Under the pieces are notes generated by a model. That model did not search any database. It saw only the letters and a program-made list of their open reading frames with translations, and had not been told where the DNA came from. From positions 3,078,122 through 3,142,121 of the forward strand of contig NZ_OY780933.1 in assembly GCF_963676065.1 (NCBI RefSeq): a stretch of DNA of 64,000 nucleotides, given 5' to 3'. Positions 1 to 64,000 of the stretch are shown here, piece after piece. Each line of letters opens with the position of its first letter. Within the stretch, counting starts at the first letter, position 1. Source of the stretch: Maridesulfovibrio sp. GTDB taxonomy: Bacteria > Desulfobacterota > Desulfovibrionia > Desulfovibrionales > Desulfovibrionaceae. Made by a program: the position numbers and the translations under genes.

Positions 1-1
1 A

Positions 2-409
2 GAAATCGCGCTTAAATCACTTGAAGAATGGGGCGCTATCGTTAAGGTTCCGGATCTCGAAACCGGAATTGACTTTGTTAATAATATGGCACCCGAACAT
101 CTGGAGCTGGCTTTTGAAGACCCATGGGCAGCTATCGGCAGGATCAAACATGCCGGGGCTATTTTTATGGGGCACTTTACTCCGGAACCGGTCGGTGATT
201 ATTTCGCTGGTCCTAACCACGTTCTGCCCACAGTTGGAACGGCCAGATTTTCTTCCGCGCTTTCCGTGGGAACCTTTACTAAAAAAACCAGTCTGATCTA
301 CACAGATCAGAATTACGTCAACCGCCATGGCGGGAAAATAGCAAGACTGGCCAGACTCGAAGGACTTGAAGCTCACGCCCGTTCCGTTGAGACAAGATTA
401 AAAAACTGA
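2..409 (+). CDS. hisD: Histidinol dehydrogenase, C-terminal part
   Basis: This is the 3' end of hisD; the 5' part lies before the window. The enzyme oxidises L-histidinol to L-histidine in two NAD-dependent steps, the last stage of histidine biosynthesis, in the cytoplasm. The 135 visible residues include the family signature APEHLEL, the active-site stretch GPNHVLPT with its conserved His, and the terminal GLEAHARSVETR, whose His is a zinc ligand in characterised enzymes. The reading frame is open from base 2. It ends 62 bp before purC. No terminator is seen between them, so the two may be co-transcribed. Confidence 0.95.
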   Translation, partial: EIALKSLEEWGAIVKVPDLETGIDFVNNMAPEHLELAFEDPWAAIGRIKHAGAIFMGHFTPEPVGDYFAGPNHVLPTVGTARFSSALSVGTFTKKTSLIYTDQNYVNRHGGKIARLARLEGLEAHARSVETRLKN

Positions 410-471
410 TTCGCTCACGCGTTCTTAAATGAATGGACAAGAATCATATTAACAAAAAAGAGGATACACTG

Positions 472-1371
472 ATGTCCAAACATGTAGTTGAAACTGATAT
501 TAAAGAACTCAATCTTCTTTCCCGCGGCAAAGTCCGCGATATTTATGAAGTGGATGATGATAAACTCCTGCTGGTCACCACCGACAGAATCTCAGCTTAT
601 GATGTCATCATGCCTACTCCCATCGACGATAAAGGCAAAATCCTGAACCAGATCACCCTGTTCTGGATGGATATGTTCAAAGATATTGTCCCCAACCACT
701 TGATCGCATCCAAAGTGGATGACTATCCGGAAGTACTTCACAAATACCGTGAGCAGCTTGAAGGACGCTCTGTACTGGTCAAAAAAGCCAAGCCCCTGCC
801 TATTGAATGCATTGTGCGTGGATACATAACAGGATCAGGCTGGAAGGATTACCAGAAAACAGGCGAAGTCTGCGGCCATAAACTTCCTGAAGGCCTGAAA
901 GAATCTGAGATGCTTGAACAGCCCCTGTTCACTCCTTCCACCAAAGCTGAGCTGGGCGAGCATGATGAAAATATTTCCGTTGAAAAAGCCATGGAAATGC
1001 TCGGTGAAGATCTGCTTAAAAAAGTTCAGGACGTAACACTTTCTATCTATAAACGTGGCCGTGATTATGCCCGCGAAAAAGGGATCATCATAGCAGATAC
1101 CAAGTTTGAATTCGGCTTGATTGATGGCGAACTGATACTCATCGATGAAGTACTGACCCCTGATTCATCACGTTTCTGGCCTATGAATGGCTATGAAGCC
1201 GGAAAATCCCAGCCTAGTTTCGATAAACAGTTCCTGCGTGACTGGCTGACTGAAATCGAGTTTAACAAACAGCCTCCGGCCCCTGAAGTTCCTGCTGAAA
1301 TCGCCGGCAAAACCCGTGATAAATACATGGAAGCGTTTACCCTCTTGACTGAAAGCAAACTTGACGCTTAA
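472..1371 (+). CDS. purC: Phosphoribosylaminoimidazole-succinocarboxamide synthase
   Basis: SAICAR synthetase joins aspartate to CAIR with ATP in de novo purine synthesis. The 299-residue protein begins [15 protein letters not shown] and carries GKVRDIY near its N-terminus, the [12 protein letters not shown] nucleotide-binding segment and [14 protein letters not shown]. This is the roughly 300-residue form rather than the 240-residue E. coli form. The reading frame opens upstream at an ATG at 433, but AGAGGA at 459-464 sits 7 bases before the ATG at 472, so 472 is the better start. Nothing in the sequence points to unusual regulation. Confidence 0.96.
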
Positions 1372-1523
1372 GTTATTGCGCTACAGCTATTAAGATTAAT
1401 GATGCCTCCGGCGTGATTTCTTGGCATGTCTGTATCCGGTCTAATAAGTTAAACTAATGCGGCTCTACGGACTGAACAGCTCAAAGAGATCGAAAGTACG
1501 AGAGGAAAAAAAAGGAGACATAA

Positions 1524-2288
1524 ATGCTTTTGGAAGGAAAAAAGGCACTGATTTTCGGTGTAGCTAATAAAAAAAGCATTGCTTACGGCATCGCTAAGCA
1601 GTTTAAGGAACAGGGAGCCAAGCTGGCTTTCAGCTATGTGAACGATGCTATCCAGAAACGCGTTGAGCCTATCAGCGAAGAACTGGGCGGAGAATTCACT
1701 TTTCAGTGTGACGTGCAGAGTGATGAAAGCATCGCGGCTTCCGTTGAAGAAGTGAAAAAACAGTGGGGAGATATCGATATCCTCATTCATTCCGTTGCCT
1801 TTGCAAACCGGGATGATCTTAAGAACCGCTATATTGAAACTTCACGCGATGGTTTCCATCTTGCTATGGATGTTTCCGCATACTCTCTGGTCAGCCTTTG
1901 CAACGCTTACGAATCGATGATTAATTCCGGTGGTTCCGTAATGGCGATGACTTATCTCGGTTCAAGCAGGGTAATCACCAACTATAATGTTATGGGTGTG
2001 GCTAAAGCGACTCTTGAAGCAAGCGTCCGCTATCTTGCCGTTGACCTCGGTGAGAAAAATGTCCGCATCAATGCTATAAGCGCCGGTCCTATCAAGACCC
2101 TGGCTGCTTCCGGTATATCCAGCTTTAAAGACATTTTCCGTCACATTGAAGAAAGGGCTCCCCTTAAACGCAATGTGACAACCGAAGATGTAGGTAAAAC
2201 CGCTGTTTATTATGCATCCGATCTTTCCGCCGGAGTAACCGGGGAAACTCATTTCGTGGATTGCGGCTACAATATCCTTGGAATTTAA
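1524..2288 (+). CDS. fabI: Enoyl-[acyl-carrier-protein] reductase (NADH), FabI
   Basis: FabI reduces the trans-2-enoyl-ACP bond in the last step of each fatty-acid elongation cycle. The 254-residue protein is a divergent short-chain dehydrogenase. The cofactor-binding segment GVANKKSIAYGIA is at residues 12-24. The catalytic pair is Tyr154-x6-Lys161 (YNVMGVAK), with the second conserved Tyr at 144 (TYLG), which matches the FabI arrangement rather than generic SDRs. AAGGAGA at 1512-1518 precedes the ATG. It is a single-gene unit closed by the hairpin at 2361-2397. The 152 bp upstream show no recognisable operator. Confidence 0.96.
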   Translation: MLLEGKKALIFGVANKKSIAYGIAKQFKEQGAKLAFSYVNDAIQKRVEPISEELGGEFTFQCDVQSDESIAASVEEVKKQWGDIDILIHSVAFANRDDLKNRYIETSRDGFHLAMDVSAYSLVSLCNAYESMINSGGSVMAMTYLGSSRVITNYNVMGVAKATLEASVRYLAVDLGEKNVRINAISAGPIKTLAASGISSFKDIFRHIEERAPLKRNVTTEDVGKTAVYYASDLSAGVTGETHFVDCGYNILGI

Positions 2289-2360
2289 TCGTTACAGGCA
2301 GGTTTGCGATTCAGTGCTTAAAAGCCCTTTTCTGCGCTGCCTAAGCCTTTAAAAGTTCAA

Positions 2361-2397
2361 AAGCCGGAAGTATTATTGCTTCCGGCTTTTTTATTTT
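2361..2397 (+). terminator. Intrinsic terminator after fabI
   Basis: A perfect 10-bp stem (AAGCCGGAAG at 2361-2370 with CTTCCGGCTT at 2379-2388) has an 8-base loop and is followed by a run of T. It lies 73 bp after the fabI stop. Confidence 0.9.
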
Positions 2398-2419
2398 TCA
2401 TATATAGTCTCAAACCAGC

Positions 2420-2483
2420 TTGACATGAGTACGCGAAGGGAATAAGTATCCCTTCTTGCCTTGCCCTTATATTAGGAAAGGGC
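2420..2483 (+). promoter_or_regulatory. Putative promoter and leader hairpins of the rpsF operon
   Basis: TTGACA at 2420-2425 is a consensus -35 box, with a weak -10 candidate TAAGTA at 2443-2448 after a 17-base spacer. Two hairpins follow: GAAGGGA (2435-2441) with TCCCTTC (2449-2455), and GCCCTT (2463-2468) with AAGGGC (2478-2483). Bacterial rpsF leaders often bind the S6:S18 complex for feedback control. I see hairpins but cannot confirm the CCG bulge typical of that motif, so autoregulation is only a possibility. Confidence 0.4.
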
Positions 2484-2508
2484 CATAGACCATAAGGAGG
2501 AGTTAATA

Positions 2509-2820
2509 ATGCTCAGAAAGTATGAAGTACTTTTGCTTTTGAGCCCTGAACTTGCGAGCGACAGCCGTAAGGAAATCGTAGAGGGACTCATCGCAATTAT
2601 CGACCGCGAAGGCGGAAAAATGGATGAGACCGACGATTGGGGTTCCCGCCAGTTGGCTTACCCTGTCCAGAACCAGACCCGTGGATACTATGTCCGCCTC
2701 GTTTTCGACGCACCCGGTCCGCTGGTTGCAGAACTCGAACGCAACATTCGTATCACCGATGGTATCTTCAAGTTCGTAACTGTTAAACTTGATGAAACCG
2801 TAAAGGCAGAGGAGGCTTAA
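2509..2820 (+). CDS. rpsF: 30S ribosomal protein S6
   Basis: S6 binds S18 in the platform of the small subunit. The 103-residue protein begins [15 protein letters not shown] and contains the typical central segment [21 protein letters not shown], the ferredoxin-like RNA-binding fold of the S6 family. AAGGAGG at 2493-2499 precedes the ATG. It is the first gene of the classical rpsF-rpsR-rplI cluster, with 2 bases between its stop and the rpsR start, so translation is probably coupled. Confidence 0.97.
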
Positions 2821-2822
2821 TC

Positions 2823-3083
2823 ATGGCATTCAAAAGAAAATTCACACCCAAAAGAAAGTTCTGCCGCTTCTGTGCGGATAAGAACCTTCCCCTCGATTAT
2901 AAACGTCCTGACATTCTCAGAGACTTCGTAACCGAGCGCGGCAAAATTATTGCCCGCAGAATTACCGGTACATGCGCCAAGCATCAGCGTCGTCTGACCA
3001 CTGAAATCAAGCGTTCCAGACAGATGGCTCTCATGCACTACACCACTGTGCACAGCACTGATGTAAAGAAAAAGAGCATCTAG
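2823..3083 (+). CDS. rpsR: 30S ribosomal protein S18
   Basis: S18 is the small-subunit partner of S6. The 86-residue basic protein carries KFCRFC near its N-terminus and the conserved core [25 protein letters not shown] followed by the CAKHQRRL segment. Some lineages hold zinc with Cys at these positions, and three Cys are present here (in CRFC and at GTCAK). It follows rpsF by 2 bases and precedes rplI by 9 bases in the same operon. Confidence 0.97.
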
Positions 3084-3092
3084 GGGGATCAC

Positions 3093-3635
3093 ATGAAACT
3101 TATTTTACGTGCCGATGTAGACTCCCTTGGTAGCCTTGGTGACATCGTATCAGTTAAATCCGGTTATGGCCGTAACTACCTGATTCCTCAGGGACTGGCC
3201 ATGCCTGCTTCCGAAGCTAACCTCAAGCAGTTCGAGCTTGAAAAAAGAAAGCTTCAGGAAATGGCTGATAACCTGCGCACTCAGGCTGAAGGTCTCAGAG
3301 ACAAACTGGCTGAAGTTGAAGCTAAAATCGAAGTTCGCGTTGGTGAAGGCGATAAACTGTACGGTTCCGTAACCGCAGTTAACATTGCTGAAGCTCTCGC
3401 TGAAATGGATTTCGATATTGACCGCAGAAAAATCCTGCTGGGCGAACCTATCCGTTCTCTCGGTGAATATGCTATCGAAATCAAACTCCACCCCGAAGTT
3501 CGCGGTGAAGTAAAACTGGTCGTAGCCAAAGTTGGCGGACTGGTTGAAGAAGAGCCCGCTGAAGAGGTTGAAGCTCCCGCTGAAACCGAAGCGCCCGTAG
3601 CTGAAGCAGATGCAGAAGCAGAAGCAGAAGCGTAG
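3093..3635 (+). CDS. rplI: 50S ribosomal protein L9 with acidic C-terminal tail
   Basis: L9 binds 23S rRNA near the L1 stalk and helps to limit frameshifting. The N-terminal domain begins MKLILRADVDSLGSLGDIV and includes the signature GYGRNYLIPQGLA. The usual length is about 148 residues. This one has 180, because a Glu/Ala/Pro-rich tail of about 30 residues follows the normal C-terminal domain. The tail is encoded by a repetitive GCAGAA tract (about 3605-3632), inside which the dnaB frame opens. Confidence 0.96.
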   Translation: MKLILRADVDSLGSLGDIVSVKSGYGRNYLIPQGLAMPASEANLKQFELEKRKLQEMADNLRTQAEGLRDKLAEVEAKIEVRVGEGDKLYGSVTAVNIAEALAEMDFDIDRRKILLGEPIRSLGEYAIEIKLHPEVRGEVKLVVAKVGGLVEEEPAEEVEAPAETEAPVAEADAEAEAEA

Positions 3636-5037
3636 ATCCGGCTCAGACTACAATTCGGGCGGAGCGTCTAACGACGCTTCGTCCGATCTTTTGCGTAAAG
3701 TCCCGCCCCATAACCTTGAAGCCGAACAGGCTGTTCTTGGCGGAGTCTTCTTAAGCAATACAATATTTAACGACCTCATTGATGTAGTCAAGTCCGACGA
3801 CTTCTACTCCCCTGCCCATCGGGAAATTTTCCGCTCCTTTGAAGCTCTCTACACACGCAATGCCCCCATAGATCTGATCACTGTTCAGGAATACCTGACC
3901 GCCAGTGACAAAATAGATTCTGTTGGAGGAGCTGTTTATCTTGCTGAGCTATCCAATTCCGTTGTCAGCTCCGCAAATGCCCTGCACCATGCTGAAATCG
4001 TAGCTGAAAAATCTATTCAACGCAGTCTGATCGATGCAGCCGCTAATATTATTAATGAGAGCTTTGATACTCAGGATGTAAAGGAACTTCTGGACCATTC
4101 CGAGCAGTCAATCTTCGATATTACCGATTCCAAAAAGAATACAACCCTTAAGGGCAGCAAGGCTATTATTACCGAGGTTTTTCAAGACCTTGAAAAAAGA
4201 GTTAATCAGTCTTCATTAATTACCGGAATACCGACAACTTATCACAAATTTGATGAGATGACTGCTGGTCTGCAAAATTCCGACCTGATTATCATCGCCG
4301 GGCGTCCCAGTATGGGGAAAACCGCATTCGCGCTGAACGTAGCCATGCGTGCCGCCCTTCATTCCGGAGTCACCACCGCTGTTTTCTCACTTGAAATGGC
4401 AATGGGTCAGTTGATGACCCGTATGCTGGCTTGTCACGGTAAAGTTGATCTGTCTCGTTTAAGAACAGGCCAGCTTGATGACGAAGACTGGGCCAAGCTT
4501 TATGATGCAGCAGATGACTTGACACAATCACCTATTTTTATTGATGATACCCCTGCTATTTCCACAATGGAATTACGCGCTCGATGCAGACGGTTAAAAT
4601 CTCAACATAATCTTGGTCTGGTTATGGTTGATTACCTGCAGCTGATGCGCTCCAGTGCACGAACCGATTCTCGTGAACAGGAAATTTCTGACATTTCGCG
4701 AACTCTTAAGGCCCTTGCGAAAGAACTTCAGATTCCCGTAATCGCGTTATCGCAGCTCAACCGTAAAGTTGAAGAACGCACTGACAAACGCCCCATGATG
4801 TCCGATTTACGTGAATCAGGTGCTATTGAGCAGGATGCTGATATCATCCTCTTCCTTTACCGTGAAGATTTTTACAACAAAAAAGAAGACAAACCGCTTA
4901 CCAACAAAGCGGAAGTCATCATAGGTAAACAGCGTAACGGACCTACAGGAATCGTTGAACTGGCCTTTCTCGGTCCTTATACCGCCTTTGAAAACCTTGC
5001 TGCCGAGCCATATCCGTCCGAATACGACGATGAGTAA
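3610..5037 (+). CDS. dnaB: Replicative DNA helicase DnaB
   Basis: DnaB is the hexameric fork helicase that unwinds the lagging-strand template. The N-terminal primase-binding domain begins near KVPPHNLEAEQAVLGGVF. The RecA-like core has Walker A GRPSMGKT near residue 235, Walker B VMVDYLQLM near residue 340 and the C-terminal arginine-finger region RESGAIEQDADIILFLYR. At 475 residues the length is normal. The only ATG upstream of the conserved domain (3610) lies inside the last 26 bases of rplI in the +1 frame, and no clear ribosome-binding site precedes it. A TTG at 3691 is the main alternative. Coupled translation with rplI is likely. Confidence 0.95.
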   Translation: MQKQKQKRRSGSDYNSGGASNDASSDLLRKVPPHNLEAEQAVLGGVFLSNTIFNDLIDVVKSDDFYSPAHREIFRSFEALYTRNAPIDLITVQEYLTASDKIDSVGGAVYLAELSNSVVSSANALHHAEIVAEKSIQRSLIDAAANIINESFDTQDVKELLDHSEQSIFDITDSKKNTTLKGSKAIITEVFQDLEKRVNQSSLITGIPTTYHKFDEMTAGLQNSDLIIIAGRPSMGKTAFALNVAMRAALHSGVTTAVFSLEMAMGQLMTRMLACHGKVDLSRLRTGQLDDEDWAKLYDAADDLTQSPIFIDDTPAISTMELRARCRRLKSQHNLGLVMVDYLQLMRSSARTDSREQEISDISRTLKALAKELQIPVIALSQLNRKVEERTDKRPMMSDLRESGAIEQDADIILFLYREDFYNKKEDKPLTNKAEVIIGKQRNGPTGIVELAFLGPYTAFENLAAEPYPSEYDDE

Positions 5038-5087
5038 TCGGATATTATTTATGACGTGATGCACTGAAAAATTATACGGAGAAATTA

Positions 5088-6386
5088 ATGTACTTTCATG
5101 AAGCCGAAACCCTTGAAAGAGGAAAACTGGAAGAACTTCAGGTTAATAGACTGAAAAGAACAATTGAGCAGGCTGCCAAATCTCCGTATTACAGTGAAGT
5201 TTTTAAGAAAAACGACATAGATTCATCCATCATCAAAACCGCTGATGATATCACCAAACTTCCTTTCACTACAAAAGACGACCTGCGCTCCCAATATCCT
5301 TATGGATTATTGACCCAGCCGCTGGATAATTTTGTGCGTTTACACGCATCTTCCGGAACAACCGGAACTCCTACCGCTATTCTTTACACACAAAAAGACC
5401 TTGATACATGGGCTGATCTCATGGCCCGCTCCATGTATTCCATCGGACTAAGAAAAAGCGATGTTTTTCAGAATATGTCAGGATACGGACTCTTTACCGG
5501 AGGCCTTGGTATCCACTACGGTGCGGAAAAACTCGGTTGTGTTACCATACCTGCAGGGGCCGGAAACACTAAACGCCAGATTAAACTTATCCGCGACTTT
5601 AATGTAACCGGGCTGCATATTATCCCCTCTTTTGCTCTCTATTTCGCTTCCAAAGTACGCGAAGAAGGTTTCGATCCAGCAGATATGCCGTGGAGAGTCG
5701 CCTTGATCGGTGCTGAGCCGCACACTGAGCATACCCGGCGTAAGATTGAAGAACTCATGCATATCAAAGCGTACAATTCTTACGGCCTGTCTGAAATGAA
5801 CGGTCCGGGAGTCGCTTTTGAATGTACTGAGCAAAATGGTATGCATGTCTGGGAAGATGCCTACATTGCAGAAATCATTAATCCGGAAACAGGCGAGCAC
5901 GTCGCAGAGGGTGAAATCGGAGAATTGGTCATGACCACCCTTACCCGTGAAGGTATGCCCATTATACGCTACCGCACACGTGATCTGACCCGCTTTCTTC
6001 CCGGAGAATGCACGTGCGGAAGAACTTCACGCCGCATAGACCGCATCATGGGCCGCGCGGATGATATGCTCATTCTCAAGGGTGTTAATATCTACCCCAT
6101 GCAGATTGAAAGAATCATCATGAGCATTCCCGAGGTGGGACAGAACTACCTCATTGAGCTTATCAAAGAAGGCCTCATGGATCAGATCAGGGTCAAAGTG
6201 GAAATTAAGGAAGAATATTTCATCGAGGATATGCGCGTACTTCAGGGCATTCAGAAAAAGATTGCCTCCATGTTACGCGACGAAATCCTGATCACCCCCA
6301 GAATTGAACTGGTGCAGCATAACTCCATCCCCAAGGCGGAAGGTAAAGCTGTACGTGTAGTTGATCTTCGGGACGTAGAGGAATAA
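5088..6386 (+). CDS. Phenylacetate--CoA ligase family protein (PaaK-like)
   Basis: This AMP-forming acyl-CoA synthetase probably activates an aryl acid such as phenylacetate or indoleacetate to its CoA thioester. The 432-residue protein has the phosphate-binding loop HASSGTTGTPTAI (about residue 87), the adenine-region motif SYGLSEMNGPG and a C-terminal lid domain beginning GRADDMLILKGVNIYPMQIE. The length and the GVNIYP signature fit the PaaK branch. It has a good Shine-Dalgarno (GGAG at 5079-5082) and lies 3 bases before the DUF456 gene. In Desulfovibrio-type bacteria such ligases serve fermentation of aromatic amino acids. Its substrate cannot be read from sequence. Confidence 0.85.
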   Translation: MYFHEAETLERGKLEELQVNRLKRTIEQAAKSPYYSEVFKKNDIDSSIIKTADDITKLPFTTKDDLRSQYPYGLLTQPLDNFVRLHASSGTTGTPTAILYTQKDLDTWADLMARSMYSIGLRKSDVFQNMSGYGLFTGGLGIHYGAEKLGCVTIPAGAGNTKRQIKLIRDFNVTGLHIIPSFALYFASKVREEGFDPADMPWRVALIGAEPHTEHTRRKIEELMHIKAYNSYGLSEMNGPGVAFECTEQNGMHVWEDAYIAEIINPETGEHVAEGEIGELVMTTLTREGMPIIRYRTRDLTRFLPGECTCGRTSRRIDRIMGRADDMLILKGVNIYPMQIERIIMSIPEVGQNYLIELIKEGLMDQIRVKVEIKEEYFIEDMRVLQGIQKKIASMLRDEILITPRIELVQHNSIPKAEGKAVRVVDLRDVEE

Positions 6387-6389
6387 AAA

Positions 6390-6893
6390 ATGATTACCGC
6401 GTTAGCAGTACTCGTTCTTCTGCTTATGTTGTGCTCTCTGGCACTGCACGTTTTCGGACTCCCGGCCAACTGGCTGGTTCTGGCGCTTGTTACCTGCTGG
6501 AAATTCTACCAGCCCGAAGCAATGACCTGGAACTTTATCATAATTCTCGGAATCATCGCCTTTATTGGGGAAATTCTGGAATTTGTGGCTCAGTATTTTG
6601 GTGGTAAGAAATACGGGGCAACAGGACGTGGCAACATTGGCGCGTTCATTGGTGCCATCGGCGGAGCTATTCTCGGAGCCCCCTTCTTTTTCGGTCTCGG
6701 AGCCCTTCCCGGAGCATTACTAGGCTCATTTGGAGGTTGTCTGATTCTTGAGCTGACCCATGGCAGATCCTTTGACGAAGCAAAGCATTCGGCATGGGGC
6801 GCCTTCTGGGGCAAAGCTTTCGGCATGGCCATTAAAATCAGCCTTGGCGTGTGGATGTTCGCCATGAGTACTCCTAAAATCTGGCCTGCTTAA
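6390..6893 (+). CDS. DUF456 family integral membrane protein
   Basis: This is a 167-residue hydrophobic protein of unknown function. It has several predicted membrane segments, starting with a strong N-terminal helix (residues 2-28). A glycine-rich central region (KKYGATGRGNIGAFIGAIGGAILGAP, seen at residues 72-97) is characteristic of the DUF456 family. It starts 3 bases after the aryl-CoA ligase stop, so it is almost certainly in the same operon. No enzymatic motif is visible. Confidence 0.8.
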   Translation: MITALAVLVLLLMLCSLALHVFGLPANWLVLALVTCWKFYQPEAMTWNFIIILGIIAFIGEILEFVAQYFGGKKYGATGRGNIGAFIGAIGGAILGAPFFFGLGALPGALLGSFGGCLILELTHGRSFDEAKHSAWGAFWGKAFGMAIKISLGVWMFAMSTPKIWPA

Positions 6894-7014
6894 TTGCGCA
6901 TTATAGGCCTTCGGCGGGCAATATAAACTGAACCTATTTAACACCTATCCGGCCAGCCCTATTGAAAGTTTCTTTGAACCCCGGAGGGCCACCGGAGGAA
7001 AAAAGGATGTAATT

Positions 7015-8466
7015 ATGTCTCATGCAAATGAATTTCCGAAATACCGCGGCAAAATGGAATATCATTGTCTGGGCTGCAATGCTCGATACGACATTAACGA
7101 ACTTCACTATACCTGCCCTGAATGCGGCTCTGTTTTCATCCTTGAAGACACAAACTTTGCCGAGCTGAAAAAGACCAGCGGTAAGGAATGGCGTGAGATT
7201 TTTGATGCTCGCTGCGCGACAAAAAATGACAGTCTGCGCGGTATTTTCCGATTCTACGAACTTTTTGCTCCGGTTGTTGACGAAGATGAAATCATATTTC
7301 TCGGTGAGGGTAACACGCCTATTGTAGCCTCCAGCGAAGCTCTTAACGCTGTAACCGGAATCAAGACCGCTTATAAAAATGACGGTCAGAACCCCAGCGC
7401 ATCCTTTAAAGACAGAGGCATGGCCTGTGCCTTCAGTTACATAAATGCCCTGATGAATAAAAACAGCTGGGATGAAATCCTGACTGTCTGCGCTTCCACC
7501 GGTGATACTTCCGCCGCCGCAGCTCTTTATGCTTCTTATATGAAAAGCGGTGTAAAATCCGTTGTTATTCTTCCGCAGGGTAAGGTAACTCCGCAGCAGC
7601 TGGCTCAGCCGCTCGGCAGCGGAGCCACAGTGCTTGAAGTTCCCGGAGTTTTTGATGACTGCATGAAGGTTGTTGAGAATCTGGCCGACAACTACCGCGT
7701 CGCGCTGCTTAACTCTAAGAACGCATGGCGTATTCTTGGTCAGGAGTCATACGCTTTTGAAATTGCCCAGTGGTACGATTGGGACCTGAAAGATAAGTGC
7801 ATCTTTGTTCCCATTGGAAATGCAGGCAACATCACAGCTATTATGGCCGGATTCCTGAAATTGTATGAGCTCGAAATTATTTCCGAACTGCCCCGCGTTT
7901 TCGGTGTCCAGTCAGCCCATGCGGACCCTGTCTACCGCTACTACTCTGTAGAAGATGAAAATGAACGTGAATACAAACCAGTTAAGGTGCAGCCCTCTGT
8001 TGCACAGGCAGCCATGATCGGAAACCCGGTTTCCTTTCCGAGGGTAAAGCATTTTGCTGAGAAGTTTGAAGCTATCGGCGGTAAAAAAGCATTTCAGGTC
8101 GTTCAGGTCAGCGAGCAGATGATTATGGATTCAATGCTGCTTGCCAATTCACACGGACATATCGCCTGCACACAGGGCGGCGAATGCTTTGCCGGATTAA
8201 TCCGAGCCAAGGAGTTGGGATTGATCAACGAGAACGAAAGTGCCGTACTTGATTCTACCGCTCATCAACTTAAATTCATTGGTTTCCAGGATATGTATTA
8301 CCGGAATGCGTTCCCCGCTGAATACGAAGTAACCCCGGACTCTACCCGAGCCAACAAGCCTGAACTTGTAATTGAAAGCAGTGAAAAGGAAAAAATGCCT
8401 GAAGCTGATTATATTGCTAAGGCAGCAGAAAACGTTGTTTCCATGCTCGGTTTGGAGAAAAAATAA
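7015..8466 (+). CDS. thrC: Threonine synthase
   Basis: This PLP enzyme turns O-phospho-L-homoserine into threonine. The 483-residue protein has an N-terminal zinc-ribbon with Cys18, Cys21, Cys34 and Cys37, then the PLP fold. SASFKDRG, near residue 130, holds the cofactor lysine. ASTGDTSAAAALYA is the next conserved block, and PIGNAGN is the phosphate-binding loop. The zinc ribbon and length place it in the class II-like group. A GGAGGA sequence about 13 bases upstream is followed by AAAAAAGGA nearer the ATG. The TAA abuts the GTG of the next gene. Confidence 0.93.
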   Translation: MSHANEFPKYRGKMEYHCLGCNARYDINELHYTCPECGSVFILEDTNFAELKKTSGKEWREIFDARCATKNDSLRGIFRFYELFAPVVDEDEIIFLGEGNTPIVASSEALNAVTGIKTAYKNDGQNPSASFKDRGMACAFSYINALMNKNSWDEILTVCASTGDTSAAAALYASYMKSGVKSVVILPQGKVTPQQLAQPLGSGATVLEVPGVFDDCMKVVENLADNYRVALLNSKNAWRILGQESYAFEIAQWYDWDLKDKCIFVPIGNAGNITAIMAGFLKLYELEIISELPRVFGVQSAHADPVYRYYSVEDENEREYKPVKVQPSVAQAAMIGNPVSFPRVKHFAEKFEAIGGKKAFQVVQVSEQMIMDSMLLANSHGHIACTQGGECFAGLIRAKELGLINENESAVLDSTAHQLKFIGFQDMYYRNAFPAEYEVTPDSTRANKPELVIESSEKEKMPEADYIAKAAENVVSMLGLEKK

Positions 8467-9210
8467 GTGGCCAAAAAGGAACGTGCTGATCAGATGCTTT
8501 TCGCTCAAGGTCTTTCAGAAAGCCGCGAGCAGGCTAAGCGTATGATCATGGCCGGACAGGCTCATTACCTTAAAGACGGCCAGAAAATTCCAGTAACCAA
8601 GCCCGGAATGCAACTTGATCCGGCTCTTGAAATTGTCGTAAAAGGACGGGACCGTTTTGTCAGCCGTGGCGGTTATAAATTACTGACCGCCATAGAAGAA
8701 CTTGGTCTTGATCCCGATGGTAAGGTTGCTTTAGACGCGGGTGCATCCACCGGTGGTTTTACAGATTGCCTGCTCCAATTTGGTGCCCTGAGAGTCTATG
8801 CAGCCGATGTAGGATACGGACAGCTGCACTGGAAGCTACAGCAGGACGAACGGGTCACTAATCTTGAACGCATAAATCTACGCCATGCTGAAGAAGGACT
8901 TCTTCCGGAAAAAGTGGATCTGGCCGTCTGTGACGTTTCTTTTATTTCATTGACCAAAATTCTTCCGGCATTAGTTCGCCTGCTCAAGGCTGACGGAGAA
9001 ATAGTCTGCCTGATTAAGCCGCAATTTGAAGTCGGCCCCGGCCAGACAGATAAGGGCGTGGTCCGAGATAAAGCCTTGAGGCAGCAGGCTGTAGATATGA
9101 TCGTACACTTTGCAGCATCCGAACTCGGTTTACAGCTTAAAGGTCTTGTTCCTTCAAGTATTAAAGGACCTAAAGGTAACCAGGAATATCTAGCGTATTT
9201 TATTCTTTAA
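8467..9210 (+). CDS. tlyA: TlyA-family rRNA (cytidine-2'-O)-methyltransferase
   Basis: TlyA-type proteins methylate ribose at 16S and 23S rRNA sites and were first called hemolysins. The 247-residue protein has an N-terminal S4 RNA-binding domain (residues 1-60; RADQMLFAQGLSESREQAKRMI is typical) and an FtsJ-like Rossmann domain. LDAGASTGGFTDCLLQ is the SAM-binding motif, and CDVSFISL and LIKPQFEVG follow. The start is a GTG directly after the thrC TAA, so translation is coupled. Whether it methylates one or both subunits cannot be told from sequence. Confidence 0.9.
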   Translation: MAKKERADQMLFAQGLSESREQAKRMIMAGQAHYLKDGQKIPVTKPGMQLDPALEIVVKGRDRFVSRGGYKLLTAIEELGLDPDGKVALDAGASTGGFTDCLLQFGALRVYAADVGYGQLHWKLQQDERVTNLERINLRHAEEGLLPEKVDLAVCDVSFISLTKILPALVRLLKADGEIVCLIKPQFEVGPGQTDKGVVRDKALRQQAVDMIVHFAASELGLQLKGLVPSSIKGPKGNQEYLAYFIL

Positions 9211-9233
9211 TTCGTAGAATATGATTATTTTTA

Positions 9234-9267
9234 AAAGGCAGTTGCATATATGCGGCTGCCTTTTTTT
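9234..9267 (+). terminator. Intrinsic terminator after tlyA
   Basis: AAAGGCAG and CTGCCTTT form the base of a hairpin whose inner part GCATATATGC is itself self-complementary. Seven T follow. It lies 24 bp after the tlyA stop. Confidence 0.85.
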
Positions 9268-9668
9268 ATGATTTTTGGTTGTTTAGGACATTATATTATT
9301 ATGCAACAGACGAACACACTGCAAATCGAGCTAAAAGCAACTTTAAATTCAAGATAAAACGTTTATTCTGTGTTGTTCGATTGTTAGTTGCTCAGATAAG
9401 AAACAAATTTTAATAGTACTATGCAGACACAACAGTGTGATGTATCAATTTGCTTTCATCATACTTGATACATCGCTATTAAACATACACTCGTGTATGA
9501 TTAATTATTTGATACTATAACAGATTATTTCCATAACAGTTTATATTTGGATCAATTTTACTTTACTAAAATTTACATTCAAGATAGTTAGTATGAGCTT
9601 TTTTATGTGGGGGATGGCTCTAATTAAGTATAGTCATTACGTTTTTCAGCATTTTTGGAGGAGTATAT
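9268..9668 (+). promoter_or_regulatory. AT-rich upstream region of the FadL-type porin with two inverted repeats
   Basis: About 400 bp without a gene. It is clearly more AT-rich than its surroundings. Two candidate operators stand out: GATGTATCAA (9439-9448) with TTGATACATC (9465-9474), a perfect 10-bp inverted repeat with a 16-base spacer, and CATACAC/GTGTATG at 9484-9499, with 7-bp arms around TC. The strong GGAGGA Shine-Dalgarno at 9657-9662 belongs to the porin. I infer that the porin is regulated from here. The regulator is not identifiable. Confidence 0.45.
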
Positions 9669-10958
9669 ATGAGGACTAGATTTACAGCATGCTTTAACGT
9701 GCTGACTTTATTTATCGGATTGGCAGTAATTGCCGGATTCTGCGGCAAAGCAGATGCAGCCGGCTTTGCTATCTATGAGTGGGGAGCTCGTGGTAATGCA
9801 CTTGGTGGGGCCATGGTGGCAAAAGCTAACGATCCTTCTGCTGTAGCGTGGAACCCCGCTGGCATTACACAGTTGAAAGGCACCCACATCTCTGCCGGTG
9901 TGGCCATGATCTCTCCCATGATGGATCTGAGCACCACCTACAACGGTGTTACAACTAAAAACAGCGGCACAAAAAACGTATTTTTCCCGGCCAATGCATA
10001 CATCACACATCAGATTAACGACAATGTCTGGCTTGGAGTCGGCGCCTTTACACGCTACGGACTGGGGACTGAATTTTCTGAAGATTGGTACGGTAGGTAC
10101 GCCTCCTACAAAACTTCGATCGAAACTTATTCTTTTAACCCCAACCTTGCATATAAATTTAACGACTATATCTCTTTTGCTGCCGGTATCGAGCTCATGA
10201 AAGTCCGTGCCGACCTGCGGAAAAAGCTTGATGCATCCGGACAATACATCCCAACTACATATGCCGCAGATGTTGATCAGCGCATTATTGTTAACGGATT
10301 CACTCCCGGCTTTAACGCAGCTGTTCACATTACTCCCAGTGATGAGTGGGCGATCGGACTATCCTGGCGTAGTAAAATGAACCATAGGGCATCCGGTTCA
10401 GCAAGCTATAGGCTTCCTGCAGGAATGCCTCAGCCGCCAAAGGCATTTAATGATTCAGACGTTTCCATGGATATGACCACACCTCACATGTTTTTGGGTG
10501 GCGTTGAGTATAAGCCGCTTAAAAATTTAAGCATTGAGTTTGATGCCGTATTGTCCATGTGGAGCGATTACGACTCTATAGACTACCATTTCGATAAAAA
10601 GACAGCCATCGGACGCAACGATGTTAGTGTCACAAAAAAATGGAATGATGTCTGGAAATTTGAGGTCGGTGTTGAATATCTGCCTATCGAAGATCTGGCG
10701 CTCAGAGTCGGTTATTTCTATGACCAGAGCCCCATTCCTGACGGCTATATAGACTACATGCTGCCCACAAGTGACAGGCAGAACCTTTCACTTGGTCTCG
10801 GCTGGAAATACAAAAGCTTTTCAGTTAACGCAGCATACAACTACCTGTGGATGAAAGACCGCAATGTAGAGGCAAGACCGGCTGATCATATTCTAAAGAC
10901 AGAAATTACCAATTCCCGTACTCACATTGTGAGTTTGGATATGGGATATGATTTTTAA
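9669..10958 (+). CDS. OmpP1/FadL-family outer-membrane transport protein
   Basis: This is a 14-strand-type barrel of the family that takes up long-chain fatty acids or hydrocarbons. The 429-residue protein has a signal peptide (about residues 1-31, ending ...GKADA) and the FadL N-terminal hatch sequence AGFAIYEWGARGNALGGA, with NDPSAVAWNPAGITQL directly after it. The C-terminus ends in alternating aromatic residues and a final Phe (LDMGYDF), as in outer-membrane barrels. It is a single gene. Its natural 3' terminator has been moved 1.3 kb away by the insertion sequence that starts 17 bp after its stop. Confidence 0.88.
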   Translation: MRTRFTACFNVLTLFIGLAVIAGFCGKADAAGFAIYEWGARGNALGGAMVAKANDPSAVAWNPAGITQLKGTHISAGVAMISPMMDLSTTYNGVTTKNSGTKNVFFPANAYITHQINDNVWLGVGAFTRYGLGTEFSEDWYGRYASYKTSIETYSFNPNLAYKFNDYISFAAGIELMKVRADLRKKLDASGQYIPTTYAADVDQRIIVNGFTPGFNAAVHITPSDEWAIGLSWRSKMNHRASGSASYRLPAGMPQPPKAFNDSDVSMDMTTPHMFLGGVEYKPLKNLSIEFDAVLSMWSDYDSIDYHFDKKTAIGRNDVSVTKKWNDVWKFEVGVEYLPIEDLALRVGYFYDQSPIPDGYIDYMLPTSDRQNLSLGLGWKYKSFSVNAAYNYLWMKDRNVEARPADHILKTEITNSRTHIVSLDMGYDF

Positions 10959-11013
10959 ACACCAGACACAACGCTTGAGCCGTCCTAAAATAGATTGACG
11001 GTTAATTGGTTTA

Positions 11014-11820
11014 CTACAGGGCTGTGGGGGTACCCCCACAGCCCTGTTTATGTATTTGGTTCGGTGTTTTCATTTTCAAACTAAGATGAGGACGTTCAGA
11101 ATTATATATTTCAATAGACTCTTTTACGAGTGAATTTAACTCATCAAAACTAGTGCATTTAAACACCAAAAATTCTTGTTTTAAAATTCCATTTATACGT
11201 TCAGCTAACGCATTTTGGTAACAATCATACCCATCTGTCATAGATGGGACCATTTCGGCTTTCTTGAGCTTGTTTTGATAAATGGACGATGCGTACTGCA
11301 ATCCACGATCTGAATGGTGGATTGTTTTGTTTCGCGTTTTTCGGTTTTTGATAGCCATATCTAAAGCTTTAGCGGTCCCTTCGGCACTAAGATCAGAACT
11401 CAAATTGTGACCTACAATTTTTCTGCTAAAAGAGTCTGTAATTAGTGATAGATAGTATGTTTTATTTAACGTTTTTACGTAAGTTATATCACTAACAAAG
11501 ACTTCTTCTGAATACTGAGGCTTAAACTCCTTCAATAAATTAGGATGTTTTTTGAGCCAATGCTTTGAATTTGTAGTTTTTGTGTAATTTTTTCTTGTTT
11601 TTATCAGTAAATGCTCTCTGCGCAATAATGCGAAAAAGGCATCCCGTCCAAGCTTGATTCCACGAGCTACAAATTTCTCACGCAATAAAAAATAAAGCTT
11701 ACGCGTTCCCAGCCGAGGCATTCTGGCCCGCAGACTCAAAACAAGTTTCTTTACTTCTTGGAACTGTTTTTCCCGTACCTTATGGCGTTTTTCAGCCTGA
11801 TATATCGATTGCCGACTCAC
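11014..11820 (-). CDS. IS3-family transposase OrfB (rve integrase domain), copy 1
   Basis: OrfB is the catalytic half of the transposase. The 268-residue protein has an N-terminal helix-turn-helix region and an RNase-H-like integrase core. The catalytic acids are visible in FVSDITYVKT (first Asp), IHHSDRGLQYAS (second Asp) and ALAERINGILKQE (Glu). It is in the -1 frame relative to OrfA and starts with a GTG. In this family the active enzyme is normally an OrfAB fusion made by programmed -1 frameshifting. The last codons lie inside a 30-bp palindrome (11017-11046). Confidence 0.95.
   Translation of the reverse strand: MSRQSIYQAEKRHKVREKQFQEVKKLVLSLRARMPRLGTRKLYFLLREKFVARGIKLGRDAFFALLRREHLLIKTRKNYTKTTNSKHWLKKHPNLLKEFKPQYSEEVFVSDITYVKTLNKTYYLSLITDSFSRKIVGHNLSSDLSAEGTAKALDMAIKNRKTRNKTIHHSDRGLQYASSIYQNKLKKAEMVPSMTDGYDCYQNALAERINGILKQEFLVFKCTSFDELNSLVKESIEIYNSERPHLSLKMKTPNQIHKQGCGGTPTAL
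11017..11046. repeat. Perfect 30-bp palindrome at the 3' end of IS orfB (copy 1)
   Basis: CAGGGCTGTGGGGGT (11017-11031) is followed at once by its exact reverse complement. It overlaps the final codons of orfB and can form a very stable hairpin in mRNA. It may stop read-through in or out of the element. The same sequence is in copy 2 at 46964-46993. Confidence 0.9.
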
Positions 11821-11849
11821 CCCGAGCTGTCTACAGCAAGCAGATAAAC

Positions 11850-12248
11850 TTATTTGCTTTGTTTCCTGAAGACCTCGTGCAGCTCGGGGGTAAGTTTTTT
11901 TCTTATGGAAGTACCCAGTTCTCTGTCAGAAATATCAATCATTTCGTTGAGAAGCATAGTTTTGATCTTCTCTTCCTGAAGCTCTTTTTCAAGACGCTTG
12001 ATCTTTTGTGCTGGAGTCTCTTTAGATTTTGGCATTCTTTTCAGATGTACCATAGGTTTGCTCCAGTCAAGGGTTCCGTGCTTTCTCAGCCAGACTAAAA
12101 CAGTGCTGCGGCCTTGAATCCCGTATGTCTTTTGGGCTTGCTTGTAGGTCATTTCGCCTTCTTCTACCATCGCAACAACCGCTAATTTAAAGCCCATTGT
12201 GTAATCGCGCTGACTTCGCCTTACTCTTTGACTTTCTTCCTTTTTCAT
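11850..12248 (-). CDS. IS3-family transposase OrfA, copy 1
   Basis: OrfA is the DNA-binding half. The 132-residue protein begins MKKEESQRVRRSQRDYTMGFKLA, with a helix-turn-helix that recognises the element ends (TYKQAQKTYGIQGRSTVLVWLRKHG) and a C-terminal leucine-zipper-like coiled coil (KIKRLEKELQEEKIKTMLLNEM). Near its end a run of seven A in the 0-frame context A AAA AAA is a good -1 slippery site. The -1 frame is open from there into OrfB, so an OrfAB fusion of about 411 residues is possible. Confidence 0.95.
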   Translation of the reverse strand: MKKEESQRVRRSQRDYTMGFKLAVVAMVEEGEMTYKQAQKTYGIQGRSTVLVWLRKHGTLDWSKPMVHLKRMPKSKETPAQKIKRLEKELQEEKIKTMLLNEMIDISDRELGTSIRKKLTPELHEVFRKQSK

Positions 12249-12296
12249 AAAATAGGTCCTTTGGGTGTAAACCTATTTCAGGACGGGACAGCTCTC

Positions 12297-12333
12297 AAAA
12301 AAAAGCCCGCTTATGATTAAGCGGGCTTTTTTT
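12297..12333. terminator. Bidirectional terminator between the FadL gene/IS and the DUF4139 gene
   Basis: AAAAGCCCGCTTA (12301-12313) pairs with TAAGCGGGCTTTT (12318-12330), with A-tracts on one side and T-tracts on the other. It terminates the DUF4139 gene on the - strand. Before the IS inserted it would also have served the FadL gene on the + strand. Confidence 0.85.
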
Positions 12334-12360
12334 GTTTAATTGTCCTGTCCTGAGAAATGG

Positions 12361-13911
12361 TTAGCTTCCGGAGCCAAGGTCTAACTTCATATCGTCCGGA
12401 GCATTCATTTCTATTGAATAGTTAATTTTATACTTGTCGCTTGCCGGTACTTCAACCTGCCATTCAAAGTTATCGTCCTTGATTTCTGCTTTCGGTTTGG
12501 AGGAAATTTCCAGTTTGATCCTCTTGTCGCCGGAAACAGGAGCAGGTTCCTGCACAAGTATTTTAACAGGTTTATTACGGCTGTTATCGAGCTCTATTCC
12601 ATACTTCCAGCTGTAGGTCTGCTTAGATCCGAACATACCTTTCTCGCCGGATTTCTTTTCCAGAATTTTGTGCTCCGCCTTGAGCATGGGATCAGAGCCA
12701 AAAAAGATCTTCTTTTCCTTGCCGGAAAAAGTGAATCTCCTTTTGCCGATCATTGTCCCTTCCATCATCATCAAAGCCACTCCGGCGGGATAATCCTTTG
12801 CTGATTCAAGATTGGTTTCGGCGGAAACAAAGACATCCGGGGTCAATGACGGGCGCGCGATAAAAGTGAAATCAGATTTCCAGGTTTCACTTTCCACCGC
12901 ATATTTCCTGATGCTGCCCGCAGGAATTGTTTTGCGTCCCATCTCCCAAAGCGAATAGGTTGCTTTGTTTACACGCATGGGAGCACGCTTACTAACGGCA
13001 TTTTTAGCCGGTTCACGCATGGCTGAAGTAACCATAGGCATAGCTTCTTCCATGGCATATCCATCTCTTGCGATCTCAACTTCGGCTTGAGGTTCTATTA
13101 CCCAGCGGCTAAGCTGAGGAGGAGAAATTCTGGAAAGTCTCTTAACTGTCGCAAGGGCAATATCACAGTTTTTAAAATCGATACCGCTACCCTGTCTGAT
13201 CTCAGCTTCAAAGGTAAATTTCATTTTCCCATCGCTAGGGTATGCATCAAGTTTATATTTGGGAATCCAGCCGCAATTACGAAGCATATAACCGATTTTG
13301 AATTCGGCACTTTTGGCGCTTTTTGAAGCAACTGAAACCTTAACATTCCAAACTCTTTTTCCGCCCCCCGCCATTTCTTTCAACTGTCTTTGCAGATCGT
13401 TAATCAGCTCCTGCAAATCTGCAATCTTGGCATCAAGCTTGTTTGACTGCGCATATAATTTTGAAAGATTTTCAACCACCTGCCCCGCAATCTTTCCAAG
13501 GTCTGATGGTTTTGTCTGCTGTTCCTTCCCTCTTTCCTTCCAGAAAGAGATACCGCCATCCACGGCCTTCTTCCGGGAGAGAACAGCATCACGCTTAAAT
13601 TTCAGCTGATCAATTTTCTTACCCAGATCAATTGCAGCCGGTGACCGAGACAAATCACTTCTAGCCCACGAGACATCATTTATAACGACATTTTTGCTCA
13701 AAGAAGCTATAGTAAAAGTATCTGGAATTGCCTGCCCGGAAAGAGTAAACATCACATAGTTACCGCTCACATCATTCTTGATATTCGCCTTTACCTTACT
13801 GCTGAAATCGGCCCCGGATGGGTAAAAAACCACCCTTTCAGAAGCGGCCATCGCCGAACCGCAAAACAGAATAATAAAAATAGTAGTCAACCATATTGTG
13901 CTTTTCCGCAA
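12361..13911 (-). CDS. Secreted DUF4139 domain protein
   Basis: This is a 516-residue exported protein of unknown function. A signal peptide is clear (residues 1-22, ending GSAMAA). Residues 25-95 resemble the DUF4140 N-terminal domain. A coiled-coil region (about 95-180, rich in Lys/Asp/Leu heptads, e.g. SNKLDAKIADLQELINDL) is followed by the DUF4139 beta-rich region to the C-terminus. Related proteins are sometimes labelled mucoidy inhibitor MuiA. No catalytic motif is visible. It is a single gene, closed by the hairpin at 12301-12330. Confidence 0.75.
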   Translation of the reverse strand: MRKSTIWLTTIFIILFCGSAMAASERVVFYPSGADFSSKVKANIKNDVSGNYVMFTLSGQAIPDTFTIASLSKNVVINDVSWARSDLSRSPAAIDLGKKIDQLKFKRDAVLSRKKAVDGGISFWKERGKEQQTKPSDLGKIAGQVVENLSKLYAQSNKLDAKIADLQELINDLQRQLKEMAGGGKRVWNVKVSVASKSAKSAEFKIGYMLRNCGWIPKYKLDAYPSDGKMKFTFEAEIRQGSGIDFKNCDIALATVKRLSRISPPQLSRWVIEPQAEVEIARDGYAMEEAMPMVTSAMREPAKNAVSKRAPMRVNKATYSLWEMGRKTIPAGSIRKYAVESETWKSDFTFIARPSLTPDVFVSAETNLESAKDYPAGVALMMMEGTMIGKRRFTFSGKEKKIFFGSDPMLKAEHKILEKKSGEKGMFGSKQTYSWKYGIELDNSRNKPVKILVQEPAPVSGDKRIKLEISSKPKAEIKDDNFEWQVEVPASDKYKINYSIEMNAPDDMKLDLGSGS

Positions 13912-14114
13912 ATCTCTACCCTCGGTTTAGTTGTCATAAAAAGAATATGGCACCATTCTATCAGATACCATACATATTCAACAATACTCAAAATGAGTCT
14001 CCCAAATGGCCGTCATGCTACATTAAATAATACAACTGACCCTCGACAAACCGCTTATTTTGATAAATAGTCACTTCATTTGATAGTTATAACAATAACC
14101 GGAGTAAAAAGATA

Positions 14115-15101
14115 ATGGCCAATAAACTTTCTCTGCTGGTTTGTGGTGGTGCAGGATACATAGGGTCACATATGACCAGAATGATTGCCGAATCTGGGCA
14201 CGATGTAACTGTATTCGATAACCTGTCTACAGGTCACGCGGAAGCTCTGAAATGGGGCAAATTTGTGCAAGGCGACCTGCGTAATCCAGCTGATCTTGAA
14301 AGATTATTTGCGGAAGGCTCATATGACGCTGTGTTTCATTTTTCCGGCTTGATTGTGGTCAGCGAGTCTGTAGAAAAACCTTACGAATATTACGATAACA
14401 ACGTAACCGGAACTCTTAATCTGCTACAGGCAATGCGCAAACATAATGTGGATAAATTTGTTTTTTCTTCCACAGCCGCAGTCTACGGTGACCCGGTAAT
14501 GGATATTATAACCGAAGATCACCCACTTAAACCGTTGAATCCTTATGGCCGGACAAAACTCCAAGTGGAGGAAATCCTGCAGGATTACGCTGTTGCCTAC
14601 GGGATGAATTCTGTCTGTTTCAGATATTTTAACGCCGCCGGCGCACACCCGGACAGCATGATAGGGGAAGCACATTCACCGGAAACCCACCTGATCCCCA
14701 ATATTCTGCTTAGCTGTATTGAAGAAGGACGCAGGCTTAAGATTTTCGGCAATGAATACCCTACCCCTGACGGCACTTGCGTACGTGATTATATACATAT
14801 TTTAGATCTTTGCGATGCCCATCTCAAAGCTGTAGAATTTATGGGCAATAACAAAGGAGCACATTCCTTCAATCTGGGTAATGGTAAAGGATTCAGTATT
14901 CTTGAAGTTATCAAAGCGGCAAGTGAAGTAATCGGCCGTGAAATTAAATTTGACTATGAACCGGCTCGGGCCGGAGATTCGCCCCGACTGGTCGCGGACA
15001 GCTCCAAAGCAGCCGAACGAATTAAGTGGACTCCGGAATATACAGATTTGCGCGAGATTATTGAAACGGCTTACCACTGGCATAAAAATCCCGGATACTA
15101 A
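14115..15101 (+). CDS. galE: UDP-glucose 4-epimerase
   Basis: GalE interconverts UDP-glucose and UDP-galactose with a tightly bound NAD, supplying sugars for lipopolysaccharide or exopolysaccharide. The 328-residue protein is an extended SDR with the glycine motif GGAGYIGSH (residues 11-19), the catalytic Tyr-x3-Lys in NPYGRTK, the SSTAAVYG strand with its catalytic Ser, and the C-terminal LGNGKGFSILEVI block. The start has GGAG at 14100-14103. It stands alone, with a terminator hairpin 16 bp after the stop. Confidence 0.93.
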   Translation: MANKLSLLVCGGAGYIGSHMTRMIAESGHDVTVFDNLSTGHAEALKWGKFVQGDLRNPADLERLFAEGSYDAVFHFSGLIVVSESVEKPYEYYDNNVTGTLNLLQAMRKHNVDKFVFSSTAAVYGDPVMDIITEDHPLKPLNPYGRTKLQVEEILQDYAVAYGMNSVCFRYFNAAGAHPDSMIGEAHSPETHLIPNILLSCIEEGRRLKIFGNEYPTPDGTCVRDYIHILDLCDAHLKAVEFMGNNKGAHSFNLGNGKGFSILEVIKAASEVIGREIKFDYEPARAGDSPRLVADSSKAAERIKWTPEYTDLREIIETAYHWHKNPGY

Positions 15102-15115
15102 GAACAAAATCATAA

Positions 15116-15158
15116 AAAAGACGGAGTTTACGCCATAAACGCAGACTCCGTCTTCTTA
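15116..15158. terminator. Convergent terminator between galE and the methyltransferase
   Basis: AAGACGGAGT (15119-15128) pairs with ACTCCGTCTT (15145-15154). The loop TTACGCCATAAACGCAG holds a shorter inner pairing. It can serve both convergent genes. Confidence 0.8.
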
Positions 15159-15183
15159 ATAAACAATTATATAATCAAACAAA

Positions 15184-15918
15184 TCAACGGGTAATCAATA
15201 GGGTGTCCTGATAGTATCGGGATTCCCGGCCGCACCAGTTACCGTATAAGATTTCCTGAATTTTAAATCCCTTCTGCTGAAACATATTCAGGGCGAATTT
15301 TTCATCATAGCCGACCGCATCCATAGGATCTTTAGGATCAGCGGTATAAAAAACGCCGTACTTATATAAATCCAATGAACTTTTACCCGCATCCATAAGC
15401 CCGGTTGATTCAGCATTAACCAGAAAGAATGTTGCGAAAAGACGCCCATTATCCGTTAAAACACGATCAATTTCATTAATATAGTTGATGATGTCTTCAG
15501 GCATCATATGAGTAAAGACGGAATTAAGCATGACAAGATCTTTGGAATTATCCGCGTAAGGAAATACAAACTCGGCAGCTTTGGTCCGAGCTCCGGGGTT
15601 GTAGGTAGAATTAAAAAGATCTACTTTTTGATACTGAAAATTAGGAAACTCGGGTGTAATGTTCTCGGTACACCACTCAACACCCACATGGAAGGTATCA
15701 AACCCATCATAGCTTCCTTCTCTGGAAAGATATTCAAGCAGGGGAAAAGACAATCTGCCGATTCCACAGCCGATATCCAACACCCTCTCGTCCGGTTGTA
15801 ATCCAAGTTTGTCTCGGCAAAGATCAATCATTTTCCTGCCGGAGGCTTTAAAATTACCTCCGCCGAAACAGATGTGCAGATCTTCCGGGGGTAAAGAAAC
15901 TTTACTGATATCTCTCAT
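15184..15918 (-). CDS. Class I SAM-dependent methyltransferase
   Basis: The 244-residue cytoplasmic protein has the SAM-binding motif I VLDIGCGIGRLSFPL (about residues 45-59) and motif IV-like DLVMLNSVFTHMMPEDI, typical of Methyltransf_11/25 type enzymes. The substrate is not evident. Its start lies 10 bp after the DsbA-like gene stop, so the two are probably one operon read leftward (DsbA-like first). Neighbouring galE suggests but does not prove a role in sugar or envelope chemistry. Confidence 0.8.
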   Translation of the reverse strand: MRDISKVSLPPEDLHICFGGGNFKASGRKMIDLCRDKLGLQPDERVLDIGCGIGRLSFPLLEYLSREGSYDGFDTFHVGVEWCTENITPEFPNFQYQKVDLFNSTYNPGARTKAAEFVFPYADNSKDLVMLNSVFTHMMPEDIINYINEIDRVLTDNGRLFATFFLVNAESTGLMDAGKSSLDLYKYGVFYTADPKDPMDAVGYDEKFALNMFQQKGFKIQEILYGNWCGRESRYYQDTLLITR

Positions 15919-15928
15919 TGTTCAACGC

Positions 15929-16753
15929 TTACATCTTATTCAGGCAGTCTTCGCAGACTTCGCCGTCAGGGTTTTCAGCAGATGTTTTTGCAGCAGATTT
16001 ATCAAGAATCATATCGACCATAGCCTCAAATCTGTCCGCCGGAAGGTAGCCGCGCACGGAGACTCCGTTGATAAGGAAAGTTGGGGTTGCATCAATTTTG
16101 AACTCATTAGCTTCTTTTTCGTCAGCCTTTATATATTTTTGCAAGTCAACAGAATTGAGAGTTTTCTGGAGGAGATTTGGATCTACGCCTGTATCTGCTA
16201 TTATTTTGCCCAGCACGGAGCCGTCTTTATCTTCATAAAGTGCTTTCTGGTTTTTGAATGCCAAGTCGTGGAACTTATAAGCCTTTTTCTGGTCTAATTT
16301 TGCTATGGCCTCAAAGATGATAGCCAATTGGCGGGAGTTCTTATGCATAGGCAGATGTTTGAATATGAGTCTGTATTTATCGGGATGTTCTTTAACCAAC
16401 TGAGTGACCACTTCTGCCCCTTTGCGGCAGTAAGGACAGAGGAAATCAGTATATTCAACTATTGTTACCGGTGCATCGGGATTACCAAGCAAAGGCCGCT
16501 CTGCCCAGATTTGAGGCAGATAAGGATTTTTTATTTCTGCATTGAATACTTCTTCACGTTTAAGCTTTTCTCTTTCATCAATACCCTGCTCGACAATTGC
16601 AAGCATATCGATGCTGCTTTCACGCATGGCATCAAGTACAATCTGGGGATTTTCCCGAATTGTTTCGGTAATCTGCTCCTTCAGCATCTGTTTACTCATA
16701 CATCCGGAAAAAAGAACTACAACCGACATTAGCAGCAAAATTCGCTTTAACAT
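15929..16753 (-). CDS. DsbA-like thioredoxin-domain lipoprotein
   Basis: This is a probable periplasmic thiol-disulfide oxidoreductase held in a membrane by a lipid anchor. The 274-residue protein has a lipobox (VLFSGC, Cys18), a helical segment to about residue 85, then a thioredoxin-fold domain with CPYC at about residue 110 (YTDFLCPYCRKG) and the cis-proline loop ATPTFLINGVSVRG. This architecture matches the Thioredoxin_4/BdbD group. A second Cys pair (CEDC) sits five residues from the C-terminus and is unusual. It may be a metal site or a resolving pair. Confidence 0.83.
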   Translation of the reverse strand: MLKRILLLMSVVVLFSGCMSKQMLKEQITETIRENPQIVLDAMRESSIDMLAIVEQGIDEREKLKREEVFNAEIKNPYLPQIWAERPLLGNPDAPVTIVEYTDFLCPYCRKGAEVVTQLVKEHPDKYRLIFKHLPMHKNSRQLAIIFEAIAKLDQKKAYKFHDLAFKNQKALYEDKDGSVLGKIIADTGVDPNLLQKTLNSVDLQKYIKADEKEANEFKIDATPTFLINGVSVRGYLPADRFEAMVDMILDKSAAKTSAENPDGEVCEDCLNKM

Positions 16754-16779
16754 GAAAACCTCTTCAGCAACAGTTTATG

Positions 16780-16813
16780 AAAAAACCTCCAAGCAGAGAA
16801 ACTTTGGAGGTTT
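16780..16813 (-). terminator. Intrinsic terminator after the TIGR04073-like lipoprotein gene
   Basis: AAACCTCCAA (16783-16792) pairs with TTGGAGGTTT (16804-16813). On the - strand the hairpin is followed by a T run. It lies just downstream of the gene at 16837-17277. Confidence 0.75.
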
Positions 16814-16836
16814 AATAAATGACAAGTTATAAAAAA

Positions 16837-17277
16837 TTATTTCTCGCTAAGATTATAGATATCATTGAAAGAATCGGTCCTAGCATCAACCTTTTCCATA
16901 AAATCGGAATGAATCAAATCAGGATCCATAGTGGGAACGGAGGGGCCGCCAAAAGGAGAGGTGACTATATCGTACATACCGGAAACAATCCTGCCTCCGG
17001 TATAGGCTACTCCCACAAAAAAACCGCCTATATAACCGGCAGCCTGTTGCGCCGGTTCATCATTCTCAGCAGCAAGATCAACAGACTGATTGGGAATTTC
17101 AAGCGGAGCGGAAAGGATATTCGTCATCCCTCTACCCAGCTTTCGGGGTGCGCGATCAGAATAATTTTCCCCGTCTCCTACATAATTCGCTGAATTCAAG
17201 GAGCAGCCGCCAAGCAGCATTGAGGATAAGGCCACTGCGACAAGTAATATCTGTACATTTTTTTTGGATTTAATCAT
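16837..17277 (-). CDS. Small lipoprotein, TIGR04073-like (exosortase-associated type)
   Basis: This 146-residue exported protein has a lipobox (MLLGGC, Cys25) and a core RKLGRGMTNILSAPLEIPNQ, with GGFFVGVAYTGGRIVSGMYDIVTSPF after it. That core matches my memory of the TIGR04073 family, named for co-occurrence with exosortase systems. No exosortase or PEP-CTERM protein is visible in this window, so the name does not imply function here. It may be an outer-membrane lipoprotein. It stands alone between two terminators. Confidence 0.65.
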   Translation of the reverse strand: MIKSKKNVQILLVAVALSSMLLGGCSLNSANYVGDGENYSDRAPRKLGRGMTNILSAPLEIPNQSVDLAAENDEPAQQAAGYIGGFFVGVAYTGGRIVSGMYDIVTSPFGGPSVPTMDPDLIHSDFMEKVDARTDSFNDIYNLSEK

Positions 17278-17378
17278 TTTATCTCCTTGTACTATGTATG
17301 CCCCCGTGATTATTTCATGTCAAGACTCTCTGTATCTTCGCACCTGTAATTAAAGGGTTCCGGGAATATTTCGCACAA

Positions 17379-17405
17379 AAAAGGCCGCCTTAAAAGACGG
17401 CCTTT
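17379..17405 (-). terminator. Intrinsic terminator of the PEP-synthase-like gene
   Basis: AAAGGCCG (17380-17387) pairs with CGGCCTTT (17398-17405). On the - strand a T-rich stretch follows. It lies 24 bp after the stop of the gene ending at 17429. Confidence 0.8.
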
Positions 17406-17428
17406 AATCTTAACAATTCAACTTTCAT

Positions 17429-20400
17429 CTACCATTTTTTTTCGCGCTGCTTTTGAAGTGCAGCTTCCTGCTCTTCAAATGTGGCGAATCCGGCATGATG
17501 CATGGCATCTTCAACGGTCTGACTCCAATCCCATGCAGAATAGATGACCGGTTTATGGAAAGTTCCACGGAAGGTATCCATTTCCTGACGGATAAAGTCT
17601 TCCCTAGGAGTATCCATATTATCCCGCAGCTGCTCATTGAGACGTCTTATCTCACCTTCGTACCAGTCTTCCAGATCTTCTGGAGTCTTGTACTTTTTGA
17701 TAATATGGCTATAGCCGTTATCTTCCATAAGTGAGGCGAGACGTTCAAAATGACGATCCCGTATCCACTGGCCCAGTTCACTGACCTTGATGTTTTCAGC
17801 TTCGACTGCGGCCATATCAAGCTTGGTCTGAAGATAAGTATCCGGGACAACAGATGCTGAAACGATACCGGCGATGCAGACTACGCCGCGTAGGATAACG
17901 CTATTTGAAACACCCTGACCGCAGAAACCGATCTTCTTACCGAATTTCTGTCCGGTAAAAATAGCGGAAAGGATCGCCCAGACGACCGCCGGATCTTCCT
18001 CGTCGTAAATATGCTGCAGACTTGGATTATCGCGGTCGGTACCGAGAACCAGCTGAGTCATATCATTGGAGCCGATGGAGAAACCGTCTACCTCTTTGAT
18101 GAATTCCTTACTCAGCACGGCATTACTGGGAATTTCAGCCATGAGGATAAGTTTCAGGCCGTCTTTACCCGAATCAAGATTGTGAACCTGTGAGAGGTAA
18201 CGTTTCATGCTGCGCGCTTCTTCAATAGTGCGTACAAAAGGCAGCATGATATGCAGATTTTTACCGCCAAATACACCACGGGCCAGCTTGAAGGCCTCCA
18301 GTTCCCAGTCATGAATATTTCTTGAAACACCGCGATAACCGAGCATGGGGTTGTCTTCATGGTGCTCAAAGAGCAATCCGCCGAGCAGGTTGTGATATTC
18401 ATTGGTTTTAAAATCAGTGGTGCGGTAAACAATGTCCTTACCGTAAAAGGCCATGGCGAATAAGGCCAATCCCTGTGACAGGGTCTGGATGTAATTTTCC
18501 TTACCTGTGCGTAAACCGCGTGATTTAATAATCTCAGCAATGCGCTGGCGAAGAGTGGTGATTTCATCCATTTCGGATTTAAGTCCCATTTTGAGGGCCA
18601 CTTCATCACGTAACGCTTTAATTTCTTCTACATATTCTAGGACAAGTGGGTTCTCTTTTGCCTTGGCAAGCATCTCAGGCAGCTCGTCCAACGATTCTGT
18701 ACGCTTGTATATGAACTTGGAGTCAGCGTGTTCACCGGCATGAATACCGAGGACACCCCGCAGATGTTCTTCAATGCTGACAGAAGTCTTAAGCGCGTAG
18801 AGACTTTCGGTCGCGTGCTCAAGATAATGGTCGAGTTTCTTATCCAATTCGCGAAGCTTGCGATGCATGGCCAGAACTTCCTCAGTACCGCGGGCGGTAT
18901 TGGCATTGGCCATGGAATCCATTTCCTCGGTCAGCCCGGTCAATGCACCCACATATTCCCTCAGATTTATATTGAGGGAGATAAGACCGGAATCAAGCTG
19001 ATTCTTCATTACTGTTGTCAGCTGTGTATCCAGTTCATTGAGTTTATCCTGAACAAGCTTATCGAGTGTGCCGTTATCATAGGCTTCGAGGGCAAGCGGA
19101 TGTACTCCGATGTTACCAAGCATGAATTCCGCACGAAGCAGACCGACTTCAAAATCCGGGACTTCTCTCAGGCGGGACAGGAACAAAGACTGCCCTACGT
19201 CGGCAAGGATAAGTCCGACTTTGGTTTTTGTAGCCGGAAGCTCAGCAACATTGATGGTCCCACCCACCTCGATAAGAGGCAGCAGGCCGCGATAAACTTT
19301 ACCGCGTGAACCATCGACGGTGATTTCCTGTCCCTCAAGGGAGCGGATAATTTCGAGCCTCTGAATACCGATGATGGCCGGGATTCCAAGTTCACGAGAG
19401 GTGATCGCAGCATGGCTGGTATCTCCGCCCACATCAGCGAGAATACCGGAAGCGATACGCATTCCCGGTACCATGTCCGGGTCGGTACGTTCGGCAGCGA
19501 GAATATCGCCTTTATGAATTTTGTTCAGTTCAAGTGCGGACCGCAGAAATTTGACAGTTCCCTGCCCTGCTCCGCGTGAAGCACCGTTACCTTCCAGAAC
19601 AACTTCAGCTTCTTCAAGTTCTTTGGGATTAACCTCAAGCCTGCGCATGAAAATGGAATCAGGATGCAGCTCGAATTCTTCATTCCAGCGGGTTTCAGGA
19701 CGGGCCTGAACAAACCATAGCCGGTCAGCTGCATCAAGGCAGAACTCTGTATCCATGATCATGCCGCCATAAGCTGCGCTGATGGAGCGAACACCTTTGG
19801 CGACTTCTTCGGCCTGAGCAAGGGATAGAGCCCAACGGTAAACAGCACCGGGCTGAACTTTTTCAACCTTGGTTCCGCCCTTTTCACTGTATACAATCCG
19901 CTTATCCTTGCTGCCCATATTACGGACAACAACTTCGGAGCCGTCATCACGCTGGAAAACGTAAAATTTATCCGGGGTGACCATACCGCCCACAACAGCT
20001 TCCCCAAGACCGTAACTGGCATCGATGGAGACAAGATCCTTACGATCTGTTCCACGACAGCCGGTGGCGGTGTCGGCACTGAATGCGGTTCCTGATATCA
20101 CCGGATTAATCATGCGCATGATGCATACGGAAAGAGAGGTATTTTCAATAGCCCACTCTTTTTTGGCATCCTCGGCAACGGAGGCGTCACCGGTATTCTC
20201 AGCAAGAGTGACGGCGTCAAGAATTGCTTCACGGCGATAAGTCATACTGCGCAGATTATATGCTGACGCACAATCCCAGTGGTACGCTTCCGAGCACTGG
20301 TCTTCGCCTACTATATTCAGATAAGTATCCTGAAGTCCGGCAAAAGCCTTTTTGCGGCTGTCTTCACCGGCGGCGGAAGAACGCACAGCCACCGGCTCAT

Positions 20401-21007
20401 TTTCAAGCCCTGCGTCTTTGCAGATGGAAAGGTATGCTTCCCTGACTGCGACATCTACTTCTTTGGGGAGTTCTACAGAGAGGATCGCACTCTGTACAAG
20501 AATGGACCTTTTGCGTAGCTGATCGATTCCTTCAGGCGAGGTGGCGAATCCATCAACCACATTGTTGATAAAAGTCCTCAGCTGAATCTGGGTTTCAGGC
20601 TGTTTGCCCGCTTCTTCTTTAATTACAAGAGCTATAGAACGGACAAACTTTTGTAAAAATTCACTGTCGCTGTTTACTTCTTCACTGCTCCAGTCCACAG
20701 CGTTATATTCGCTGTCCACCACAGATCTGACAACACTGGCGTTGACCTTGGTTTCATCCAGCAACTTATGGAATGCAAGAGATGATACAGCTCTGAACTG
20801 GGGTGATCTGATGCCTTCAACCTGACTGATCAAAGCGGTATTATAATTTTTCCCGCCAACCAGAAGCTCTGCATCTTCACCGATTTTAACGATATCGGCA
20901 CCGGTTAGAATCAGCTTCTTTTCAAGCTGTTTTTTAGCCTGGGACTTCTTGGGAGCTGCTGTTCCCGCATCTTTAGCGGAAACTGCTTCTTCCGTCTTAC
21001 CAGCCAT
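17429..21007 (-). CDS. Phosphoenolpyruvate synthase-like PEP/pyruvate-binding enzyme, large form
   Basis: The enzyme probably converts pyruvate, ATP and water to PEP, AMP and phosphate (gluconeogenic), or is a close relative. The start with AAGGAGG 6 bases upstream gives MAGKTEEAV and 1192 residues, against about 800 for E. coli PpsA. In order: a charged N-terminal tail; an ATP-binding PPDK_N domain with VAVRSSAAGEDS; the phosphohistidine loop GGDTSHAAITSRELGIPA near residue 530; and a TIM-barrel PEP-binding domain with GLLRAEFML, NPMLGYRG, GSNDMTQL and GFCGQG. A helical insertion of about 200 residues separates GLLRAEFML from the rest of the barrel. A tail of about 100 residues follows. All key residues look intact. 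Confidence 0.85.
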   Translation of the reverse strand: MAGKTEEAVSAKDAGTAAPKKSQAKKQLEKKLILTGADIVKIGEDAELLVGGKNYNTALISQVEGIRSPQFRAVSSLAFHKLLDETKVNASVVRSVVDSEYNAVDWSSEEVNSDSEFLQKFVRSIALVIKEEAGKQPETQIQLRTFINNVVDGFATSPEGIDQLRKRSILVQSAILSVELPKEVDVAVREAYLSICKDAGLENEPVAVRSSAAGEDSRKKAFAGLQDTYLNIVGEDQCSEAYHWDCASAYNLRSMTYRREAILDAVTLAENTGDASVAEDAKKEWAIENTSLSVCIMRMINPVISGTAFSADTATGCRGTDRKDLVSIDASYGLGEAVVGGMVTPDKFYVFQRDDGSEVVVRNMGSKDKRIVYSEKGGTKVEKVQPGAVYRWALSLAQAEEVAKGVRSISAAYGGMIMDTEFCLDAADRLWFVQARPETRWNEEFELHPDSIFMRRLEVNPKELEEAEVVLEGNGASRGAGQGTVKFLRSALELNKIHKGDILAAERTDPDMVPGMRIASGILADVGGDTSHAAITSRELGIPAIIGIQRLEIIRSLEGQEITVDGSRGKVYRGLLPLIEVGGTINVAELPATKTKVGLILADVGQSLFLSRLREVPDFEVGLLRAEFMLGNIGVHPLALEAYDNGTLDKLVQDKLNELDTQLTTVMKNQLDSGLISLNINLREYVGALTGLTEEMDSMANANTARGTEEVLAMHRKLRELDKKLDHYLEHATESLYALKTSVSIEEHLRGVLGIHAGEHADSKFIYKRTESLDELPEMLAKAKENPLVLEYVEEIKALRDEVALKMGLKSEMDEITTLRQRIAEIIKSRGLRTGKENYIQTLSQGLALFAMAFYGKDIVYRTTDFKTNEYHNLLGGLLFEHHEDNPMLGYRGVSRNIHDWELEAFKLARGVFGGKNLHIMLPFVRTIEEARSMKRYLSQVHNLDSGKDGLKLILMAEIPSNAVLSKEFIKEVDGFSIGSNDMTQLVLGTDRDNPSLQHIYDEEDPAVVWAILSAIFTGQKFGKKIGFCGQGVSNSVILRGVVCIAGIVSASVVPDTYLQTKLDMAAVEAENIKVSELGQWIRDRHFERLASLMEDNGYSHIIKKYKTPEDLEDWYEGEIRRLNEQLRDNMDTPREDFIRQEMDTFRGTFHKPVIYSAWDWSQTVEDAMHHAGFATFEEQEAALQKQREKKW

Positions 21008-21028
21008 CACTTCCTCCTTACACATCAA

Positions 21029-21308
21029 TTAATAAGATATGCCTTTGGATTTTGCTATAAAATCCGGGTAAATAAGATAATCAGTAATCGAAAAGAAATT
21101 AACAGAATATAACAGACTCAGCACTCTAATTGGCAAAAACATGAGTGCAAACAATAATGATACTGATTCGGACGCCTACGGAAGAACTCCGCTGCATTCC
21201 GGTGTTGCCGTAAATGGGTGAAAAGCTTCCCTTCAGTTCACCCGGCAACCAAAAATCAATTCCCTCAGCAAGGCCCGTATGTCAAGCAAAAAGCGGTATA
21301 TATCTACA
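21029..21308 (+). pseudogene. Intergenic stretch with a possible ankyrin-repeat gene remnant
   Basis: A 26-codon frame at 21141-21221 encodes MSANNNDTDSDAYGRTPLHSGVAVNG. The DAYGRTPLH part matches the start of an ankyrin repeat, and a stop follows at once. No ankyrin continuation is visible in other frames. The rest of the region is AT-rich and without features. I read it as the decayed 5' end of an ankyrin gene, related in type to the one at 56766. The evidence is one short motif. Confidence 0.3.
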
Positions 21309-22232
21309 TTATAAAGGCATTACCGAGCCGGAATAAATCTCATGCTGTTCACCATTGTGATCAACAACGAGTCCGCCATCGGAACGTAAGCCGCAGATTA
21401 CACCACGCTCAACACCTTCCGGACCATCCACAATCTTTACCTCTTCTCCGAACCAGACCAGACGGTCGGCAAGTTCGTAAAGAAAATCATCGGTCTTTTT
21501 CATGGAGATGATTGAATCAAAATTGCTCCGGAAATATTTAATCAACTCCACCCATGTTTCCAAAGGTCCAAGCTGCATTTTATCGGTATTGAGATTCCCG
21601 GCAGGAACCGCATGCTCGGCACGAAGCAGATCACGCGGCGGAGCATATGCCAGATTCAAACCGATACCGACCATAGTCGAGTTACCACGTTCTTCTATGA
21701 GGATTCCCCCGACCTTTTTGCCGTCGATCAATATATCATTCGGCCACTTGAGCTGGGTTTCCACACCGATATCACGTAAAGCATTGCAGGTAAGATACCC
21801 CACAATAAGCGGTAGAATCCTGTTCCAGACCGGTCGAACTTCCCCCGGCTTCGCTTCCGGGAGGGACGGCCATTTGATGGTGCCGTAAACATTACCGGGA
21901 GGAGAAATCCATTCACGGCGAACCTGTCCGCGTCCGGTATTCTGTTCTACAGCCAGCACACTTCCCCATTCCGAAAGATCTTCGAGGGCGTTGAGCCGCC
22001 ATGCGACATCAAGGCTGGAAATACATGAACCGCATATGGCGACAGGAACACCGGTACGGGAACCGGATATCCATGTCGAATATGTTCTGTATTCATCATC
22101 CACGCTGTTCCAGGGGCTGAAACTCTCGATATCCCGTGCCCAGAGAGGATGCGCCTTGAAAAGGTTTTCGGGGGTTGTTTTAGGGAGTGGACTGTTTTCC
22201 TTACCGCTTATAATGGTAATTCGTGTAATCAT
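21309..22232 (-). CDS. birA: Biotin--[acetyl-CoA-carboxylase] ligase (BirA catalytic type)
   Basis: Biotin protein ligase activates biotin to biotinyl-AMP and moves it to the lysine of biotin carboxyl carrier proteins. The 307-residue protein carries the adenylate loop NTGRGQVRREWISPPGN, with the variant GRGQVRR, the catalytic KWPNDILIDGKKVGGILIE and VGIGLNL. The N-terminal part lacks the winged-helix repressor domain of E. coli BirA, and an unrecognised segment of about 70 residues stands in its place. It therefore probably does not act as a repressor. It is a single gene on the - strand. Confidence 0.85.
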   Translation of the reverse strand: MITRITIISGKENSPLPKTTPENLFKAHPLWARDIESFSPWNSVDDEYRTYSTWISGSRTGVPVAICGSCISSLDVAWRLNALEDLSEWGSVLAVEQNTGRGQVRREWISPPGNVYGTIKWPSLPEAKPGEVRPVWNRILPLIVGYLTCNALRDIGVETQLKWPNDILIDGKKVGGILIEERGNSTMVGIGLNLAYAPPRDLLRAEHAVPAGNLNTDKMQLGPLETWVELIKYFRSNFDSIISMKKTDDFLYELADRLVWFGEEVKIVDGPEGVERGVICGLRSDGGLVVDHNGEQHEIYSGSVMPL

Positions 22233-22364
22233 ATTTCACTATCTCATGTTCAGAAACTTGTTGGCAAGAGGAACCCTGCATTTTTTTAATACTTTAGCAT
22301 AATTGTATATTAACTAAAGCGAAAAGTTTGCGCAACTGTTCTTATGCCGGATTGGTCAACTTGA

Positions 22365-22392
22365 ACAAATGTCCGCGACAGGGAACATTTGT
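22365..22392. repeat. Inverted repeat downstream of the second cNMP-binding gene
   Basis: ACAAATGT (22365-22372) pairs with ACATTTGT (22385-22392) across a 12-base loop. It sits 7 bp after the stop of the gene at 22399-23532. Without a T run it is a weak terminator candidate, or an RNA-stabilising hairpin. Confidence 0.4.
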
Positions 22393-22398
22393 ATAGAA

Positions 22399-23532
22399 TT
22401 ATTCGGTTATAGAAGACTTAATATCCCGGATGATATCTATAAGCTCTTCTTCCACATCGTCAGCTTCGCTTTGGTCGATGGCATCCGAAGAACGAGAATC
22501 GCGGGAAATTGCAGTGGCTATCTTTGTTGAAATAGCTGCCAGAATCCTTTTTTTGGCATCATCCCCGGCAATAGCCAGTAAGATACCAAGTTTATAGTAA
22601 CCAAGCTGGCGGAATGCCTGCTTAAGTGTTCCAATATCCACAAAAACAATATCATCAACGCCTTCAAGTTCTTCAATTGCCTTACGCTTGCGCTTAACTT
22701 CCCTGAAGAACTGTTCACCCTTCTTTTCCACCCATTTGGAGGTTGCGTCCTTGTGAAGCATGCAGATATCTTCCGGAAAATCTCCAATACCTATCTTTTT
22801 ATAAATAACTTCCGGGTCGGAATCGACGATGGCGGAAAAATCATTAATATCCAAAAAATCAGAAAGAAAGACCTTACCGCAGAATTTATTGATATCTTCA
22901 GAAAGATTTTCAGCAATGGTAAGAAAATCATCAGGGCTGATGATTGTCAGGTAGGTCTGCGAGGCAATCTTATTCACCGAAATCATGTTGAATCCAATTG
23001 CAGATTTGAGAAGTCTATCTATTTCATGCTGCGGAGCATTTGTAATTTCTGAAAATTCCTTGGAAAACTCTTCCAATGTAATGCCTATGGAACCATCCTC
23101 GCTCTTGGGTGCGGTCTGAAAAATACGATGCTTCATGTGCAGCAAGCGGCAAAAGGTCAACCATGAGTTTTCACTGCGACTCTCTGAAACAGCACGGTCT
23201 GCCCGGGCAAGGCGTGATGCCAGCACGCGGGTCAAATGAAAAACCGTGGGATGACTTTTTTTGAGCAGCATAAGGATCAACCGGGCAGTCAGCACAATTA
23301 CAGTACATTCCGATGCTGCCTCGGCCCCGGCAACCCTTTCACTACGGGATATAATAGCCATTTCCCCGAAAATTTCCCCCGGACAGAGAGTAGCCAGAAT
23401 CTGCCTTTTACCGTTAATATTTTTGACAATATTAACGGAACCGGACTGAATCATATAGGCGACGTTCCCTTTATCCCCTTCTTTAAAAAGGACCTCACCC
23501 TTTAAGAAAGTTTTGGATTGCGGTCTGGCCAT
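22399..23532 (-). CDS. Cyclic-nucleotide-binding protein with C-terminal FliG-C-like domain, paralogue B
   Basis: This 377-residue cytoplasmic protein begins with a cNMP-binding domain (about residues 8-120). The beta-roll motif MIQSGSVNIVKNI and the phosphate-cassette-like CPGEIFGEMAIISRSERVAG are visible. A helical middle part follows. The last 90 residues, from ELEGVDDIVFVDIGTLKQAF, align in pattern with the C-terminal domain of the motor-switch protein FliG. It is the second gene of a tandem pair. Its ATG follows directly on the stop of paralogue A, so translation is coupled. It lacks the C-terminal helix-turn-helix of Crp regulators, so transcription control is not assumed. The function is unknown. 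Confidence 0.75.
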   Translation of the reverse strand: MARPQSKTFLKGEVLFKEGDKGNVAYMIQSGSVNIVKNINGKRQILATLCPGEIFGEMAIISRSERVAGAEAASECTVIVLTARLILMLLKKSHPTVFHLTRVLASRLARADRAVSESRSENSWLTFCRLLHMKHRIFQTAPKSEDGSIGITLEEFSKEFSEITNAPQHEIDRLLKSAIGFNMISVNKIASQTYLTIISPDDFLTIAENLSEDINKFCGKVFLSDFLDINDFSAIVDSDPEVIYKKIGIGDFPEDICMLHKDATSKWVEKKGEQFFREVKRKRKAIEELEGVDDIVFVDIGTLKQAFRQLGYYKLGILLAIAGDDAKKRILAAISTKIATAISRDSRSSDAIDQSEADDVEEELIDIIRDIKSSITE

Positions 23533-24708
23533 CTACTTGACCCCCTTAATCTTGCGTACAGTATCAAGTAGTTCATCGCAGCATTCCAGTACTTCCGAAT
23601 CAACCGGATCGCGGTCGGCATGCTTTTCCTGCAACAGAATCTGGGCTATCTTCTTGCTCACATTCTGCTTAATCTTATCCCTGCCCTGCTTATCAAGAGC
23701 GGAATAAAGAACTGAAATTTTATAATAATCAAATCCTTCAAGAGCTTTTTTAAGAGTAGGATTATCAATAAAAATGATATCATCAACAGCTTCGAGATCA
23801 TCCAGAGCTTTACGTGGTCTACGAAATTTTTTGAAAAAGTTAGGTTCCTTATCCTTGCGCCACTCCATAACCTTTTCCCGATTAAAAAAGACCAGATTTT
23901 CGGGCATTTCTTCTTTTATGATTTTTTTATAAATCTGTTCCGGGGTACTTCCGGTTCTCTTGGCGAGGTCAGAAAAGGTCATAAAACTCATACGCTGCTC
24001 AACATTTGCCCCGAGTTCACGCATCTGTTTATAGAGATTGCGCAGATTGGGCATGAACTGCTCGAAATTATTTATCGAAATATAGCGCTCGACAAACGCG
24101 CTTTTATCACCTTTCTTAACACTTTTTATGTCAATCAGGCGCAATTTGAAGACCATTTCAAGAAATGATTCAATTTCAAGATTGGAAAAAAAGGCAAGGC
24201 TTTTAACGGTTTCGGTGTAGGATTTAACCGACAGCCCCATTTTATAATTTTCTACTTCGCGCTGTTTATCTCGGGGCAGATATGCGTATTCCCGGTAGGC
24301 AAGATCAAGGATGCAGGCAAGAGACATGAAAGAATCGTTCTGTTCTGAGCTACCGGTCTTTAAATCAGTGTCGGCAACCCTTTTGGCCAGCAGCTGCAGC
24401 ATCTTCCTTACGGTTTCCGGTGAAGCTCTGAGGAGCTTTTTCATCATCTCCTCAGTTAAAACAACAAGCTCGCAAAAACTTGCAGCTTCGGCACTCCCTG
24501 TTCGTTTCTGATTGGTTAAGAGAGACATCTCACCAAAGATATCTCCCCGATGCAAAGACGCCATGACCGTCTTTTTTTTGTCGATCACTTTAAAAATATC
24601 CACAGTCCCCGACTTGATCATGTAAGCGATTTTGCTTTCCTGACCTTCATGGAAGATGATTTTACCTTTATGGTAAGTTCTTATGCTTGGTGCTGTCCGT
24701 ACAATCAT
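23533..24708 (-). CDS. Cyclic-nucleotide-binding protein with C-terminal FliG-C-like domain, paralogue A
   Basis: This 391-residue protein is paralogous to the next gene downstream. Residues 8-120 form a cNMP-binding domain (MIKSGTVDIFKVI; RGDIFGEMSLLTNQKRTGSAEA). Residues 243-286 resemble an excisionase/MerR-like helix-turn-helix (TFSDLAKRTGSTPEQIYKKI followed by Pro and a Trp near the end). Residues 300-390 resemble FliG-C: LEAVDDIIFIDNPTLKKALE, later RDKIKQNVSKKIAQIL. In FliG the comparable region reads FEDI..LDDRS and later NMSKRAA. The pair could link a nucleotide signal to motility or to another assembly. That is inference. Confidence 0.75.
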   Translation of the reverse strand: MIVRTAPSIRTYHKGKIIFHEGQESKIAYMIKSGTVDIFKVIDKKKTVMASLHRGDIFGEMSLLTNQKRTGSAEAASFCELVVLTEEMMKKLLRASPETVRKMLQLLAKRVADTDLKTGSSEQNDSFMSLACILDLAYREYAYLPRDKQREVENYKMGLSVKSYTETVKSLAFFSNLEIESFLEMVFKLRLIDIKSVKKGDKSAFVERYISINNFEQFMPNLRNLYKQMRELGANVEQRMSFMTFSDLAKRTGSTPEQIYKKIIKEEMPENLVFFNREKVMEWRKDKEPNFFKKFRRPRKALDDLEAVDDIIFIDNPTLKKALEGFDYYKISVLYSALDKQGRDKIKQNVSKKIAQILLQEKHADRDPVDSEVLECCDELLDTVRKIKGVK

Positions 24709-24746
24709 ATTAAAAAGTGCTTAAATTATCTTGATATATTTGTTTA

Positions 24747-25427
24747 TTACACACTACGATGCTTCTTAACAAGCCCGACAATTCTTTTAACAATAAGTGG
24801 AAAAATACCCAGCAATATAAATGAGATTAAAACTCCCGGCTGTACTATTCCCGAAAGAGAATCAATGTGCCCCAGCTCTTTTCCAGCATTAACATAAACC
24901 ATTGTTCCGGGCAGCATGCCTAGCTGTGAGACCCAATAAAAGGTTCTCAATTTCATGGGAGTAAGGCCCATAACCAGATTAATTATAACAAATGGAACGG
25001 CCGGAATAAGCCGCAGGCTGAAAAGGTAGAAAGCGCCCTCTTCTTTGATGCCGCGATTCACTTTATCAAGCCGGTCCCCGAACCTCTGCTGCACGTAATC
25101 CCGGAATAGGTAGCGGGAGAAGAAACAGGCCAGCGTCGCTCCTATCGTACTGGCAAATGAGATAGTCAGGACCCCTACTTTAAAACCTAGCAGGGCTCCT
25201 CCGGCAAGGCCGAGCACCGTCGCTCCCGGAAGGTTGACTCCGACAACAAGGACGTAAACCCAGAAAAAAGAAAAAACAGTCAGTAATGGATTCCGATCAT
25301 AAAATAATTGAAATTCCTGTCGCGAATTTTTCAAATATTCAAGGGTGAGGAACCTATCCAGATCAAAAATAAAAAAAAGCGCCGCCACACAGACAATAAA
25401 CAGAAGTATCAATATTTTCTTTTTCAT
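24747..25427 (-). CDS. TVP38/TMEM64 (DedA-like, SNARE-associated) membrane protein
   Basis: This 226-residue integral membrane protein has about five hydrophobic segments. The family signature is visible around GATVLGLAGGALLGFKVGVLTISFASTIGATLACFFSRYLFRD, seen at residues 69-112, then FYLFSLRLIPAVPFVIINLVMG and a C-terminal helix. These proteins are thought to act in lipid scrambling or transport, but the role in bacteria is poorly defined. Its start lies 86 bp from the CCA-type gene, which is read divergently. It precedes the cNMP-binding pair by 38 bp in the same direction and may share its transcript. Confidence 0.85.
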   Translation of the reverse strand: MKKKILILLFIVCVAALFFIFDLDRFLTLEYLKNSRQEFQLFYDRNPLLTVFSFFWVYVLVVGVNLPGATVLGLAGGALLGFKVGVLTISFASTIGATLACFFSRYLFRDYVQQRFGDRLDKVNRGIKEEGAFYLFSLRLIPAVPFVIINLVMGLTPMKLRTFYWVSQLGMLPGTMVYVNAGKELGHIDSLSGIVQPGVLISFILLGIFPLIVKRIVGLVKKHRSV

Positions 25428-25513
25428 TGATCATACGATACCATCAACCCTGAATTAATCAAGAATCTGAACAGAGAAAAACGCGATTATCTTTTTTATA
25501 CACCTAGGATTAT

Positions 25514-26671
25514 ATGACTAAAAAAACAAATAAATTAAAAATATTAATCGCCGGAGGAGCAATACGCGACCTGCTCCTGAGTCGCCGGCCGAAGGATCTT
25601 GATTATCTGGTTGCTTCCGGCACAGCGGAAGATTTTATGAAAGAATTCCCAGATGCGCTCCCTGTGGGTAAATCGTATGAAATATTTTATCTGAACGGAC
25701 TGGAGTTTTCCTTTCCCCGTAAGCGAGGAAAAAACATAGAGGAAACAATCAGTTTAGATCTTTTAGCTCGCGATTTCACAGTAAACAGCTTTGCTCTGGA
25801 TGAAGATGGTGAGCTGTATGCCCACCCCAAAGCAATGGATGACATGAAGAATAGGGTCCTGCGTCCTTCGTTTCCTGACTGTTTCAGGGAAGACCCGCTG
25901 CGCATCTTCCGGGCGGCTGTTTTTTCGGCACGCTTTCCCGAATTCTCGCCTCACGCTGAATTGATAAATGAAATGAAGCGCTGCGCTGAAAATGGATGGC
26001 TGAATGACATCGCAGCGGATAGGGTCGGGGTGGAATTGCGCAAAGGCTTGAGCGCGCCCAAGCCGGGTAATTTTCTACGTCTGCTGATTGAGGGGGGCTG
26101 CCTGGAACCGTGGCTCACAGAATTTTCCGGAGGCACTGATATTCCCGCCGGACCGCCAAAATATCACGATAAATCCGTACTGGGTCATACGGCTGAGATA
26201 ATGGATAAAGTTGCGGGAAATCCCCTGACCTGCTGGATGGCCATGTGCCACGATATAGGCAAGATCCTGACCCCGGATTCTATTCTTCCGTCACACTACG
26301 GTCATGATAAAGCTGGAGCTACTCCGGCCCGGACACTGGGCAGCAGGCTGATGCTACCTGTAAAATTTATAAAATCCGGTGAAACAGCCGCACTGCTGCA
26401 CATGAAAGCCGGCAGTTACAGCGAACTCCGCCCGGGCACAAAAGTAGACCTGCTCATGAAGCTGCATACTTCCGATCTGCTGGAGAATATGACCAGTCTC
26501 TGCCGTGCGGACCGGGGTGAGGATGTATTGCAAAATGCGCCTGCGGATCTGGCAGAGATACTTAAAGTATCCCTGCCGATGCAGGAAAGAAATCAGGGGA
26601 AAAAATCAGGGGAAAAGCTGCGCAGTATGCGAGCCGCAAAGCTCAAATCATTACGCCCAGCCAGCGATTAA
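25514..26671 (+). CDS. CCA-adding enzyme / poly(A) polymerase family tRNA nucleotidyltransferase with HD domain
   Basis: The enzyme adds or repairs the 3' CCA end of tRNAs, or polyadenylates RNA. The 385-residue protein has the class II nucleotidyltransferase motif GGAIRDLLLSRRPKDLDYLV (the two carboxylates are in DLDYLV), then RDFTVNSFALDEDGEL and REDPLRIFRAAVFSARF. A C-terminal HD domain has AMCHDIGKIL with HD and a later His. Substrate choice between CCA addition and poly(A) cannot be read here. It converges on the small secreted-protein gene, and the two coding regions overlap by 4 bases (26668-26671). Confidence 0.82.
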   Translation: MTKKTNKLKILIAGGAIRDLLLSRRPKDLDYLVASGTAEDFMKEFPDALPVGKSYEIFYLNGLEFSFPRKRGKNIEETISLDLLARDFTVNSFALDEDGELYAHPKAMDDMKNRVLRPSFPDCFREDPLRIFRAAVFSARFPEFSPHAELINEMKRCAENGWLNDIAADRVGVELRKGLSAPKPGNFLRLLIEGGCLEPWLTEFSGGTDIPAGPPKYHDKSVLGHTAEIMDKVAGNPLTCWMAMCHDIGKILTPDSILPSHYGHDKAGATPARTLGSRLMLPVKFIKSGETAALLHMKAGSYSELRPGTKVDLLMKLHTSDLLENMTSLCRADRGEDVLQNAPADLAEILKVSLPMQERNQGKKSGEKLRSMRAAKLKSLRPASD

Positions 26672-27159
26672 TCAAATAGATATTTATATTCTCCAGCGAT
26701 TTTATCTGTTTTATTAATCAAATCAGCGGCCTTGTTTTCCACATTACGAGAATTCACAAGCCCAAGTTCCTGCTTTAAATAAAAAGGAACCACTTCGCCA
26801 CTCTCGGCAAATGTCCAAACAACGGAATAAACCGAGCCTATCTCCGGTCTGTCGCTGAATTCGCTACGTGATTCAATCCTTACACGCACGGCTTTTGAGT
26901 CCTGATCGGCCAAAGAAAACAGAGCCGATTTTTTAAAGTTCTCCTTTAACTTCAAAGCCAGAGATCCCCCGAAGACATCATCCCCCGAATGGACTACGAT
27001 TACAGGAATGCCCTGCTTCTGCGTTTCCTGTTCGGTTTTGTCGGCTGTTACAGGCTTGGCCTTGGTTGCCGGCACGGTCTTGGTCTCCTGTGCGAATGCG
27101 GATGCCCCCAGACACAAAACAAGCAGCACCAGTAGTGCGAGGCTTAACACTTTTTTCAT
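26668..27159 (-). CDS. Secreted protein of unknown function
   Basis: This 163-residue protein begins with a clear signal peptide (MKKVLSLALLVLLVLCLGASAFA) and then a Lys/Thr/Pro-rich linker. The remaining 110 residues (from IPVIVVHSGDDVFGGSLALKL) look like a small alpha/beta domain with no catalytic motif I recognise. The start overlaps the stop of the upstream gene by ATGA (27156-27159), so it is translationally coupled to the 261-residue unknown protein. Its 3' end overlaps that of the convergent CCA-type gene. Confidence 0.65.
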   Translation of the reverse strand: MKKVLSLALLVLLVLCLGASAFAQETKTVPATKAKPVTADKTEQETQKQGIPVIVVHSGDDVFGGSLALKLKENFKKSALFSLADQDSKAVRVRIESRSEFSDRPEIGSVYSVVWTFAESGEVVPFYLKQELGLVNSRNVENKAADLINKTDKIAGEYKYLFD

Positions 27160-27941
27160 ATCAACTCCTTATTCACATTCTTTCGTAAATCTTTGAGCAA
27201 GGCCCGTACTTTCACCTTGTCACGGGCCCAGACCTGAGAACAATATCCCGAAATATAAGATTTGACCTCTTCGTAGGGAGGAAGATCGGGAAATTCTGGA
27301 AATTCAATATCCTTGATTGTGATTACGGTAAAAGCCATTTCGTTATCAATAGCCTTACATTCAGGACCGACGCATCCGGCAATTTTTTCTTTACGCATAG
27401 CTTCGGGATCAAGGGATTTTGTGAACTGCAATACATCTGAAGCGGTTACGTTTCTGTTCACCTTTTCAATTTTTACATTGATCTCATCAGCCATCCTGAA
27501 AAAATCATCACGATTGACAGTACGAACTTTACGCCCGCCGCCCTCATCTCGAATGGAACCGTGCATATAGTCTTCAACTCTCTCTAGAAGCATTTTATAA
27601 ACTATAACGAACCATTTAACGTATTCACCCCGGGCGGTGAAAGCAAATGAAGGCTTCTCCATTATCTCCGCACATTCCACCCCCGCAGGATGATAAAAGC
27701 GGTTTCTACTGAGTCCACAGGAGACCAGAAAATCATCTAACCCTTCAGGCCCGAGACATATTTTATCAAGTAGAGCACAGACCTTGAAAACCCGGTAAAG
27801 CTTAACATGTAATTTTTCTGATACCTCATGAAACAGCTCAAGGGCATCATCAACATCCACACGGGCACCGAAATAGGACTCTGCCATATCGCTAAGGACT
27901 TCATCCGTTAAAGCATCGGTTAAATCTTTAAAATTAGCCAT
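27156..27941 (-). CDS. Hypothetical cytoplasmic protein
   Basis: I do not recognise this 261-residue protein. It lacks a signal peptide and membrane segments and is rich in charged residues. Predicted features are mostly helical N-terminal and central parts (residues 1-190), a Cys-containing segment KIAGCVGPECKAIDNEM and a C-terminal helical region with two Trp/Cys positions (YISGYCSQVWARDKVKV). It precedes the secreted protein with a 4-base overlap. A Shine-Dalgarno-like AAAGGA lies just upstream of the ATG. It is real by codon pattern and coupling, but its function is open. Confidence 0.6.
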   Translation of the reverse strand: MANFKDLTDALTDEVLSDMAESYFGARVDVDDALELFHEVSEKLHVKLYRVFKVCALLDKICLGPEGLDDFLVSCGLSRNRFYHPAGVECAEIMEKPSFAFTARGEYVKWFVIVYKMLLERVEDYMHGSIRDEGGGRKVRTVNRDDFFRMADEINVKIEKVNRNVTASDVLQFTKSLDPEAMRKEKIAGCVGPECKAIDNEMAFTVITIKDIEFPEFPDLPPYEEVKSYISGYCSQVWARDKVKVRALLKDLRKNVNKELI

Positions 27942-28322
27942 AATATTTCCTTTATGAACCGTGCTTGAAAATTTTGTACGGAAATTTTTTATTTCCGATC
28001 TATCCTTTTATCTAACAAGCTTCCGGACCAAAACAAGTATTCAAACAGCAAATGAATTTACTAATTAACCTTGAGAGTGCCATATAATTGAATTATACGC
28101 TATGGGCACGAGTATCATCAAATAATGAGAACTCCGAAAGATTAAACAGGAAAATCAACTGCTCTTTTTTCCTGTGGCGCGCCAAACGGGCATAGTCTTG
28201 ACGGTTTTACTGACATAAATCGGCGCAAGACTTTAAATGAGTTTAACTCCTTTAGCCGGTGGAAGCAAAATGGAACCGACAAAGCGCAAAAGCGCATCAT
28301 CATCTGACATACTGGAGGGAGT
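27942..28322. other. Intergenic region between the unknown pair and the acyl-CoA synthetase
   Basis: This 380-bp stretch separates divergent genes. I see no gene, tRNA or strong repeat. A Shine-Dalgarno GGAGGGAG at 28313-28320 belongs to the gene at 28323. Promoters for both sides must lie here, but I cannot place -35/-10 boxes with confidence. Confidence 0.5.
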
Positions 28323-30419
28323 ATGCTGCTAAATGAACATTTAAGTAAAGTGCTGCTCAAAGAGGCTGCCGGACTTCCTGTTCCTACCGGGGTCAAAATC
28401 ACAGAAAAGGATCTGCCCGGACTGGAACCATACTTCCCCCTGCCGTGGATTCTGAAGGCTCAGGTTCCCGTTGGCGGACGCGGTAAGGCCGGAGGCATCC
28501 AAAAAGTCGATTCACGGGATGAATATGAAGAAACCGCACGCCGTATTCTCGGTATGGAAATCAAGGGTAACAAGGTTCCCTTTCTGCGGGCGGAACCTGC
28601 CGTGGACATCAGGAAAGAATTCTATCTGTCCCTGACTTTATCACGGCAACGGCGCAAGGTTATCATGACCGTCGGTCGTGAAGGCGGGGTGGAAATCGAA
28701 AATATGGGCCCTGAAAATCTGCTCATTCAGGAAATCAGCCTGCCTGGCGGATTGCAGCCCAATCAGATTCGAGCCGCTTTTTTCCATATCGGAATTGCCA
28801 AAGAGCTTTTCGCCGACTTCAGTAAAATCGTCAGAAACCTTTACAATACCATGATCGATTACGGCCTGCTGCTGGCTGAAATTAACCCGCTCGCGCTGAC
28901 AGGATACGGAAAGCTTTTAGCTCTTGATGGTAAAATTGAGATGGACGACAACATCGTCGACCTCAACCCCGCTTTTGAAAAATATTATCAGCCGGAACAC
29001 TCCACACCGGTGGAAAACATCGCCCGCGATGCCGGAATGAGTTTTGTTTCTCTTAAAGGCTGGGTCGGACTGATCGCCAATGGAGCAGGTCTGGCAATGG
29101 CCTCCATGGACGCGCTAAACTTTTCGGATCTTCCGGCTGCAAACTTTCTCGATCTCGGCGGAGCCGCAGATCAAAAACGCATTGAAACCGCACTGCGGCT
29201 GCTATTTGATGATGATCAGGTAAAAGCCATTTTGATCAACCTTTTCGGCGGAATCCTTTCCTGCGAGCTGGTCGCCAAGGCTCTTGTCGCTGCCCTCGGA
29301 GGAAAAGAACCGGAAAAACCGATTGTGGTACGCATGTCCGGTAACAGTGCCGAGGAAGGCCTTGAGGTACTAAAGCAGGTAAAAGGCGATAAACTGCACC
29401 GGGCCAGAAATATGCAGGAAGCACTCGACCTGCTCAGCAGACTAAAGCCCACGGATGCGACAAGAATAGAATTTCCCGAACCCATCGCGGCAACGCCTGA
29501 TTCCAGACCGAAGGACATAGGATACAAATCGCCGCATACTTACGGTATTGATAAGGATACTCCAATTCTCGTGCAGGGAATTACCGGTGCGGAGGGCCGC
29601 CTGCATACCAGACTGATGCTGGAATACGGCTCAAACATTGTTGCCGGGGTGACTCCTTTCAAAGGTGGGCAGGAAGTTCTCGGCGTGCCGGTCTACAATT
29701 CCATCAAAGAAGCGCAACGGCAGCATGAAATAGGGGCCAGCATAATATTTGTTCCGCCTAAACTTGCCACGGATGCTATTCTTGAAGCTACCTCCTGCGA
29801 AATCCCGTGGGTGGTCTGCATCACCGAAGGAATCGTGCAATCCGCTATGCTCAACGTCCTTGAGCAGGTTAAGGGCGGTAAATCTCGTATCGTCGGCCCC
29901 AACACCCCCGGTATGATTGTTCCCGGTCAGACCAAGATCGGTATTCTGCCCACCACTCCTTTCTCCCCCGGTCCGGTGGCGGTCCTTTCCCGTTCAGGAA
30001 CCCTGACATACGAGGTCGCCGATCGTCTTAATCAGGTGGGAATCGGCCAATCGCTTTCCATCGGCATCGGCGGTGATTCTTACATCGGGACAACATTCGC
30101 CGACGTTTTCGAGATGCTGCGTAATCATGATGAGACCAAGGCGGTAATGGTTCTCGGGGAGATTGGCGGAACGGCTGAACAGGATCTCGCCGATTATGTA
30201 ATTAAGACAGGATTTGACAAACCCGTACTTTCCTTTATTGCTGGTCAGACGGCACCTCCGGGCAAACGTCTGGGTCACGCAGGTGCTATCCTTCAAGAAG
30301 GCACCGGGGTACAGGGTAAGCTGGAAAAAATGCGCGAAGCAGGATTCACAGTCTGTCCCAGCCTCGAGGCGATCCCACAGCTGACAGCAGACGCACTTGG
30401 AATTAAATTAAGTGAATAA
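28323..30419 (+). CDS. Fused beta-alpha succinyl-CoA synthetase-like acyl-CoA ligase (nucleoside-diphosphate forming)
   Basis: This 698-residue protein joins a SucC-like ATP-grasp beta part (about residues 1-380, with VPVGGRGKAGGIQKV and EINPLALTGYGKLLALDGKI) to a SucD-like alpha part (about residues 395-698, with TPILVQGITGAEGRLHT, IVGPNTPGMIVPGQ and the phosphohistidine loop GHAGAIL). It should make or use succinyl-CoA, acetyl-CoA or another acyl-CoA at the level of ATP or GTP. The order beta-alpha differs from most fused ADP-forming acetyl-CoA synthetases, which are alpha-beta. It is co-transcribed with the glycosyltransferase, whose GTG overlaps its last 8 bases. Confidence 0.85.
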   Translation: MLLNEHLSKVLLKEAAGLPVPTGVKITEKDLPGLEPYFPLPWILKAQVPVGGRGKAGGIQKVDSRDEYEETARRILGMEIKGNKVPFLRAEPAVDIRKEFYLSLTLSRQRRKVIMTVGREGGVEIENMGPENLLIQEISLPGGLQPNQIRAAFFHIGIAKELFADFSKIVRNLYNTMIDYGLLLAEINPLALTGYGKLLALDGKIEMDDNIVDLNPAFEKYYQPEHSTPVENIARDAGMSFVSLKGWVGLIANGAGLAMASMDALNFSDLPAANFLDLGGAADQKRIETALRLLFDDDQVKAILINLFGGILSCELVAKALVAALGGKEPEKPIVVRMSGNSAEEGLEVLKQVKGDKLHRARNMQEALDLLSRLKPTDATRIEFPEPIAATPDSRPKDIGYKSPHTYGIDKDTPILVQGITGAEGRLHTRLMLEYGSNIVAGVTPFKGGQEVLGVPVYNSIKEAQRQHEIGASIIFVPPKLATDAILEATSCEIPWVVCITEGIVQSAMLNVLEQVKGGKSRIVGPNTPGMIVPGQTKIGILPTTPFSPGPVAVLSRSGTLTYEVADRLNQVGIGQSLSIGIGGDSYIGTTFADVFEMLRNHDETKAVMVLGEIGGTAEQDLADYVIKTGFDKPVLSFIAGQTAPPGKRLGHAGAILQEGTGVQGKLEKMREAGFTVCPSLEAIPQLTADALGIKLSE

Positions 30420-31503
30420 AAACATATGCTTTTTTAACAGCAATAAAGCCTGGGGCGGCGGGGAAAAGTGGAACCACCATTTTTCCCTGCTCCTCCGGGA
30501 TCAAGGTTACAATGTCTTTGTAGTAACCAACCATAAATCAGAGTTGAAAAACCGCCTTGAAAACGAACCGGGCATAGCTCTGCACAGCGAACCGATCGGT
30601 AATCTTTCCTTCCTCAACCCCGCTTTGATGGGCCGTTTAAAATCATTTTTCAAAGCGAACAGCATACAGACCCTGATCACTGCCCTGCCGTCCGACTTAA
30701 AAAGCGGAGGAATCGCCGCCAAACGTGCCGGGGTTTCCAAGGTGATCTACAGGCGCGGAATCGCCGTTCCGGTTAAAAATTCATTCCTGAACCGCTACAT
30801 TTATAAGAACGTAGTCGACCGTCTAATAGTTAATTCTCTTGAGACCAAACGGACGGTTTTAGCCAACAACTCTTCCCTTATTAATAAAAATAAAATACGC
30901 CAGATATACAATGGTTTTGACGTAGAAGAATTCGATAAACAGGATTTTTCTCCGCTCTACTCTGCTGAAAACGGAGAAGTAGTGATTGGAAACGCAGCCC
31001 GTTTAACTCCCCAAAAAGGACAAAAACATCTCATCGAGTCCGCAAAACGGCTCAAGGAAAAAGGCTTAAATTTCAAAATACTCATCGCCGGAAAAGGCGA
31101 AATGGAACAGGAACTTAAAGATTACGCTACTCGACTGGACGTAAATGATAGAGTTTCTTTTCTCGGTTTCATCGAAAACATGAAATCTTTCCATGCTTCG
31201 CAGGACATCTTCTGCCTTCCTTCCCTTTGGGAAGGATTCGGCTACGCCCTAGTGGAAGCCATGACGCTTAAAAAACCTGTCGTCGGATTTGATGTAAGCT
31301 CCAACCCGGAAGTTGTTGCTGATGGCGAGACCGGTATTTTAGTTCCTGTCGAAGAAACTGAGAAACTGGCAGCAGCTTTAGAAAAGCTGATTGTTGATAC
31401 TGAATTGCGCAGAAGGATGGGCTCGGCTGGACGGCAAAGAGTACTGGATAATTTTAACACTCCGCTTGTTCTGCAAAAGTTGATTGAAGTTGTTGAGGAG
31501 TAA
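30412..31503 (+). CDS. Glycosyltransferase family 4 protein
   Basis: This 363-residue GT-B fold enzyme of the GT4 class probably adds a sugar to lipopolysaccharide or another envelope glycan. It begins MNKNICFFNSNKAWGGGEKW, the glycine-rich acceptor loop. The C-terminal donor domain has IGNAARLTPQKGQKHLIE, LIAGKGEMEQEL and the conserved LPSLWEGFGYALVEAM with the two catalytic Glu. The start is a GTG that overlaps the upstream synthetase by 8 bases, so translation may be coupled. Sugar and acceptor are unknown. Confidence 0.85.
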   Translation: MNKNICFFNSNKAWGGGEKWNHHFSLLLRDQGYNVFVVTNHKSELKNRLENEPGIALHSEPIGNLSFLNPALMGRLKSFFKANSIQTLITALPSDLKSGGIAAKRAGVSKVIYRRGIAVPVKNSFLNRYIYKNVVDRLIVNSLETKRTVLANNSSLINKNKIRQIYNGFDVEEFDKQDFSPLYSAENGEVVIGNAARLTPQKGQKHLIESAKRLKEKGLNFKILIAGKGEMEQELKDYATRLDVNDRVSFLGFIENMKSFHASQDIFCLPSLWEGFGYALVEAMTLKKPVVGFDVSSNPEVVADGETGILVPVEETEKLAAALEKLIVDTELRRRMGSAGRQRVLDNFNTPLVLQKLIEVVEE

Positions 31504-31607
31504 CTCAACTTATTACGAATGATCTCAATTCCAACCTATATCAATTCTGCTTGCTTTGAAGCTGTTAATTATGCTCGTAATTAGCGGGCGTTATTGATCA
31601 GGGATGT

Positions 31608-32321
31608 ATGATGACCGAGTTAAAAAAAGAGCTATTCAGCAATGCTCTAGAATGGGGTGCGGACCTTATTGCAGTTGCGGACACATCACGTATGGCAGGA
31701 ATGGATACCAGACCTGATGATCTACTGAATAATTTTCCGCGCGCAATATCAATTGCAGTTCAATTGGCAGATGGTGTTATTGAAACAATCTCCGATGCTC
31801 CAACTGAGCTATATTCACAGCATTATCAACGAGTAAACACTCTGCTTGATCACATTGCCAGCCGGGTGAGCTGTTTTCTGCAAAACAATGGAGCCAAAGC
31901 ACTACCCATTCCGGCCAGTCAGATTCTCTGCAAAGAGCGGTTCGTTTCCTATATCTCGCACAAAGCAGTAGCAATTAATGCCGGTTTAGGATGGCAAGGA
32001 AAATCATTATTACTTGTTACTCCGCAATACGGACCGAGAGTCAGACTGGTAACAATCCTCACTGATCTTGACATTGAAGCGGATCAGCCAATTAAAAACC
32101 GCTGCGATAAATGTACGAAATGCACTGATGCCTGCCCTGCCGGAGCAATTAAAAACGTCAATACCGAGCTGCATTATTCATCTCGCAATGAGGCCGTGAA
32201 CTTATCGTCCTGTGTGGATCATTTGAATAAGGTATCGGGGTATGGAAACTTGATGCCGTATATTTGTGGGGTTTGCGTGGCTGTATGTCCTTGGGGCAAG
32301 AAAAAACGGCAATCCCATTAA
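31608..32321 (+). CDS. QueG-like protein with two [4Fe-4S] motifs
   Basis: This 237-residue protein resembles the epoxyqueuosine reductase family in its central region (KAVAINAGLGWQGKSLLLVTPQYGPRVRLVTILTD is seen at residues 122-156). It carries two ferredoxin-type motifs, CDKCTKCTDACP and CGVCVAVCP, with a further Cys (SSCVDH). It is about 80 residues or more shorter than QueG and lacks the HEAT-like C-terminal part. It is better called a double-cluster oxidoreductase of unknown substrate. It converges on the hydrogenase protease gene. Confidence 0.75.
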   Translation: MMTELKKELFSNALEWGADLIAVADTSRMAGMDTRPDDLLNNFPRAISIAVQLADGVIETISDAPTELYSQHYQRVNTLLDHIASRVSCFLQNNGAKALPIPASQILCKERFVSYISHKAVAINAGLGWQGKSLLLVTPQYGPRVRLVTILTDLDIEADQPIKNRCDKCTKCTDACPAGAIKNVNTELHYSSRNEAVNLSSCVDHLNKVSGYGNLMPYICGVCVAVCPWGKKKRQSH

Positions 32322-32334
32322 AGAACTGCCGTTT
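32304..32334. terminator. Convergent hairpin at the end of the QueG-like gene
   Basis: AAACGGCA (32304-32311) pairs with TGCCGTTT (32327-32334). It begins inside the last codons of the QueG-like gene, and a short T run follows. It may act on both convergent transcripts. Confidence 0.6.
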
Positions 32335-32369
32335 AAACACAATCTAAGATTCAACAGAAATCAATCGCT

Positions 32370-32843
32370 CTACTGACCAAATTCCTCAATAAAACGTTTA
32401 ATCTCCTGACGGGACCTTTCGACATAACCGGGGAATACCGCTTTGCAGGTATCGGTCATTTCCATGGACCAGTCTGTGTAATTTTCAGGCTCCATGCCCA
32501 AGATGCGCATTTCCGGACGTTTTCCAACTGCTCCGGCCATATTTAATGAATCGACCAGATCAATGTCATGCAGCGATAAACGCTGCTTTTCATTATTTAT
32601 GATATCTTTTTCTTCAAGATAATAGACGGTACCGGCATCCTTCCCGCCATGAACGATGTCCAGCACCAGAAGACCGTCGTAGCCTTCCAGAATATGGAAA
32701 ATATCGTGTGTGAATGTACCCCCGTCCACTAAGTGGACAAACTCGGGCCATTCTTCTTTTTTCAGTTCTTCAACAGCATGCACCCCGACGCCCTCATCGC
32801 CAAGGAGAATGTTTCCAATCCCAAGCACCAACAGTTTCTTCAT
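32370..32843 (-). CDS. Hydrogenase maturation protease (HyaD/HybD family)
   Basis: This endopeptidase removes the C-terminal peptide of a nickel hydrogenase large subunit after the metal centre is inserted. The 157-residue protein has the family motif GIGNILLGDEGVGVHAVEEL near the N-terminus, where Glu/Asp residues read nickel, and DGGTFTHDIFHIL further on. It lies 290 bp downstream of hysA in the same direction, across a palindromic repeat element. Its target is most likely the HysA subunit described below, with which it could form a functional unit. Start choice follows a good AAAGGA Shine-Dalgarno. Confidence 0.88.
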   Translation of the reverse strand: MKKLLVLGIGNILLGDEGVGVHAVEELKKEEWPEFVHLVDGGTFTHDIFHILEGYDGLLVLDIVHGGKDAGTVYYLEEKDIINNEKQRLSLHDIDLVDSLNMAGAVGKRPEMRILGMEPENYTDWSMEMTDTCKAVFPGYVERSRQEIKRFIEEFGQ

Positions 32844-32865
32844 TGTAAATCCTTTATGGTGTGCC

Positions 32866-33060
32866 TCCGGCGGCTGGGGAAGGGGAACTTTTGCAAAAGT
32901 TCCCCTTCCCCAGACCCCATCCCTTCAAAACCTTTTAATTTGCTTCGCGTATAGTGTACTAAAAGAGCCTTCAAATAAAAAAGCAGCAAAGTTCGAATAA
33001 AAGGTTTTGGGATTCTTAAACCCTTTTGCAAAAGGGTTTAAGGCCCCCGGCAGGGTCGTC
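32866..33060. repeat. Compound inverted-repeat element (two nested palindromes)
   Basis: The element lies between hysA and its protease gene. It contains a perfect 40-bp palindrome at 32874-32913 (arm CTGGGGAAGGGGAACTTTTG) and a perfect 28-bp palindrome at 33015-33042 (arm CTTAAACCCTTTTG). Both have the core TTTTGCAAAA. Each is bordered by matching outer pieces in opposite order: CTCCGGCGGC before the first and CCCCCGGCAG after the second; CAAAACCTTTTAATTTGCT after the first and GCAAAGTTCG...AAAGGTTTTG before the second. The whole is a roughly 190-bp imperfect inverted repeat, like a small non-autonomous element or a REP-type composite. A decayed half-copy is at 37348-37403. Confidence 0.85.
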
Positions 33061-33073
33061 GAAGACTAGAAAA

Positions 33074-33110
33074 AAACTCCCGGACACAGGGACCCTGCGA
33101 CCGGGAGTTT
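33074..33110 (-). terminator. Terminator of the hydrogenase structural genes
   Basis: AAACTCCCGG (33074-33083) pairs with CCGGGAGTTT (33101-33110). On the - strand a T run (T6) follows. It is 24 bp after the hysA stop. Confidence 0.85.
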
Positions 33111-33133
33111 ATATTCAGTGAAACGTCGTTACG

Positions 33134-34672
33134 TTAGCAGCCTTCGCCTACGTGAACAACATGTTCTTCACCGGTCTCTGCGTGCAGCACGTGCACGGCA
33201 CAGCCCAGTCACGGGTCGAAGGATCGGATGATCCTTGATATGTCTACCGGGTTTTTCGGATCAGGAACAGGTGTACCAACGAGGGCTTCCTCTATTGTAC
33301 CACGGTTACCTTTATCGTCACGCGGGGTGCTGTTCCAGAGGGTCGCAGGGATCATCTGGTAGTTCGCGGTAACGGAATCCTTGATATCGATGTAATGCAG
33401 CAGGGAACCACGGGGTGCTTCGGTGAGACCGAGCCCCTCAGCGGCTTCAGGAATTTCGCTTTTGACGTAAGTTTCTTCGCCGGGCTTAACTTCCTTGAGC
33501 CATGTATCATGAATTGCGTTTGCAACCATGTATGCTTCTTCTGCGCGTGCAACGTGGCGTCCCATGAGGGAGAATGCCATATCTGCGCCCAGATCGCGGA
33601 ACATCTTGGCTTCAATGCCGAAGAGATCCTTGAGCTGCTTCTGGCCCATGGGGCTGAGCTCGGGGTTCTGGACCCACATACGTGCAAGGGGACCGACTTC
33701 AACAGCATGGCCGTTGTAGCGGGAAGCCTTACAGAAGCTGTAAGCGTCCTTCTTGTGTACATCCGGAATGGTTTTACCTTCACTAGGATGCAGATCAGAA
33801 CACTCATCAGTATACCATGCGTACTTGGTGTATTCTTTAATGAGCTTATGGTCGAACTTCTGGTCTTTGCCGTCAACGTAAACGCCGGGCTTGAGCAGGA
33901 ATTCGGACTCAGCATCATCCATGGGGAATACGCCGTAAGCCATAGCATTTTTGTAACCGCCGCCGATCTTGAACAGATCTTTGTAGACGGAACCAATCAG
34001 ATAAACTGTGGGAACGTAGGTTTCAGCAATGAATTTCTGGACCTGTTTGAAACGGCTTGCGTATTCAACGAGCTTTTCTTTGGTCGGAATTTCGGTTGCG
34101 CCACCAACGACCTGACCGGAAACGTGAGGCATTTTACCACCGAACAGAGCCACCATTTCGTGGCAGATGCGGCGGATTTCAAGTGCCTTAACGTACTGGT
34201 CAACGGCTACTTTATTTGTTTTATCATCAAGGCGCAGGTCAGGATGCTCGAAGCGGGGGACAAAGGGAGCTTTGCCGGGTCCGCGCACGAAGTCCAGAGC
34301 TGCAAGATGGTAAAAATGCAGAATATGTGACTGCAGGTAGTTAGCACCGAAGATGAGGTTTTTAGTTACGCGACCGTTGGTGGTCAGCTTAACGCCAAAA
34401 GCATCATCCAGAGCACGGGTGGAAGCTGTGGAGTGAGCTGTCGGGCAAACGCCGCACAGACGCTGTGTCAGCTGTGCTGCATCGCGGGGATCACGTCCTA
34501 TAAGGATATTCTCGAAACCGCGGTACATACCGCCGGAGAGCCATGCGTCCGATACTTTACCGTCTTTAACTACGACCTCAGCCTTGAGGTGGCCTTCGAT
34601 TCGGGTAACCGGATCAATGGCAATCTTAAGTGTCCCGTCATTACCGGCGGGTGCATGAGATTTTGAAGACAT
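33134..34672 (-). CDS. hysA: [NiFeSe] hydrogenase large subunit, selenocysteine-containing
   Basis: The large subunit carries the Ni-Fe(-Se) active site of a periplasmic uptake hydrogenase. The frame reads to SFDP, then TGA at 33209-33211, then LGCAVHVLHAETGEE to a TAA at 33134-33136. This makes the canonical terminal motif DP-U-LGC-AVH, with selenocysteine (residue 488) in place of the nickel-ligand Cys. The first CxxC is RLCGVCPTAHS (residues 66-76). The full product is 512 residues; processing after the His would remove the last 18. AAAGGAG precedes the ATG. hysB lies 22 bp upstream. Ending the gene at the TGA would lose two of four nickel ligands. Confidence 0.93.
33160..33211 (-). promoter_or_regulatory. 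UGA selenocysteine codon and candidate bacterial SECIS
   Basis: The in-frame TGA is at 33209-33211 (- strand). The 40 bases after it are GC-rich and contain GTGC/GCAC complementary pieces (around GTGCACGTGCTGCAC) that can fold into a stem with a small apical loop, as expected of a bacterial SECIS read by SelB. I have not computed the fold, so the hairpin boundaries are approximate. Confidence 0.6.
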
Positions 34673-34694
34673 AAGGATTTATACTCCTTTCCGG

Positions 34695-35642
34695 TTAACC
34701 GGCTTCGTAGAAGGGGGACATTTCATCCGGGAATCCCGGTTCTACACAGCCAATGCATACTGAGTTTTCAACACACCAGTTAACACCGCCGTTCCACTTA
34801 CGCTTGAAGCAGTCGGAATATGCGTTGGGACCTTTACAGCCCAATTCATAACGGCAATTAACGGGATCGGTGAAGATTTCAGCATACTCATCGTTGTCGA
34901 ATTTCTCCAGATATGGGCAATTATCATGGATATTTTCACCATAGAACGGTGTGGGACGGCCATTTTCGTCAAGAATTTTGACAACTTCGGCAAGTCCGCC
35001 AACCAGACCTTTTTCTTCAATGGCGTTAATTGCGACAACGAGGGTACCGACCATCCAGTCAGGATGGGGAGGACAACCCGGAATGTTCACTACGGGAGTC
35101 TTTACACCTTGTTCTGCAAGGAAATTGGTTACAGACATTGAGCCGGTAAGGTTTCCTTCTGCTGCGGGGATACCGCCGTAAGCAGCGCAAGTACCGACAT
35201 TAACAACCACAGCAGCATTTTTAGCCATTTCAAGAGTAGCCTCGGACATGGTGAACTCTTTGTGGTTGCTGTCCGCACCTACGATGCAGAAATGACCGTT
35301 CTCCGCTGTGGGAACGGAACCTTCAACAATAAGAATGTACTTGCCCTTGTTTGTGTCAGCCTGACTCATCATGAAATCCCAGGCTTCGTGGCCTTCGGAA
35401 CCCATAATAGTCGGATGATAATCAAGGGTGATTACATCAAGAAGAACCTCTGCGATAGAGGGATGCACTGAGTTAAGAAGTGATACTGAACATCCGGTGC
35501 AGCCCTGTCCCTGCAGCCAGAAAACATTCGGTACAAACTTTTTCAGCGCATGCACAACGCTGGGGTTGAACATCTGGGAAATCCCAAATCCAGCCACAGT
35601 TCCTGTGCACATTTTCACGAAATCTCGCCTGGTCAAACTCAT
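34695..35642 (-). CDS. hysB: [NiFeSe] hydrogenase small subunit, Tat-exported
   Basis: This subunit holds three Fe-S clusters that carry electrons to a periplasmic cytochrome c3. The 315-residue precursor has a twin-arginine signal (TRRDFVKM, residues 4-11). Proximal cluster residues are in GQGCTGCSVSLLN, with NVGTCAAYGG and IPGCPPHPDW following. Further on are HDNCPYL, LGCKGPNAYSDC and the medial-cluster region VNWCVENSVCIGC. The NWC motif has Cys where [NiFe] enzymes have Pro, which predicts a medial [4Fe-4S] rather than [3Fe-4S] cluster, as in [NiFeSe] enzymes. AAGGAGG precedes the ATG. It co-exports the large subunit. Confidence 0.93.
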   Translation of the reverse strand: MSLTRRDFVKMCTGTVAGFGISQMFNPSVVHALKKFVPNVFWLQGQGCTGCSVSLLNSVHPSIAEVLLDVITLDYHPTIMGSEGHEAWDFMMSQADTNKGKYILIVEGSVPTAENGHFCIVGADSNHKEFTMSEATLEMAKNAAVVVNVGTCAAYGGIPAAEGNLTGSMSVTNFLAEQGVKTPVVNIPGCPPHPDWMVGTLVVAINAIEEKGLVGGLAEVVKILDENGRPTPFYGENIHDNCPYLEKFDNDEYAEIFTDPVNCRYELGCKGPNAYSDCFKRKWNGGVNWCVENSVCIGCVEPGFPDEMSPFYEAG

Positions 35643-35785
35643 CCCTACCTCCTTGGTGGTTGCCGGCGTAGTAAGGCACTGTCCTTACTAAGTAAAAAAT
35701 ACCGCCACGGCGACGATAATTTTTTATTTGCAATACACACTCTGACATTTTTCGTCAACTTTATCCGATACAAAATCGACACACA

Positions 35786-35802
35786 TATAGATTAAATCTA
35801 TA
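35786..35802. promoter_or_regulatory. Palindrome in the hysBA / M23 divergent promoter region
   Basis: TATAGATT (35786-35793), one central A and AATCTATA (35795-35802) make a perfect 17-bp palindrome in the 289-bp gap between the divergent hysB and M23 genes. It is a candidate operator. The rest of the gap is AT-rich, with no other clear signal. Confidence 0.4.
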
Positions 35803-35931
35803 CTACCTATAGATAGTTACTTTTTTAACAATGTTGTGTGTTGAAGCATGGAGCAGTTTATGGTTATTGTAAGTGCGTTTACGATTTCACTGTACGGACC
35901 CAAAAATTATAAAATATTCTAAGGATATGTA

Positions 35932-37248
35932 ATGGCTAAGAAAAAAAGTCGCATCGGTCAGATTCTTCTATTGTTAATTCTCGTAGCGATCCTCGGGACC
36001 GGGACCTACCTGCTATACAAGGATACAACAGCACCTCAGGTTCTGATGACACCAAACAAAGGATTCATAACCTATAAGACACCCATCAATATTAATATAA
36101 GCGATACGCAGTCTGGCCTTAAAGCGGTTAAGATTGTTCTTTCGCAGGGTAAAAAGCAATTGACCCTGACAGAAAAGACCCTTCCCAAAGGCTCCTTCGA
36201 TTACAACGAAGATATTCTGGTCAAAAAAAAGCAGATTAAGGAAGGACCGTTTGAGCTTGCAGTATGGGCAGTTGATACTTCACTTGCCGGTTTCGGCAGC
36301 GGAAACGCGATTATAGCCCGAGGCAACTATACACTTGATACAATCGCACCTAAAATTGAAGTCCAGAGCACAACACATAACCTCAATCAAGGCGGTTGCG
36401 GGCTGCTTATTTATAATGTTGAGGAAGAACCGGTCAAAACCGGCGTGCAGGTTAATGAAGATTTCTTTCCGGGCCACAAACAGCCGAACGGAACATATGC
36501 CTGTCTTTTCGCAATGCCCTACTACACTGATAAAAAGGATTTCAACCCGGTACTCATTGCCGAAGACGCAGCAGGAAACACACGCAAAGGTTCCTTTTGG
36601 TATCATGCGAACGGTAAACAATATCGCCATGACCGAATTAATATTTCCGACCGTTTCCTGAACGCTAAAATGCCTCAGTTTGAAGGGGATTTTCCGGGCC
36701 TGCCCAGTCAGGTTGAGCTTTTTCTTAAGGTGAACCGTGAACTTCGTAAGAAAAACCGTGCAGAACTGCATCGCGTAGCCAAAGAAACTTCGCCAACTTT
36801 TCTTTTTGAAGGCAGATTCATAAGACTACCCAACGCCGCAGCCAGAGCCGGATTCGGTGATAAGCGCAGTTACTACTACGCAGACAAAGTAATTGATAAG
36901 CAGACACATCTGGGTATAGACCTTGCCAGTGTGCGCCGGGCTCCAATTCCCGCGGCAAATGCCGGGCGCGTGGTGCTTGCGGAATCCAATTTCGGAATTT
37001 ACGGAAACGCCGTCATCATCGACCACGGTCTAGGTCTGCAAACACTGTACTCACACCTGAGCCACATTGAGGTCGAACCGGGTGATATGGTTGCGAAAGG
37101 CCAGATTATCGGTAAGACAGGAGCCACAGGCATGGCCGGAGGTGACCATCTACACTACGGCGTTATCTGTGCCGGTATTCCGGTTAATCCGATTGAATGG
37201 TGGGATGCAACCTGGATCAAACATAATATTACAAGCAAACTTAAGTAA
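35932..37248 (+). CDS. M23 family (LytM-type) metallopeptidase, membrane-anchored
   Basis: This is a probable periplasmic peptidoglycan endopeptidase, or a non-catalytic activator of amidases. The 438-residue protein has an N-terminal membrane helix (residues 10-28), then beta-rich domains (about 35-250). The C-terminal M23 domain has HLGIDLA with His and Asp (HxxxD, first zinc ligands) and later HLHYGV (HxH); YGNAVIIDHGLGLQTLYSHLS lies between. All four zinc-site residues look present, so it is probably active. It is divergent from hysBA and has its own terminator. Confidence 0.85.
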   Translation: MAKKKSRIGQILLLLILVAILGTGTYLLYKDTTAPQVLMTPNKGFITYKTPININISDTQSGLKAVKIVLSQGKKQLTLTEKTLPKGSFDYNEDILVKKKQIKEGPFELAVWAVDTSLAGFGSGNAIIARGNYTLDTIAPKIEVQSTTHNLNQGGCGLLIYNVEEEPVKTGVQVNEDFFPGHKQPNGTYACLFAMPYYTDKKDFNPVLIAEDAAGNTRKGSFWYHANGKQYRHDRINISDRFLNAKMPQFEGDFPGLPSQVELFLKVNRELRKKNRAELHRVAKETSPTFLFEGRFIRLPNAAARAGFGDKRSYYYADKVIDKQTHLGIDLASVRRAPIPAANAGRVVLAESNFGIYGNAVIIDHGLGLQTLYSHLSHIEVEPGDMVAKGQIIGKTGATGMAGGDHLHYGVICAGIPVNPIEWWDATWIKHNITSKLK

Positions 37249-37268
37249 AAATTACTTAAATCAATTAA

Positions 37269-37310
37269 AACAGCCGCAATATCACGAAAGATATTGCGGC
37301 TGTTGCTTTT
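37269..37310 (+). terminator. Intrinsic terminator after the M23 peptidase gene
   Basis: AACAGCCGCAATATC (37269-37283) pairs perfectly with GATATTGCGGCTGTT (37290-37304). A T-rich stretch follows. Confidence 0.9.
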
Positions 37311-37347
37311 TGTATGAATTAACTCGCGAATCAGCGAAGCTCTACTG

Positions 37348-37403
37348 AAAGGTTTTAGGACTTCTAAATCATTTTACAATAAGCATTTAAACCTGCCGGG
37401 AGG
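37348..37403. repeat. Decayed half-copy of the hydrogenase-locus repeat element
   Basis: AAAGGTTTTAGGACTTCTAAA and ATTTAAACCTGCCGGGAGGC match the pattern of the right half of the element at 32866-33060 (AAAGGTTTTGGGATTCTTAAA ... GGGTTTAAGGCCCCCGGCAGGG). The central TTTTGCAAAA core has changed to TTTTACAATA. It lies just after the terminator of the M23 gene and before the ftsK stop. Confidence 0.6.
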
Positions 37404-39620
37404 CTAATCTTTAGTCACAAGTACTATACGCGGTTTACTGCCGTCCTGTGGACCTAGGATGCCGTCCTGCTCCATTTGCTCGATAAATCTGGCTGCGCGG
37501 TTGAAACCGATGCGGAACCGGCGCTGCAACAGAGAGATTGAAGCTTTTCCCTGTCCGACAACAAATTCGACGGCTTCATTGTAGACAGGATCGTCAGACT
37601 CACCGGGCATGCTTCCAACACCGGGCCCGGATGAACCGGATTCTTTCCAATCACTAAAATCAAGTTCGAAATCCTGAGGATATTTTTTCTTCCAGAAATC
37701 AACTACGCCCTTGATTTCATCATCCTCAACGAGGGCTCCATGTAATCTACGCAGTTTGGAACCGCTAGGCTTGAAAAGCATATCACCGCGGCCCAGAAGT
37801 TTTTCCGCACCGACCATATCAAGAATGGTCCGCGAGTCATGTTTTGACGTAACCTGAAAAGATATACGGGTCGGGAAGTTGGCCTTGATCAGTCCGGTAA
37901 CAACATCCACTGAAGGACGCTGAGTAGCGAGAATGATATGAATCCCGGCAGCACGGGCCAGCTGTGCAAGCCTTACAATGCTGATTTCAACATCCTTTCC
38001 GGCGGTGAGCATGAGGTCGGCCAATTCATCTACGATTATGACCAGATAAGGCATCGGTTCGAGATCTTCCAGATTTTCGGGAAGATCATCACCGGATTTG
38101 GCCAGTTTTTCATTGTAGCCGCTGATATTGCGCACACCAAGACGGGCCATGTTCTCATAACGCTTATCCATTTCAAAAACAGCCCATTCAAGTGCGGACT
38201 TCGCAAGAGCCATATCAGTAACCACAGGATGAACCAGGTGCGGCAGACTTGCGTAAACGGCAAGTTCAATGCGTTTGGGGTCAATAAGCAGCAGCTTAAG
38301 TTCTTCCGGACCTGCTTTATAAAGCATGGACATCAGCAATCCGTTCAAGCAGACACTTTTACCCGCACCGGTAGCCCCTGCAACCAGCAGATGCGGCATT
38401 TTAGCGAGATCAGCTGAAACTGGTTCGCCTTGAATATCCTTACCGAGCGCCATCGTCAGCGAAGACTTGGATTTGGTAAAACAAGTATGCTCAAAAATTT
38501 CACGCAGATAAACCGTCTGGCGATTATCATTAGGAATCTCAATACCGACTGAATCCTTACCCGGGATAGGTGCTTCGATACGCACGGATGTAGCTTTAAG
38601 CGCGAGAGCCAGATCGTCAGTTAAGTTGGCAATTTTACTTACCTTTACACCCGGAGCAGGACGAAATTCAAACATAGTTACAACCGGACCGGGAATAACC
38701 TTCTGAACTTCACCGTCAATATTGAAATCCTTCAAGCAGACTTTTAAGGCTTCAGTCTTTTCCTCAAGATCTTTGGGATCAAACTGAACACCGGCAACTT
38801 TCGGCTCAGAGAGAAAATCAAGGGAAGGAAAATCGGTTGTTGTGTCGATTTTTTTAGCTTTGGGCTTCTTAGGCTTAGCTTTACTCGGTTCTTTCTCTTT
38901 CTGAGTGGATTTTCTTTCAAAAGGTTTCAGAACCAGAAGACCGTCTTTTTCTTCATCTTCAGCAGCCCCTGTGTCTGCGCTTCCGGAAAAATCAGCTTCC
39001 TCTTCTTGGCGCGCTTTTGCTTTGGCCTTGGCTTTTTTACGCTCAGCACGTTTTATCTTCTGCTCTGCCCTCATGCGCTTGGCTTTGCGGCCAACCCGCT
39101 CCCGGTTTTTAAGCCAGAAATCTGTAAATAAGGTACGCAGCCTCTTACCTATAGAAGCCCAGCTAAGATTGAGTGTAAGCTGAATTCCGGCCAAAGTCAT
39201 AAACATCCAGAACAGGAAAGCGCCTACGGGCTTGAGGTACTTGAAAGACCATTTCGACAGCAATGCACCGATGAATCCACCTTGATGAATCAACAAGGTC
39301 TTCTGAAACTGAACCAGCCATGGATGTGAAACCCATGCCAGCAGACAGACGTACAGAAGAACCAATCCCACCCAGCGCCACCATGGCTGACGCAAAACGG
39401 AAATAAACGAGATAAGACCGAGAAAAAGGAAATAGAAAGGGACCAGCCACGAGCCAAGCCCAAGGAAATCCACCAGAATTCCGGCAGAGTATGAACCGGC
39501 AGGACCTATCAGGTTTTTGACCTTCCAACTGGAACTTACAGCCTGATTAAGGGTAGGGTCCCCCGGATGGTAGGAGTACATGCTTATAAAAAGAAATGCG
39601 GCTAAAAAAATCCAGAACAT
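37404..39620 (-). CDS. ftsK: DNA translocase FtsK
   Basis: FtsK pumps chromosome ends through the division septum and activates XerCD at dif. The 738-residue protein has four or so N-terminal membrane helices, a short Lys/Ala-rich coiled linker, then the motor: Walker A GATGAGKSVCLNGLL near residue 400, Walker B LVIIVDELADLM, and a C-terminal gamma winged-helix domain (SISLLQRRFRIGFNRAARFIEQME) that reads KOPS sites. The ATG at 39620 has only a weak AAAGAG ahead of it. Twelve conserved-looking in-frame codons (LPSGKFAKEISG) lie upstream, reaching a CTG at 39656 with GGAGG 8 bases before it and a stop TAA further up. The true start may be that CTG. Confidence 0.92.
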   Translation of the reverse strand: MFWIFLAAFLFISMYSYHPGDPTLNQAVSSSWKVKNLIGPAGSYSAGILVDFLGLGSWLVPFYFLFLGLISFISVLRQPWWRWVGLVLLYVCLLAWVSHPWLVQFQKTLLIHQGGFIGALLSKWSFKYLKPVGAFLFWMFMTLAGIQLTLNLSWASIGKRLRTLFTDFWLKNRERVGRKAKRMRAEQKIKRAERKKAKAKAKARQEEEADFSGSADTGAAEDEEKDGLLVLKPFERKSTQKEKEPSKAKPKKPKAKKIDTTTDFPSLDFLSEPKVAGVQFDPKDLEEKTEALKVCLKDFNIDGEVQKVIPGPVVTMFEFRPAPGVKVSKIANLTDDLALALKATSVRIEAPIPGKDSVGIEIPNDNRQTVYLREIFEHTCFTKSKSSLTMALGKDIQGEPVSADLAKMPHLLVAGATGAGKSVCLNGLLMSMLYKAGPEELKLLLIDPKRIELAVYASLPHLVHPVVTDMALAKSALEWAVFEMDKRYENMARLGVRNISGYNEKLAKSGDDLPENLEDLEPMPYLVIIVDELADLMLTAGKDVEISIVRLAQLARAAGIHIILATQRPSVDVVTGLIKANFPTRISFQVTSKHDSRTILDMVGAEKLLGRGDMLFKPSGSKLRRLHGALVEDDEIKGVVDFWKKKYPQDFELDFSDWKESGSSGPGVGSMPGESDDPVYNEAVEFVVGQGKASISLLQRRFRIGFNRAARFIEQMEQDGILGPQDGSKPRIVLVTKD

Positions 39621-39734
39621 GCCGGAAATCTCTTTTGCGAATTTTCCGCTTGGCAGTGTCTCATCCTCCGTTTAATCCCGGATAAGGGCTGTTCTCGCTG
39701 TGTCCATCTAACGCAAGATGGATGAAATATTAAA

Positions 39735-39762
39735 TTTTCGGGGAGCGCAAAGCCCCCCGAAA
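39735..39762 (-). terminator. Hairpin after efp
   Basis: TTTCGGGG (39736-39743) pairs with CCCCGAAA (39755-39762). On the - strand it is followed by A/T-rich sequence. It lies between the efp stop and ftsK and may reduce read-through. Confidence 0.6.
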
Positions 39763-39777
39763 GAAGTAAGTGTCAAA

Positions 39778-40338
39778 TTACTTTTCGCGACCGAGGTATT
39801 CGCTTGAACGGGTATCAACTTTGATTTTATCATCTTCGTTGATAAACAAGGGAACATTGATAACCAATCCGGTTTCGAGAGTCGCAGGTTTGGTAGCGTT
39901 ACTTACGCGGTCACCCTGGATGCCGGGGTCGGTCTGGGCCACGGTAAGTACTACCGAAGCGGGAAGTTCAATACCGATTACTTCTCCGTTATAAAGCAGC
40001 GCCTTGTTGGTTTCGCCTTCTTTGAGGAAACCGCCGGCAGTGCCGATAACATCAGCAGATACGTTCATCTGTTCATAGGATTCGAGATCCATGAGCACGT
40101 AATCTTCGGAATCTTTATACAGGAACTGCATTTCCTTGGAGGCCATATCAGGCTTAACAACTTTTTCGCCGGAGCGGAAAGTCTGGTCGGTAACGCGGCC
40201 GGTAAACATGTTTTTCAGCTTTGTGCGTACAAAAGCGCCGCCCTTACCGGGTTTGAAATGCTGAAATTCGACGATTTCATAAGGTTTACCGTCTATTTCG
40301 ATCTTAAGTCCGTTTCTAAAATCTTTTGTTGAAATCAT
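39778..40338 (-). CDS. efp: Elongation factor P
   Basis: EF-P binds the ribosome and helps peptide-bond formation at polyproline stretches. The 186-residue protein has three beta-barrel domains. The N-terminal loop [18 protein letters not shown] carries the modifiable Lys in PGKGG, as in the beta-lysylated or similar type, and the C-terminal end is [12 protein letters not shown]. The start has GGAGG upstream. It lies in an aroQ-efp-ftsK order seen in many bacteria, all read leftward. Confidence 0.96.
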
Positions 40339-40445
40339 ATTTCCTCCACTAAAATATTATTTGCAGGGCCTTAAATGGCGCCTTTAAGCGTTGCCCCGCT
40401 GTCTTTATGCTATTTAAAATGACAGCAGCCAGCGGATTCCTGCGG

Positions 40446-40901
40446 CTAATCAGCTGCCACATGTGAAAACAATGCTTGAACGGCCAAGGCATAGCTCATT
40501 ATTCCGAATCCGGCAATTGCTCCAATGCACTGTTTTCCCATAAAACTTTGCTGGCGAACCGGATCTTCAGTCCGCGCCCAGATGTTACTGATGTGAACTT
40601 CCACACATGGAACTTCGATCCACGCGAGGCAGTCGGCAATAGCAAGGCTGGTATGAGTGTATGCTCCGGCATTGAAGACAACTCCGTCGATTTTATCTTC
40701 ACGGGCCTTTTCAAGCCTGTCGATCAAGGCTCCCTCTGAATTGGACTGATAGAATTCCAGCTTAATCTCAGCTGCCTTGCTACCCATAATTTTTTTAAGA
40801 TGTTCCGGAATATCTTCTATTTTATCGGAACCATAAATCTCAGGCTGACGTTTACCGACGTAGCCCAGATTCGGACCGTTCAGGATCAGAAATGTTTTCA
40901 T
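40446..40901 (-). CDS. aroQ: 3-dehydroquinate dehydratase, type II
   Basis: This enzyme removes water from 3-dehydroquinate in the shikimate pathway. The 151-residue protein begins MKTFLILNGPNLGYVGKRQPEIYG, where type II enzymes have NGPNLN and a catalytic Tyr in the lid loop. It then has EFYQSNSEGALIDRL, VFNAGAYTHTSLAI and EVHISNIWARTEDPVRQQS. A GTG at 40910 in frame is a possible alternative, but AAGGTGG 7 bases before the ATG at 40901 favours 40901. efp follows in the same direction after 107 bp. Confidence 0.94.
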   Translation of the reverse strand: MKTFLILNGPNLGYVGKRQPEIYGSDKIEDIPEHLKKIMGSKAAEIKLEFYQSNSEGALIDRLEKAREDKIDGVVFNAGAYTHTSLAIADCLAWIEVPCVEVHISNIWARTEDPVRQQSFMGKQCIGAIAGFGIMSYALAVQALFSHVAAD

Positions 40902-41028
40902 CAAATCCACCTTTTAAGTTCATGTTCTGGGAAAATATCCTTGTAATGATCGCTCGGCTTGACTAACCTTAAGAAATAAGTGAACTAGCCGGGTTCACAC
41001 AACCACGAATAATCAAGGAAAACTCCTT

Positions 41029-41640
41029 ATGGATAATACACTCACACTAATTAAAACAGTCTACGAGATCAATCAGCTTGAAGAATTCGCAACCCCGCAG
41101 ATCATTTTGGCAGGGCGCTCCAATGTGGGCAAATCTTCACTGATCAACTGTCTTGCAAATAGAAAAAAGCTGGCCAAGATCAGTTCCACACCGGGAAAAA
41201 CCCGTAGCCTGAACTACTATGAAGTAGATCCGCACGGATATTTTCTGGTAGACCTGCCCGGCTACGGATACGCCCGTTGCTCAAAATCAGAACGCGCCAA
41301 ATGGGCCAAGCTGATTGACCAGTACATGCTCGACAATCCGCATATCGCTGCAGCAGTCGTTCTGCTGGATAGCAGACATAGTCCGCAGCAGAATGATCTG
41401 GATCTCATTTCATATTTTAAGCACTGCAACGTCCCCATTCTGCCGATCATGACCAAAGCGGACAAGAGCAAGCAGAAGGACCGCGCCAAAATTCAAAATA
41501 AATGGGAAGACATCCTTAAGATCAAGCCGCTCTGCGTCTCCAGCAAAACCGGCATGAACCGCACTAGACTCTGGAATCTGCTGGACGTAACCGCTATACC
41601 GGAACTGGCTGAAATCGAAGAAGAGAAAAAAGAAGATTAA
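41029..41640 (+). CDS. engB: Ribosome biogenesis GTP-binding protein EngB/YsxC
   Basis: This small GTPase is needed for large-subunit assembly. The 203-residue protein has P-loop GRSNVGKSSLIN near residue 32, the G2 region SSTPGKTRSLNYY, G3 DLPGYGYAR and G4 TKAD. Length and order fit EngB exactly. It is read divergently from aroQ. An AAGGA lies 13 bases upstream of the ATG, a rather long spacing. The convergent lptG gene ends 49 bp away across a terminator. Confidence 0.95.
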   Translation: MDNTLTLIKTVYEINQLEEFATPQIILAGRSNVGKSSLINCLANRKKLAKISSTPGKTRSLNYYEVDPHGYFLVDLPGYGYARCSKSERAKWAKLIDQYMLDNPHIAAAVVLLDSRHSPQQNDLDLISYFKHCNVPILPIMTKADKSKQKDRAKIQNKWEDILKIKPLCVSSKTGMNRTRLWNLLDVTAIPELAEIEEEKKED

Positions 41641-41649
41641 CCGCACCGG

Positions 41650-41680
41650 CCTCGGCTGAGCTAAAAAAACTCAGCCGGGG
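41650..41680. terminator. Convergent terminator between engB and lptG
   Basis: CTCGGCTGAG (41651-41660) pairs with CTCAGCCGGG (41670-41679), with one G-T pair. The loop is A-rich. Both directions end here. Confidence 0.75.
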
Positions 41681-41688
41681 CATAAGAA

Positions 41689-42816
41689 TCAAATCTTTAC
41701 CCTGTGCAGATACTTCCCAAAATGCTCAGGCACAAAGACCCATGCTATCCTTCCCAAAGCCAGCGCACTTACCAGTATATTTCCTAACCATGCAGCCAGA
41801 ATAGGCGGTAAGGCACCGCTATCGCCGGCTGAAGCTCCTATCATAAAAAGAGCGTAATAGGTAAATATAAAAGCCAGCCCGAGACCGATATTAAGATAAA
41901 TATTTTCGGTTACAGTTACCAGCGCCAACGAAACAAGAGCCATAGTCAAAAGCGAGAAAGCATAAGCCCATTTAGAATGCCACGCCGTAATCAGTCTATC
42001 CACGCCGGACCCTGATAGCTTGAGCTGCTCGATGACCTGATCCAGCTGCCAGAGAGGCAACTGTGCCGGATCAATGTCAGGATCAACGACCTTGAAGACA
42101 TTAAGGTTCAATTTAATAGGCATGGTAAAAATTGGATGTTTGCGCGATACAAAACGGTCAGGACTCAGTTCAACTGCGTTTTCAAGTTTCCAGCCGTATT
42201 TGCTGCTGACTTCTGCGCTCTCGGAAGTAATCACCCTCTTAATACCGCCATTATCATCAGCGAATTCATAAACTGTGATACCTTTAGCCCTGTTCCCGAA
42301 AGGCATGACTTCCTTGGCTTCAACAACAAACCGCCCCTGCTTGAGCCAGATATTTTTAAGCACCCTTTTATCCAGCATGCTTTTGCGGACATCTTCTTTC
42401 CAGATGCGATAGGCTTCCTGCTCTCCATAAACACCTATAACTTGTGAAAAAAGCAGCTGCCCGAAAGACCAGATAATAGCATAAACCACAAAAAATTTAA
42501 GGAACCAGATCAGCGAAAGCCCTCCGGTCCGTAACGCCAGCAATTCCTTGTTACGGGCCATTACACAAAGCTGCACGATCATGGAGATCAAAAAAACAGC
42601 GGGCAGAATCTGAGAAAAAATGAGCGGCATCTTAACCAGAAAATACTTGAGAATCGTGCCCATGCCGAGTCCGGCCTCAATAAAATCATCCAGACGATCA
42701 AAAAGGTCCGAAAGTAAATATATTCCGGTCCCTACGCCAAGACATACAGACATAAGGAACAGATTCTGCTTCAAAACATATGAGGCAAGGTATCCGGGAA
42801 GAAGTCTGCGAATCAT
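41689..42816 (-). CDS. lptG: Lipopolysaccharide export permease LptG (YjgQ-type)
   Basis: With LptF this forms the inner-membrane channel that hands LPS from the LptB2 ATPase to the periplasmic bridge. The 375-residue protein has the YjgP/YjgQ pattern: a pair of N-terminal helices with SDLFDRLDDFIEAG between, a large periplasmic beta-jellyroll part (about 110-265) and C-terminal helices (about 275-365). Its ATG overlaps the lptF stop by 4 bases, so the pair is coupled. LptB, LptC and LptA are not in the window. Confidence 0.87.
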   Translation of the reverse strand: MIRRLLPGYLASYVLKQNLFLMSVCLGVGTGIYLLSDLFDRLDDFIEAGLGMGTILKYFLVKMPLIFSQILPAVFLISMIVQLCVMARNKELLALRTGGLSLIWFLKFFVVYAIIWSFGQLLFSQVIGVYGEQEAYRIWKEDVRKSMLDKRVLKNIWLKQGRFVVEAKEVMPFGNRAKGITVYEFADDNGGIKRVITSESAEVSSKYGWKLENAVELSPDRFVSRKHPIFTMPIKLNLNVFKVVDPDIDPAQLPLWQLDQVIEQLKLSGSGVDRLITAWHSKWAYAFSLLTMALVSLALVTVTENIYLNIGLGLAFIFTYYALFMIGASAGDSGALPPILAAWLGNILVSALALGRIAWVFVPEHFGKYLHRVKI

Positions 42817-43973
42817 GCTTCTTTCCTCCTGAATTTACTAAGGAACGGAATCCTTATGCTAAACGAATGTTCCATAACCGCCATTTTCAGCAGAACTGCT
42901 GAAATAATCGCAAAAGTCACATTGGGCAGCCAAAGCCCGATGACCGGCGCAAGCACTCCGCTTTCTCCGAAAGTCACTCCGAGTGAAAGCATCGTGTAAT
43001 AGACAAGGAAAAGTCCCATGGAGATTATTAATCCGTACTGCTGTTTAAGGCCCTTAAAAATACAGGCAATAGGCACGGCGAATATTCCTAGGACCAGACA
43101 GGCCACAGGCAAAGCCAATCTTTTTTGAACTTCTACTTTAACTTTTTGGATAAACCCCGGATCAAGCTCCCCTGCGCGATCACCGGCACGACTGATGCGA
43201 ACCAGTTTTTCCCATGACATTTCCTTAGGGCGCAGTTCAGCAACATCATAGCCTTGCAGGATATTGGCAAGCGGGATCCTGACATCATAGTTCTTGAATT
43301 TAAGAACGCTAAGTTGTTCATTTTCCTGCTGGTAGATGCGTCCATTTTCAAGATGAATAAGGAGCCGGCCCATCTTGGGATCAGTACGAATTTCACCAAG
43401 CGGAGCAACAATTGTAGCTGTCATGTCACCACGCGTATTATCACGCACGAAAACCGATCGCATTACTCCGTTCTTCTCATCCACACCGTCAGCATAAAAG
43501 ACCAGCCCGGGAAAATTCTTATTAAAAACCCCGGGTTGAATGGCCAGCTGACTTTGAGTTCTGGCAATTTCCATGAGTGCGCTCCGAAAATTTTCAGTTC
43601 CCCATGAAAGTCCGTAGAGCGAAAAATAAAAATCCGCCCCGGTACAAAGCAGGCAAAAAATTATCGGGGCCGGAAGCAGTTTATACAAACTGATGCCGCC
43701 TGATTTTAGCGCTGTGATTTCATTATCAGCATTCATCCTCAAAAAAGTCAGGAAAATAGAGATCATAGTAGCAATTGGAGTAAGCATGAGCAGGAAAAAA
43801 GGACATAGATATATAAAAAGCTTACCCATTTCCAATGCGCTAAGACTCTGCCCCATAAAAAGATCCCGGAACTGGAGCAACCGGCCGATGAGGATCAAGC
43901 CCATGAATCCTGAAAGACTCAGGGTAAATATTGAAATTAGTTCTTTAAAAATATTGCGATGAAGAAGCTTCAA
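42813..43973 (-). CDS. lptF: Lipopolysaccharide export permease LptF (YjgP-type)
   Basis: LptF is the partner of LptG. The 386-residue protein begins with the family pattern MKLLHRNIFKELISIFTLSLS, a membrane helix, then a second helix, NADNEITALKSGGIS (a typical YjgP coupling-helix region), a periplasmic jellyroll and C-terminal helices. The assignment of F versus G rests on gene order and the NEI.ALKSGGIS motif, so the two names could be swapped. It is the first gene of the pair and overlaps lptG by 4 bases. Confidence 0.85.
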   Translation of the reverse strand: MKLLHRNIFKELISIFTLSLSGFMGLILIGRLLQFRDLFMGQSLSALEMGKLFIYLCPFFLLMLTPIATMISIFLTFLRMNADNEITALKSGGISLYKLLPAPIIFCLLCTGADFYFSLYGLSWGTENFRSALMEIARTQSQLAIQPGVFNKNFPGLVFYADGVDEKNGVMRSVFVRDNTRGDMTATIVAPLGEIRTDPKMGRLLIHLENGRIYQQENEQLSVLKFKNYDVRIPLANILQGYDVAELRPKEMSWEKLVRISRAGDRAGELDPGFIQKVKVEVQKRLALPVACLVLGIFAVPIACIFKGLKQQYGLIISMGLFLVYYTMLSLGVTFGESGVLAPVIGLWLPNVTFAIISAVLLKMAVMEHSFSIRIPFLSKFRRKEA

Positions 43974-44077
43974 TTTGATTCCCGCAAATTATGCAGACAA
44001 TAAAAGTTAATCATATAGAAATCAGAACGGGCGGCATACCCCACCCGCTAAACACGAGGAATAATAAAAAATCCAAA

Positions 44078-44272
44078 TTAGCAATCAGGTGCTTCGCCTT
44101 TGTTCTCAGCATAAAAACGTTCCATGAATTCCATATCTTTCGGGGAAAGATTGAATCTCATCGCAGCCTCTTCAAGCAGTGATTTCAGAGGTTTATCAGT
44201 ATCAGCATGCTGCTGGGATATCCATTTAACAGCTTTTTTGATCAATTCACATGGAGGCACTACAGTAGCCAT
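44078..44272 (-). CDS. Small conserved hypothetical protein
   Basis: This 64-residue acidic, helical protein begins MATVVPPCELIKKAVKWISQ. The segment KPLKSLLEEAAMRFNLSPKD is amphipathic and resembles a small helical regulatory domain. It has two Cys (residues 8 and 64). AAAGGAA 7 bases upstream supports the start. I know of no function. It lies between lptF and uppP, read in the lptF direction. Confidence 0.6.
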   Translation of the reverse strand: MATVVPPCELIKKAVKWISQQHADTDKPLKSLLEEAAMRFNLSPKDMEFMERFYAENKGEAPDC

Positions 44273-44419
44273 ATATTTATTCCTTTGTTTTAGACGTAAT
44301 TAATTAATATTGCAGTACACCAGCTTGCCGCCCCTTGCAACTTTATGCAGGCTGGCTTACCCAAAGCTGATCTTAATCTAAATTAGGCCAAAACTTTCGG
44401 CAATCATAAAGGAATACCC

Positions 44420-45214
44420 ATGTCATCACTAGTTACAGCCGCCATACTCGGCATTGTTGAAGGACTGACTGAATTTTTACCGGTATCCAGTACCGGACAT
44501 CTGATCATCACCGGACATCTGCTCGGATTTACCGGGGATAAGGCCGCCTCCTTTGAGGTGGCCATCCAGCTAGGTGCCATACTTGCTGTGGTTGTGCTTT
44601 ACTGGTCCCGTTTCTGGGGACTTATCGTCCCGAACCCAACCCAGCGTTTTTCCGGTATCAGGGGGCTATACCTGCTGTTTCTGACCAGTCTGCCCGCCTC
44701 CGTGCTCGGGTTGATCGCCCACGATTTCATTAAACAGCATTTATTTAATCCCTATACTGTAGCATGGGCGCTGGGAGTTGGGGCAATTATGATTTTAATC
44801 GTCGAGAAAAGAGACATCCGCCCTTCCTGCTATTCTCTTGATGAGGTCACTCCTAAGCTTGCTCTGGGAATCGGCTGCTTCCAGTGCCTCGCACTCTGGC
44901 CCGGTTTCTCACGTTCAGCAGCAACCATTATGGGCGGTATGCTGCTGGGTGCTAAACGCAAAATAGCGGCCGAATACTCATTTATCGCAGCAGTTCCGAT
45001 CATGTTCGCAGCCACGGGATACGATATGCTGAAAAGCTACAGTTTATTCACCATGGCGGATATGCCCTTTCTGGCGTTAGGATTTATAATATCTTTTCTT
45101 TCGGCATGGGCGGCGGTAAAAGGCTTTATCTACCTGCTGGGTAAGTTAACCCTTCGCCCCTTTGCCTACTATAGGCTGGTACTGGCTCCGCTGGTTCTTT
45201 ATTTCTGGAGTTAG
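44420..45214 (+). CDS. uppP: Undecaprenyl-diphosphatase UppP (BacA)
   Basis: This membrane enzyme turns undecaprenyl diphosphate into the monophosphate lipid carrier used for peptidoglycan and polysaccharide export. The 264-residue protein begins with GIVEGLTEFLPVSSTGHLII, the (E/Q)xxxE and PxSSxxH-type catalytic motif, and has the second motif FSRSAATIMGGMLLGAKR. About eight hydrophobic segments fit the family. It is read divergently from the small hypothetical gene. The start has AAGGA upstream (44410-44414). Confidence 0.94.
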   Translation: MSSLVTAAILGIVEGLTEFLPVSSTGHLIITGHLLGFTGDKAASFEVAIQLGAILAVVVLYWSRFWGLIVPNPTQRFSGIRGLYLLFLTSLPASVLGLIAHDFIKQHLFNPYTVAWALGVGAIMILIVEKRDIRPSCYSLDEVTPKLALGIGCFQCLALWPGFSRSAATIMGGMLLGAKRKIAAEYSFIAAVPIMFAATGYDMLKSYSLFTMADMPFLALGFIISFLSAWAAVKGFIYLLGKLTLRPFAYYRLVLAPLVLYFWS

Positions 45215-45276
45215 AAAAACGTAAATCTGCCATTTTTTGGATAATTTAAAAAAAATTCTTAAAAAGTTTATTTTTT

Positions 45277-45305
45277 ACTTGCCAAGCATCAGCAGAATGT
45301 ATAGA
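45277..45305 (+). promoter_or_regulatory. Promoter of tRNA-Met copy 1
   Basis: ACTTGCCAAGCA (45277-45288) and TATAGA (45300-45305) have the same 23-base start-to-start spacing as the sites before tRNA-Met copy 2 and ssrA. Taking ACTTGC as the -35 box gives a 17-base spacer. Confidence 0.65.
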
Positions 45306-45346
45306 AAGTCACCTCGTTGGACGCAAAGTCCAGCACTGAAAAACGT

Positions 45347-45423
45347 GGCGAGGTAGCTCAGTTGGTTAGAGCATGCGGCTCATATCCGCAGTGTCGGGGG
45401 TTCAATTCCCTTCCTCGCTACCA
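45347..45423 (+). tRNA. tRNA-Met (anticodon CAT), copy 1
   Basis: This 77-base cloverleaf starts GGCGAGG and ends CCTCGCT-A-CCA with the CCA encoded. The D-loop is AGCTCAGTTGGTTAGAGC, the anticodon stem is TGCGG/CCGCA around CTCATAT (anticodon CAT at 45381-45383), and the T-loop is TTCAATT. It looks like the elongator Met type. A CAT tRNA-Ile needing lysidine is the alternative. Copy 2 at 45593 is identical in the mature part. Confidence 0.93.
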
Positions 45424-45432
45424 CGAAAATTT

Positions 45433-45467
45433 AAAGACCCTGTAATTCATTACAGGGTCTTTTCTTT
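45433..45467 (+). terminator. Terminator of tRNA-Met copy 1
   Basis: AAGACCCTGTAAT pairs with ATTACAGGGTCTT, followed by a T-rich tail. The hairpin directly follows the tRNA. A related hairpin (AAGGCTCTGTAAT/ATTACAGGGCCTT) follows copy 2. Confidence 0.85.
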
Positions 45468-45522
45468 ATTTAGCCCAATAATCCAACATATAATTATTAT
45501 ACTGTTTTTTTTGTCATTTTTT

Positions 45523-45551
45523 ACTTGCCAAGCATCTCAAGAGTGTATAAA
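45523..45551 (+). promoter_or_regulatory. Promoter of tRNA-Met copy 2
   Basis: ACTTGCCAAGCA (45523-45534) and TATAAA (45546-45551) have the same 23-base start-to-start spacing as in copy 1. Confidence 0.65.
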
Positions 45552-45592
45552 CACTTTCCTCGTTGGACGCGAAGTTCAACACCGAAAAACGT

Positions 45593-45669
45593 GGCGAGGT
45601 AGCTCAGTTGGTTAGAGCATGCGGCTCATATCCGCAGTGTCGGGGGTTCAATTCCCTTCCTCGCTACCA
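45593..45669 (+). tRNA. tRNA-Met (anticodon CAT), copy 2
   Basis: This is identical in the mature sequence to copy 1. The two units repeat every 246 bp, each with its own promoter, a leader (CTCGTTGGACGC) and a terminator. The leaders and flanks have diverged, so the duplication is old while the mature tRNA has been kept. Confidence 0.93.
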
Positions 45670-45677
45670 CGAATATT

Positions 45678-45714
45678 CATAAGGCTCTGTAATTTATTAC
45701 AGGGCCTTTTCTTT
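45678..45714 (+). terminator. Terminator of tRNA-Met copy 2
   Basis: AAGGCTCTGTAAT pairs with ATTACAGGGCCTT (one G-T pair), followed by TTCTTTTT. The IS copy 2 begins 6 bp further on, just after the T run. Confidence 0.8.
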
Positions 45715-45761
45715 TTATCTGTCCCGTCCTGAAATAGGTTTACACCCAAAGGACCTATTTT

Positions 45762-46160
45762 ATGAAAAAGGAAGAAAGTCAAAGAGTAAGGCGAAGTCAG
45801 CGCGATTACACAATGGGCTTTAAATTAGCGGTTGTTGCGATGGTAGAAGAAGGCGAAATGACCTACAAGCAAGCCCAAAAGACATACGGGATTCAAGGCC
45901 GCAGCACTGTTTTAGTCTGGCTGAGAAAGCACGGAACCCTTGACTGGAGCAAACCTATGGTACATCTGAAAAGAATGCCAAAATCTAAAGAGACTCCAGC
46001 ACAAAAGATCAAGCGTCTTGAAAAAGAGCTTCAGGAAGAGAAGATCAAAACTATGCTTCTCAACGAAATGATTGATATTTCTGACAGAGAACTGGGTACT
46101 TCCATAAGAAAAAAACTTACCCCCGAGCTGCACGAGGTCTTCAGGAAACAAAGCAAATAA
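45762..46160 (+). CDS. IS3-family transposase OrfA, copy 2
   Basis: This encodes exactly the same 132-residue protein as copy 1. The slippery A7 run is at 46109-46115. The -1 frame is open from 46085 through to OrfB, so -1 slippage there would produce the OrfAB transposase. OrfA alone would act as DNA-binding regulator. Confidence 0.95.
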   Translation: MKKEESQRVRRSQRDYTMGFKLAVVAMVEEGEMTYKQAQKTYGIQGRSTVLVWLRKHGTLDWSKPMVHLKRMPKSKETPAQKIKRLEKELQEEKIKTMLLNEMIDISDRELGTSIRKKLTPELHEVFRKQSK

Positions 46161-46189
46161 GTTTATCTGCTTGCTGTAGACAGCTCGGG

Positions 46190-46996
46190 GTGAGTCGGCA
46201 ATCGATATATCAGGCTGAAAAACGCCATAAGGTACGGGAAAAACAGTTCCAAGAAGTAAAGAAACTTGTTTTGAGTCTGCGGGCCAGAATGCCTCGGCTG
46301 GGAACGCGTAAGCTTTATTTTTTATTGCGTGAGAAATTTGTAGCTCGTGGAATCAAGCTTGGACGGGATGCCTTTTTCGCATTATTGCGCAGAGAGCATT
46401 TACTGATAAAAACAAGAAAAAATTACACAAAAACTACAAATTCAAAGCATTGGCTCAAAAAACATCCTAATTTATTGAAGGAGTTTAAGCCTCAGTATTC
46501 AGAAGAAGTCTTTGTTAGTGATATAACTTACGTAAAAACGTTAAATAAAACATACTATCTATCACTAATTACAGACTCTTTTAGCAGAAAAATTGTAGGT
46601 CACAATTTGAGTTCTGATCTTAGTGCCGAAGGGACCGCTAAAGCTTTAGATATGGCTATCAAAAACCGAAAAACGCGAAACAAAACAATCCACCATTCAG
46701 ATCGTGGATTGCAGTACGCATCGTCCATTTATCAAAACAAGCTCAAGAAAGCCGAAATGGTCCCATCTATGACAGATGGGTATGATTGTTACCAAAATGC
46801 GTTAGCTGAACGTATAAATGGAATTTTAAAACAAGAATTTTTGGTGTTTAAATGCACTAGTTTTGATGAGTTAAATTCACTCGTAAAAGAGTCTATTGAA
46901 ATATATAATTCTGAACGTCCTCATCTTAGTTTGAAAATGAAAACACCGAACCAAATACATAAACAGGGCTGTGGGGGTACCCCCACAGCCCTGTAG
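46190..46996 (+). CDS. IS3-family transposase OrfB, copy 2
   Basis: This encodes exactly the same 268-residue protein as copy 1, with the DDE residues in SDITYVK, HHSDRGLQ and AERINGILK. It starts at a GTG in the -1 frame of OrfA, 30 bp after the OrfA stop. The 3' end lies in the 30-bp palindrome (46964-46993). Confidence 0.95.
   Translation: MSRQSIYQAEKRHKVREKQFQEVKKLVLSLRARMPRLGTRKLYFLLREKFVARGIKLGRDAFFALLRREHLLIKTRKNYTKTTNSKHWLKKHPNLLKEFKPQYSEEVFVSDITYVKTLNKTYYLSLITDSFSRKIVGHNLSSDLSAEGTAKALDMAIKNRKTRNKTIHHSDRGLQYASSIYQNKLKKAEMVPSMTDGYDCYQNALAERINGILKQEFLVFKCTSFDELNSLVKESIEIYNSERPHLSLKMKTPNQIHKQGCGGTPTAL
46964..46993. repeat. Perfect 30-bp palindrome at the 3' end of IS orfB (copy 2)
   Basis: The same sequence as at 11017-11046 in copy 1, with arm CAGGGCTGTGGGGGT and its exact reverse complement. 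Confidence 0.9.
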
Positions 46997-47161
46997 TAAA
47001 CCAATTAACCGTCAATCTATTTTAGGACGGCTCAATCAGCATTGTTCATCGAACCTTCTTTGAGGAAGAGTCCTGTCTTTAAATGAGAAGAATCATTTGC
47101 AAAAGAAACCCTTTATGCTAACAATTAAGGTACAATAAGACTTAAACACAGGACTTATGCT

Positions 47162-49471
47162 TTGAACAACCACCTAATTAGCTCGAAACATACAGATATA
47201 CGCACGACTTCTCTACTAGTACCTATATTTTACGCAGTTGCTGCTGTCATTCTCATTACTTTATTTTCCGGCAACAGTTGGGCAGCTAAAAACCTTGATA
47301 AAGTAACTCTGCAACTCAAATGGTTTCACCAGTTCCAATTCGCCGGTTACTATGCCGCCCTCGAAAAAGGATATTACAAAGATGAAGGGCTTGATGTAAC
47401 CTTAATCGAACGGGACCTGCGCTATAGTCCCATTGATCAGGTATTGAGTGGAAAAGCTGATTTCGGAATAAGCAATTCGGAAGTACTGCTCCGCTATATG
47501 CAAGGAAAAGATGTCGTCCTGCTTGCATCAATATTTCAGCACAGTCCTCTGGTCTTCATTTCCAAAACAAAGCCTCTGATTCATAATGTGCAGCAATTCA
47601 AAGGAAAAACCATACTTATGAATTCAGCTTCACAGGATATTGAGTTAAAGGTAATGCTGGAGACAAATGGAATTTTACCTAATGATATTAAGCTCATAGA
47701 TAGATTCGCAGTCCCCGAAGATTATTTTGACCCGAAAATAGACTTGATAGCGGCATATATTACCAATCAACCGTTTTACCTGAATAAGGAAAATACACCT
47801 TATTCAATCATATACCCTTACACCCATGGTGTTGATTTTTACGGAGACACCCTTTTCACCTCACAGTCACAGATAAAAAAACATCCGGAACGGGTTAAGA
47901 AATTCCTAAAAGCCAGCTTGAAAGGATGGCAATACGCTCTCAAGCATCCCGACGAATTAATTGAGATCATCACCGATAAATTCGGTTCCCTGAAATCAAA
48001 GGCCCACCTGAAATACGAAGCCGCAACAATGCAAACACTGGTTCTACCAGAACTGGTACGTATCGGACACAGTAACCCCTTCCGCTGGGAAGAAATCGGT
48101 AAAGAATTTCAGAAGCAAGGGTTGATAAAAGAAACCAAAAACCTTTCAGCATTCTTTTTCAACCCGGCTGAGGGAAAAGTAACCATCAACAAAAAAACAG
48201 CCTTAATTACAGCCGTTATATTTGCGATAATTATTATCGTACTACTTGCTTCAGTCTTTATTGCTAGAAAATTCCAGAAAGAAATCGAAAGCCGCAGAGA
48301 GGTAGAGGAAAGGCTGAAAAAGAGCGAAAGGTATTATCGGAGCCTCTTTGATAATACGGGAACTGCAACCATTATAGTCGCCGACGATTTTACCGTAAAA
48401 CATTGCAACGAAAATTGTGCGCAGCTCTGCGGAATCACAAGAGACGAGATTGAAAATAAACTTAAATGGACGGCTTTTATTGCACCGGAAGAAGTGGACA
48501 GAGTTACCGGATATGCAAAATCAAGGCATAGCGTGAACAATTCCGCTCCCAGATCATACGAGACAAGGCTCTTACGGAACAACGGAGAAATCAGATATAT
48601 TCATGTGAACGTTGAGGCAATTAACGACAGCACGGACCATGTTGTTTCAGTTCTTGATATGACAGAAAAAGTCAAAACACAGGAACTGCTTATTCAAACA
48701 GAGAAAATGGTTTCTGTAGGAGGACTGGCTGCCGGCATGGCCCACGAAATCAATAATCCGCTTGCCGGAATACTGCAGGCTGTTCAAAATATTTACCGCA
48801 GGATTTCAGCTGACGTACCTGCCAGCGTTAAGGTAGCTGAGAAGCACGGCTGCACTTGTGAGCAGATAAACGCTTTTCTGGAAGAACGAGGTGTAATAAG
48901 GATGCTTGCGGGTATACACAGCTCAGGAGAACGGGCAGCAAATATAGTCCGCACCATGCTAAATTTTACCCGCCAAAATGACGACGGCATGAGCAGCTGC
49001 AACTTGAACCTGCTTTTTGATGACATCATAGATATCATCACCTGCGATTATGACCTGAAAAAGAAATACGACTTCAAACATACTAAAATAATAAAAGAAT
49101 ATCAAAAAGATCTAGGCATGGTTCTTTGCCGCAGGACAGAAATCGAACAGGTGCTGCTTAATCTCGTTAAAAATGCCGCTCACGCAACAAACGATGTAGC
49201 TGAAATCAGAAAACCGACCATAACGCTAAGGACTAAAAATGATGGTAAATTTATCATTGCCGAAGTGGAGGATAACGGTCCTGGCATGACTGCTGAAGTA
49301 AAAAGACGTGCTTTTGAACCCTTTTTCACGACAAAATCTCCTGGTTTAGGTACCGGGCTTGGACTTTCTGTCTCATATTTTATAATAACCCAGAACTATA
49401 ACGGGGTATTTGATATAGAAACCAAAATTGGGCAGGGAACAAAATTTATTATCAGAATGCCTCAAATTTAA
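47162..49471 (+). CDS. NMT1-type substrate-binding / PAS / histidine kinase fusion
   Basis: This 769-residue membrane sensor joins a periplasmic binding domain to a kinase. After a signal or anchor helix (20-40) comes an NMT1/THI5-like domain (45-330; LQLKWFHQFQFAGYYAALEKGYY), a membrane helix (about 345-370), a PAS domain (390-505), a HisKA domain with the phospho-acceptor His in GMAHEINNPLAG and a HATPase domain with NLVKNAAHAT, DNGPGM and GTGLGLS. The ligand could be a thiamine-precursor-like or other small molecule. It starts at TTG with AGGA 10 bases upstream and has no receiver gene beside it. The IS ends 128 bp upstream. Confidence 0.85.
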   Translation: MNNHLISSKHTDIRTTSLLVPIFYAVAAVILITLFSGNSWAAKNLDKVTLQLKWFHQFQFAGYYAALEKGYYKDEGLDVTLIERDLRYSPIDQVLSGKADFGISNSEVLLRYMQGKDVVLLASIFQHSPLVFISKTKPLIHNVQQFKGKTILMNSASQDIELKVMLETNGILPNDIKLIDRFAVPEDYFDPKIDLIAAYITNQPFYLNKENTPYSIIYPYTHGVDFYGDTLFTSQSQIKKHPERVKKFLKASLKGWQYALKHPDELIEIITDKFGSLKSKAHLKYEAATMQTLVLPELVRIGHSNPFRWEEIGKEFQKQGLIKETKNLSAFFFNPAEGKVTINKKTALITAVIFAIIIIVLLASVFIARKFQKEIESRREVEERLKKSERYYRSLFDNTGTATIIVADDFTVKHCNENCAQLCGITRDEIENKLKWTAFIAPEEVDRVTGYAKSRHSVNNSAPRSYETRLLRNNGEIRYIHVNVEAINDSTDHVVSVLDMTEKVKTQELLIQTEKMVSVGGLAAGMAHEINNPLAGILQAVQNIYRRISADVPASVKVAEKHGCTCEQINAFLEERGVIRMLAGIHSSGERAANIVRTMLNFTRQNDDGMSSCNLNLLFDDIIDIITCDYDLKKKYDFKHTKIIKEYQKDLGMVLCRRTEIEQVLLNLVKNAAHATNDVAEIRKPTITLRTKNDGKFIIAEVEDNGPGMTAEVKRRAFEPFFTTKSPGLGTGLGLSVSYFIITQNYNGVFDIETKIGQGTKFIIRMPQI

Positions 49472-49489
49472 TTAACTTGGACGAAAATT

Positions 49490-49903
49490 ATGACTAATAA
49501 AATCATATTCTTAACTGTTGTAATTATGATGCTGGCATGCTCTGCATGCGCCAAAAAACCGGTTCTTTACCCCAATGAACAATACAAAGTCTCCGGAAAG
49601 ACCAAGGTTTCCGAAGATATTGAGTACTGCCTCGCCCTTGCGGAAAAAAGCGTCGGAAAAGAATCCAGAGGAAAGACATCCGCCAAGACCGGCCTTCAGG
49701 GAGGACTTATCGGCGGTGCAATTGGCTTCGGTATAGGAATCATTACAGGAAGCCCGGGAACCTCCGCACTTGCAGGGGCTGCGGGAGGAGCAGCAGGCGG
49801 AGCGGCGAGCGGTGCGCTTCAAGACGACTCCAACTCACTCTACAGAAAATTTGTAGAACGCTGCCTGAAAGAGAAAGGGTACGAACCCATGGGCTGGAAA
49901 TAG
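49490..49903 (+). CDS. Glycine-zipper lipoprotein
   Basis: This 137-residue exported protein has a lipobox ending at the Cys in ACSAC (about Cys17 or 20), then a charged part with Cys48. A glycine-zipper stretch of about 45 residues follows (GGLIGGAIGFGIGIITG, then AGAAGGAAGGAASGAL). The C-terminal YRKFVERCLKEKGYEPMGW has a further Cys. Similar proteins sit in the outer membrane or span envelope layers. It follows the kinase gene by 18 bp and is probably in the same operon. Confidence 0.7.
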   Translation: MTNKIIFLTVVIMMLACSACAKKPVLYPNEQYKVSGKTKVSEDIEYCLALAEKSVGKESRGKTSAKTGLQGGLIGGAIGFGIGIITGSPGTSALAGAAGGAAGGAASGALQDDSNSLYRKFVERCLKEKGYEPMGWK

Positions 49904-49911
49904 CTACGGGA

Positions 49912-50691
49912 TTAAAAAAAATCGAGAACGGGAAGATATCTTGAAGCGATCTTCAAGTATGTACCGTCCAGCTTCATCTTTTTCAGTTCGGCACTTACTT
50001 TTCTAAATGCCACGGGGTTCTTTTTACGCGAAAAGGCAAGGTAGGTATCAGACTGTGAGAAAAACACCGGTCGCCCGGTATCGGAATTGGTTATAACCTC
50101 TAACTTTCCAAACAGATTATTCTTATTTAGAAAATGGAGCGCAGGATAGTAATCGGCAAAAAAGAAATCAATCCTGTCAAGCAGCAGTTTTTTTGTATTA
50201 AGATTAATATTCGGAACTTCTTCAATCCGTTTAAATCTATGTTCATTAATAGCTTTATCTACTTTTTCACCGTAGTAGAAGGCTCTTCCTACTCCCCCTA
50301 TATATTTTTTTGCGTCTGAAAAATCCGGTGAAAAATACACACCAGATCCGCAATGACGCAGCGCGACAACCTTTTCCGTAATTAAAACAGTATCGGGATA
50401 GCGCAAAAATTTATTTCGCTCCTCATTATATCCGGCATTGAAAACAGCATCCACCTGCCCCTTTTCGACCAAGACCATAGCTCTTTTCCATGGTACAATA
50501 CGAACAACCGGTGAATATCCGGCCCTTCTTGCCGCTTCGGATACGATATCAACCAAAAATCCGGTAGGTTTGCCATCTTTTAGAAAAGTCTGAGGGGGAG
50601 TATCAAGAGTGACAAAGACTAACTTTTCAGCATGCAGAATAGAGGGGAAAAACAAAAACAAAAATACAACAGAAATAAAGAATTGGCGCAC
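49912..50691 (-). CDS. Periplasmic amino-acid-binding-type (SBP_bac_3) protein
   Basis: This 259-residue protein has a signal peptide (residues 1-21, ending SILHA) and the family-3 solute-binding pattern: FVTLDTPPQTFLKDGKPTGFLVDIVSEAARRAGY (residues 26-59), VPWKRAMVLVEKGQVDAVFNAG and a C-terminal region to DFF. No transporter or sensor gene is beside it, so it may be an orphan binding protein. It converges on the glycine-zipper gene with 8 bp between the stops. Ligand unknown. Confidence 0.8.
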   Translation of the reverse strand: MRQFFISVVFLFLFFPSILHAEKLVFVTLDTPPQTFLKDGKPTGFLVDIVSEAARRAGYSPVVRIVPWKRAMVLVEKGQVDAVFNAGYNEERNKFLRYPDTVLITEKVVALRHCGSGVYFSPDFSDAKKYIGGVGRAFYYGEKVDKAINEHRFKRIEEVPNINLNTKKLLLDRIDFFFADYYPALHFLNKNNLFGKLEVITNSDTGRPVFFSQSDTYLAFSRKKNPVAFRKVSAELKKMKLDGTYLKIASRYLPVLDFF

Positions 50692-50915
50692 TAATTATCA
50701 ACCTCCCATAATAAGCTCATTAATACTAACATAATTAACCAGCTGAAACAATCAACCACCCGGATCTGTAAAAATAAAACCCATTGTACTTGCTGAAAAA
50801 AGCAAAATTGCGCTATATTAATACAAAAGAATACATTCCGGTATTAAGTTTATGCTGTATATGCCGATCATATTTTTAATAAGCACTGTATTTAACCTAA
50901 AAAAAAGATCAACTT

Positions 50916-52283
50916 ATGCTGAGATTACTAACCATTCTTATCACCATTCTTCTGCTCCCAGCCATGGCTCTGGCATGGCCGGGTAAAATTGTAGCAGTGG
51001 AAGGTGCAACGACATTCGTTGTTCTCAAGGATGGACAGACTCCGGTAAAAGTAAATATCGCCGGAGTGAAGCCTTCTAAAAATATGGATCCCGCCAAAGC
51101 CCGCATGGAAAGCAGTAATCACGTGCTCATGCGAGATGTGGAAGTCAGAGAACTCAGCAAAGCAGCAGACGGTACAATAATAGGCGATATTACCGTAAAC
51201 GGAAAGTCTTTATCAAAAGAACTGATTGATGATGGCATTGTTGAAAGTTCAGCTCAAACAGCTCCTGCGATCGACACTGCCCCGGTTGAAATTCCCGAAG
51301 AAATCAATAATCCTGTTCAAAAAGATGCGGCAATGCAGCCCGCTGCCGAAGCCAGCGCTTCAAAAATAGTTGATGAACTTTCTCCGCAGGCCGCTCCGCC
51401 GAGTCAGCCCGTCATTTCGCAGGTCAGCACCCGGCAAGCTGTAACTCCCCCCGCGCAGACCATGCCTGCTCAAATCCGTTATGTGCAGACCTATCAGGCT
51501 CCGCAGCCGCTGGGACTCTGGCCTGGTCGTCCGACTCAGGTAGCAGCTCCTCAGATGGCAACTCAGATGACTCCCGCACAACATTCCGGATTTGAAGCTG
51601 CGCCAAATTCAGCACAGGCTATAAATACTCAGCCCACTACGCAGCAAATGCAACAGCCAGGCGACGTGGCCAAGCGCGAATACGACCTCGCGGTTAAGGT
51701 TCAGGAAAAATCACGCAGAACCCGTAAGCCGACAGGTTTCTTCACAAAAAAGCGCCAGTCTGAAACTTACCTAGGCCTGAACTCCGGGGCCCACGCAGTC
51801 ATAAAGCCAAAGTCAGATGTTCCTTATCAAAGCTGGGGCACAAATGACGCCATTAGCGTCCGACATTTTTTCCCTTCAGGTTTCGGAATTGGCGGTGAAT
51901 TTAAATATTCAGTAAGTAAAGGCCGTTCAATCTCGAGCTATGACAATGCAACGAACTCAACATCGACCTATGATTACAAAAAAAAGGACTTTACTACATA
52001 TTCACTGACAGCTTCCTTACTTTACCGTTATTACACAGGACGAAATCTTACCGCTTACGTAGGTGGGATTGGTGGATATGCGATATTTTCTAACCCCAGC
52101 ACAGTGTTTCATCTTTCTGATGGTGCGGCAGTGCTTGGCGGTGAAACCGGGATTCTGTATAAATTTGATTCAGGTTTTACCCTCGGCGGTGACATCAAGT
52201 ACACAGCCCCGATTGGAACAAAATCTGACGATCCTTCCGGCTATCTCGGTTCGTCGATTAATATAGGCTACACATTTGACTGA
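50916..52283 (+). CDS. Exported protein: degenerate SNase-like domain fused to an outer-membrane beta-barrel
   Basis: This 455-residue protein has a signal peptide (1-20). Residues 21-110 show the pattern of a thermonuclease/SNase fold: GKIVAVEGATTFVVLKDG, then VKVNIAGVKP, where nucleases have (V/I)xDGDT and V(R)LxGI. The catalytic Asp and Arg are missing. A long Pro/Gln/Ala linker (110-265) leads to a C-terminal beta-barrel (275-455) of alternating hydrophobic strands ending in Phe-Asp (SSINIGYTFD). I see no enzyme function. It may bind nucleic acid or another ligand, or be structural. It is closed by a terminator. Confidence 0.6.
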   Translation: MLRLLTILITILLLPAMALAWPGKIVAVEGATTFVVLKDGQTPVKVNIAGVKPSKNMDPAKARMESSNHVLMRDVEVRELSKAADGTIIGDITVNGKSLSKELIDDGIVESSAQTAPAIDTAPVEIPEEINNPVQKDAAMQPAAEASASKIVDELSPQAAPPSQPVISQVSTRQAVTPPAQTMPAQIRYVQTYQAPQPLGLWPGRPTQVAAPQMATQMTPAQHSGFEAAPNSAQAINTQPTTQQMQQPGDVAKREYDLAVKVQEKSRRTRKPTGFFTKKRQSETYLGLNSGAHAVIKPKSDVPYQSWGTNDAISVRHFFPSGFGIGGEFKYSVSKGRSISSYDNATNSTSTYDYKKKDFTTYSLTASLLYRYYTGRNLTAYVGGIGGYAIFSNPSTVFHLSDGAAVLGGETGILYKFDSGFTLGGDIKYTAPIGTKSDDPSGYLGSSINIGYTFD

Positions 52284-52308
52284 CCCCCATCGAAAAAACT
52301 GTCCACTT

Positions 52309-52346
52309 AAAAGGCCTTAACTTTTCATAAGTTAAGGCCTTTTTTA
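52309..52346 (+). terminator. Intrinsic terminator after the SNase-like/barrel gene
   Basis: AAAAGGCCTTAAC (52309-52321) pairs perfectly with GTTAAGGCCTTTT (52331-52343). A T run follows. Confidence 0.9.
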
Positions 52347-52448
52347 TATTTTACTATTGACTTCATTATTCCTTCATAATACCACCTTTTAAAAAAGGGT
52401 AACACACACTAAGCATTGATTTTCATTTACCATAACCGGAGGAAATAA

Positions 52449-53060
52449 ATGTCGTTGGCAAAACTATTCCGCACTCTGACTGTTATTTTCATAATCCTTA
52501 CAAGCACGACGGCCTTCGCCCACAGGGTAAATCTATTTGCCTATGTTGAAGGGAATACAGTTTTTACTGAAAGCTATTTCAGCAAAAGCCGGAAAGTCCA
52601 TCAGGGCAAGCTGGAAGTTTTCAGTACGAAAAGCGGCGATCTTCTTCTAAAAGCAAAAACGAACGATGAAGGCAACTTCAATTTCCCCATTCCCGAAGCA
52701 ACAAAAAAAGAACGTAGCGGACTTCTAATCTACCTATACGCTTCGGAAGGACACCGGGCAGAATGGACAATTAATGCTGATGAAATATTCCCGGATTCCA
52801 CTGAGGCAACTTCAGAAGAAATACAGCCAGCCCCTGAAGTTCAAGCCCAACCGTACGACACAGAAACAAAAGTATACTCCACTGATATAGCAAAACTTAA
52901 TGAACAGCTAAGCACGCTGACGGATAAAGTCGAAACCTTGAAACGACTGATCATAAGCCAGCAGGAAAAGGGCCCCGGTGTAAACGAAATTTTCTCGGGA
53001 CTCGGCTATATCCTTGGTCTTTTCGGAGTTGCCGCTTTTTTTCTTTCGAGAAAAAAATAG
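52449..53060 (+). CDS. Nickel/cobalt uptake accessory membrane protein (NikL-type)
   Basis: This 203-residue protein has a signal peptide (1-24), a beta-sandwich carboxypeptidase-regulatory-like domain (25-110; AHRVNLFAYVEGNTVFTES), an acidic Glu/Pro linker (110-145), a coiled-coil segment (IAKLNEQLSTLTDKVETLKRL) and a C-terminal membrane helix (EIFSGLGYILGLFGVAAFFLS). This layout matches the accessory protein that goes with DUF4198 proteins and CbiMNQO-type nickel transporters in Desulfovibrio-type bacteria. It is the first gene of the pair. A possible metal-responsive half-site is GGGTAACAC just upstream (52397-52405). Confidence 0.6.
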   Translation: MSLAKLFRTLTVIFIILTSTTAFAHRVNLFAYVEGNTVFTESYFSKSRKVHQGKLEVFSTKSGDLLLKAKTNDEGNFNFPIPEATKKERSGLLIYLYASEGHRAEWTINADEIFPDSTEATSEEIQPAPEVQAQPYDTETKVYSTDIAKLNEQLSTLTDKVETLKRLIISQQEKGPGVNEIFSGLGYILGLFGVAAFFLSRKK

Positions 53061-53093
53061 CCTTCCACTAACCTTTTCACACGGAGCTTTTTC

Positions 53094-53855
53094 ATGCGAA
53101 AATTAATTGTGTCTACCCTCACACTTCTTCTGATTATGGCCTTCTGCGGATCAGCATACGCCCATTTCGGCATGTTGATCCCGGAAAAATCCGTCATCAC
53201 CCCCGATAAAAAAAGCGCGGAAATTCAACTTTCCTTTTCCCATCCGTTTGAAATGCACGGCATGAATCTGGTAAAACCGAAAAAATTCAGTGTTTTTTTT
53301 AATGACAAGGAAACCAACCTCCTGCCTGCATTGAAAAAAAACAAGGTTATGAATCACGATTCCTTCAAAGCAGAATACAAGTTCAAACGTCCCGGCATGT
53401 ATACTTTTTTCATGGAACCAACCCCCTATCCGGAACCGGCAGAAGACAACTACATAATCCATTACACCAAAACCGTTGTCTCCGCCTTTAACGAAGGTGA
53501 AGATTGGAATACTCCCCTTGGTGTAAAGACAGAAATTGTACCGCTGACCCGCCCGTGGGGAAATTACGCCGGTAACGTCTTTCAAGGCATTGTCCTCTTA
53601 GATGGCAAACCCGCTCCCTTCACCCGTGTTGAGGTGGAATACTACAATAAAGACAACAAATTTGTAGCTCCTTATGAATGCATGAATACTCAGGAAGTTC
53701 TTTGCGATGAGAACGGCGTTTTCACATTCGCATGCCCCAAAGCAGGATGGTGGGGATTTGCTGGCTTAAATGATGCTGACTACAAGATCAAAGGTAAAGA
53801 TGTGGAGCTTGGAGCAGTGCTCTGGATTGAAATGGTTCCTTATAAAAACAAATAA
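53094..53855 (+). CDS. Periplasmic DUF4198 protein (NikK-type nickel/cobalt uptake accessory)
   Basis: This 253-residue protein has a signal peptide (1-23) and starts its mature part with AHFGMLIPEKSVI, where the first His is a likely metal ligand. Two beta-sandwich domains follow. The first includes LSFSHPFEMHGMNLVKP, rich in His and Met; the second includes GKPAPFTRVEVEYYN and KAGWWGFAGL. DUF4198 proteins are usually found with ECF nickel/cobalt transporters. It follows the previous gene by 33 bp. The permease and ATPase genes are not in the window. A terminator follows. Confidence 0.7.
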   Translation: MRKLIVSTLTLLLIMAFCGSAYAHFGMLIPEKSVITPDKKSAEIQLSFSHPFEMHGMNLVKPKKFSVFFNDKETNLLPALKKNKVMNHDSFKAEYKFKRPGMYTFFMEPTPYPEPAEDNYIIHYTKTVVSAFNEGEDWNTPLGVKTEIVPLTRPWGNYAGNVFQGIVLLDGKPAPFTRVEVEYYNKDNKFVAPYECMNTQEVLCDENGVFTFACPKAGWWGFAGLNDADYKIKGKDVELGAVLWIEMVPYKNK

Positions 53856-53878
53856 ATACGGTTTCCGAATTTAATTTA

Positions 53879-53912
53879 AAGACCGGAAACAATATGTTTC
53901 CGGTCTTTACTT
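53879..53912 (+). terminator. Intrinsic terminator after the nickel accessory pair
   Basis: AAGACCGGAAAC (53879-53890) pairs perfectly with GTTTCCGGTCTT (53896-53907). A T-rich tail follows. Confidence 0.9.
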
Positions 53913-54009
53913 TTATCATCAAGGTATTTATGAATATATATGTGAAGAATAACACTCATACCCGCAAAGGTTTGTTTTATAACCAAATTTATCTGTAACC
54001 GGAGATAAA

Positions 54010-55377
54010 ATGCTCAACCCTCAAGTTTTGATTGTTGATGACAGCAAAACGATAAGGACAGTTATCAGTTCAGAGCTGAAAAAGCATTCTATCGATGTGA
54101 CTGAAGCTGTAAACGGCCTTGAGGGACTGAACCTTGCCCGTGAGCAACATTATGATCTGGTAATCACTGATATAATCATGCCGTGCATGGACGGTTATCA
54201 ACTCTGCACCGAAATTAAAAAAAATCCCAAAACCCAATCCACTCCGGTTATAATTCTTTCCAGCAATGACGAGGATGAACAGATCGAAAAAGGCTTTGAA
54301 GTCGGAGCTGCGGCTTATGTAACCAAAAACAAAGCCCGCAAGGATCTGATTCCTTATATTAAAGACATTCTGAATCGATCCAAAATCCTGCGTGATAAAA
54401 TAGTGCTGGTTGTTGACGATTCCAGATATATTATAAATGTCGTGGAATCAGGACTCTCATCAGCCGGATTTAAGGTGATTACCGCCCGCAATGGAGCAGA
54501 AGCTTTTGAAATAGCGTGTGAAATAGCTCCCCATCTGATTCTTTCCGATATCAATATGCCTGAAATGGATGGCATCAGGCTCTGCGAAAAAGTTCAAAAC
54601 CACCCCGGCCTGTCCCATATTCCATTCGTAATAATGAGTTCAGGCACCGATAGGCGAACCATGCGGGAACTGCTGCATAAAGGAGCTGCTGCCTTTCTGG
54701 TTAAACCTTTCAACATCGACCAGCTCGTCATAACGGCAGAGAAACTTTTGAGTGATCATTTTCAGATGGTGCTGCAGCAGCGTGAGCTCTTCAAAAAAGA
54801 ACGCACTCTGCTCATGGGCAGTATCACCAGTCTTGTTCAAGCTCTGGAAGCAAGGGATTCATACACAAGAGGTCACTCGGATACTGTCTCAAAAATTTCA
54901 GTCAACATTGCCAAAAAACTATCTTTAAATGAATTTGATTGCGAAAGGATTGCGTTCGCGGCCAGGCTGCACGATCTGGGGAAAATAGGAATCCGTGACG
55001 ATATATTGCTGAAAAAATCTGCCTTAACCGAATATGAATTTTCCAAAATTAAAGAGCATCCGGTCCTTGGTGCGGATATCTTAAACCCGATTCCAAGTAT
55101 GGAAGACATCATCCCGGCTGTACTTCACCATCATGAAAAGATGAATGGTAAAGGGTACCCACATGGACTGTTCGGCAATGAAATTCCTCTCTGGGCGCGT
55201 ATAATATCAATTGCCGATGTTTATGATGCCCTGACAACAGACAGGCCTTACAAAAAAGCTTTCACCCATCAGGATACAATGCAGTTTATTGCAGAAAAAT
55301 CTCAGGATGAGCTTTGTCCGGAATGTGCCAAGGCTTTTCAAGAAGTTATGCTTGAAGACAACTCACATCTTTCTTAA
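54010..55377 (+). CDS. Response regulator: two receiver domains and HD-GYP phosphodiesterase
   Basis: This 455-residue cytoplasmic protein probably hydrolyses cyclic di-GMP on a two-component signal. The first receiver (residues 5-120; LIVDDSKT, ITDIIMP with the phospho-Asp) and the second (about 130-250; VVDDSR, LSDINMPEMDG with the phospho-Asp, VKPF) precede an HD-GYP domain with RGHSDTVSKIS, LHDLGKIGI (HD) and HHEKMNGKGYPHGL (GYP). All key residues are present. Paired receiver domains are uncommon and may integrate two kinases. The start has a GGAG Shine-Dalgarno (54000-54003). Confidence 0.9.
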   Translation: MLNPQVLIVDDSKTIRTVISSELKKHSIDVTEAVNGLEGLNLAREQHYDLVITDIIMPCMDGYQLCTEIKKNPKTQSTPVIILSSNDEDEQIEKGFEVGAAAYVTKNKARKDLIPYIKDILNRSKILRDKIVLVVDDSRYIINVVESGLSSAGFKVITARNGAEAFEIACEIAPHLILSDINMPEMDGIRLCEKVQNHPGLSHIPFVIMSSGTDRRTMRELLHKGAAAFLVKPFNIDQLVITAEKLLSDHFQMVLQQRELFKKERTLLMGSITSLVQALEARDSYTRGHSDTVSKISVNIAKKLSLNEFDCERIAFAARLHDLGKIGIRDDILLKKSALTEYEFSKIKEHPVLGADILNPIPSMEDIIPAVLHHHEKMNGKGYPHGLFGNEIPLWARIISIADVYDALTTDRPYKKAFTHQDTMQFIAEKSQDELCPECAKAFQEVMLEDNSHLS

Positions 55378-55381
55378 AAAA

Positions 55382-55585
55382 TTAAGCAGGCTGAAGTTTA
55401 TCGAGACCGGAAATTTCCCAAGCCTTATCCTTATCAACTTCCTCTCCGTCTTGTAAGATCAACGTTTGAGTCTCACTGTCTACATCAGCACTCTCATCTA
55501 CTCCCATCCTGAAAATAAGCTTCTGATTGCTATCATAGATGTAAGCCGCTTCTTCATAAATATAAAACTTAAAAGGATTCTGCAT
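55382..55585 (-). CDS. Small hypothetical protein
   Basis: This 67-residue acidic protein begins MQNPFKFYIYEEAAYIYDSN. It has no signal peptide or membrane segment. The middle DESADVDSETQTLILQDGEEV is Asp/Glu rich. GGAGG 7 bases before the ATG supports expression. It converges on the HD-GYP gene with a gap of 4 bp. I recognise no family. Confidence 0.55.
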   Translation of the reverse strand: MQNPFKFYIYEEAAYIYDSNQKLIFRMGVDESADVDSETQTLILQDGEEVDKDKAWEISGLDKLQPA

Positions 55586-55714
55586 AGTTCCTCCATTAAA
55601 TTATTGTTAATCAACACCCGGCTTTTACCACTTTGTTCAATGACAAGGAAGGGATATTGTTATAACAATTCAGCTTACTGAAATAAAATTTTACATCAAA
55701 CATACGAGAGAGAC

Positions 55715-56035
55715 ATGAAACGCACCCTAAAAATTCTCATGATCCCCGCAATTTTGATCTTCACGTTTATGAGTACGGCAAGCTACGCAGAGACCAACAC
55801 ATATACATGTGATGAGGGACCATACTGCATTGATGAGCGTGTTAATTTCGGCTCGGTAAAAATTCAATGCATGGACGTTAACGGGGATCTGCTTTCAGAC
55901 TGGGTTTGCGAATACGAAATGGAATATTCCTGTAAAAATGAACTGACCGGGGAAGTGCGCAAAGGCGGATTCGATCCCATGGAGACGTCACTTTGTTCAG
56001 AACTTTGCGGACCATGCAAAGAAGGCTGGAAATAA
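55715..56035 (+). CDS. Small secreted Cys-rich protein
   Basis: This 106-residue protein has a signal peptide (1-25, ending ASYA) and a short mature part with eight Cys, spaced as TCDEGPYC, QC, VC, SC, LC-x3-C and C near the end (GPCKEGW). Paired Cys suggest disulfides in the periplasm. I do not know its family. It lies 680 bp after the HD-GYP gene start of stop, with only AT-rich sequence between. It stands alone before the tmRNA. Confidence 0.5.
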   Translation: MKRTLKILMIPAILIFTFMSTASYAETNTYTCDEGPYCIDERVNFGSVKIQCMDVNGDLLSDWVCEYEMEYSCKNELTGEVRKGGFDPMETSLCSELCGPCKEGWK

Positions 56036-56057
56036 TTCCCGTTATCCGGGTCACAAC

Positions 56058-56164
56058 ACTTGCCAAGCACCAGCCAATGATATAGTTAATTTCACTTCAC
56101 CTGAAGGGGCTGAAATATTTATTTTACATAAACCCCTTGCATCATAGTCCTGCGTACATATTAT
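56058..56164 (+). promoter_or_regulatory. Tandem promoters of ssrA
   Basis: P1: ACTTGCCAAGCA (56058-56069) and TATAGT (56081-56086), with the same 23-base start-to-start spacing as both tRNA-Met promoters. P2: TTGCAT (56137-56142) and TATTAT (56159-56164), with a 16-base spacer. P2 is closer to the mature end, with a leader of about 20 bases. Confidence 0.6.
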
Positions 56165-56190
56165 ATGTGCAGGAAGTGTTCTTTGAAAAT

Positions 56191-56550
56191 GGGGGCGCAT
56201 TGGTTTCGACGGGGGTGAAAGAAGCCAAGATCGCAGGTCGTGGCGCCGCTGGCCACGTAAAAAGCGGCACAATCATAATTGCAAACGACAATTACGATTA
56301 CGCAATGGCAGCTTAATTAAGCTTGCCATGTCATAGCTTTGATGTCTGATATTAGCTTTGACAACAAACCCATCAGGCTGGCTATCTTTCCGTTGCACGT
56401 CCGGAAAGAGGCGAGAACCTAGCACGCGCTGGTCCATTTGTTGCCTGTTCAGGGGCGTTCATTTGGACGAGAAACAATACTTGAACTAAACCTGTAGACA
56501 TCTTGGTGGAGCATTCTCGGACGGGAGTTCGACTCTCCCCGCCTCCACCA
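56191..56550 (+). ncRNA. ssrA: Transfer-messenger RNA (tmRNA)
   Basis: tmRNA rescues stalled ribosomes and tags the product for proteolysis. The 360-base RNA starts with GGGGGCGCATTGGTTTCGACG, the standard 5' tRNA-like end, and ends with GGGAGTTCGACTCTCCCCGCCTCCACCA, the T-arm and acceptor with CCA encoded (shown here in two parts: T-arm at 56523-56540, acceptor at 56540-56550). The tag frame at 56281-56316 reads ANDNYDYAMAA then TAA, preceded by the usual A-rich resume context. The acceptor stem pairs GGGGGCG with CGCCTCC with one G-T pair. Confidence 0.96.
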
Positions 56551-56595
56551 TTTCATTGATTTCATACTGTCCCATACAGTTTCACAAAGAACGTT

Positions 56596-56632
56596 AAACC
56601 CTTGTTATTCATACGAATAGCAAGGGTTTTTT
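56596..56632 (+). terminator. Intrinsic terminator of ssrA
   Basis: AAACCCTTGTTATTC pairs with GAATAGCAAGGGTTT (one G-T pair), followed by TTTTCG. It lies 46 bp after the tmRNA end. Confidence 0.85.
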
Positions 56633-56765
56633 CGTTTCTTCTACGTTCGTTATAGTTCGCTTAACACCGTTGACATCCGTGGTTCTATGTGAGTTAGGAT
56701 GAGCTTACTCACCACCTGCAAGGTTGCCGTACTCACAAAACACATGGAGGTCTCATGGCTTAACT

Positions 56766-57254
56766 GTGAAGCAGGATCAAACCGTAGAAGATGGCGATTA
56801 CGGCCCTCCCCTACACCGTTCGGCCTGCGGTCTGTCCGTTAAAGCAGTAACGACCATGGTCGCTCTCGGTGCTGATATTTATGCTGAACCTTCAGACGGA
56901 GGATTACCGGCAATATATAACACCTTTCTTTCGGACAACTGCAAAGCCATGCTGCTGGCGTTCATCTCAATGGGCTTCAGTGTTGACGGCATAGAGGGCC
57001 ACCCCCTGCTTCACTATGCTTACGGGAGTGAGAGACTTGAAGCGGTCAAGTTACTTCTAAAGCTTGGCGCAGACCCTACCCTCAAAGACGAAAACGGTAG
57101 AGACTTTGAAGCCTTTAAGGAAATGGTGAAAGAGCGACGGAAAGCAGCCAACAGTCAGTCCACCGAAGCAGAACATAAAGTTAATCCTTTACTTGAGGAA
57201 TTGGAAAAGCAACTGGTTGAAACCGCGCGACTGAAGGAAGAACTCAACAATTAA
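56766..57254 (+). CDS. Ankyrin-repeat-like protein with uncertain (possibly broken) start
   Basis: The frame is open from 56724 to 57254. The protein reads VKQDQTVEDGDYGPPLHRSA, then MVALGADIYAEPSDGGLPAIY, AMLLAFISMGFSVDGIEGHPLLHYAYGS, KLLLKLGADPTLKDENGRD (four ankyrin-like repeats), and ends with a charged coiled-coil tail. A good Shine-Dalgarno GGAGG (56746-56750) precedes an ATG at 56755 that is in the wrong frame and stops after two codons. A 1-base change just after it would join it to the open frame. Possible starts are GTG 56766 or TTG 56724. It may be a frameshifted gene in a laterally acquired patch after ssrA. Confidence 0.55.
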   Translation: MKQDQTVEDGDYGPPLHRSACGLSVKAVTTMVALGADIYAEPSDGGLPAIYNTFLSDNCKAMLLAFISMGFSVDGIEGHPLLHYAYGSERLEAVKLLLKLGADPTLKDENGRDFEAFKEMVKERRKAANSQSTEAEHKVNPLLEELEKQLVETARLKEELNN

Positions 57255-57285
57255 GGCTAAAAAGCTCTCGATCAGAAAGTTGACT

Positions 57286-57310
57286 ACAATGTATACAATG
57301 TCTACATTGT
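57286..57310. promoter_or_regulatory. Operator-like repeats before the toxin-antitoxin pair
   Basis: ACAATGT occurs at 57286-57292 and 57295-57301. The second forms a perfect palindrome with ACATTGT at 57304-57310 across CT. It lies directly upstream of the Shine-Dalgarno and start of the antitoxin gene, as expected for autorepression by a ribbon-helix-helix antitoxin. Confidence 0.7.
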
Positions 57311-57326
57311 CTAAAAGGAGTTAACT

Positions 57327-57572
57327 ATGAGCACAGTTACCGCACGAGTTTCAGATGAAACAGCATCAAAGCTTGATGCCCTTGCCAAGGCCACGAATCG
57401 CAGCAAGTCCTTTCTTGTTGCAAGCGCGCTGGAGCGTTTTCTTGAAGAACAGGCATGGCAGATAGCCCAGACGGTTGAAAGCCTTGAACAGGCCGATAGA
57501 GGCGAATTCGCTACAGCATCCGAAGTGGAAGAAGCTTTCGGAAAGTGGGGATTAGAGGTTGAAGCTGACTAG
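57327..57572 (+). CDS. Ribbon-helix-helix antitoxin (RelB/CopG-type)
   Basis: This 81-residue protein starts with STVTARVSDETASKLDALAK, a typical RHH beta-strand and first helix, and continues RSKSFLVASALERFLEEQAW, the second helix and start of the toxin-wrapping C-terminal part. It should bind its own operator and neutralise the toxin. AAAAGGAG precedes the ATG. The stop overlaps the toxin frame by 14 bases. Confidence 0.87.
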   Translation: MSTVTARVSDETASKLDALAKATNRSKSFLVASALERFLEEQAWQIAQTVESLEQADRGEFATASEVEEAFGKWGLEVEAD

Positions 57573-57837
57573 AATCAATTGGACAAAGAACGCAATTAGA
57601 GATCTTAATTCTATCCGCCGCTATCTAGCCGAGCAAGCTGACGAAGAAGTCATGGAGTCCGAAGCAAAACGTATATGGGACGGCTGCCAGCGATTAAAAC
57701 AGTTCCCAGAAAGTGGCCGTCCCGGTCGAGTTCCAATGACACGAGAAGTTGTTATCTCACCTTACATCATCCCCTACCGTATTCAGGGTGATGCTGTGGA
57801 TATTCTTAATATTTTTCATTCTTCTCAGAAGACTTAA
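57559..57837 (+). CDS. ParE/RelE-superfamily toxin
   Basis: This 92-residue basic protein has the ParE-type pattern: INWTKNAIRDLNSIRRYLAE, then AKRIWDGCQRLKQFPESGRPGRVP, and VISPYIIPYRIQGDAVDILNIFHSSQ at the end. ParE toxins poison gyrase, while RelE toxins cut mRNA on the ribosome. The R.PGRVP and YIIPYRI segments favour ParE. The track start is a TTG at 57559, overlapping the antitoxin by 14 bases; a CTG at 57565 has a better-spaced GAGG. A hairpin at 57908-57937 may end the operon. Confidence 0.83.
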   Translation: MKLTRINWTKNAIRDLNSIRRYLAEQADEEVMESEAKRIWDGCQRLKQFPESGRPGRVPMTREVVISPYIIPYRIQGDAVDILNIFHSSQKT

Positions 57838-57907
57838 TCAATTGTTGAAAAATATCCATAGACTATGCACAACGTTTTTTGATTAATCGATACTAATACA
57901 AACAAAA

Positions 57908-57937
57908 AGACCCCCTTCAACGAGCTGAAAAGGGTCT
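57908..57937. terminator. Hairpin after the toxin gene
   Basis: AGACCC-CCTTCA (57908-57919) pairs with TGAAAAGGGTCT (57926-57937) with two mismatches. It is flanked by A and T runs, so it may serve both the toxin operon and the convergent Met-rich gene. Confidence 0.65.
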
Positions 57938-58011
57938 CTTAAAATGATTCTTTTATAAATTGTTGTTTGTTAGTATTCAGTACAATACTAACATTTCAAA
58001 CAATTTCCCAA

Positions 58012-58473
58012 CTACATGCCAGACATACCCTTCACTTCTTTAAGGGACTTCTCCATCTTCTCAAGGCCGTTGTCCATCATCTGGAAACCTTTATCATCGC
58101 CTTTCTTGACCAGTCCCATACCTTTCATCATTTCCATCATACCCTTGTTGGCGTGGCCCATTGAGCCTTTAACCATGGAATGATGATTACCGTCCTCGGC
58201 ACCCTTTTCAATCATCTTCATTCCGTTATGCATGGGCATCATTTCCTTATTCATGAGTCCCATACCTTCTTTCATGGTAGCCGGGTCGTGCATGAGCTTT
58301 GCGCCGTGCTTCATTTGGGCGAGACCTTTTTCCATCATGGCAATACCGTCATGCATGGAGCCTTTCATTTCTCCCTTGCCGTGACCGGAATGATTCATAT
58401 CCATAGCGAAAGCCGCGCTGGACATTACAAGAATAAAGGCCATTACTACGCTGATATTCAAAATTTTCTTCAT
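58012..58473 (-). CDS. Periplasmic Met/His-rich protein
   Basis: This 153-residue protein has a signal peptide (1-23, ending AAFA) and then a mature part in which about 27 of 130 residues are Met, with several His (MDMNHSGHGKGEMKGSMHDG). The repeated pattern is GMMEKG/GMGLMNK/MKMIEKGAE, helix-like with Met every 3-4 residues. Met/His-rich periplasmic proteins often bind copper or silver. It follows the SpoIIE-phosphatase gene by 10 bp in the same operon and lies near a Cus-type efflux operon. Metal identity is inferred. Confidence 0.7.
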   Translation of the reverse strand: MKKILNISVVMAFILVMSSAAFAMDMNHSGHGKGEMKGSMHDGIAMMEKGLAQMKHGAKLMHDPATMKEGMGLMNKEMMPMHNGMKMIEKGAEDGNHHSMVKGSMGHANKGMMEMMKGMGLVKKGDDKGFQMMDNGLEKMEKSLKEVKGMSGM

Positions 58474-58483
58474 GTTACAACTC

Positions 58484-60607
58484 CTATGGTGTTTTGTTTT
58501 CTTTCTTTATGACCACTACGGTCAGATCATCTTCCTGTTTAACTCTTCCGGTAAAATCCTGAACAGCAGCAAAAATACCGGATGCTATGGACTCAGCTGA
58601 AGAATTCTTCTTCAAATCAATCAAATCCCACAGCCTTTTCTTACCGAAAAATTCGCCATCCTTGTTGGATGCCTCCCAGATTCCATCAGTACCGAGAATG
58701 AGAATTTGACCATCCGTAAGCTCTGCACAACAATTCTCGGAATACTCAACATCCTCAAAAGCGCCGAGAACAATCCCTTCTCCCTCAAGCTTTATGAAAT
58801 CCTTATTTGCCGGATCAAAAACCAAAGCCGGTTCATGCCCAGCCCTTACCCAGCGCAATTCACTTTTGGCAGGATCAAGCTCAACCATGAGCATGGTCAT
58901 GAATTGACCTGTCTTATATGTATCCTGAGCAACAAGTCTGTTGACGTCAGTAACTATCTCTCCAAGCTGTCCGCCACTAAGTGTCCGCGCTCGCAGATAT
59001 CCTCGCACAGACCCCATAAGCATTGCCGCCGGAACTCCATGCCCACTGACATCACCGATGGCAAAACGCATGTTATCGCCATCGCGATCAGGCCGGATAT
59101 AGTCGAAGTAATCCCCGCCCAGCTCATCGCAATATCTGCTTTCTCCATAAATATCATATCCCTTAATGTAGGGAGAATTCTGCGGCAGTAAATTGGTCTG
59201 GACTTCCATAGCCACATCAAGGGCACTCTTAATTTCAATGTGTTCCCTTAATGACGGAGCCATCGAGTTGAAATCACGGGCCAGCTCGCCGACTTCATCC
59301 TCTCCGGAAATTTCAACACGGGCAGAAAAATCTCCGGAGGCAATACGTTTGACTCCTCTGGCAAGAATCAAAATATTTTCAGTAAATCTTCTTGAAAGCA
59401 GAAACGCGAGCAGGGACACCAACAGTACTACAAGGATCAAGACGAAGACCGTTTTCAGATATTGATCATTAATTGCCAACTGAACATAAGATTTTGCTTT
59501 GTCAGCCGGAGCCACAACATCGTCATGGGGAAGTATCAAAACCAGTGAGACTCCTCGTTCATCCGGGGCGGAAAATGCCCAGATACTATCCCGTTCTTGG
59601 TAAGGCATACTTAGAACACCGGACTTACCGCTCTCCAAATACTTGCGGAATCGGGAGAACAGGTGTGCATCAGTAGAAGAAAGGAGCATCTGAGTAGATG
59701 GGGGCTCCCACATATGCATCATGCTTTTACGGCTGGAAGCAGCGACCTCTTTTGCGACCACCTCAACTCCATTGGTCCCATTACCGTTCGGCTTAAGACG
59801 CACCAGCAAAGAATCAATGTTATGTGAAAAGACATCAAGATGGTTATAGCCATGCAGAAGAGTATCAAGCGGGACATCAATGGAAACACTCCCAACAGGC
59901 ACCTTGTTTACAAATACACCTATAGAGGCTGTAAGAACGGTATGGCCGGTGAGAATATCCTTCTGCGGCATAGACCAAGTTGGAACCGGACTCTCATTTA
60001 TTACCGGAACGGTCTTGTGCATATTCATCCTCATTCCGGTTGTTGCCGGGTAATCAAGGCTTTCACCGGAATTGAACACCGCCCTGATCCACAGGGTGAG
60101 TTCTGGATTTTTGAATTCAACAGCTTTCAGTAAAGGCAGAACGGAATCCGATGTTCCATAGGGAAGTATGGGATTCCGGCTGAAACGATGTGCCGCGGTG
60201 TAACGAACCGAATCAAAATCAAGTACATAAGATCCATGCATCATGTTTTGATCACTCTGTTCATATTTTTTTTCTAACCGTTCAATATCACCTTGACTTG
60301 AGCCACTACCCAAAAAAACTTCAGGAAGACTGAATTCGTTGCCATCTTCAATCCATGCAGAAAGTTCTGCTGAAATCTGCTGTAAGTTCAGCTCAACTAT
60401 CCTACGCTGCTTGGATAGAACGCGAGCATGGTCCTCAACCAGCCTTTTCAGCTCCACACTGCTCTTATTGACCAGTTCCCTGCGTACCTCTCCCCCGATC
60501 TCATCAGAAAGCGAACGCAGGGAATCAAGAACCCCGGCCTGAACTAGCACAAGGGGCAGTATCGATACCGTAAGTAGGAGCAAGAGCAGTTTAAAACGTA
60601 TCTTCAT
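58484..60607 (-). CDS. Membrane sensor with HAMP and SpoIIE/RsbU-type PP2C phosphatase domain
   Basis: This 707-residue protein has an N-terminal membrane helix (5-25), a large periplasmic domain (about 30-375), a second helix (about 380-402), a HAMP domain (about 403-455; RGVKRIASGDFSARVEISGEDEVGELARDFNSM is seen there), and a PP2C domain (about 485-700). PP2C metal motifs are ELGGDYFDYI, AIGDVSGHGVPAAMLM, and later GTDGIWEASN. Such proteins dephosphorylate anti-sigma antagonists. No STAS or anti-sigma gene is beside it. It heads a two-gene operon with the Met-rich protein. Confidence 0.87.
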   Translation of the reverse strand: MKIRFKLLLLLLTVSILPLVLVQAGVLDSLRSLSDEIGGEVRRELVNKSSVELKRLVEDHARVLSKQRRIVELNLQQISAELSAWIEDGNEFSLPEVFLGSGSSQGDIERLEKKYEQSDQNMMHGSYVLDFDSVRYTAAHRFSRNPILPYGTSDSVLPLLKAVEFKNPELTLWIRAVFNSGESLDYPATTGMRMNMHKTVPVINESPVPTWSMPQKDILTGHTVLTASIGVFVNKVPVGSVSIDVPLDTLLHGYNHLDVFSHNIDSLLVRLKPNGNGTNGVEVVAKEVAASSRKSMMHMWEPPSTQMLLSSTDAHLFSRFRKYLESGKSGVLSMPYQERDSIWAFSAPDERGVSLVLILPHDDVVAPADKAKSYVQLAINDQYLKTVFVLILVVLLVSLLAFLLSRRFTENILILARGVKRIASGDFSARVEISGEDEVGELARDFNSMAPSLREHIEIKSALDVAMEVQTNLLPQNSPYIKGYDIYGESRYCDELGGDYFDYIRPDRDGDNMRFAIGDVSGHGVPAAMLMGSVRGYLRARTLSGGQLGEIVTDVNRLVAQDTYKTGQFMTMLMVELDPAKSELRWVRAGHEPALVFDPANKDFIKLEGEGIVLGAFEDVEYSENCCAELTDGQILILGTDGIWEASNKDGEFFGKKRLWDLIDLKKNSSAESIASGIFAAVQDFTGRVKQEDDLTVVVIKKENKTP

Positions 60608-61100
60608 ATATTAACCTTCGAATATGATTATTTATCAAAATAGAGAATTCTAGCAGTCTATAGGATACACTTTTACACGCTTAACTCCCAGAATTAAGGT
60701 CAACATTTTCACATTGCATTCCATCATAAAATAAACATTTAATATCGAATAGTTAAACTCAAATTGAGCATCTATAGCAAATAACTGGGCCAACCTATGT
60801 GAAAACAATTGCACTTAATTGATCTTAGACAAAACATTCAAAATTTACTATACTATTTTAGTATGATTTTATTGCCATTTATACCGTTGTCATGTGCAAA
60901 TAAGTGCAACTAAACTCTCCAACAGGCCGCAATTATTAATGATGCACAAACAAATATTGCACAAATATATTCAAAGATAAAAAACGCTCCAACAACAGAT
61001 GAATTATACTGATTCTTAATGTACAGTATTCGTTATTATCATTAGCATGGAATAGTATTTGCTCAATGCAGAACATCTTTTTTCTCAGCAGGAGAGCTTC
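60608..61100. promoter_or_regulatory. AT-rich divergent promoter region with inverted repeats
   Basis: About 490 bp separate the divergent phosphatase and TolC-like genes. TTGCACTTA (60809-60817) and TAAGTGCAA (60901-60909) are perfect 9-bp inverted repeats 83 bp apart. ATACTA (60850-60855) with TAGTAT (60859-60864) is a hairpin or operator between them. A TTG start for the TolC-like frame at 61059 is rejected in favour of 61101. I see no gene on either strand. Confidence 0.5.
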
Positions 61101-62477
61101 ATGATCAAAACAACCAACTTTAAATATATAATCACCATCATTTTCAGCGCGCTTATAATTATGCAATCCACCACGGCATCAGCGCAAAAAATGGCATCTA
61201 ACAGCACCACAAACACTCAAGCTCCTCATACTGAAATTTCTGAATTAACAGATTATCTGGTGGAAGCCGCCCGTAACAACGATGATGTGTATGCAGCTTT
61301 TTACAGTTGGAAAGCGGCATTGCAGCGAGAAACAAGCGTTTCCAGCCTGCCTGACCCCAGATTTAATTTTGCATGGTTTATCCAGCCCGTAGAAACCCGG
61401 ACCGGACCTCAGGAATTCAAATACGGCCTGAGCCAGACCCTGCCGTGGTTCGGCAAGCTCGGCCTCAAGGGTGAACAGGCTCTGCGCGATGCGGACATCA
61501 AAAAAGCCCGTTTCGATAATCTCAAACTAAAAATATTCACCGAAGTAAAGAAAACCTACTACGACTATGCCTACCTTGCACAAGCCATCCGCATTACCCA
61601 CGAAAACATCGAACTTATGAAATACCTCGAAAGCGTAGCTCGAGCCCGCTATACTACGGGAGCAGGCGCTTATGACGGCGTAATCAGAACTCAGGTTGAG
61701 TTGGGAAAACTTGAGGACAGACTGCGCTCACTGGAAGAACGCAAAGGCCCAACCGTTGCCAAACTTCTTGCTGCCATGAACAGGGCTGACGATCAGACCC
61801 TGCCCTTTCCCAAATCAATACCTGTTATGCAAATAAGCATGTCTCCAGATCAATTGAAGGAAGAATTCAAAACCGGAAACCCCAGATTAAAAGAGCTCGA
61901 CCATTCTGTTAACAGAGAAAAGATTTCGGTAGAGCTGGCTAAAAAGGATTACTACCCGGACTTTACCTTCGGTGTTGAATACATTCAAACCGGAGAATCA
62001 AGATCTCCAAATGTCACCAACGAGGACCGCGACCCGATAATCACTGCAATGTCCGTCAACCTGCCTATCTGGATGGACAAACAGGATGCTCAGCTCAATG
62101 AAGCAGAGAACAAAGTAAAATCAGCATCACGCAAAAGAGCCGGTCTTGAGCGCAACCTGACCGCCGAACTTGAACTCGAAATATATAAATATCAGGATGC
62201 CATCCGCAAAGTCAGCCTTTACAGGGACAGCCTTACTCCCAAGGCAGAGCAATCCCTTGGCGTTTCAATTGAGGCATTCCAGTCCGGCACAGCCTCATCA
62301 AGTGACTTGATTGATGCCGAACGGACCCTCATTGAGTTTCAACTGGCCTACTATCAAGCCCTTGCCGAACAGGCAAAGCGCGTAGCCACAATCGAATATC
62401 TGGTCGGTCGGGAAATTCCCTGCAGCATCCACGGCCAGACCATGCCGCAATCAAATATTTCCATCCCAGAAAATTAA
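61101..62477 (+). CDS. TolC-family outer-membrane efflux protein (CusC-like)
   Basis: This 458-residue protein has a signal peptide (1-28, ending TASA) and TolC-type coiled-coil repeats. The region YGLSQTLPWFGKLGLKGEQAL is typical of the heavy-metal (CusC/CzcC) branch. The second half repeats the pattern around VEYIQTGE and SVNLPIWMDKQDAQLNEAE. AGGAGA 6 bases before the ATG supports this start over the TTG at 61059. It is the first gene of an efflux operon with the CusB-like adaptor 15 bp later. Confidence 0.87.
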   Translation: MIKTTNFKYIITIIFSALIIMQSTTASAQKMASNSTTNTQAPHTEISELTDYLVEAARNNDDVYAAFYSWKAALQRETSVSSLPDPRFNFAWFIQPVETRTGPQEFKYGLSQTLPWFGKLGLKGEQALRDADIKKARFDNLKLKIFTEVKKTYYDYAYLAQAIRITHENIELMKYLESVARARYTTGAGAYDGVIRTQVELGKLEDRLRSLEERKGPTVAKLLAAMNRADDQTLPFPKSIPVMQISMSPDQLKEEFKTGNPRLKELDHSVNREKISVELAKKDYYPDFTFGVEYIQTGESRSPNVTNEDRDPIITAMSVNLPIWMDKQDAQLNEAENKVKSASRKRAGLERNLTAELELEIYKYQDAIRKVSLYRDSLTPKAEQSLGVSIEAFQSGTASSSDLIDAERTLIEFQLAYYQALAEQAKRVATIEYLVGREIPCSIHGQTMPQSNISIPEN

Positions 62478-62492
62478 ATACACGGAACCACC

Positions 62493-64000
62493 ATGAGTAA
62501 ATTTAAACAGATACTGATCCCGGTCATCCTTGTTGCTATCGCTGCATTTGCAGCCGGATACATCCTTTCCGGCTCAAAGGGACAGCAGGTAGAAAAAGAA
62601 TTAGTTGCCGAACACGAAGACCACGGACTTGAAGCAACCGTTACCGAAAAAGGCGAGATAGTCTGGACCTGCTCTATGCATCCCCAAATCCAGCTACCTG
62701 AACCGGGCAAATGCCCAATATGCTTTATGGATCTCATCCCGCTGGAAAAGGGCGGTGAATCAGGTGATGAAGCAGTCAGCTTACGCCAGATCAGCCTGAC
62801 CGCATCCGCCCGTAAGCTGGCCGGTATAGCTACTACCCCGGTAACAAGGCAAAGCATCAATGTGCAAACCCGCATGCTCGGCAAGGTGGACTACGATGAA
62901 ACCCGTATCGGCACCATCACCGCATGGACGGGGGGGCGCATCGACAAACTATACATAGACTATACCGGAAGCTCAGTGCGCAAAGGGCAGGCTACGGCTT
63001 CCATCTACAGCCCGGAATTGCTTACAGCACAGGCTGAGTTGATTCAGTCGGTCAAGGCCAAGTCTGCACTGAAAGGCAGCTCCCTGAAAGTGGTTAAGGA
63101 TACTGCAGCCCGCACCGAACAGGCCGCACGGGAAAAGCTACGCTTGCTGGGACTTTCCAAAAACCAGATAGAAAATATCATCAAACGGGGAAAAGCCGCT
63201 GAACACATAACCCTCTACTCGCCCATGAGCGGTATCGTTATCAAAAAGGATGTTGTCGAAGGTGTTTATGTCAAAACCGGAACCCCCATCTATACCATTG
63301 CCGACCTTTCAAGGGTCTGGGTAATTCTTGAAGCTTATGAATCCGACCTCCCGTGGATCAAGATGGGCATGAAGGTAAGTTTCAACACTGAAGCTTATCC
63401 CGGTAAAAACTTCGAGGGCAAGGTGGTCTACATTGACCCGGTGGTTAATGAGAAAACCCGTACGGTCCGGGTAAGGCTGGAAGTCCCTAACAAGGGACTG
63501 AAGCTCAAGCCGGGAATGTTTGTACGTGCTGTAAATACTGACGATAAGCAGACGGCAAAAGAACTGGTCATTCCGGCTTCGGCCCCACTCGTCACCGGTA
63601 AACGGGCAGTGGTTTACATTGCCGTTCCCGGTAAGGAAGGCGTCTTCGAAGGACGCGAAATAGTCCTCGGACCCAAGGCCGGAGACTTCTATGTCGTCAA
63701 ATACGGTCTCAGTGAAGGCGAAGAGGTTGTCACCAAAGGTAACTTCAAGATCGACAGCGCCATCCAGATCATTGCCAAACCAAGCATGATGAACCCTGAA
63801 AGCGGCGTAAAAACCGTCGTCCATGACCACAGATCCGACTCTGCAGCCATGCAGGATATGGATCAACAGGCAAAGACTGATCGCACCCTGCCGCCTATCT
63901 TTGCATCAAAACTGGTCTTCCTGAAAAATGATTTTGATTCCCTCATGGAGATTGCCAAGACCGGTGACGTTGAGAACAGTCGCAAACAATTCTCCGCATT
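62493..64000 (+). CDS. Efflux RND periplasmic adaptor (CusB-like), 3' end beyond the window
   Basis: This partial gene encodes 502 residues to the window end. After an N-terminal helix (residues 5-27) comes a heavy-metal-binding domain, WTCSMHPQIQLPEPGKCPIC, with the Cys/His/Met set seen in CusB. The membrane-fusion lipoyl and beta-barrel parts include YIDYTGSSVRKGQATASIYS and VYVKTGTPIYTIADLSRVWV. The last visible part (FASKLVFLKNDFDSLMEIAK) resembles the DUF3347 extension often fused to such adaptors. It should pair with an RND pump encoded after the window, probably for copper or silver. Confidence 0.9.
   Translation, partial: MSKFKQILIPVILVAIAAFAAGYILSGSKGQQVEKELVAEHEDHGLEATVTEKGEIVWTCSMHPQIQLPEPGKCPICFMDLIPLEKGGESGDEAVSLRQISLTASARKLAGIATTPVTRQSINVQTRMLGKVDYDETRIGTITAWTGGRIDKLYIDYTGSSVRKGQATASIYSPELLTAQAELIQSVKAKSALKGSSLKVVKDTAARTEQAAREKLRLLGLSKNQIENIIKRGKAAEHITLYSPMSGIVIKKDVVEGVYVKTGTPIYTIADLSRVWVILEAYESDLPWIKMGMKVSFNTEAYPGKNFEGKVVYIDPVVNEKTRTVRVRLEVPNKGLKLKPGMFVRAVNTDDKQTAKELVIPASAPLVTGKRAVVYIAVPGKEGVFEGREIVLGPKAGDFYVVKYGLSEGEEVVTKGNFKIDSAIQIIAKPSMMNPESGVKTVVHDHRSDSAAMQDMDQQAKTDRTLPPIFASKLVFLKNDFDSLMEIAKTGDVENSRKQFSA

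Follow-up and report, generated by a model that had tools for sequence, protein, structure and literature searches.

An in-frame UGA as a selenocysteine codon in the [NiFeSe] hydrogenase large-subunit gene hysA of a Maridesulfovibrio genome

Introduction

Passages of Tamura et al. (2016; PMC4730141) describe hysA homologues whose annotated frames stopped short at an in-frame opal codon, a codon that is read there as selenocysteine (Sec), with D. salexigens DSM 2638 and D. hydrothermalis DSM 14728 among the species; SECIS elements and selA-D are reported in the same passages for these opal-codon genes. The legend of Fig. 5 of that paper (PMC4730141) gives Desulfovibrio vulgaris as the source of structure 2wpn and Desulfomicrobium baculatum as that of 1cc1, and an entry in PMC1794560 lists a Sec-containing FrhA-type hydrogenase for D. 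vulgaris. The hysA gene considered here lies in a 64,000-nucleotide stretch (hereafter the window) of the genome of Maridesulfovibrio sp., to all appearance a sulfate reducer, and, as far as the passages of PMC4730141 go, it resembles the cases described there in gene, in truncated annotation and in an opal codon read as Sec. Our reading of hysA is correct but concerns a known case, one that those passages (PMC4730141) set out for related bacteria. With a probability of roughly 98%, we conclude that UGA 488 of hysA is read as Sec in the large subunit of a periplasmic [NiFeSe] hydrogenase, by way of SelB and a hairpin close to the UGA.

Results

Mechanical ORF calling stops hysA at 33209 and yields a protein of 487 aa. 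When TGA is translated as U the frame instead runs on as ...RIIRSFDP-U-LGCAVHVLHAETGEEHVVHVGEGC to a total of 512 aa, with 25 codons from TGA to TAA if the TGA is counted (Table 1). A preliminary description of this DNA had named the TGA, the 25 lost codons and the C-terminal motif, all of which translation with TGA as U bore out on the minus strand. The UGA replaces the first Cys of the C-terminal DPCxxCxxH motif (FDP-TGA-LGCAVH), where distant homologues have TGC or TGT, and from knowledge of the family residue 488 is presumably a nickel ligand. HysA has a match to PF00374, and the read-through protein scores 881.4 bits against NF045518 ('NiFeSe hydrogenase large subunit HysA'; cut-off 780). 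Naive calling does leave the gene 25 codons short, as had been stated, but the accompanying statement that it would label the product [NiFe] fails for current family models, because the 487-aa ORF itself matches NF045518 above the cut-off, at 852.7 bits.

Table 1 Features of the hysA locus, in window positions.
Feature	Position	Strand	Basis and remarks
hysA, [NiFeSe] hydrogenase large subunit	33134..34672	-	512 aa with U488; TAA at 33136-33134; translation with TGA as U
In-frame TGA, very probably selenocysteine codon 488	33209..33211	-	first-Cys position of DPCxxCxxH; codon conservation
C-terminal 18-residue tail after His494	33137..33190	-	removal by maturation protease expected from known processing
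SECIS-like hairpin	33170..33209	-	A1 columns 3-42; begins at last TGA base; fold, recodings, synonymous constraint, pair counts
Upper stem-loop of SECIS-like hairpin	33196-33182	-	apical loop CGUGC 33191-33187, 17 nt after TGA
hysB, [NiFeSe] hydrogenase small subunit, with Tat signal and NWC motif	34695..35642	-	NF045520, 557.3 bits (cut-off 470)
hysD-like hydrogenase maturation protease	32370..32843	-	NF045519, 244.2 bits (cut-off 190)
Terminator-like stem and T run directly after hysA	33070..33122	-	stem CUCCCGG...CCGGGAGUUUUUUU

The solved chains nearest to HysA are the [NiFeSe] large subunits 5jsu (784 bits) and 5jsh (779 bits), both of which we take to be from D. vulgaris, and the residue aligned to U488 is printed as C in 5jsu and as X in 5jsh. 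Compared with the [NiFeSe] large subunits of D. vulgaris and Desulfomicrobium baculatum, HysA shows ordinary divergence. Hydrogenase large subunits are known to be processed after the DPxxxCxxH motif. The matches to 5jsu and 5jsh span residues 9-508 and those to 2wpn and 1cc1 reach 494; these two chains end at the residue aligned to 494, which fits removal of the tail after His494.

We then searched 199 genomes of the order (Desulfovibrionales) with NF045518, and 61 had a match above the cut-off. All 61 of these HysA genes carry an in-frame TGA, one in 60 of them and two in G143. At the position of U488 the codon is TGA in 61/61 order genes (the window and L023-L082), which are related rather than independent rows, and TGC or TGT in none. 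Among more distant homologues, all 31 that extend over the site show TGC or TGT; five of these came from the NF045518 search of the order and 26 from a further search, after L088 and L114 had been dropped as not covering the site and L089 and L116 had been taken as repeats of L080 and L062, with whose contigs theirs agree in length.

These comparisons bear on three other explanations of the codon. That the TGA is a true stop, with hysA truncated or decayed and the downstream match a relic, agrees with the mechanical ORF caller, which ends hysA there, but we consider it highly improbable: LGCAVHV, which includes the protease site and the second Cys ligand of nickel, directly follows the TGA in 61/61 order genes; the tail is open for 21-25 codons including the TGA in the 60 rows with a stop in the bases read, its length and sequence varying; a relic would not have the lowest synonymous variation of the gene (see below); and residues beyond the site are present in solved [NiFeSe] chains, among them 2wpn and 1cc1. 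A sequencing or assembly error masking a real TGC or TGT is even less probable, as the identical TGA is present in all 61 order genomes, although isolated TGA oddities do exist, such as the change from TGG to TGA upstream of the site in L034, confined to one genome. Least probable of all is that the UGA is read as some other amino acid, for instance Trp, through general suppression or a changed code: nothing beyond the open frame favours it, homologues carry a Cys there, the genome contains the sel genes, and a changed genetic code was rejected on the finding that TGA terminates 4 of 42 selected window ORFs, in which TGG is used 173 times.

Several features of the frame around the Sec codon vary among these genes. 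Counted from the TGA, the tail is 22 codons long in most order genes and 25 in the window. In the window's genus the 25-codon tail ends in GC (Gly-Cys; window 33137-33148), as it also does at 12 loci of the same genus, and tails elsewhere in the order are of 21-24 codons where read. The HysA of L039 (G128) is 95% identical to that of the window. The second in-frame TGA within one hysA gene (L034:2806) corresponds to TGG in the relatives compared and may reflect error or decay; it was rejected as a common feature, being a TGG-to-TGA change in one genome that is absent from those relatives. Frames that end directly after DPCxxCxxH, with no tail to cut, were seen in L083, L084, L091, L092, L094, L095, L097, L107 and L146, and the in-frame TAA of L083 and L084 is an ordinary stop immediately after the motif.

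The genome, searched as one contig of 4,227,349 bases, contains SelA (547.1 bits), SelB with winged-helix domains (394.5 bits), SelD (336.4 bits), which has an in-frame TGA of its own (KAAGUAAK), and a tRNA-Sec (selC; 82.5 bits, anticodon tca). The check for selA, selB, selC and selD that the preliminary description had proposed thus found all four, and together with TGA in 61 of 61 genes of the order their presence upheld its assignment of the TGA to Sec at the first Cys of a [NiFeSe] hydrogenase. Three genes pass a formate dehydrogenase family cut-off, two with an in-frame TGA and one without, and a shorter formate-dehydrogenase-like gene also has one in-frame TGA; with hysA and SelD this makes five selenoprotein genes, a count that covers the hydrogenase, SelD and formate dehydrogenase families. 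A frameshift was rejected for the formate-dehydrogenase-like matches of L121, which come in pieces and which form a single frame with one TGA. Across the order, a search for SelA gave a match in 59 of the 61 genomes with HysA; the remaining two are 63% and 77% complete, and in a third (82% complete) the SelA match was weak (E 3.6e-6). SelA is present in 180 of the 199 order genomes, and SelA without HysA is therefore common.

A covariance-model search for a SECIS element, also proposed earlier, came back empty: the Rfam SECIS families gave no match at the gathering threshold or with E up to 10, and the hairpin that begins at the UGA was for this reason examined by other means. For comparison we folded the E. 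coli fdhF SECIS, whose sequence we located in fdhF. As in E. coli, the window hairpin lies just after the UGA, is closed by GCA/UGC and has GU in its apical loop. The two differ in the loop, CGUGC in the window versus GGUC in fdhF, and in the bulge, a C five pairs below the loop in the window versus a U three pairs below it in fdhF; on folding, the bulged U of fdhF has no exact counterpart in the window hairpin.

The 48 bases from the TGA fold with a minimum free energy (MFE) of -20.7 kcal/mol, and synonymous recodings of them average -11.25. A bSECIS rule given in an excerpt of PMC13188914 sets a loop of 3-9 nt, an upper stem of 4-16 bp, a G in the first two loop positions, a distance of 16-37 nt from the UGA and an MFE <= -7.5. 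With its loop CGUGC, five uninterrupted pairs, distance of 17 nt and -20.7 kcal/mol, the window hairpin falls within the rule as worded in that excerpt (PMC13188914), as do 35 of 36 Sec sequences versus 6 of 31 Cys sequences. In the recoding test, the 36 distinct Sec sequences had a mean z of -1.84 (31 negative, 19 with p <= 0.05), and the 31 Cys sequences a mean of +0.10 (11 negative, 2 with p <= 0.05); for the 17 Cys sequences that remain coding for at least 14 codons the mean was -0.01. Some loci, such as L023 (z -0.08) and L071 (z +0.49), have a hairpin no stabler than its recodings. Synonymous variation in codons 489-500 is 0.40 of expectation, where the mean for the gene is 0.88; none of the 477 other 12-codon windows, which overlap one another, is as low.

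Pair counts over 46 distinct sequences gave 91.2% of cells paired and 12 cells changed on both sides, neither of which was reached in any of 500 shuffles. The number of pairs with double changes, three, was not beyond the shuffles (116/500), and the structure slid by -3 also gave three; likewise, the covariation score was 0.084, and 0.081 for the structure slid by +3. Lower-stem pairs often fail among the 46 sequences (3-42 in 16, 12-33 in 27, 9-36 in 10), and RNAalifold returned a similar stem with a covariation term of -0.29 out of -12.27 kcal/mol. The clearest case of a pair exchanged as a whole is 18-28, which is mostly G-C, U-A in L029-L033 and C-G in L071; in this exchange the Val codon undergoes a silent change where its partner, a His codon, has become Asn or Asp. 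Of the 61 order Sec genes, 60 retain all five upper-stem pairs, as compared with 1 of 15 and 1 of 31 Cys genes, or 2 of 46 Cys sites; the 46 include at least one repeat, since no branch length separates L095 from L145. All five pairs are likewise retained in the HysA-type Sec genes from elsewhere in the phylum among the matches listed (14 of 14), a count that excludes L150 and L152, where three of five pairs form in the HysA register. Constraint at the RNA level is thus clear for the upper stem-loop and weak for the lower stem, as judged from aligned sequences.

Beside hysA lie a NiFeSe-type small subunit and a maturation protease, both above their family cut-offs. The small subunit, HysB, has a Tat signal (TIGR01409, 24.3 bits; cut-off 16.7) and an NWC motif in the sequence NWCVENSVCIGC; the genome encodes another small subunit of this family, in which the motif reads NWP. 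The motif had been described correctly in hysB, but its use as independent support for selenium does not stand, because NWC or SWC also occurs next to a Cys-type large subunit at 17 loci in all (NWC in L083, L084, L142, L143, L147-L149, L151 and L154-L157; SWC in L091, L092, L095, L145 and L146). A protease homologue is found downstream of hysA on the same strand at 52 of 60 other order loci, and none was found within 970-1470 bases downstream of the Sec hysA genes of L050, L053-L055, L071 and L082. The terminator-like stem derives from below-threshold Rfam alignments and carries no family assignment. The stretch between hysA and the protease gene also holds an inverted repeat with 25-nt arms (window 32869-32918) and a perfect 28-nt palindrome (window 33015-33042), whose 21-nt core has no further match in the window with up to three mismatches allowed.

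To place these genes more broadly we scanned 395 genomes of the phylum, scoring up to three candidates per genome. Among the matches listed, the NF045518 cut-off was passed only by the window's own gene. At least 14 further Sec genes, 12 of them full-length (686-757 bits; L129-L140) and two of them fragments (L160, L161), score below the curated NF045518 cut-off and are HysA-type by our own designation. The listed matches also include at least two Cys paralogues in genomes with a Sec copy (L158, L159) and at least two Sec genes of another clade (L150, L152). SelB was above cut-off in 16 of the 17 genomes checked, namely 16 Sec-bearing genomes outside the order and G155; it was not above cut-off in G308, which is 76% complete.

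We built a first tree with 20 of the 61 order Sec rows and 31 Cys rows, and a second (LG+G4) from which 17 Cys rows, L128, L160 and L161 were removed. In the LG+G4 tree L150 and L152 cluster with the Cys genes L085, L087 and L102, apart from HysA (support 100), and L158 and L159 fall inside the HysA clade with five Sec genes, four from their own family and one (L140) from another (support 75). L150 and L152 (G490 and G432; also L166 and L167) are full-length large subunits that share 34% identity with HysA; the TGA stands at the same site, within HS[YF]DP-U-MACAVHVIEPETNE, and there is a hairpin whose loop begins CGUGA. G381 and G271 each combine a Sec copy that has the hairpin with a Cys paralogue that does not, and Cys paralogues that have lost the hairpin beside a Sec HysA in the genome were noted at L158, L159 and L162:3794-7424. 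The 4.4 kb surrounding the Cys hysA paralogue of G271 gave no small-subunit match. G271, G303 and G381 each have a second SelB-like protein that matches over nearly the full length, in G271 adjoining the Cys paralogue, and G522 has a second SelB match over 1-516; besides G271, second SelB-like proteins with both winged-helix domains were seen in two more genomes of the same family, at L163:3647-5608 and L164:5503-7494.

Discussion

By analogy with known systems, SelD would supply the selenophosphate with which SelA makes Sec-tRNA (selC), and this tRNA would be brought to UGA 488 by SelB, itself bound to the hairpin beginning at that codon. Selenocysteine 488 would then be a nickel ligand in place of the first Cys of DPCxxCxxH, as expected of the family. 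Once the metal is in place, the HysD-type protease would remove the 18 residues that follow His494, and the HysA-HysB complex would be exported through the Tat signal on HysB.

The clade of L150 and L152 is possibly a second independent Sec lineage, and we think it somewhat more probable than not that, within the phylum, periplasmic hydrogenases have acquired and lost their Sec site on more than one occasion. A literature search on the second Sec lineage, the Cys paralogues and the second SelB returned nothing of use, which is no proof that they are unpublished.

For annotation, hysA should be read 25 codons further; the part that is lost contains a nickel ligand and the protease site. More broadly, at least 75 HysA-type Sec sites and 46 Cys sites, among them Sec and Cys paralogues in one genome, reveal the SECIS element by comparison. 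If the second Sec lineage and the Cys paralogues accompanied by a second SelB are indeed what they appear to be, they would let one ask how easily Sec is won and lost, in an enzyme that is of interest for hydrogen production.
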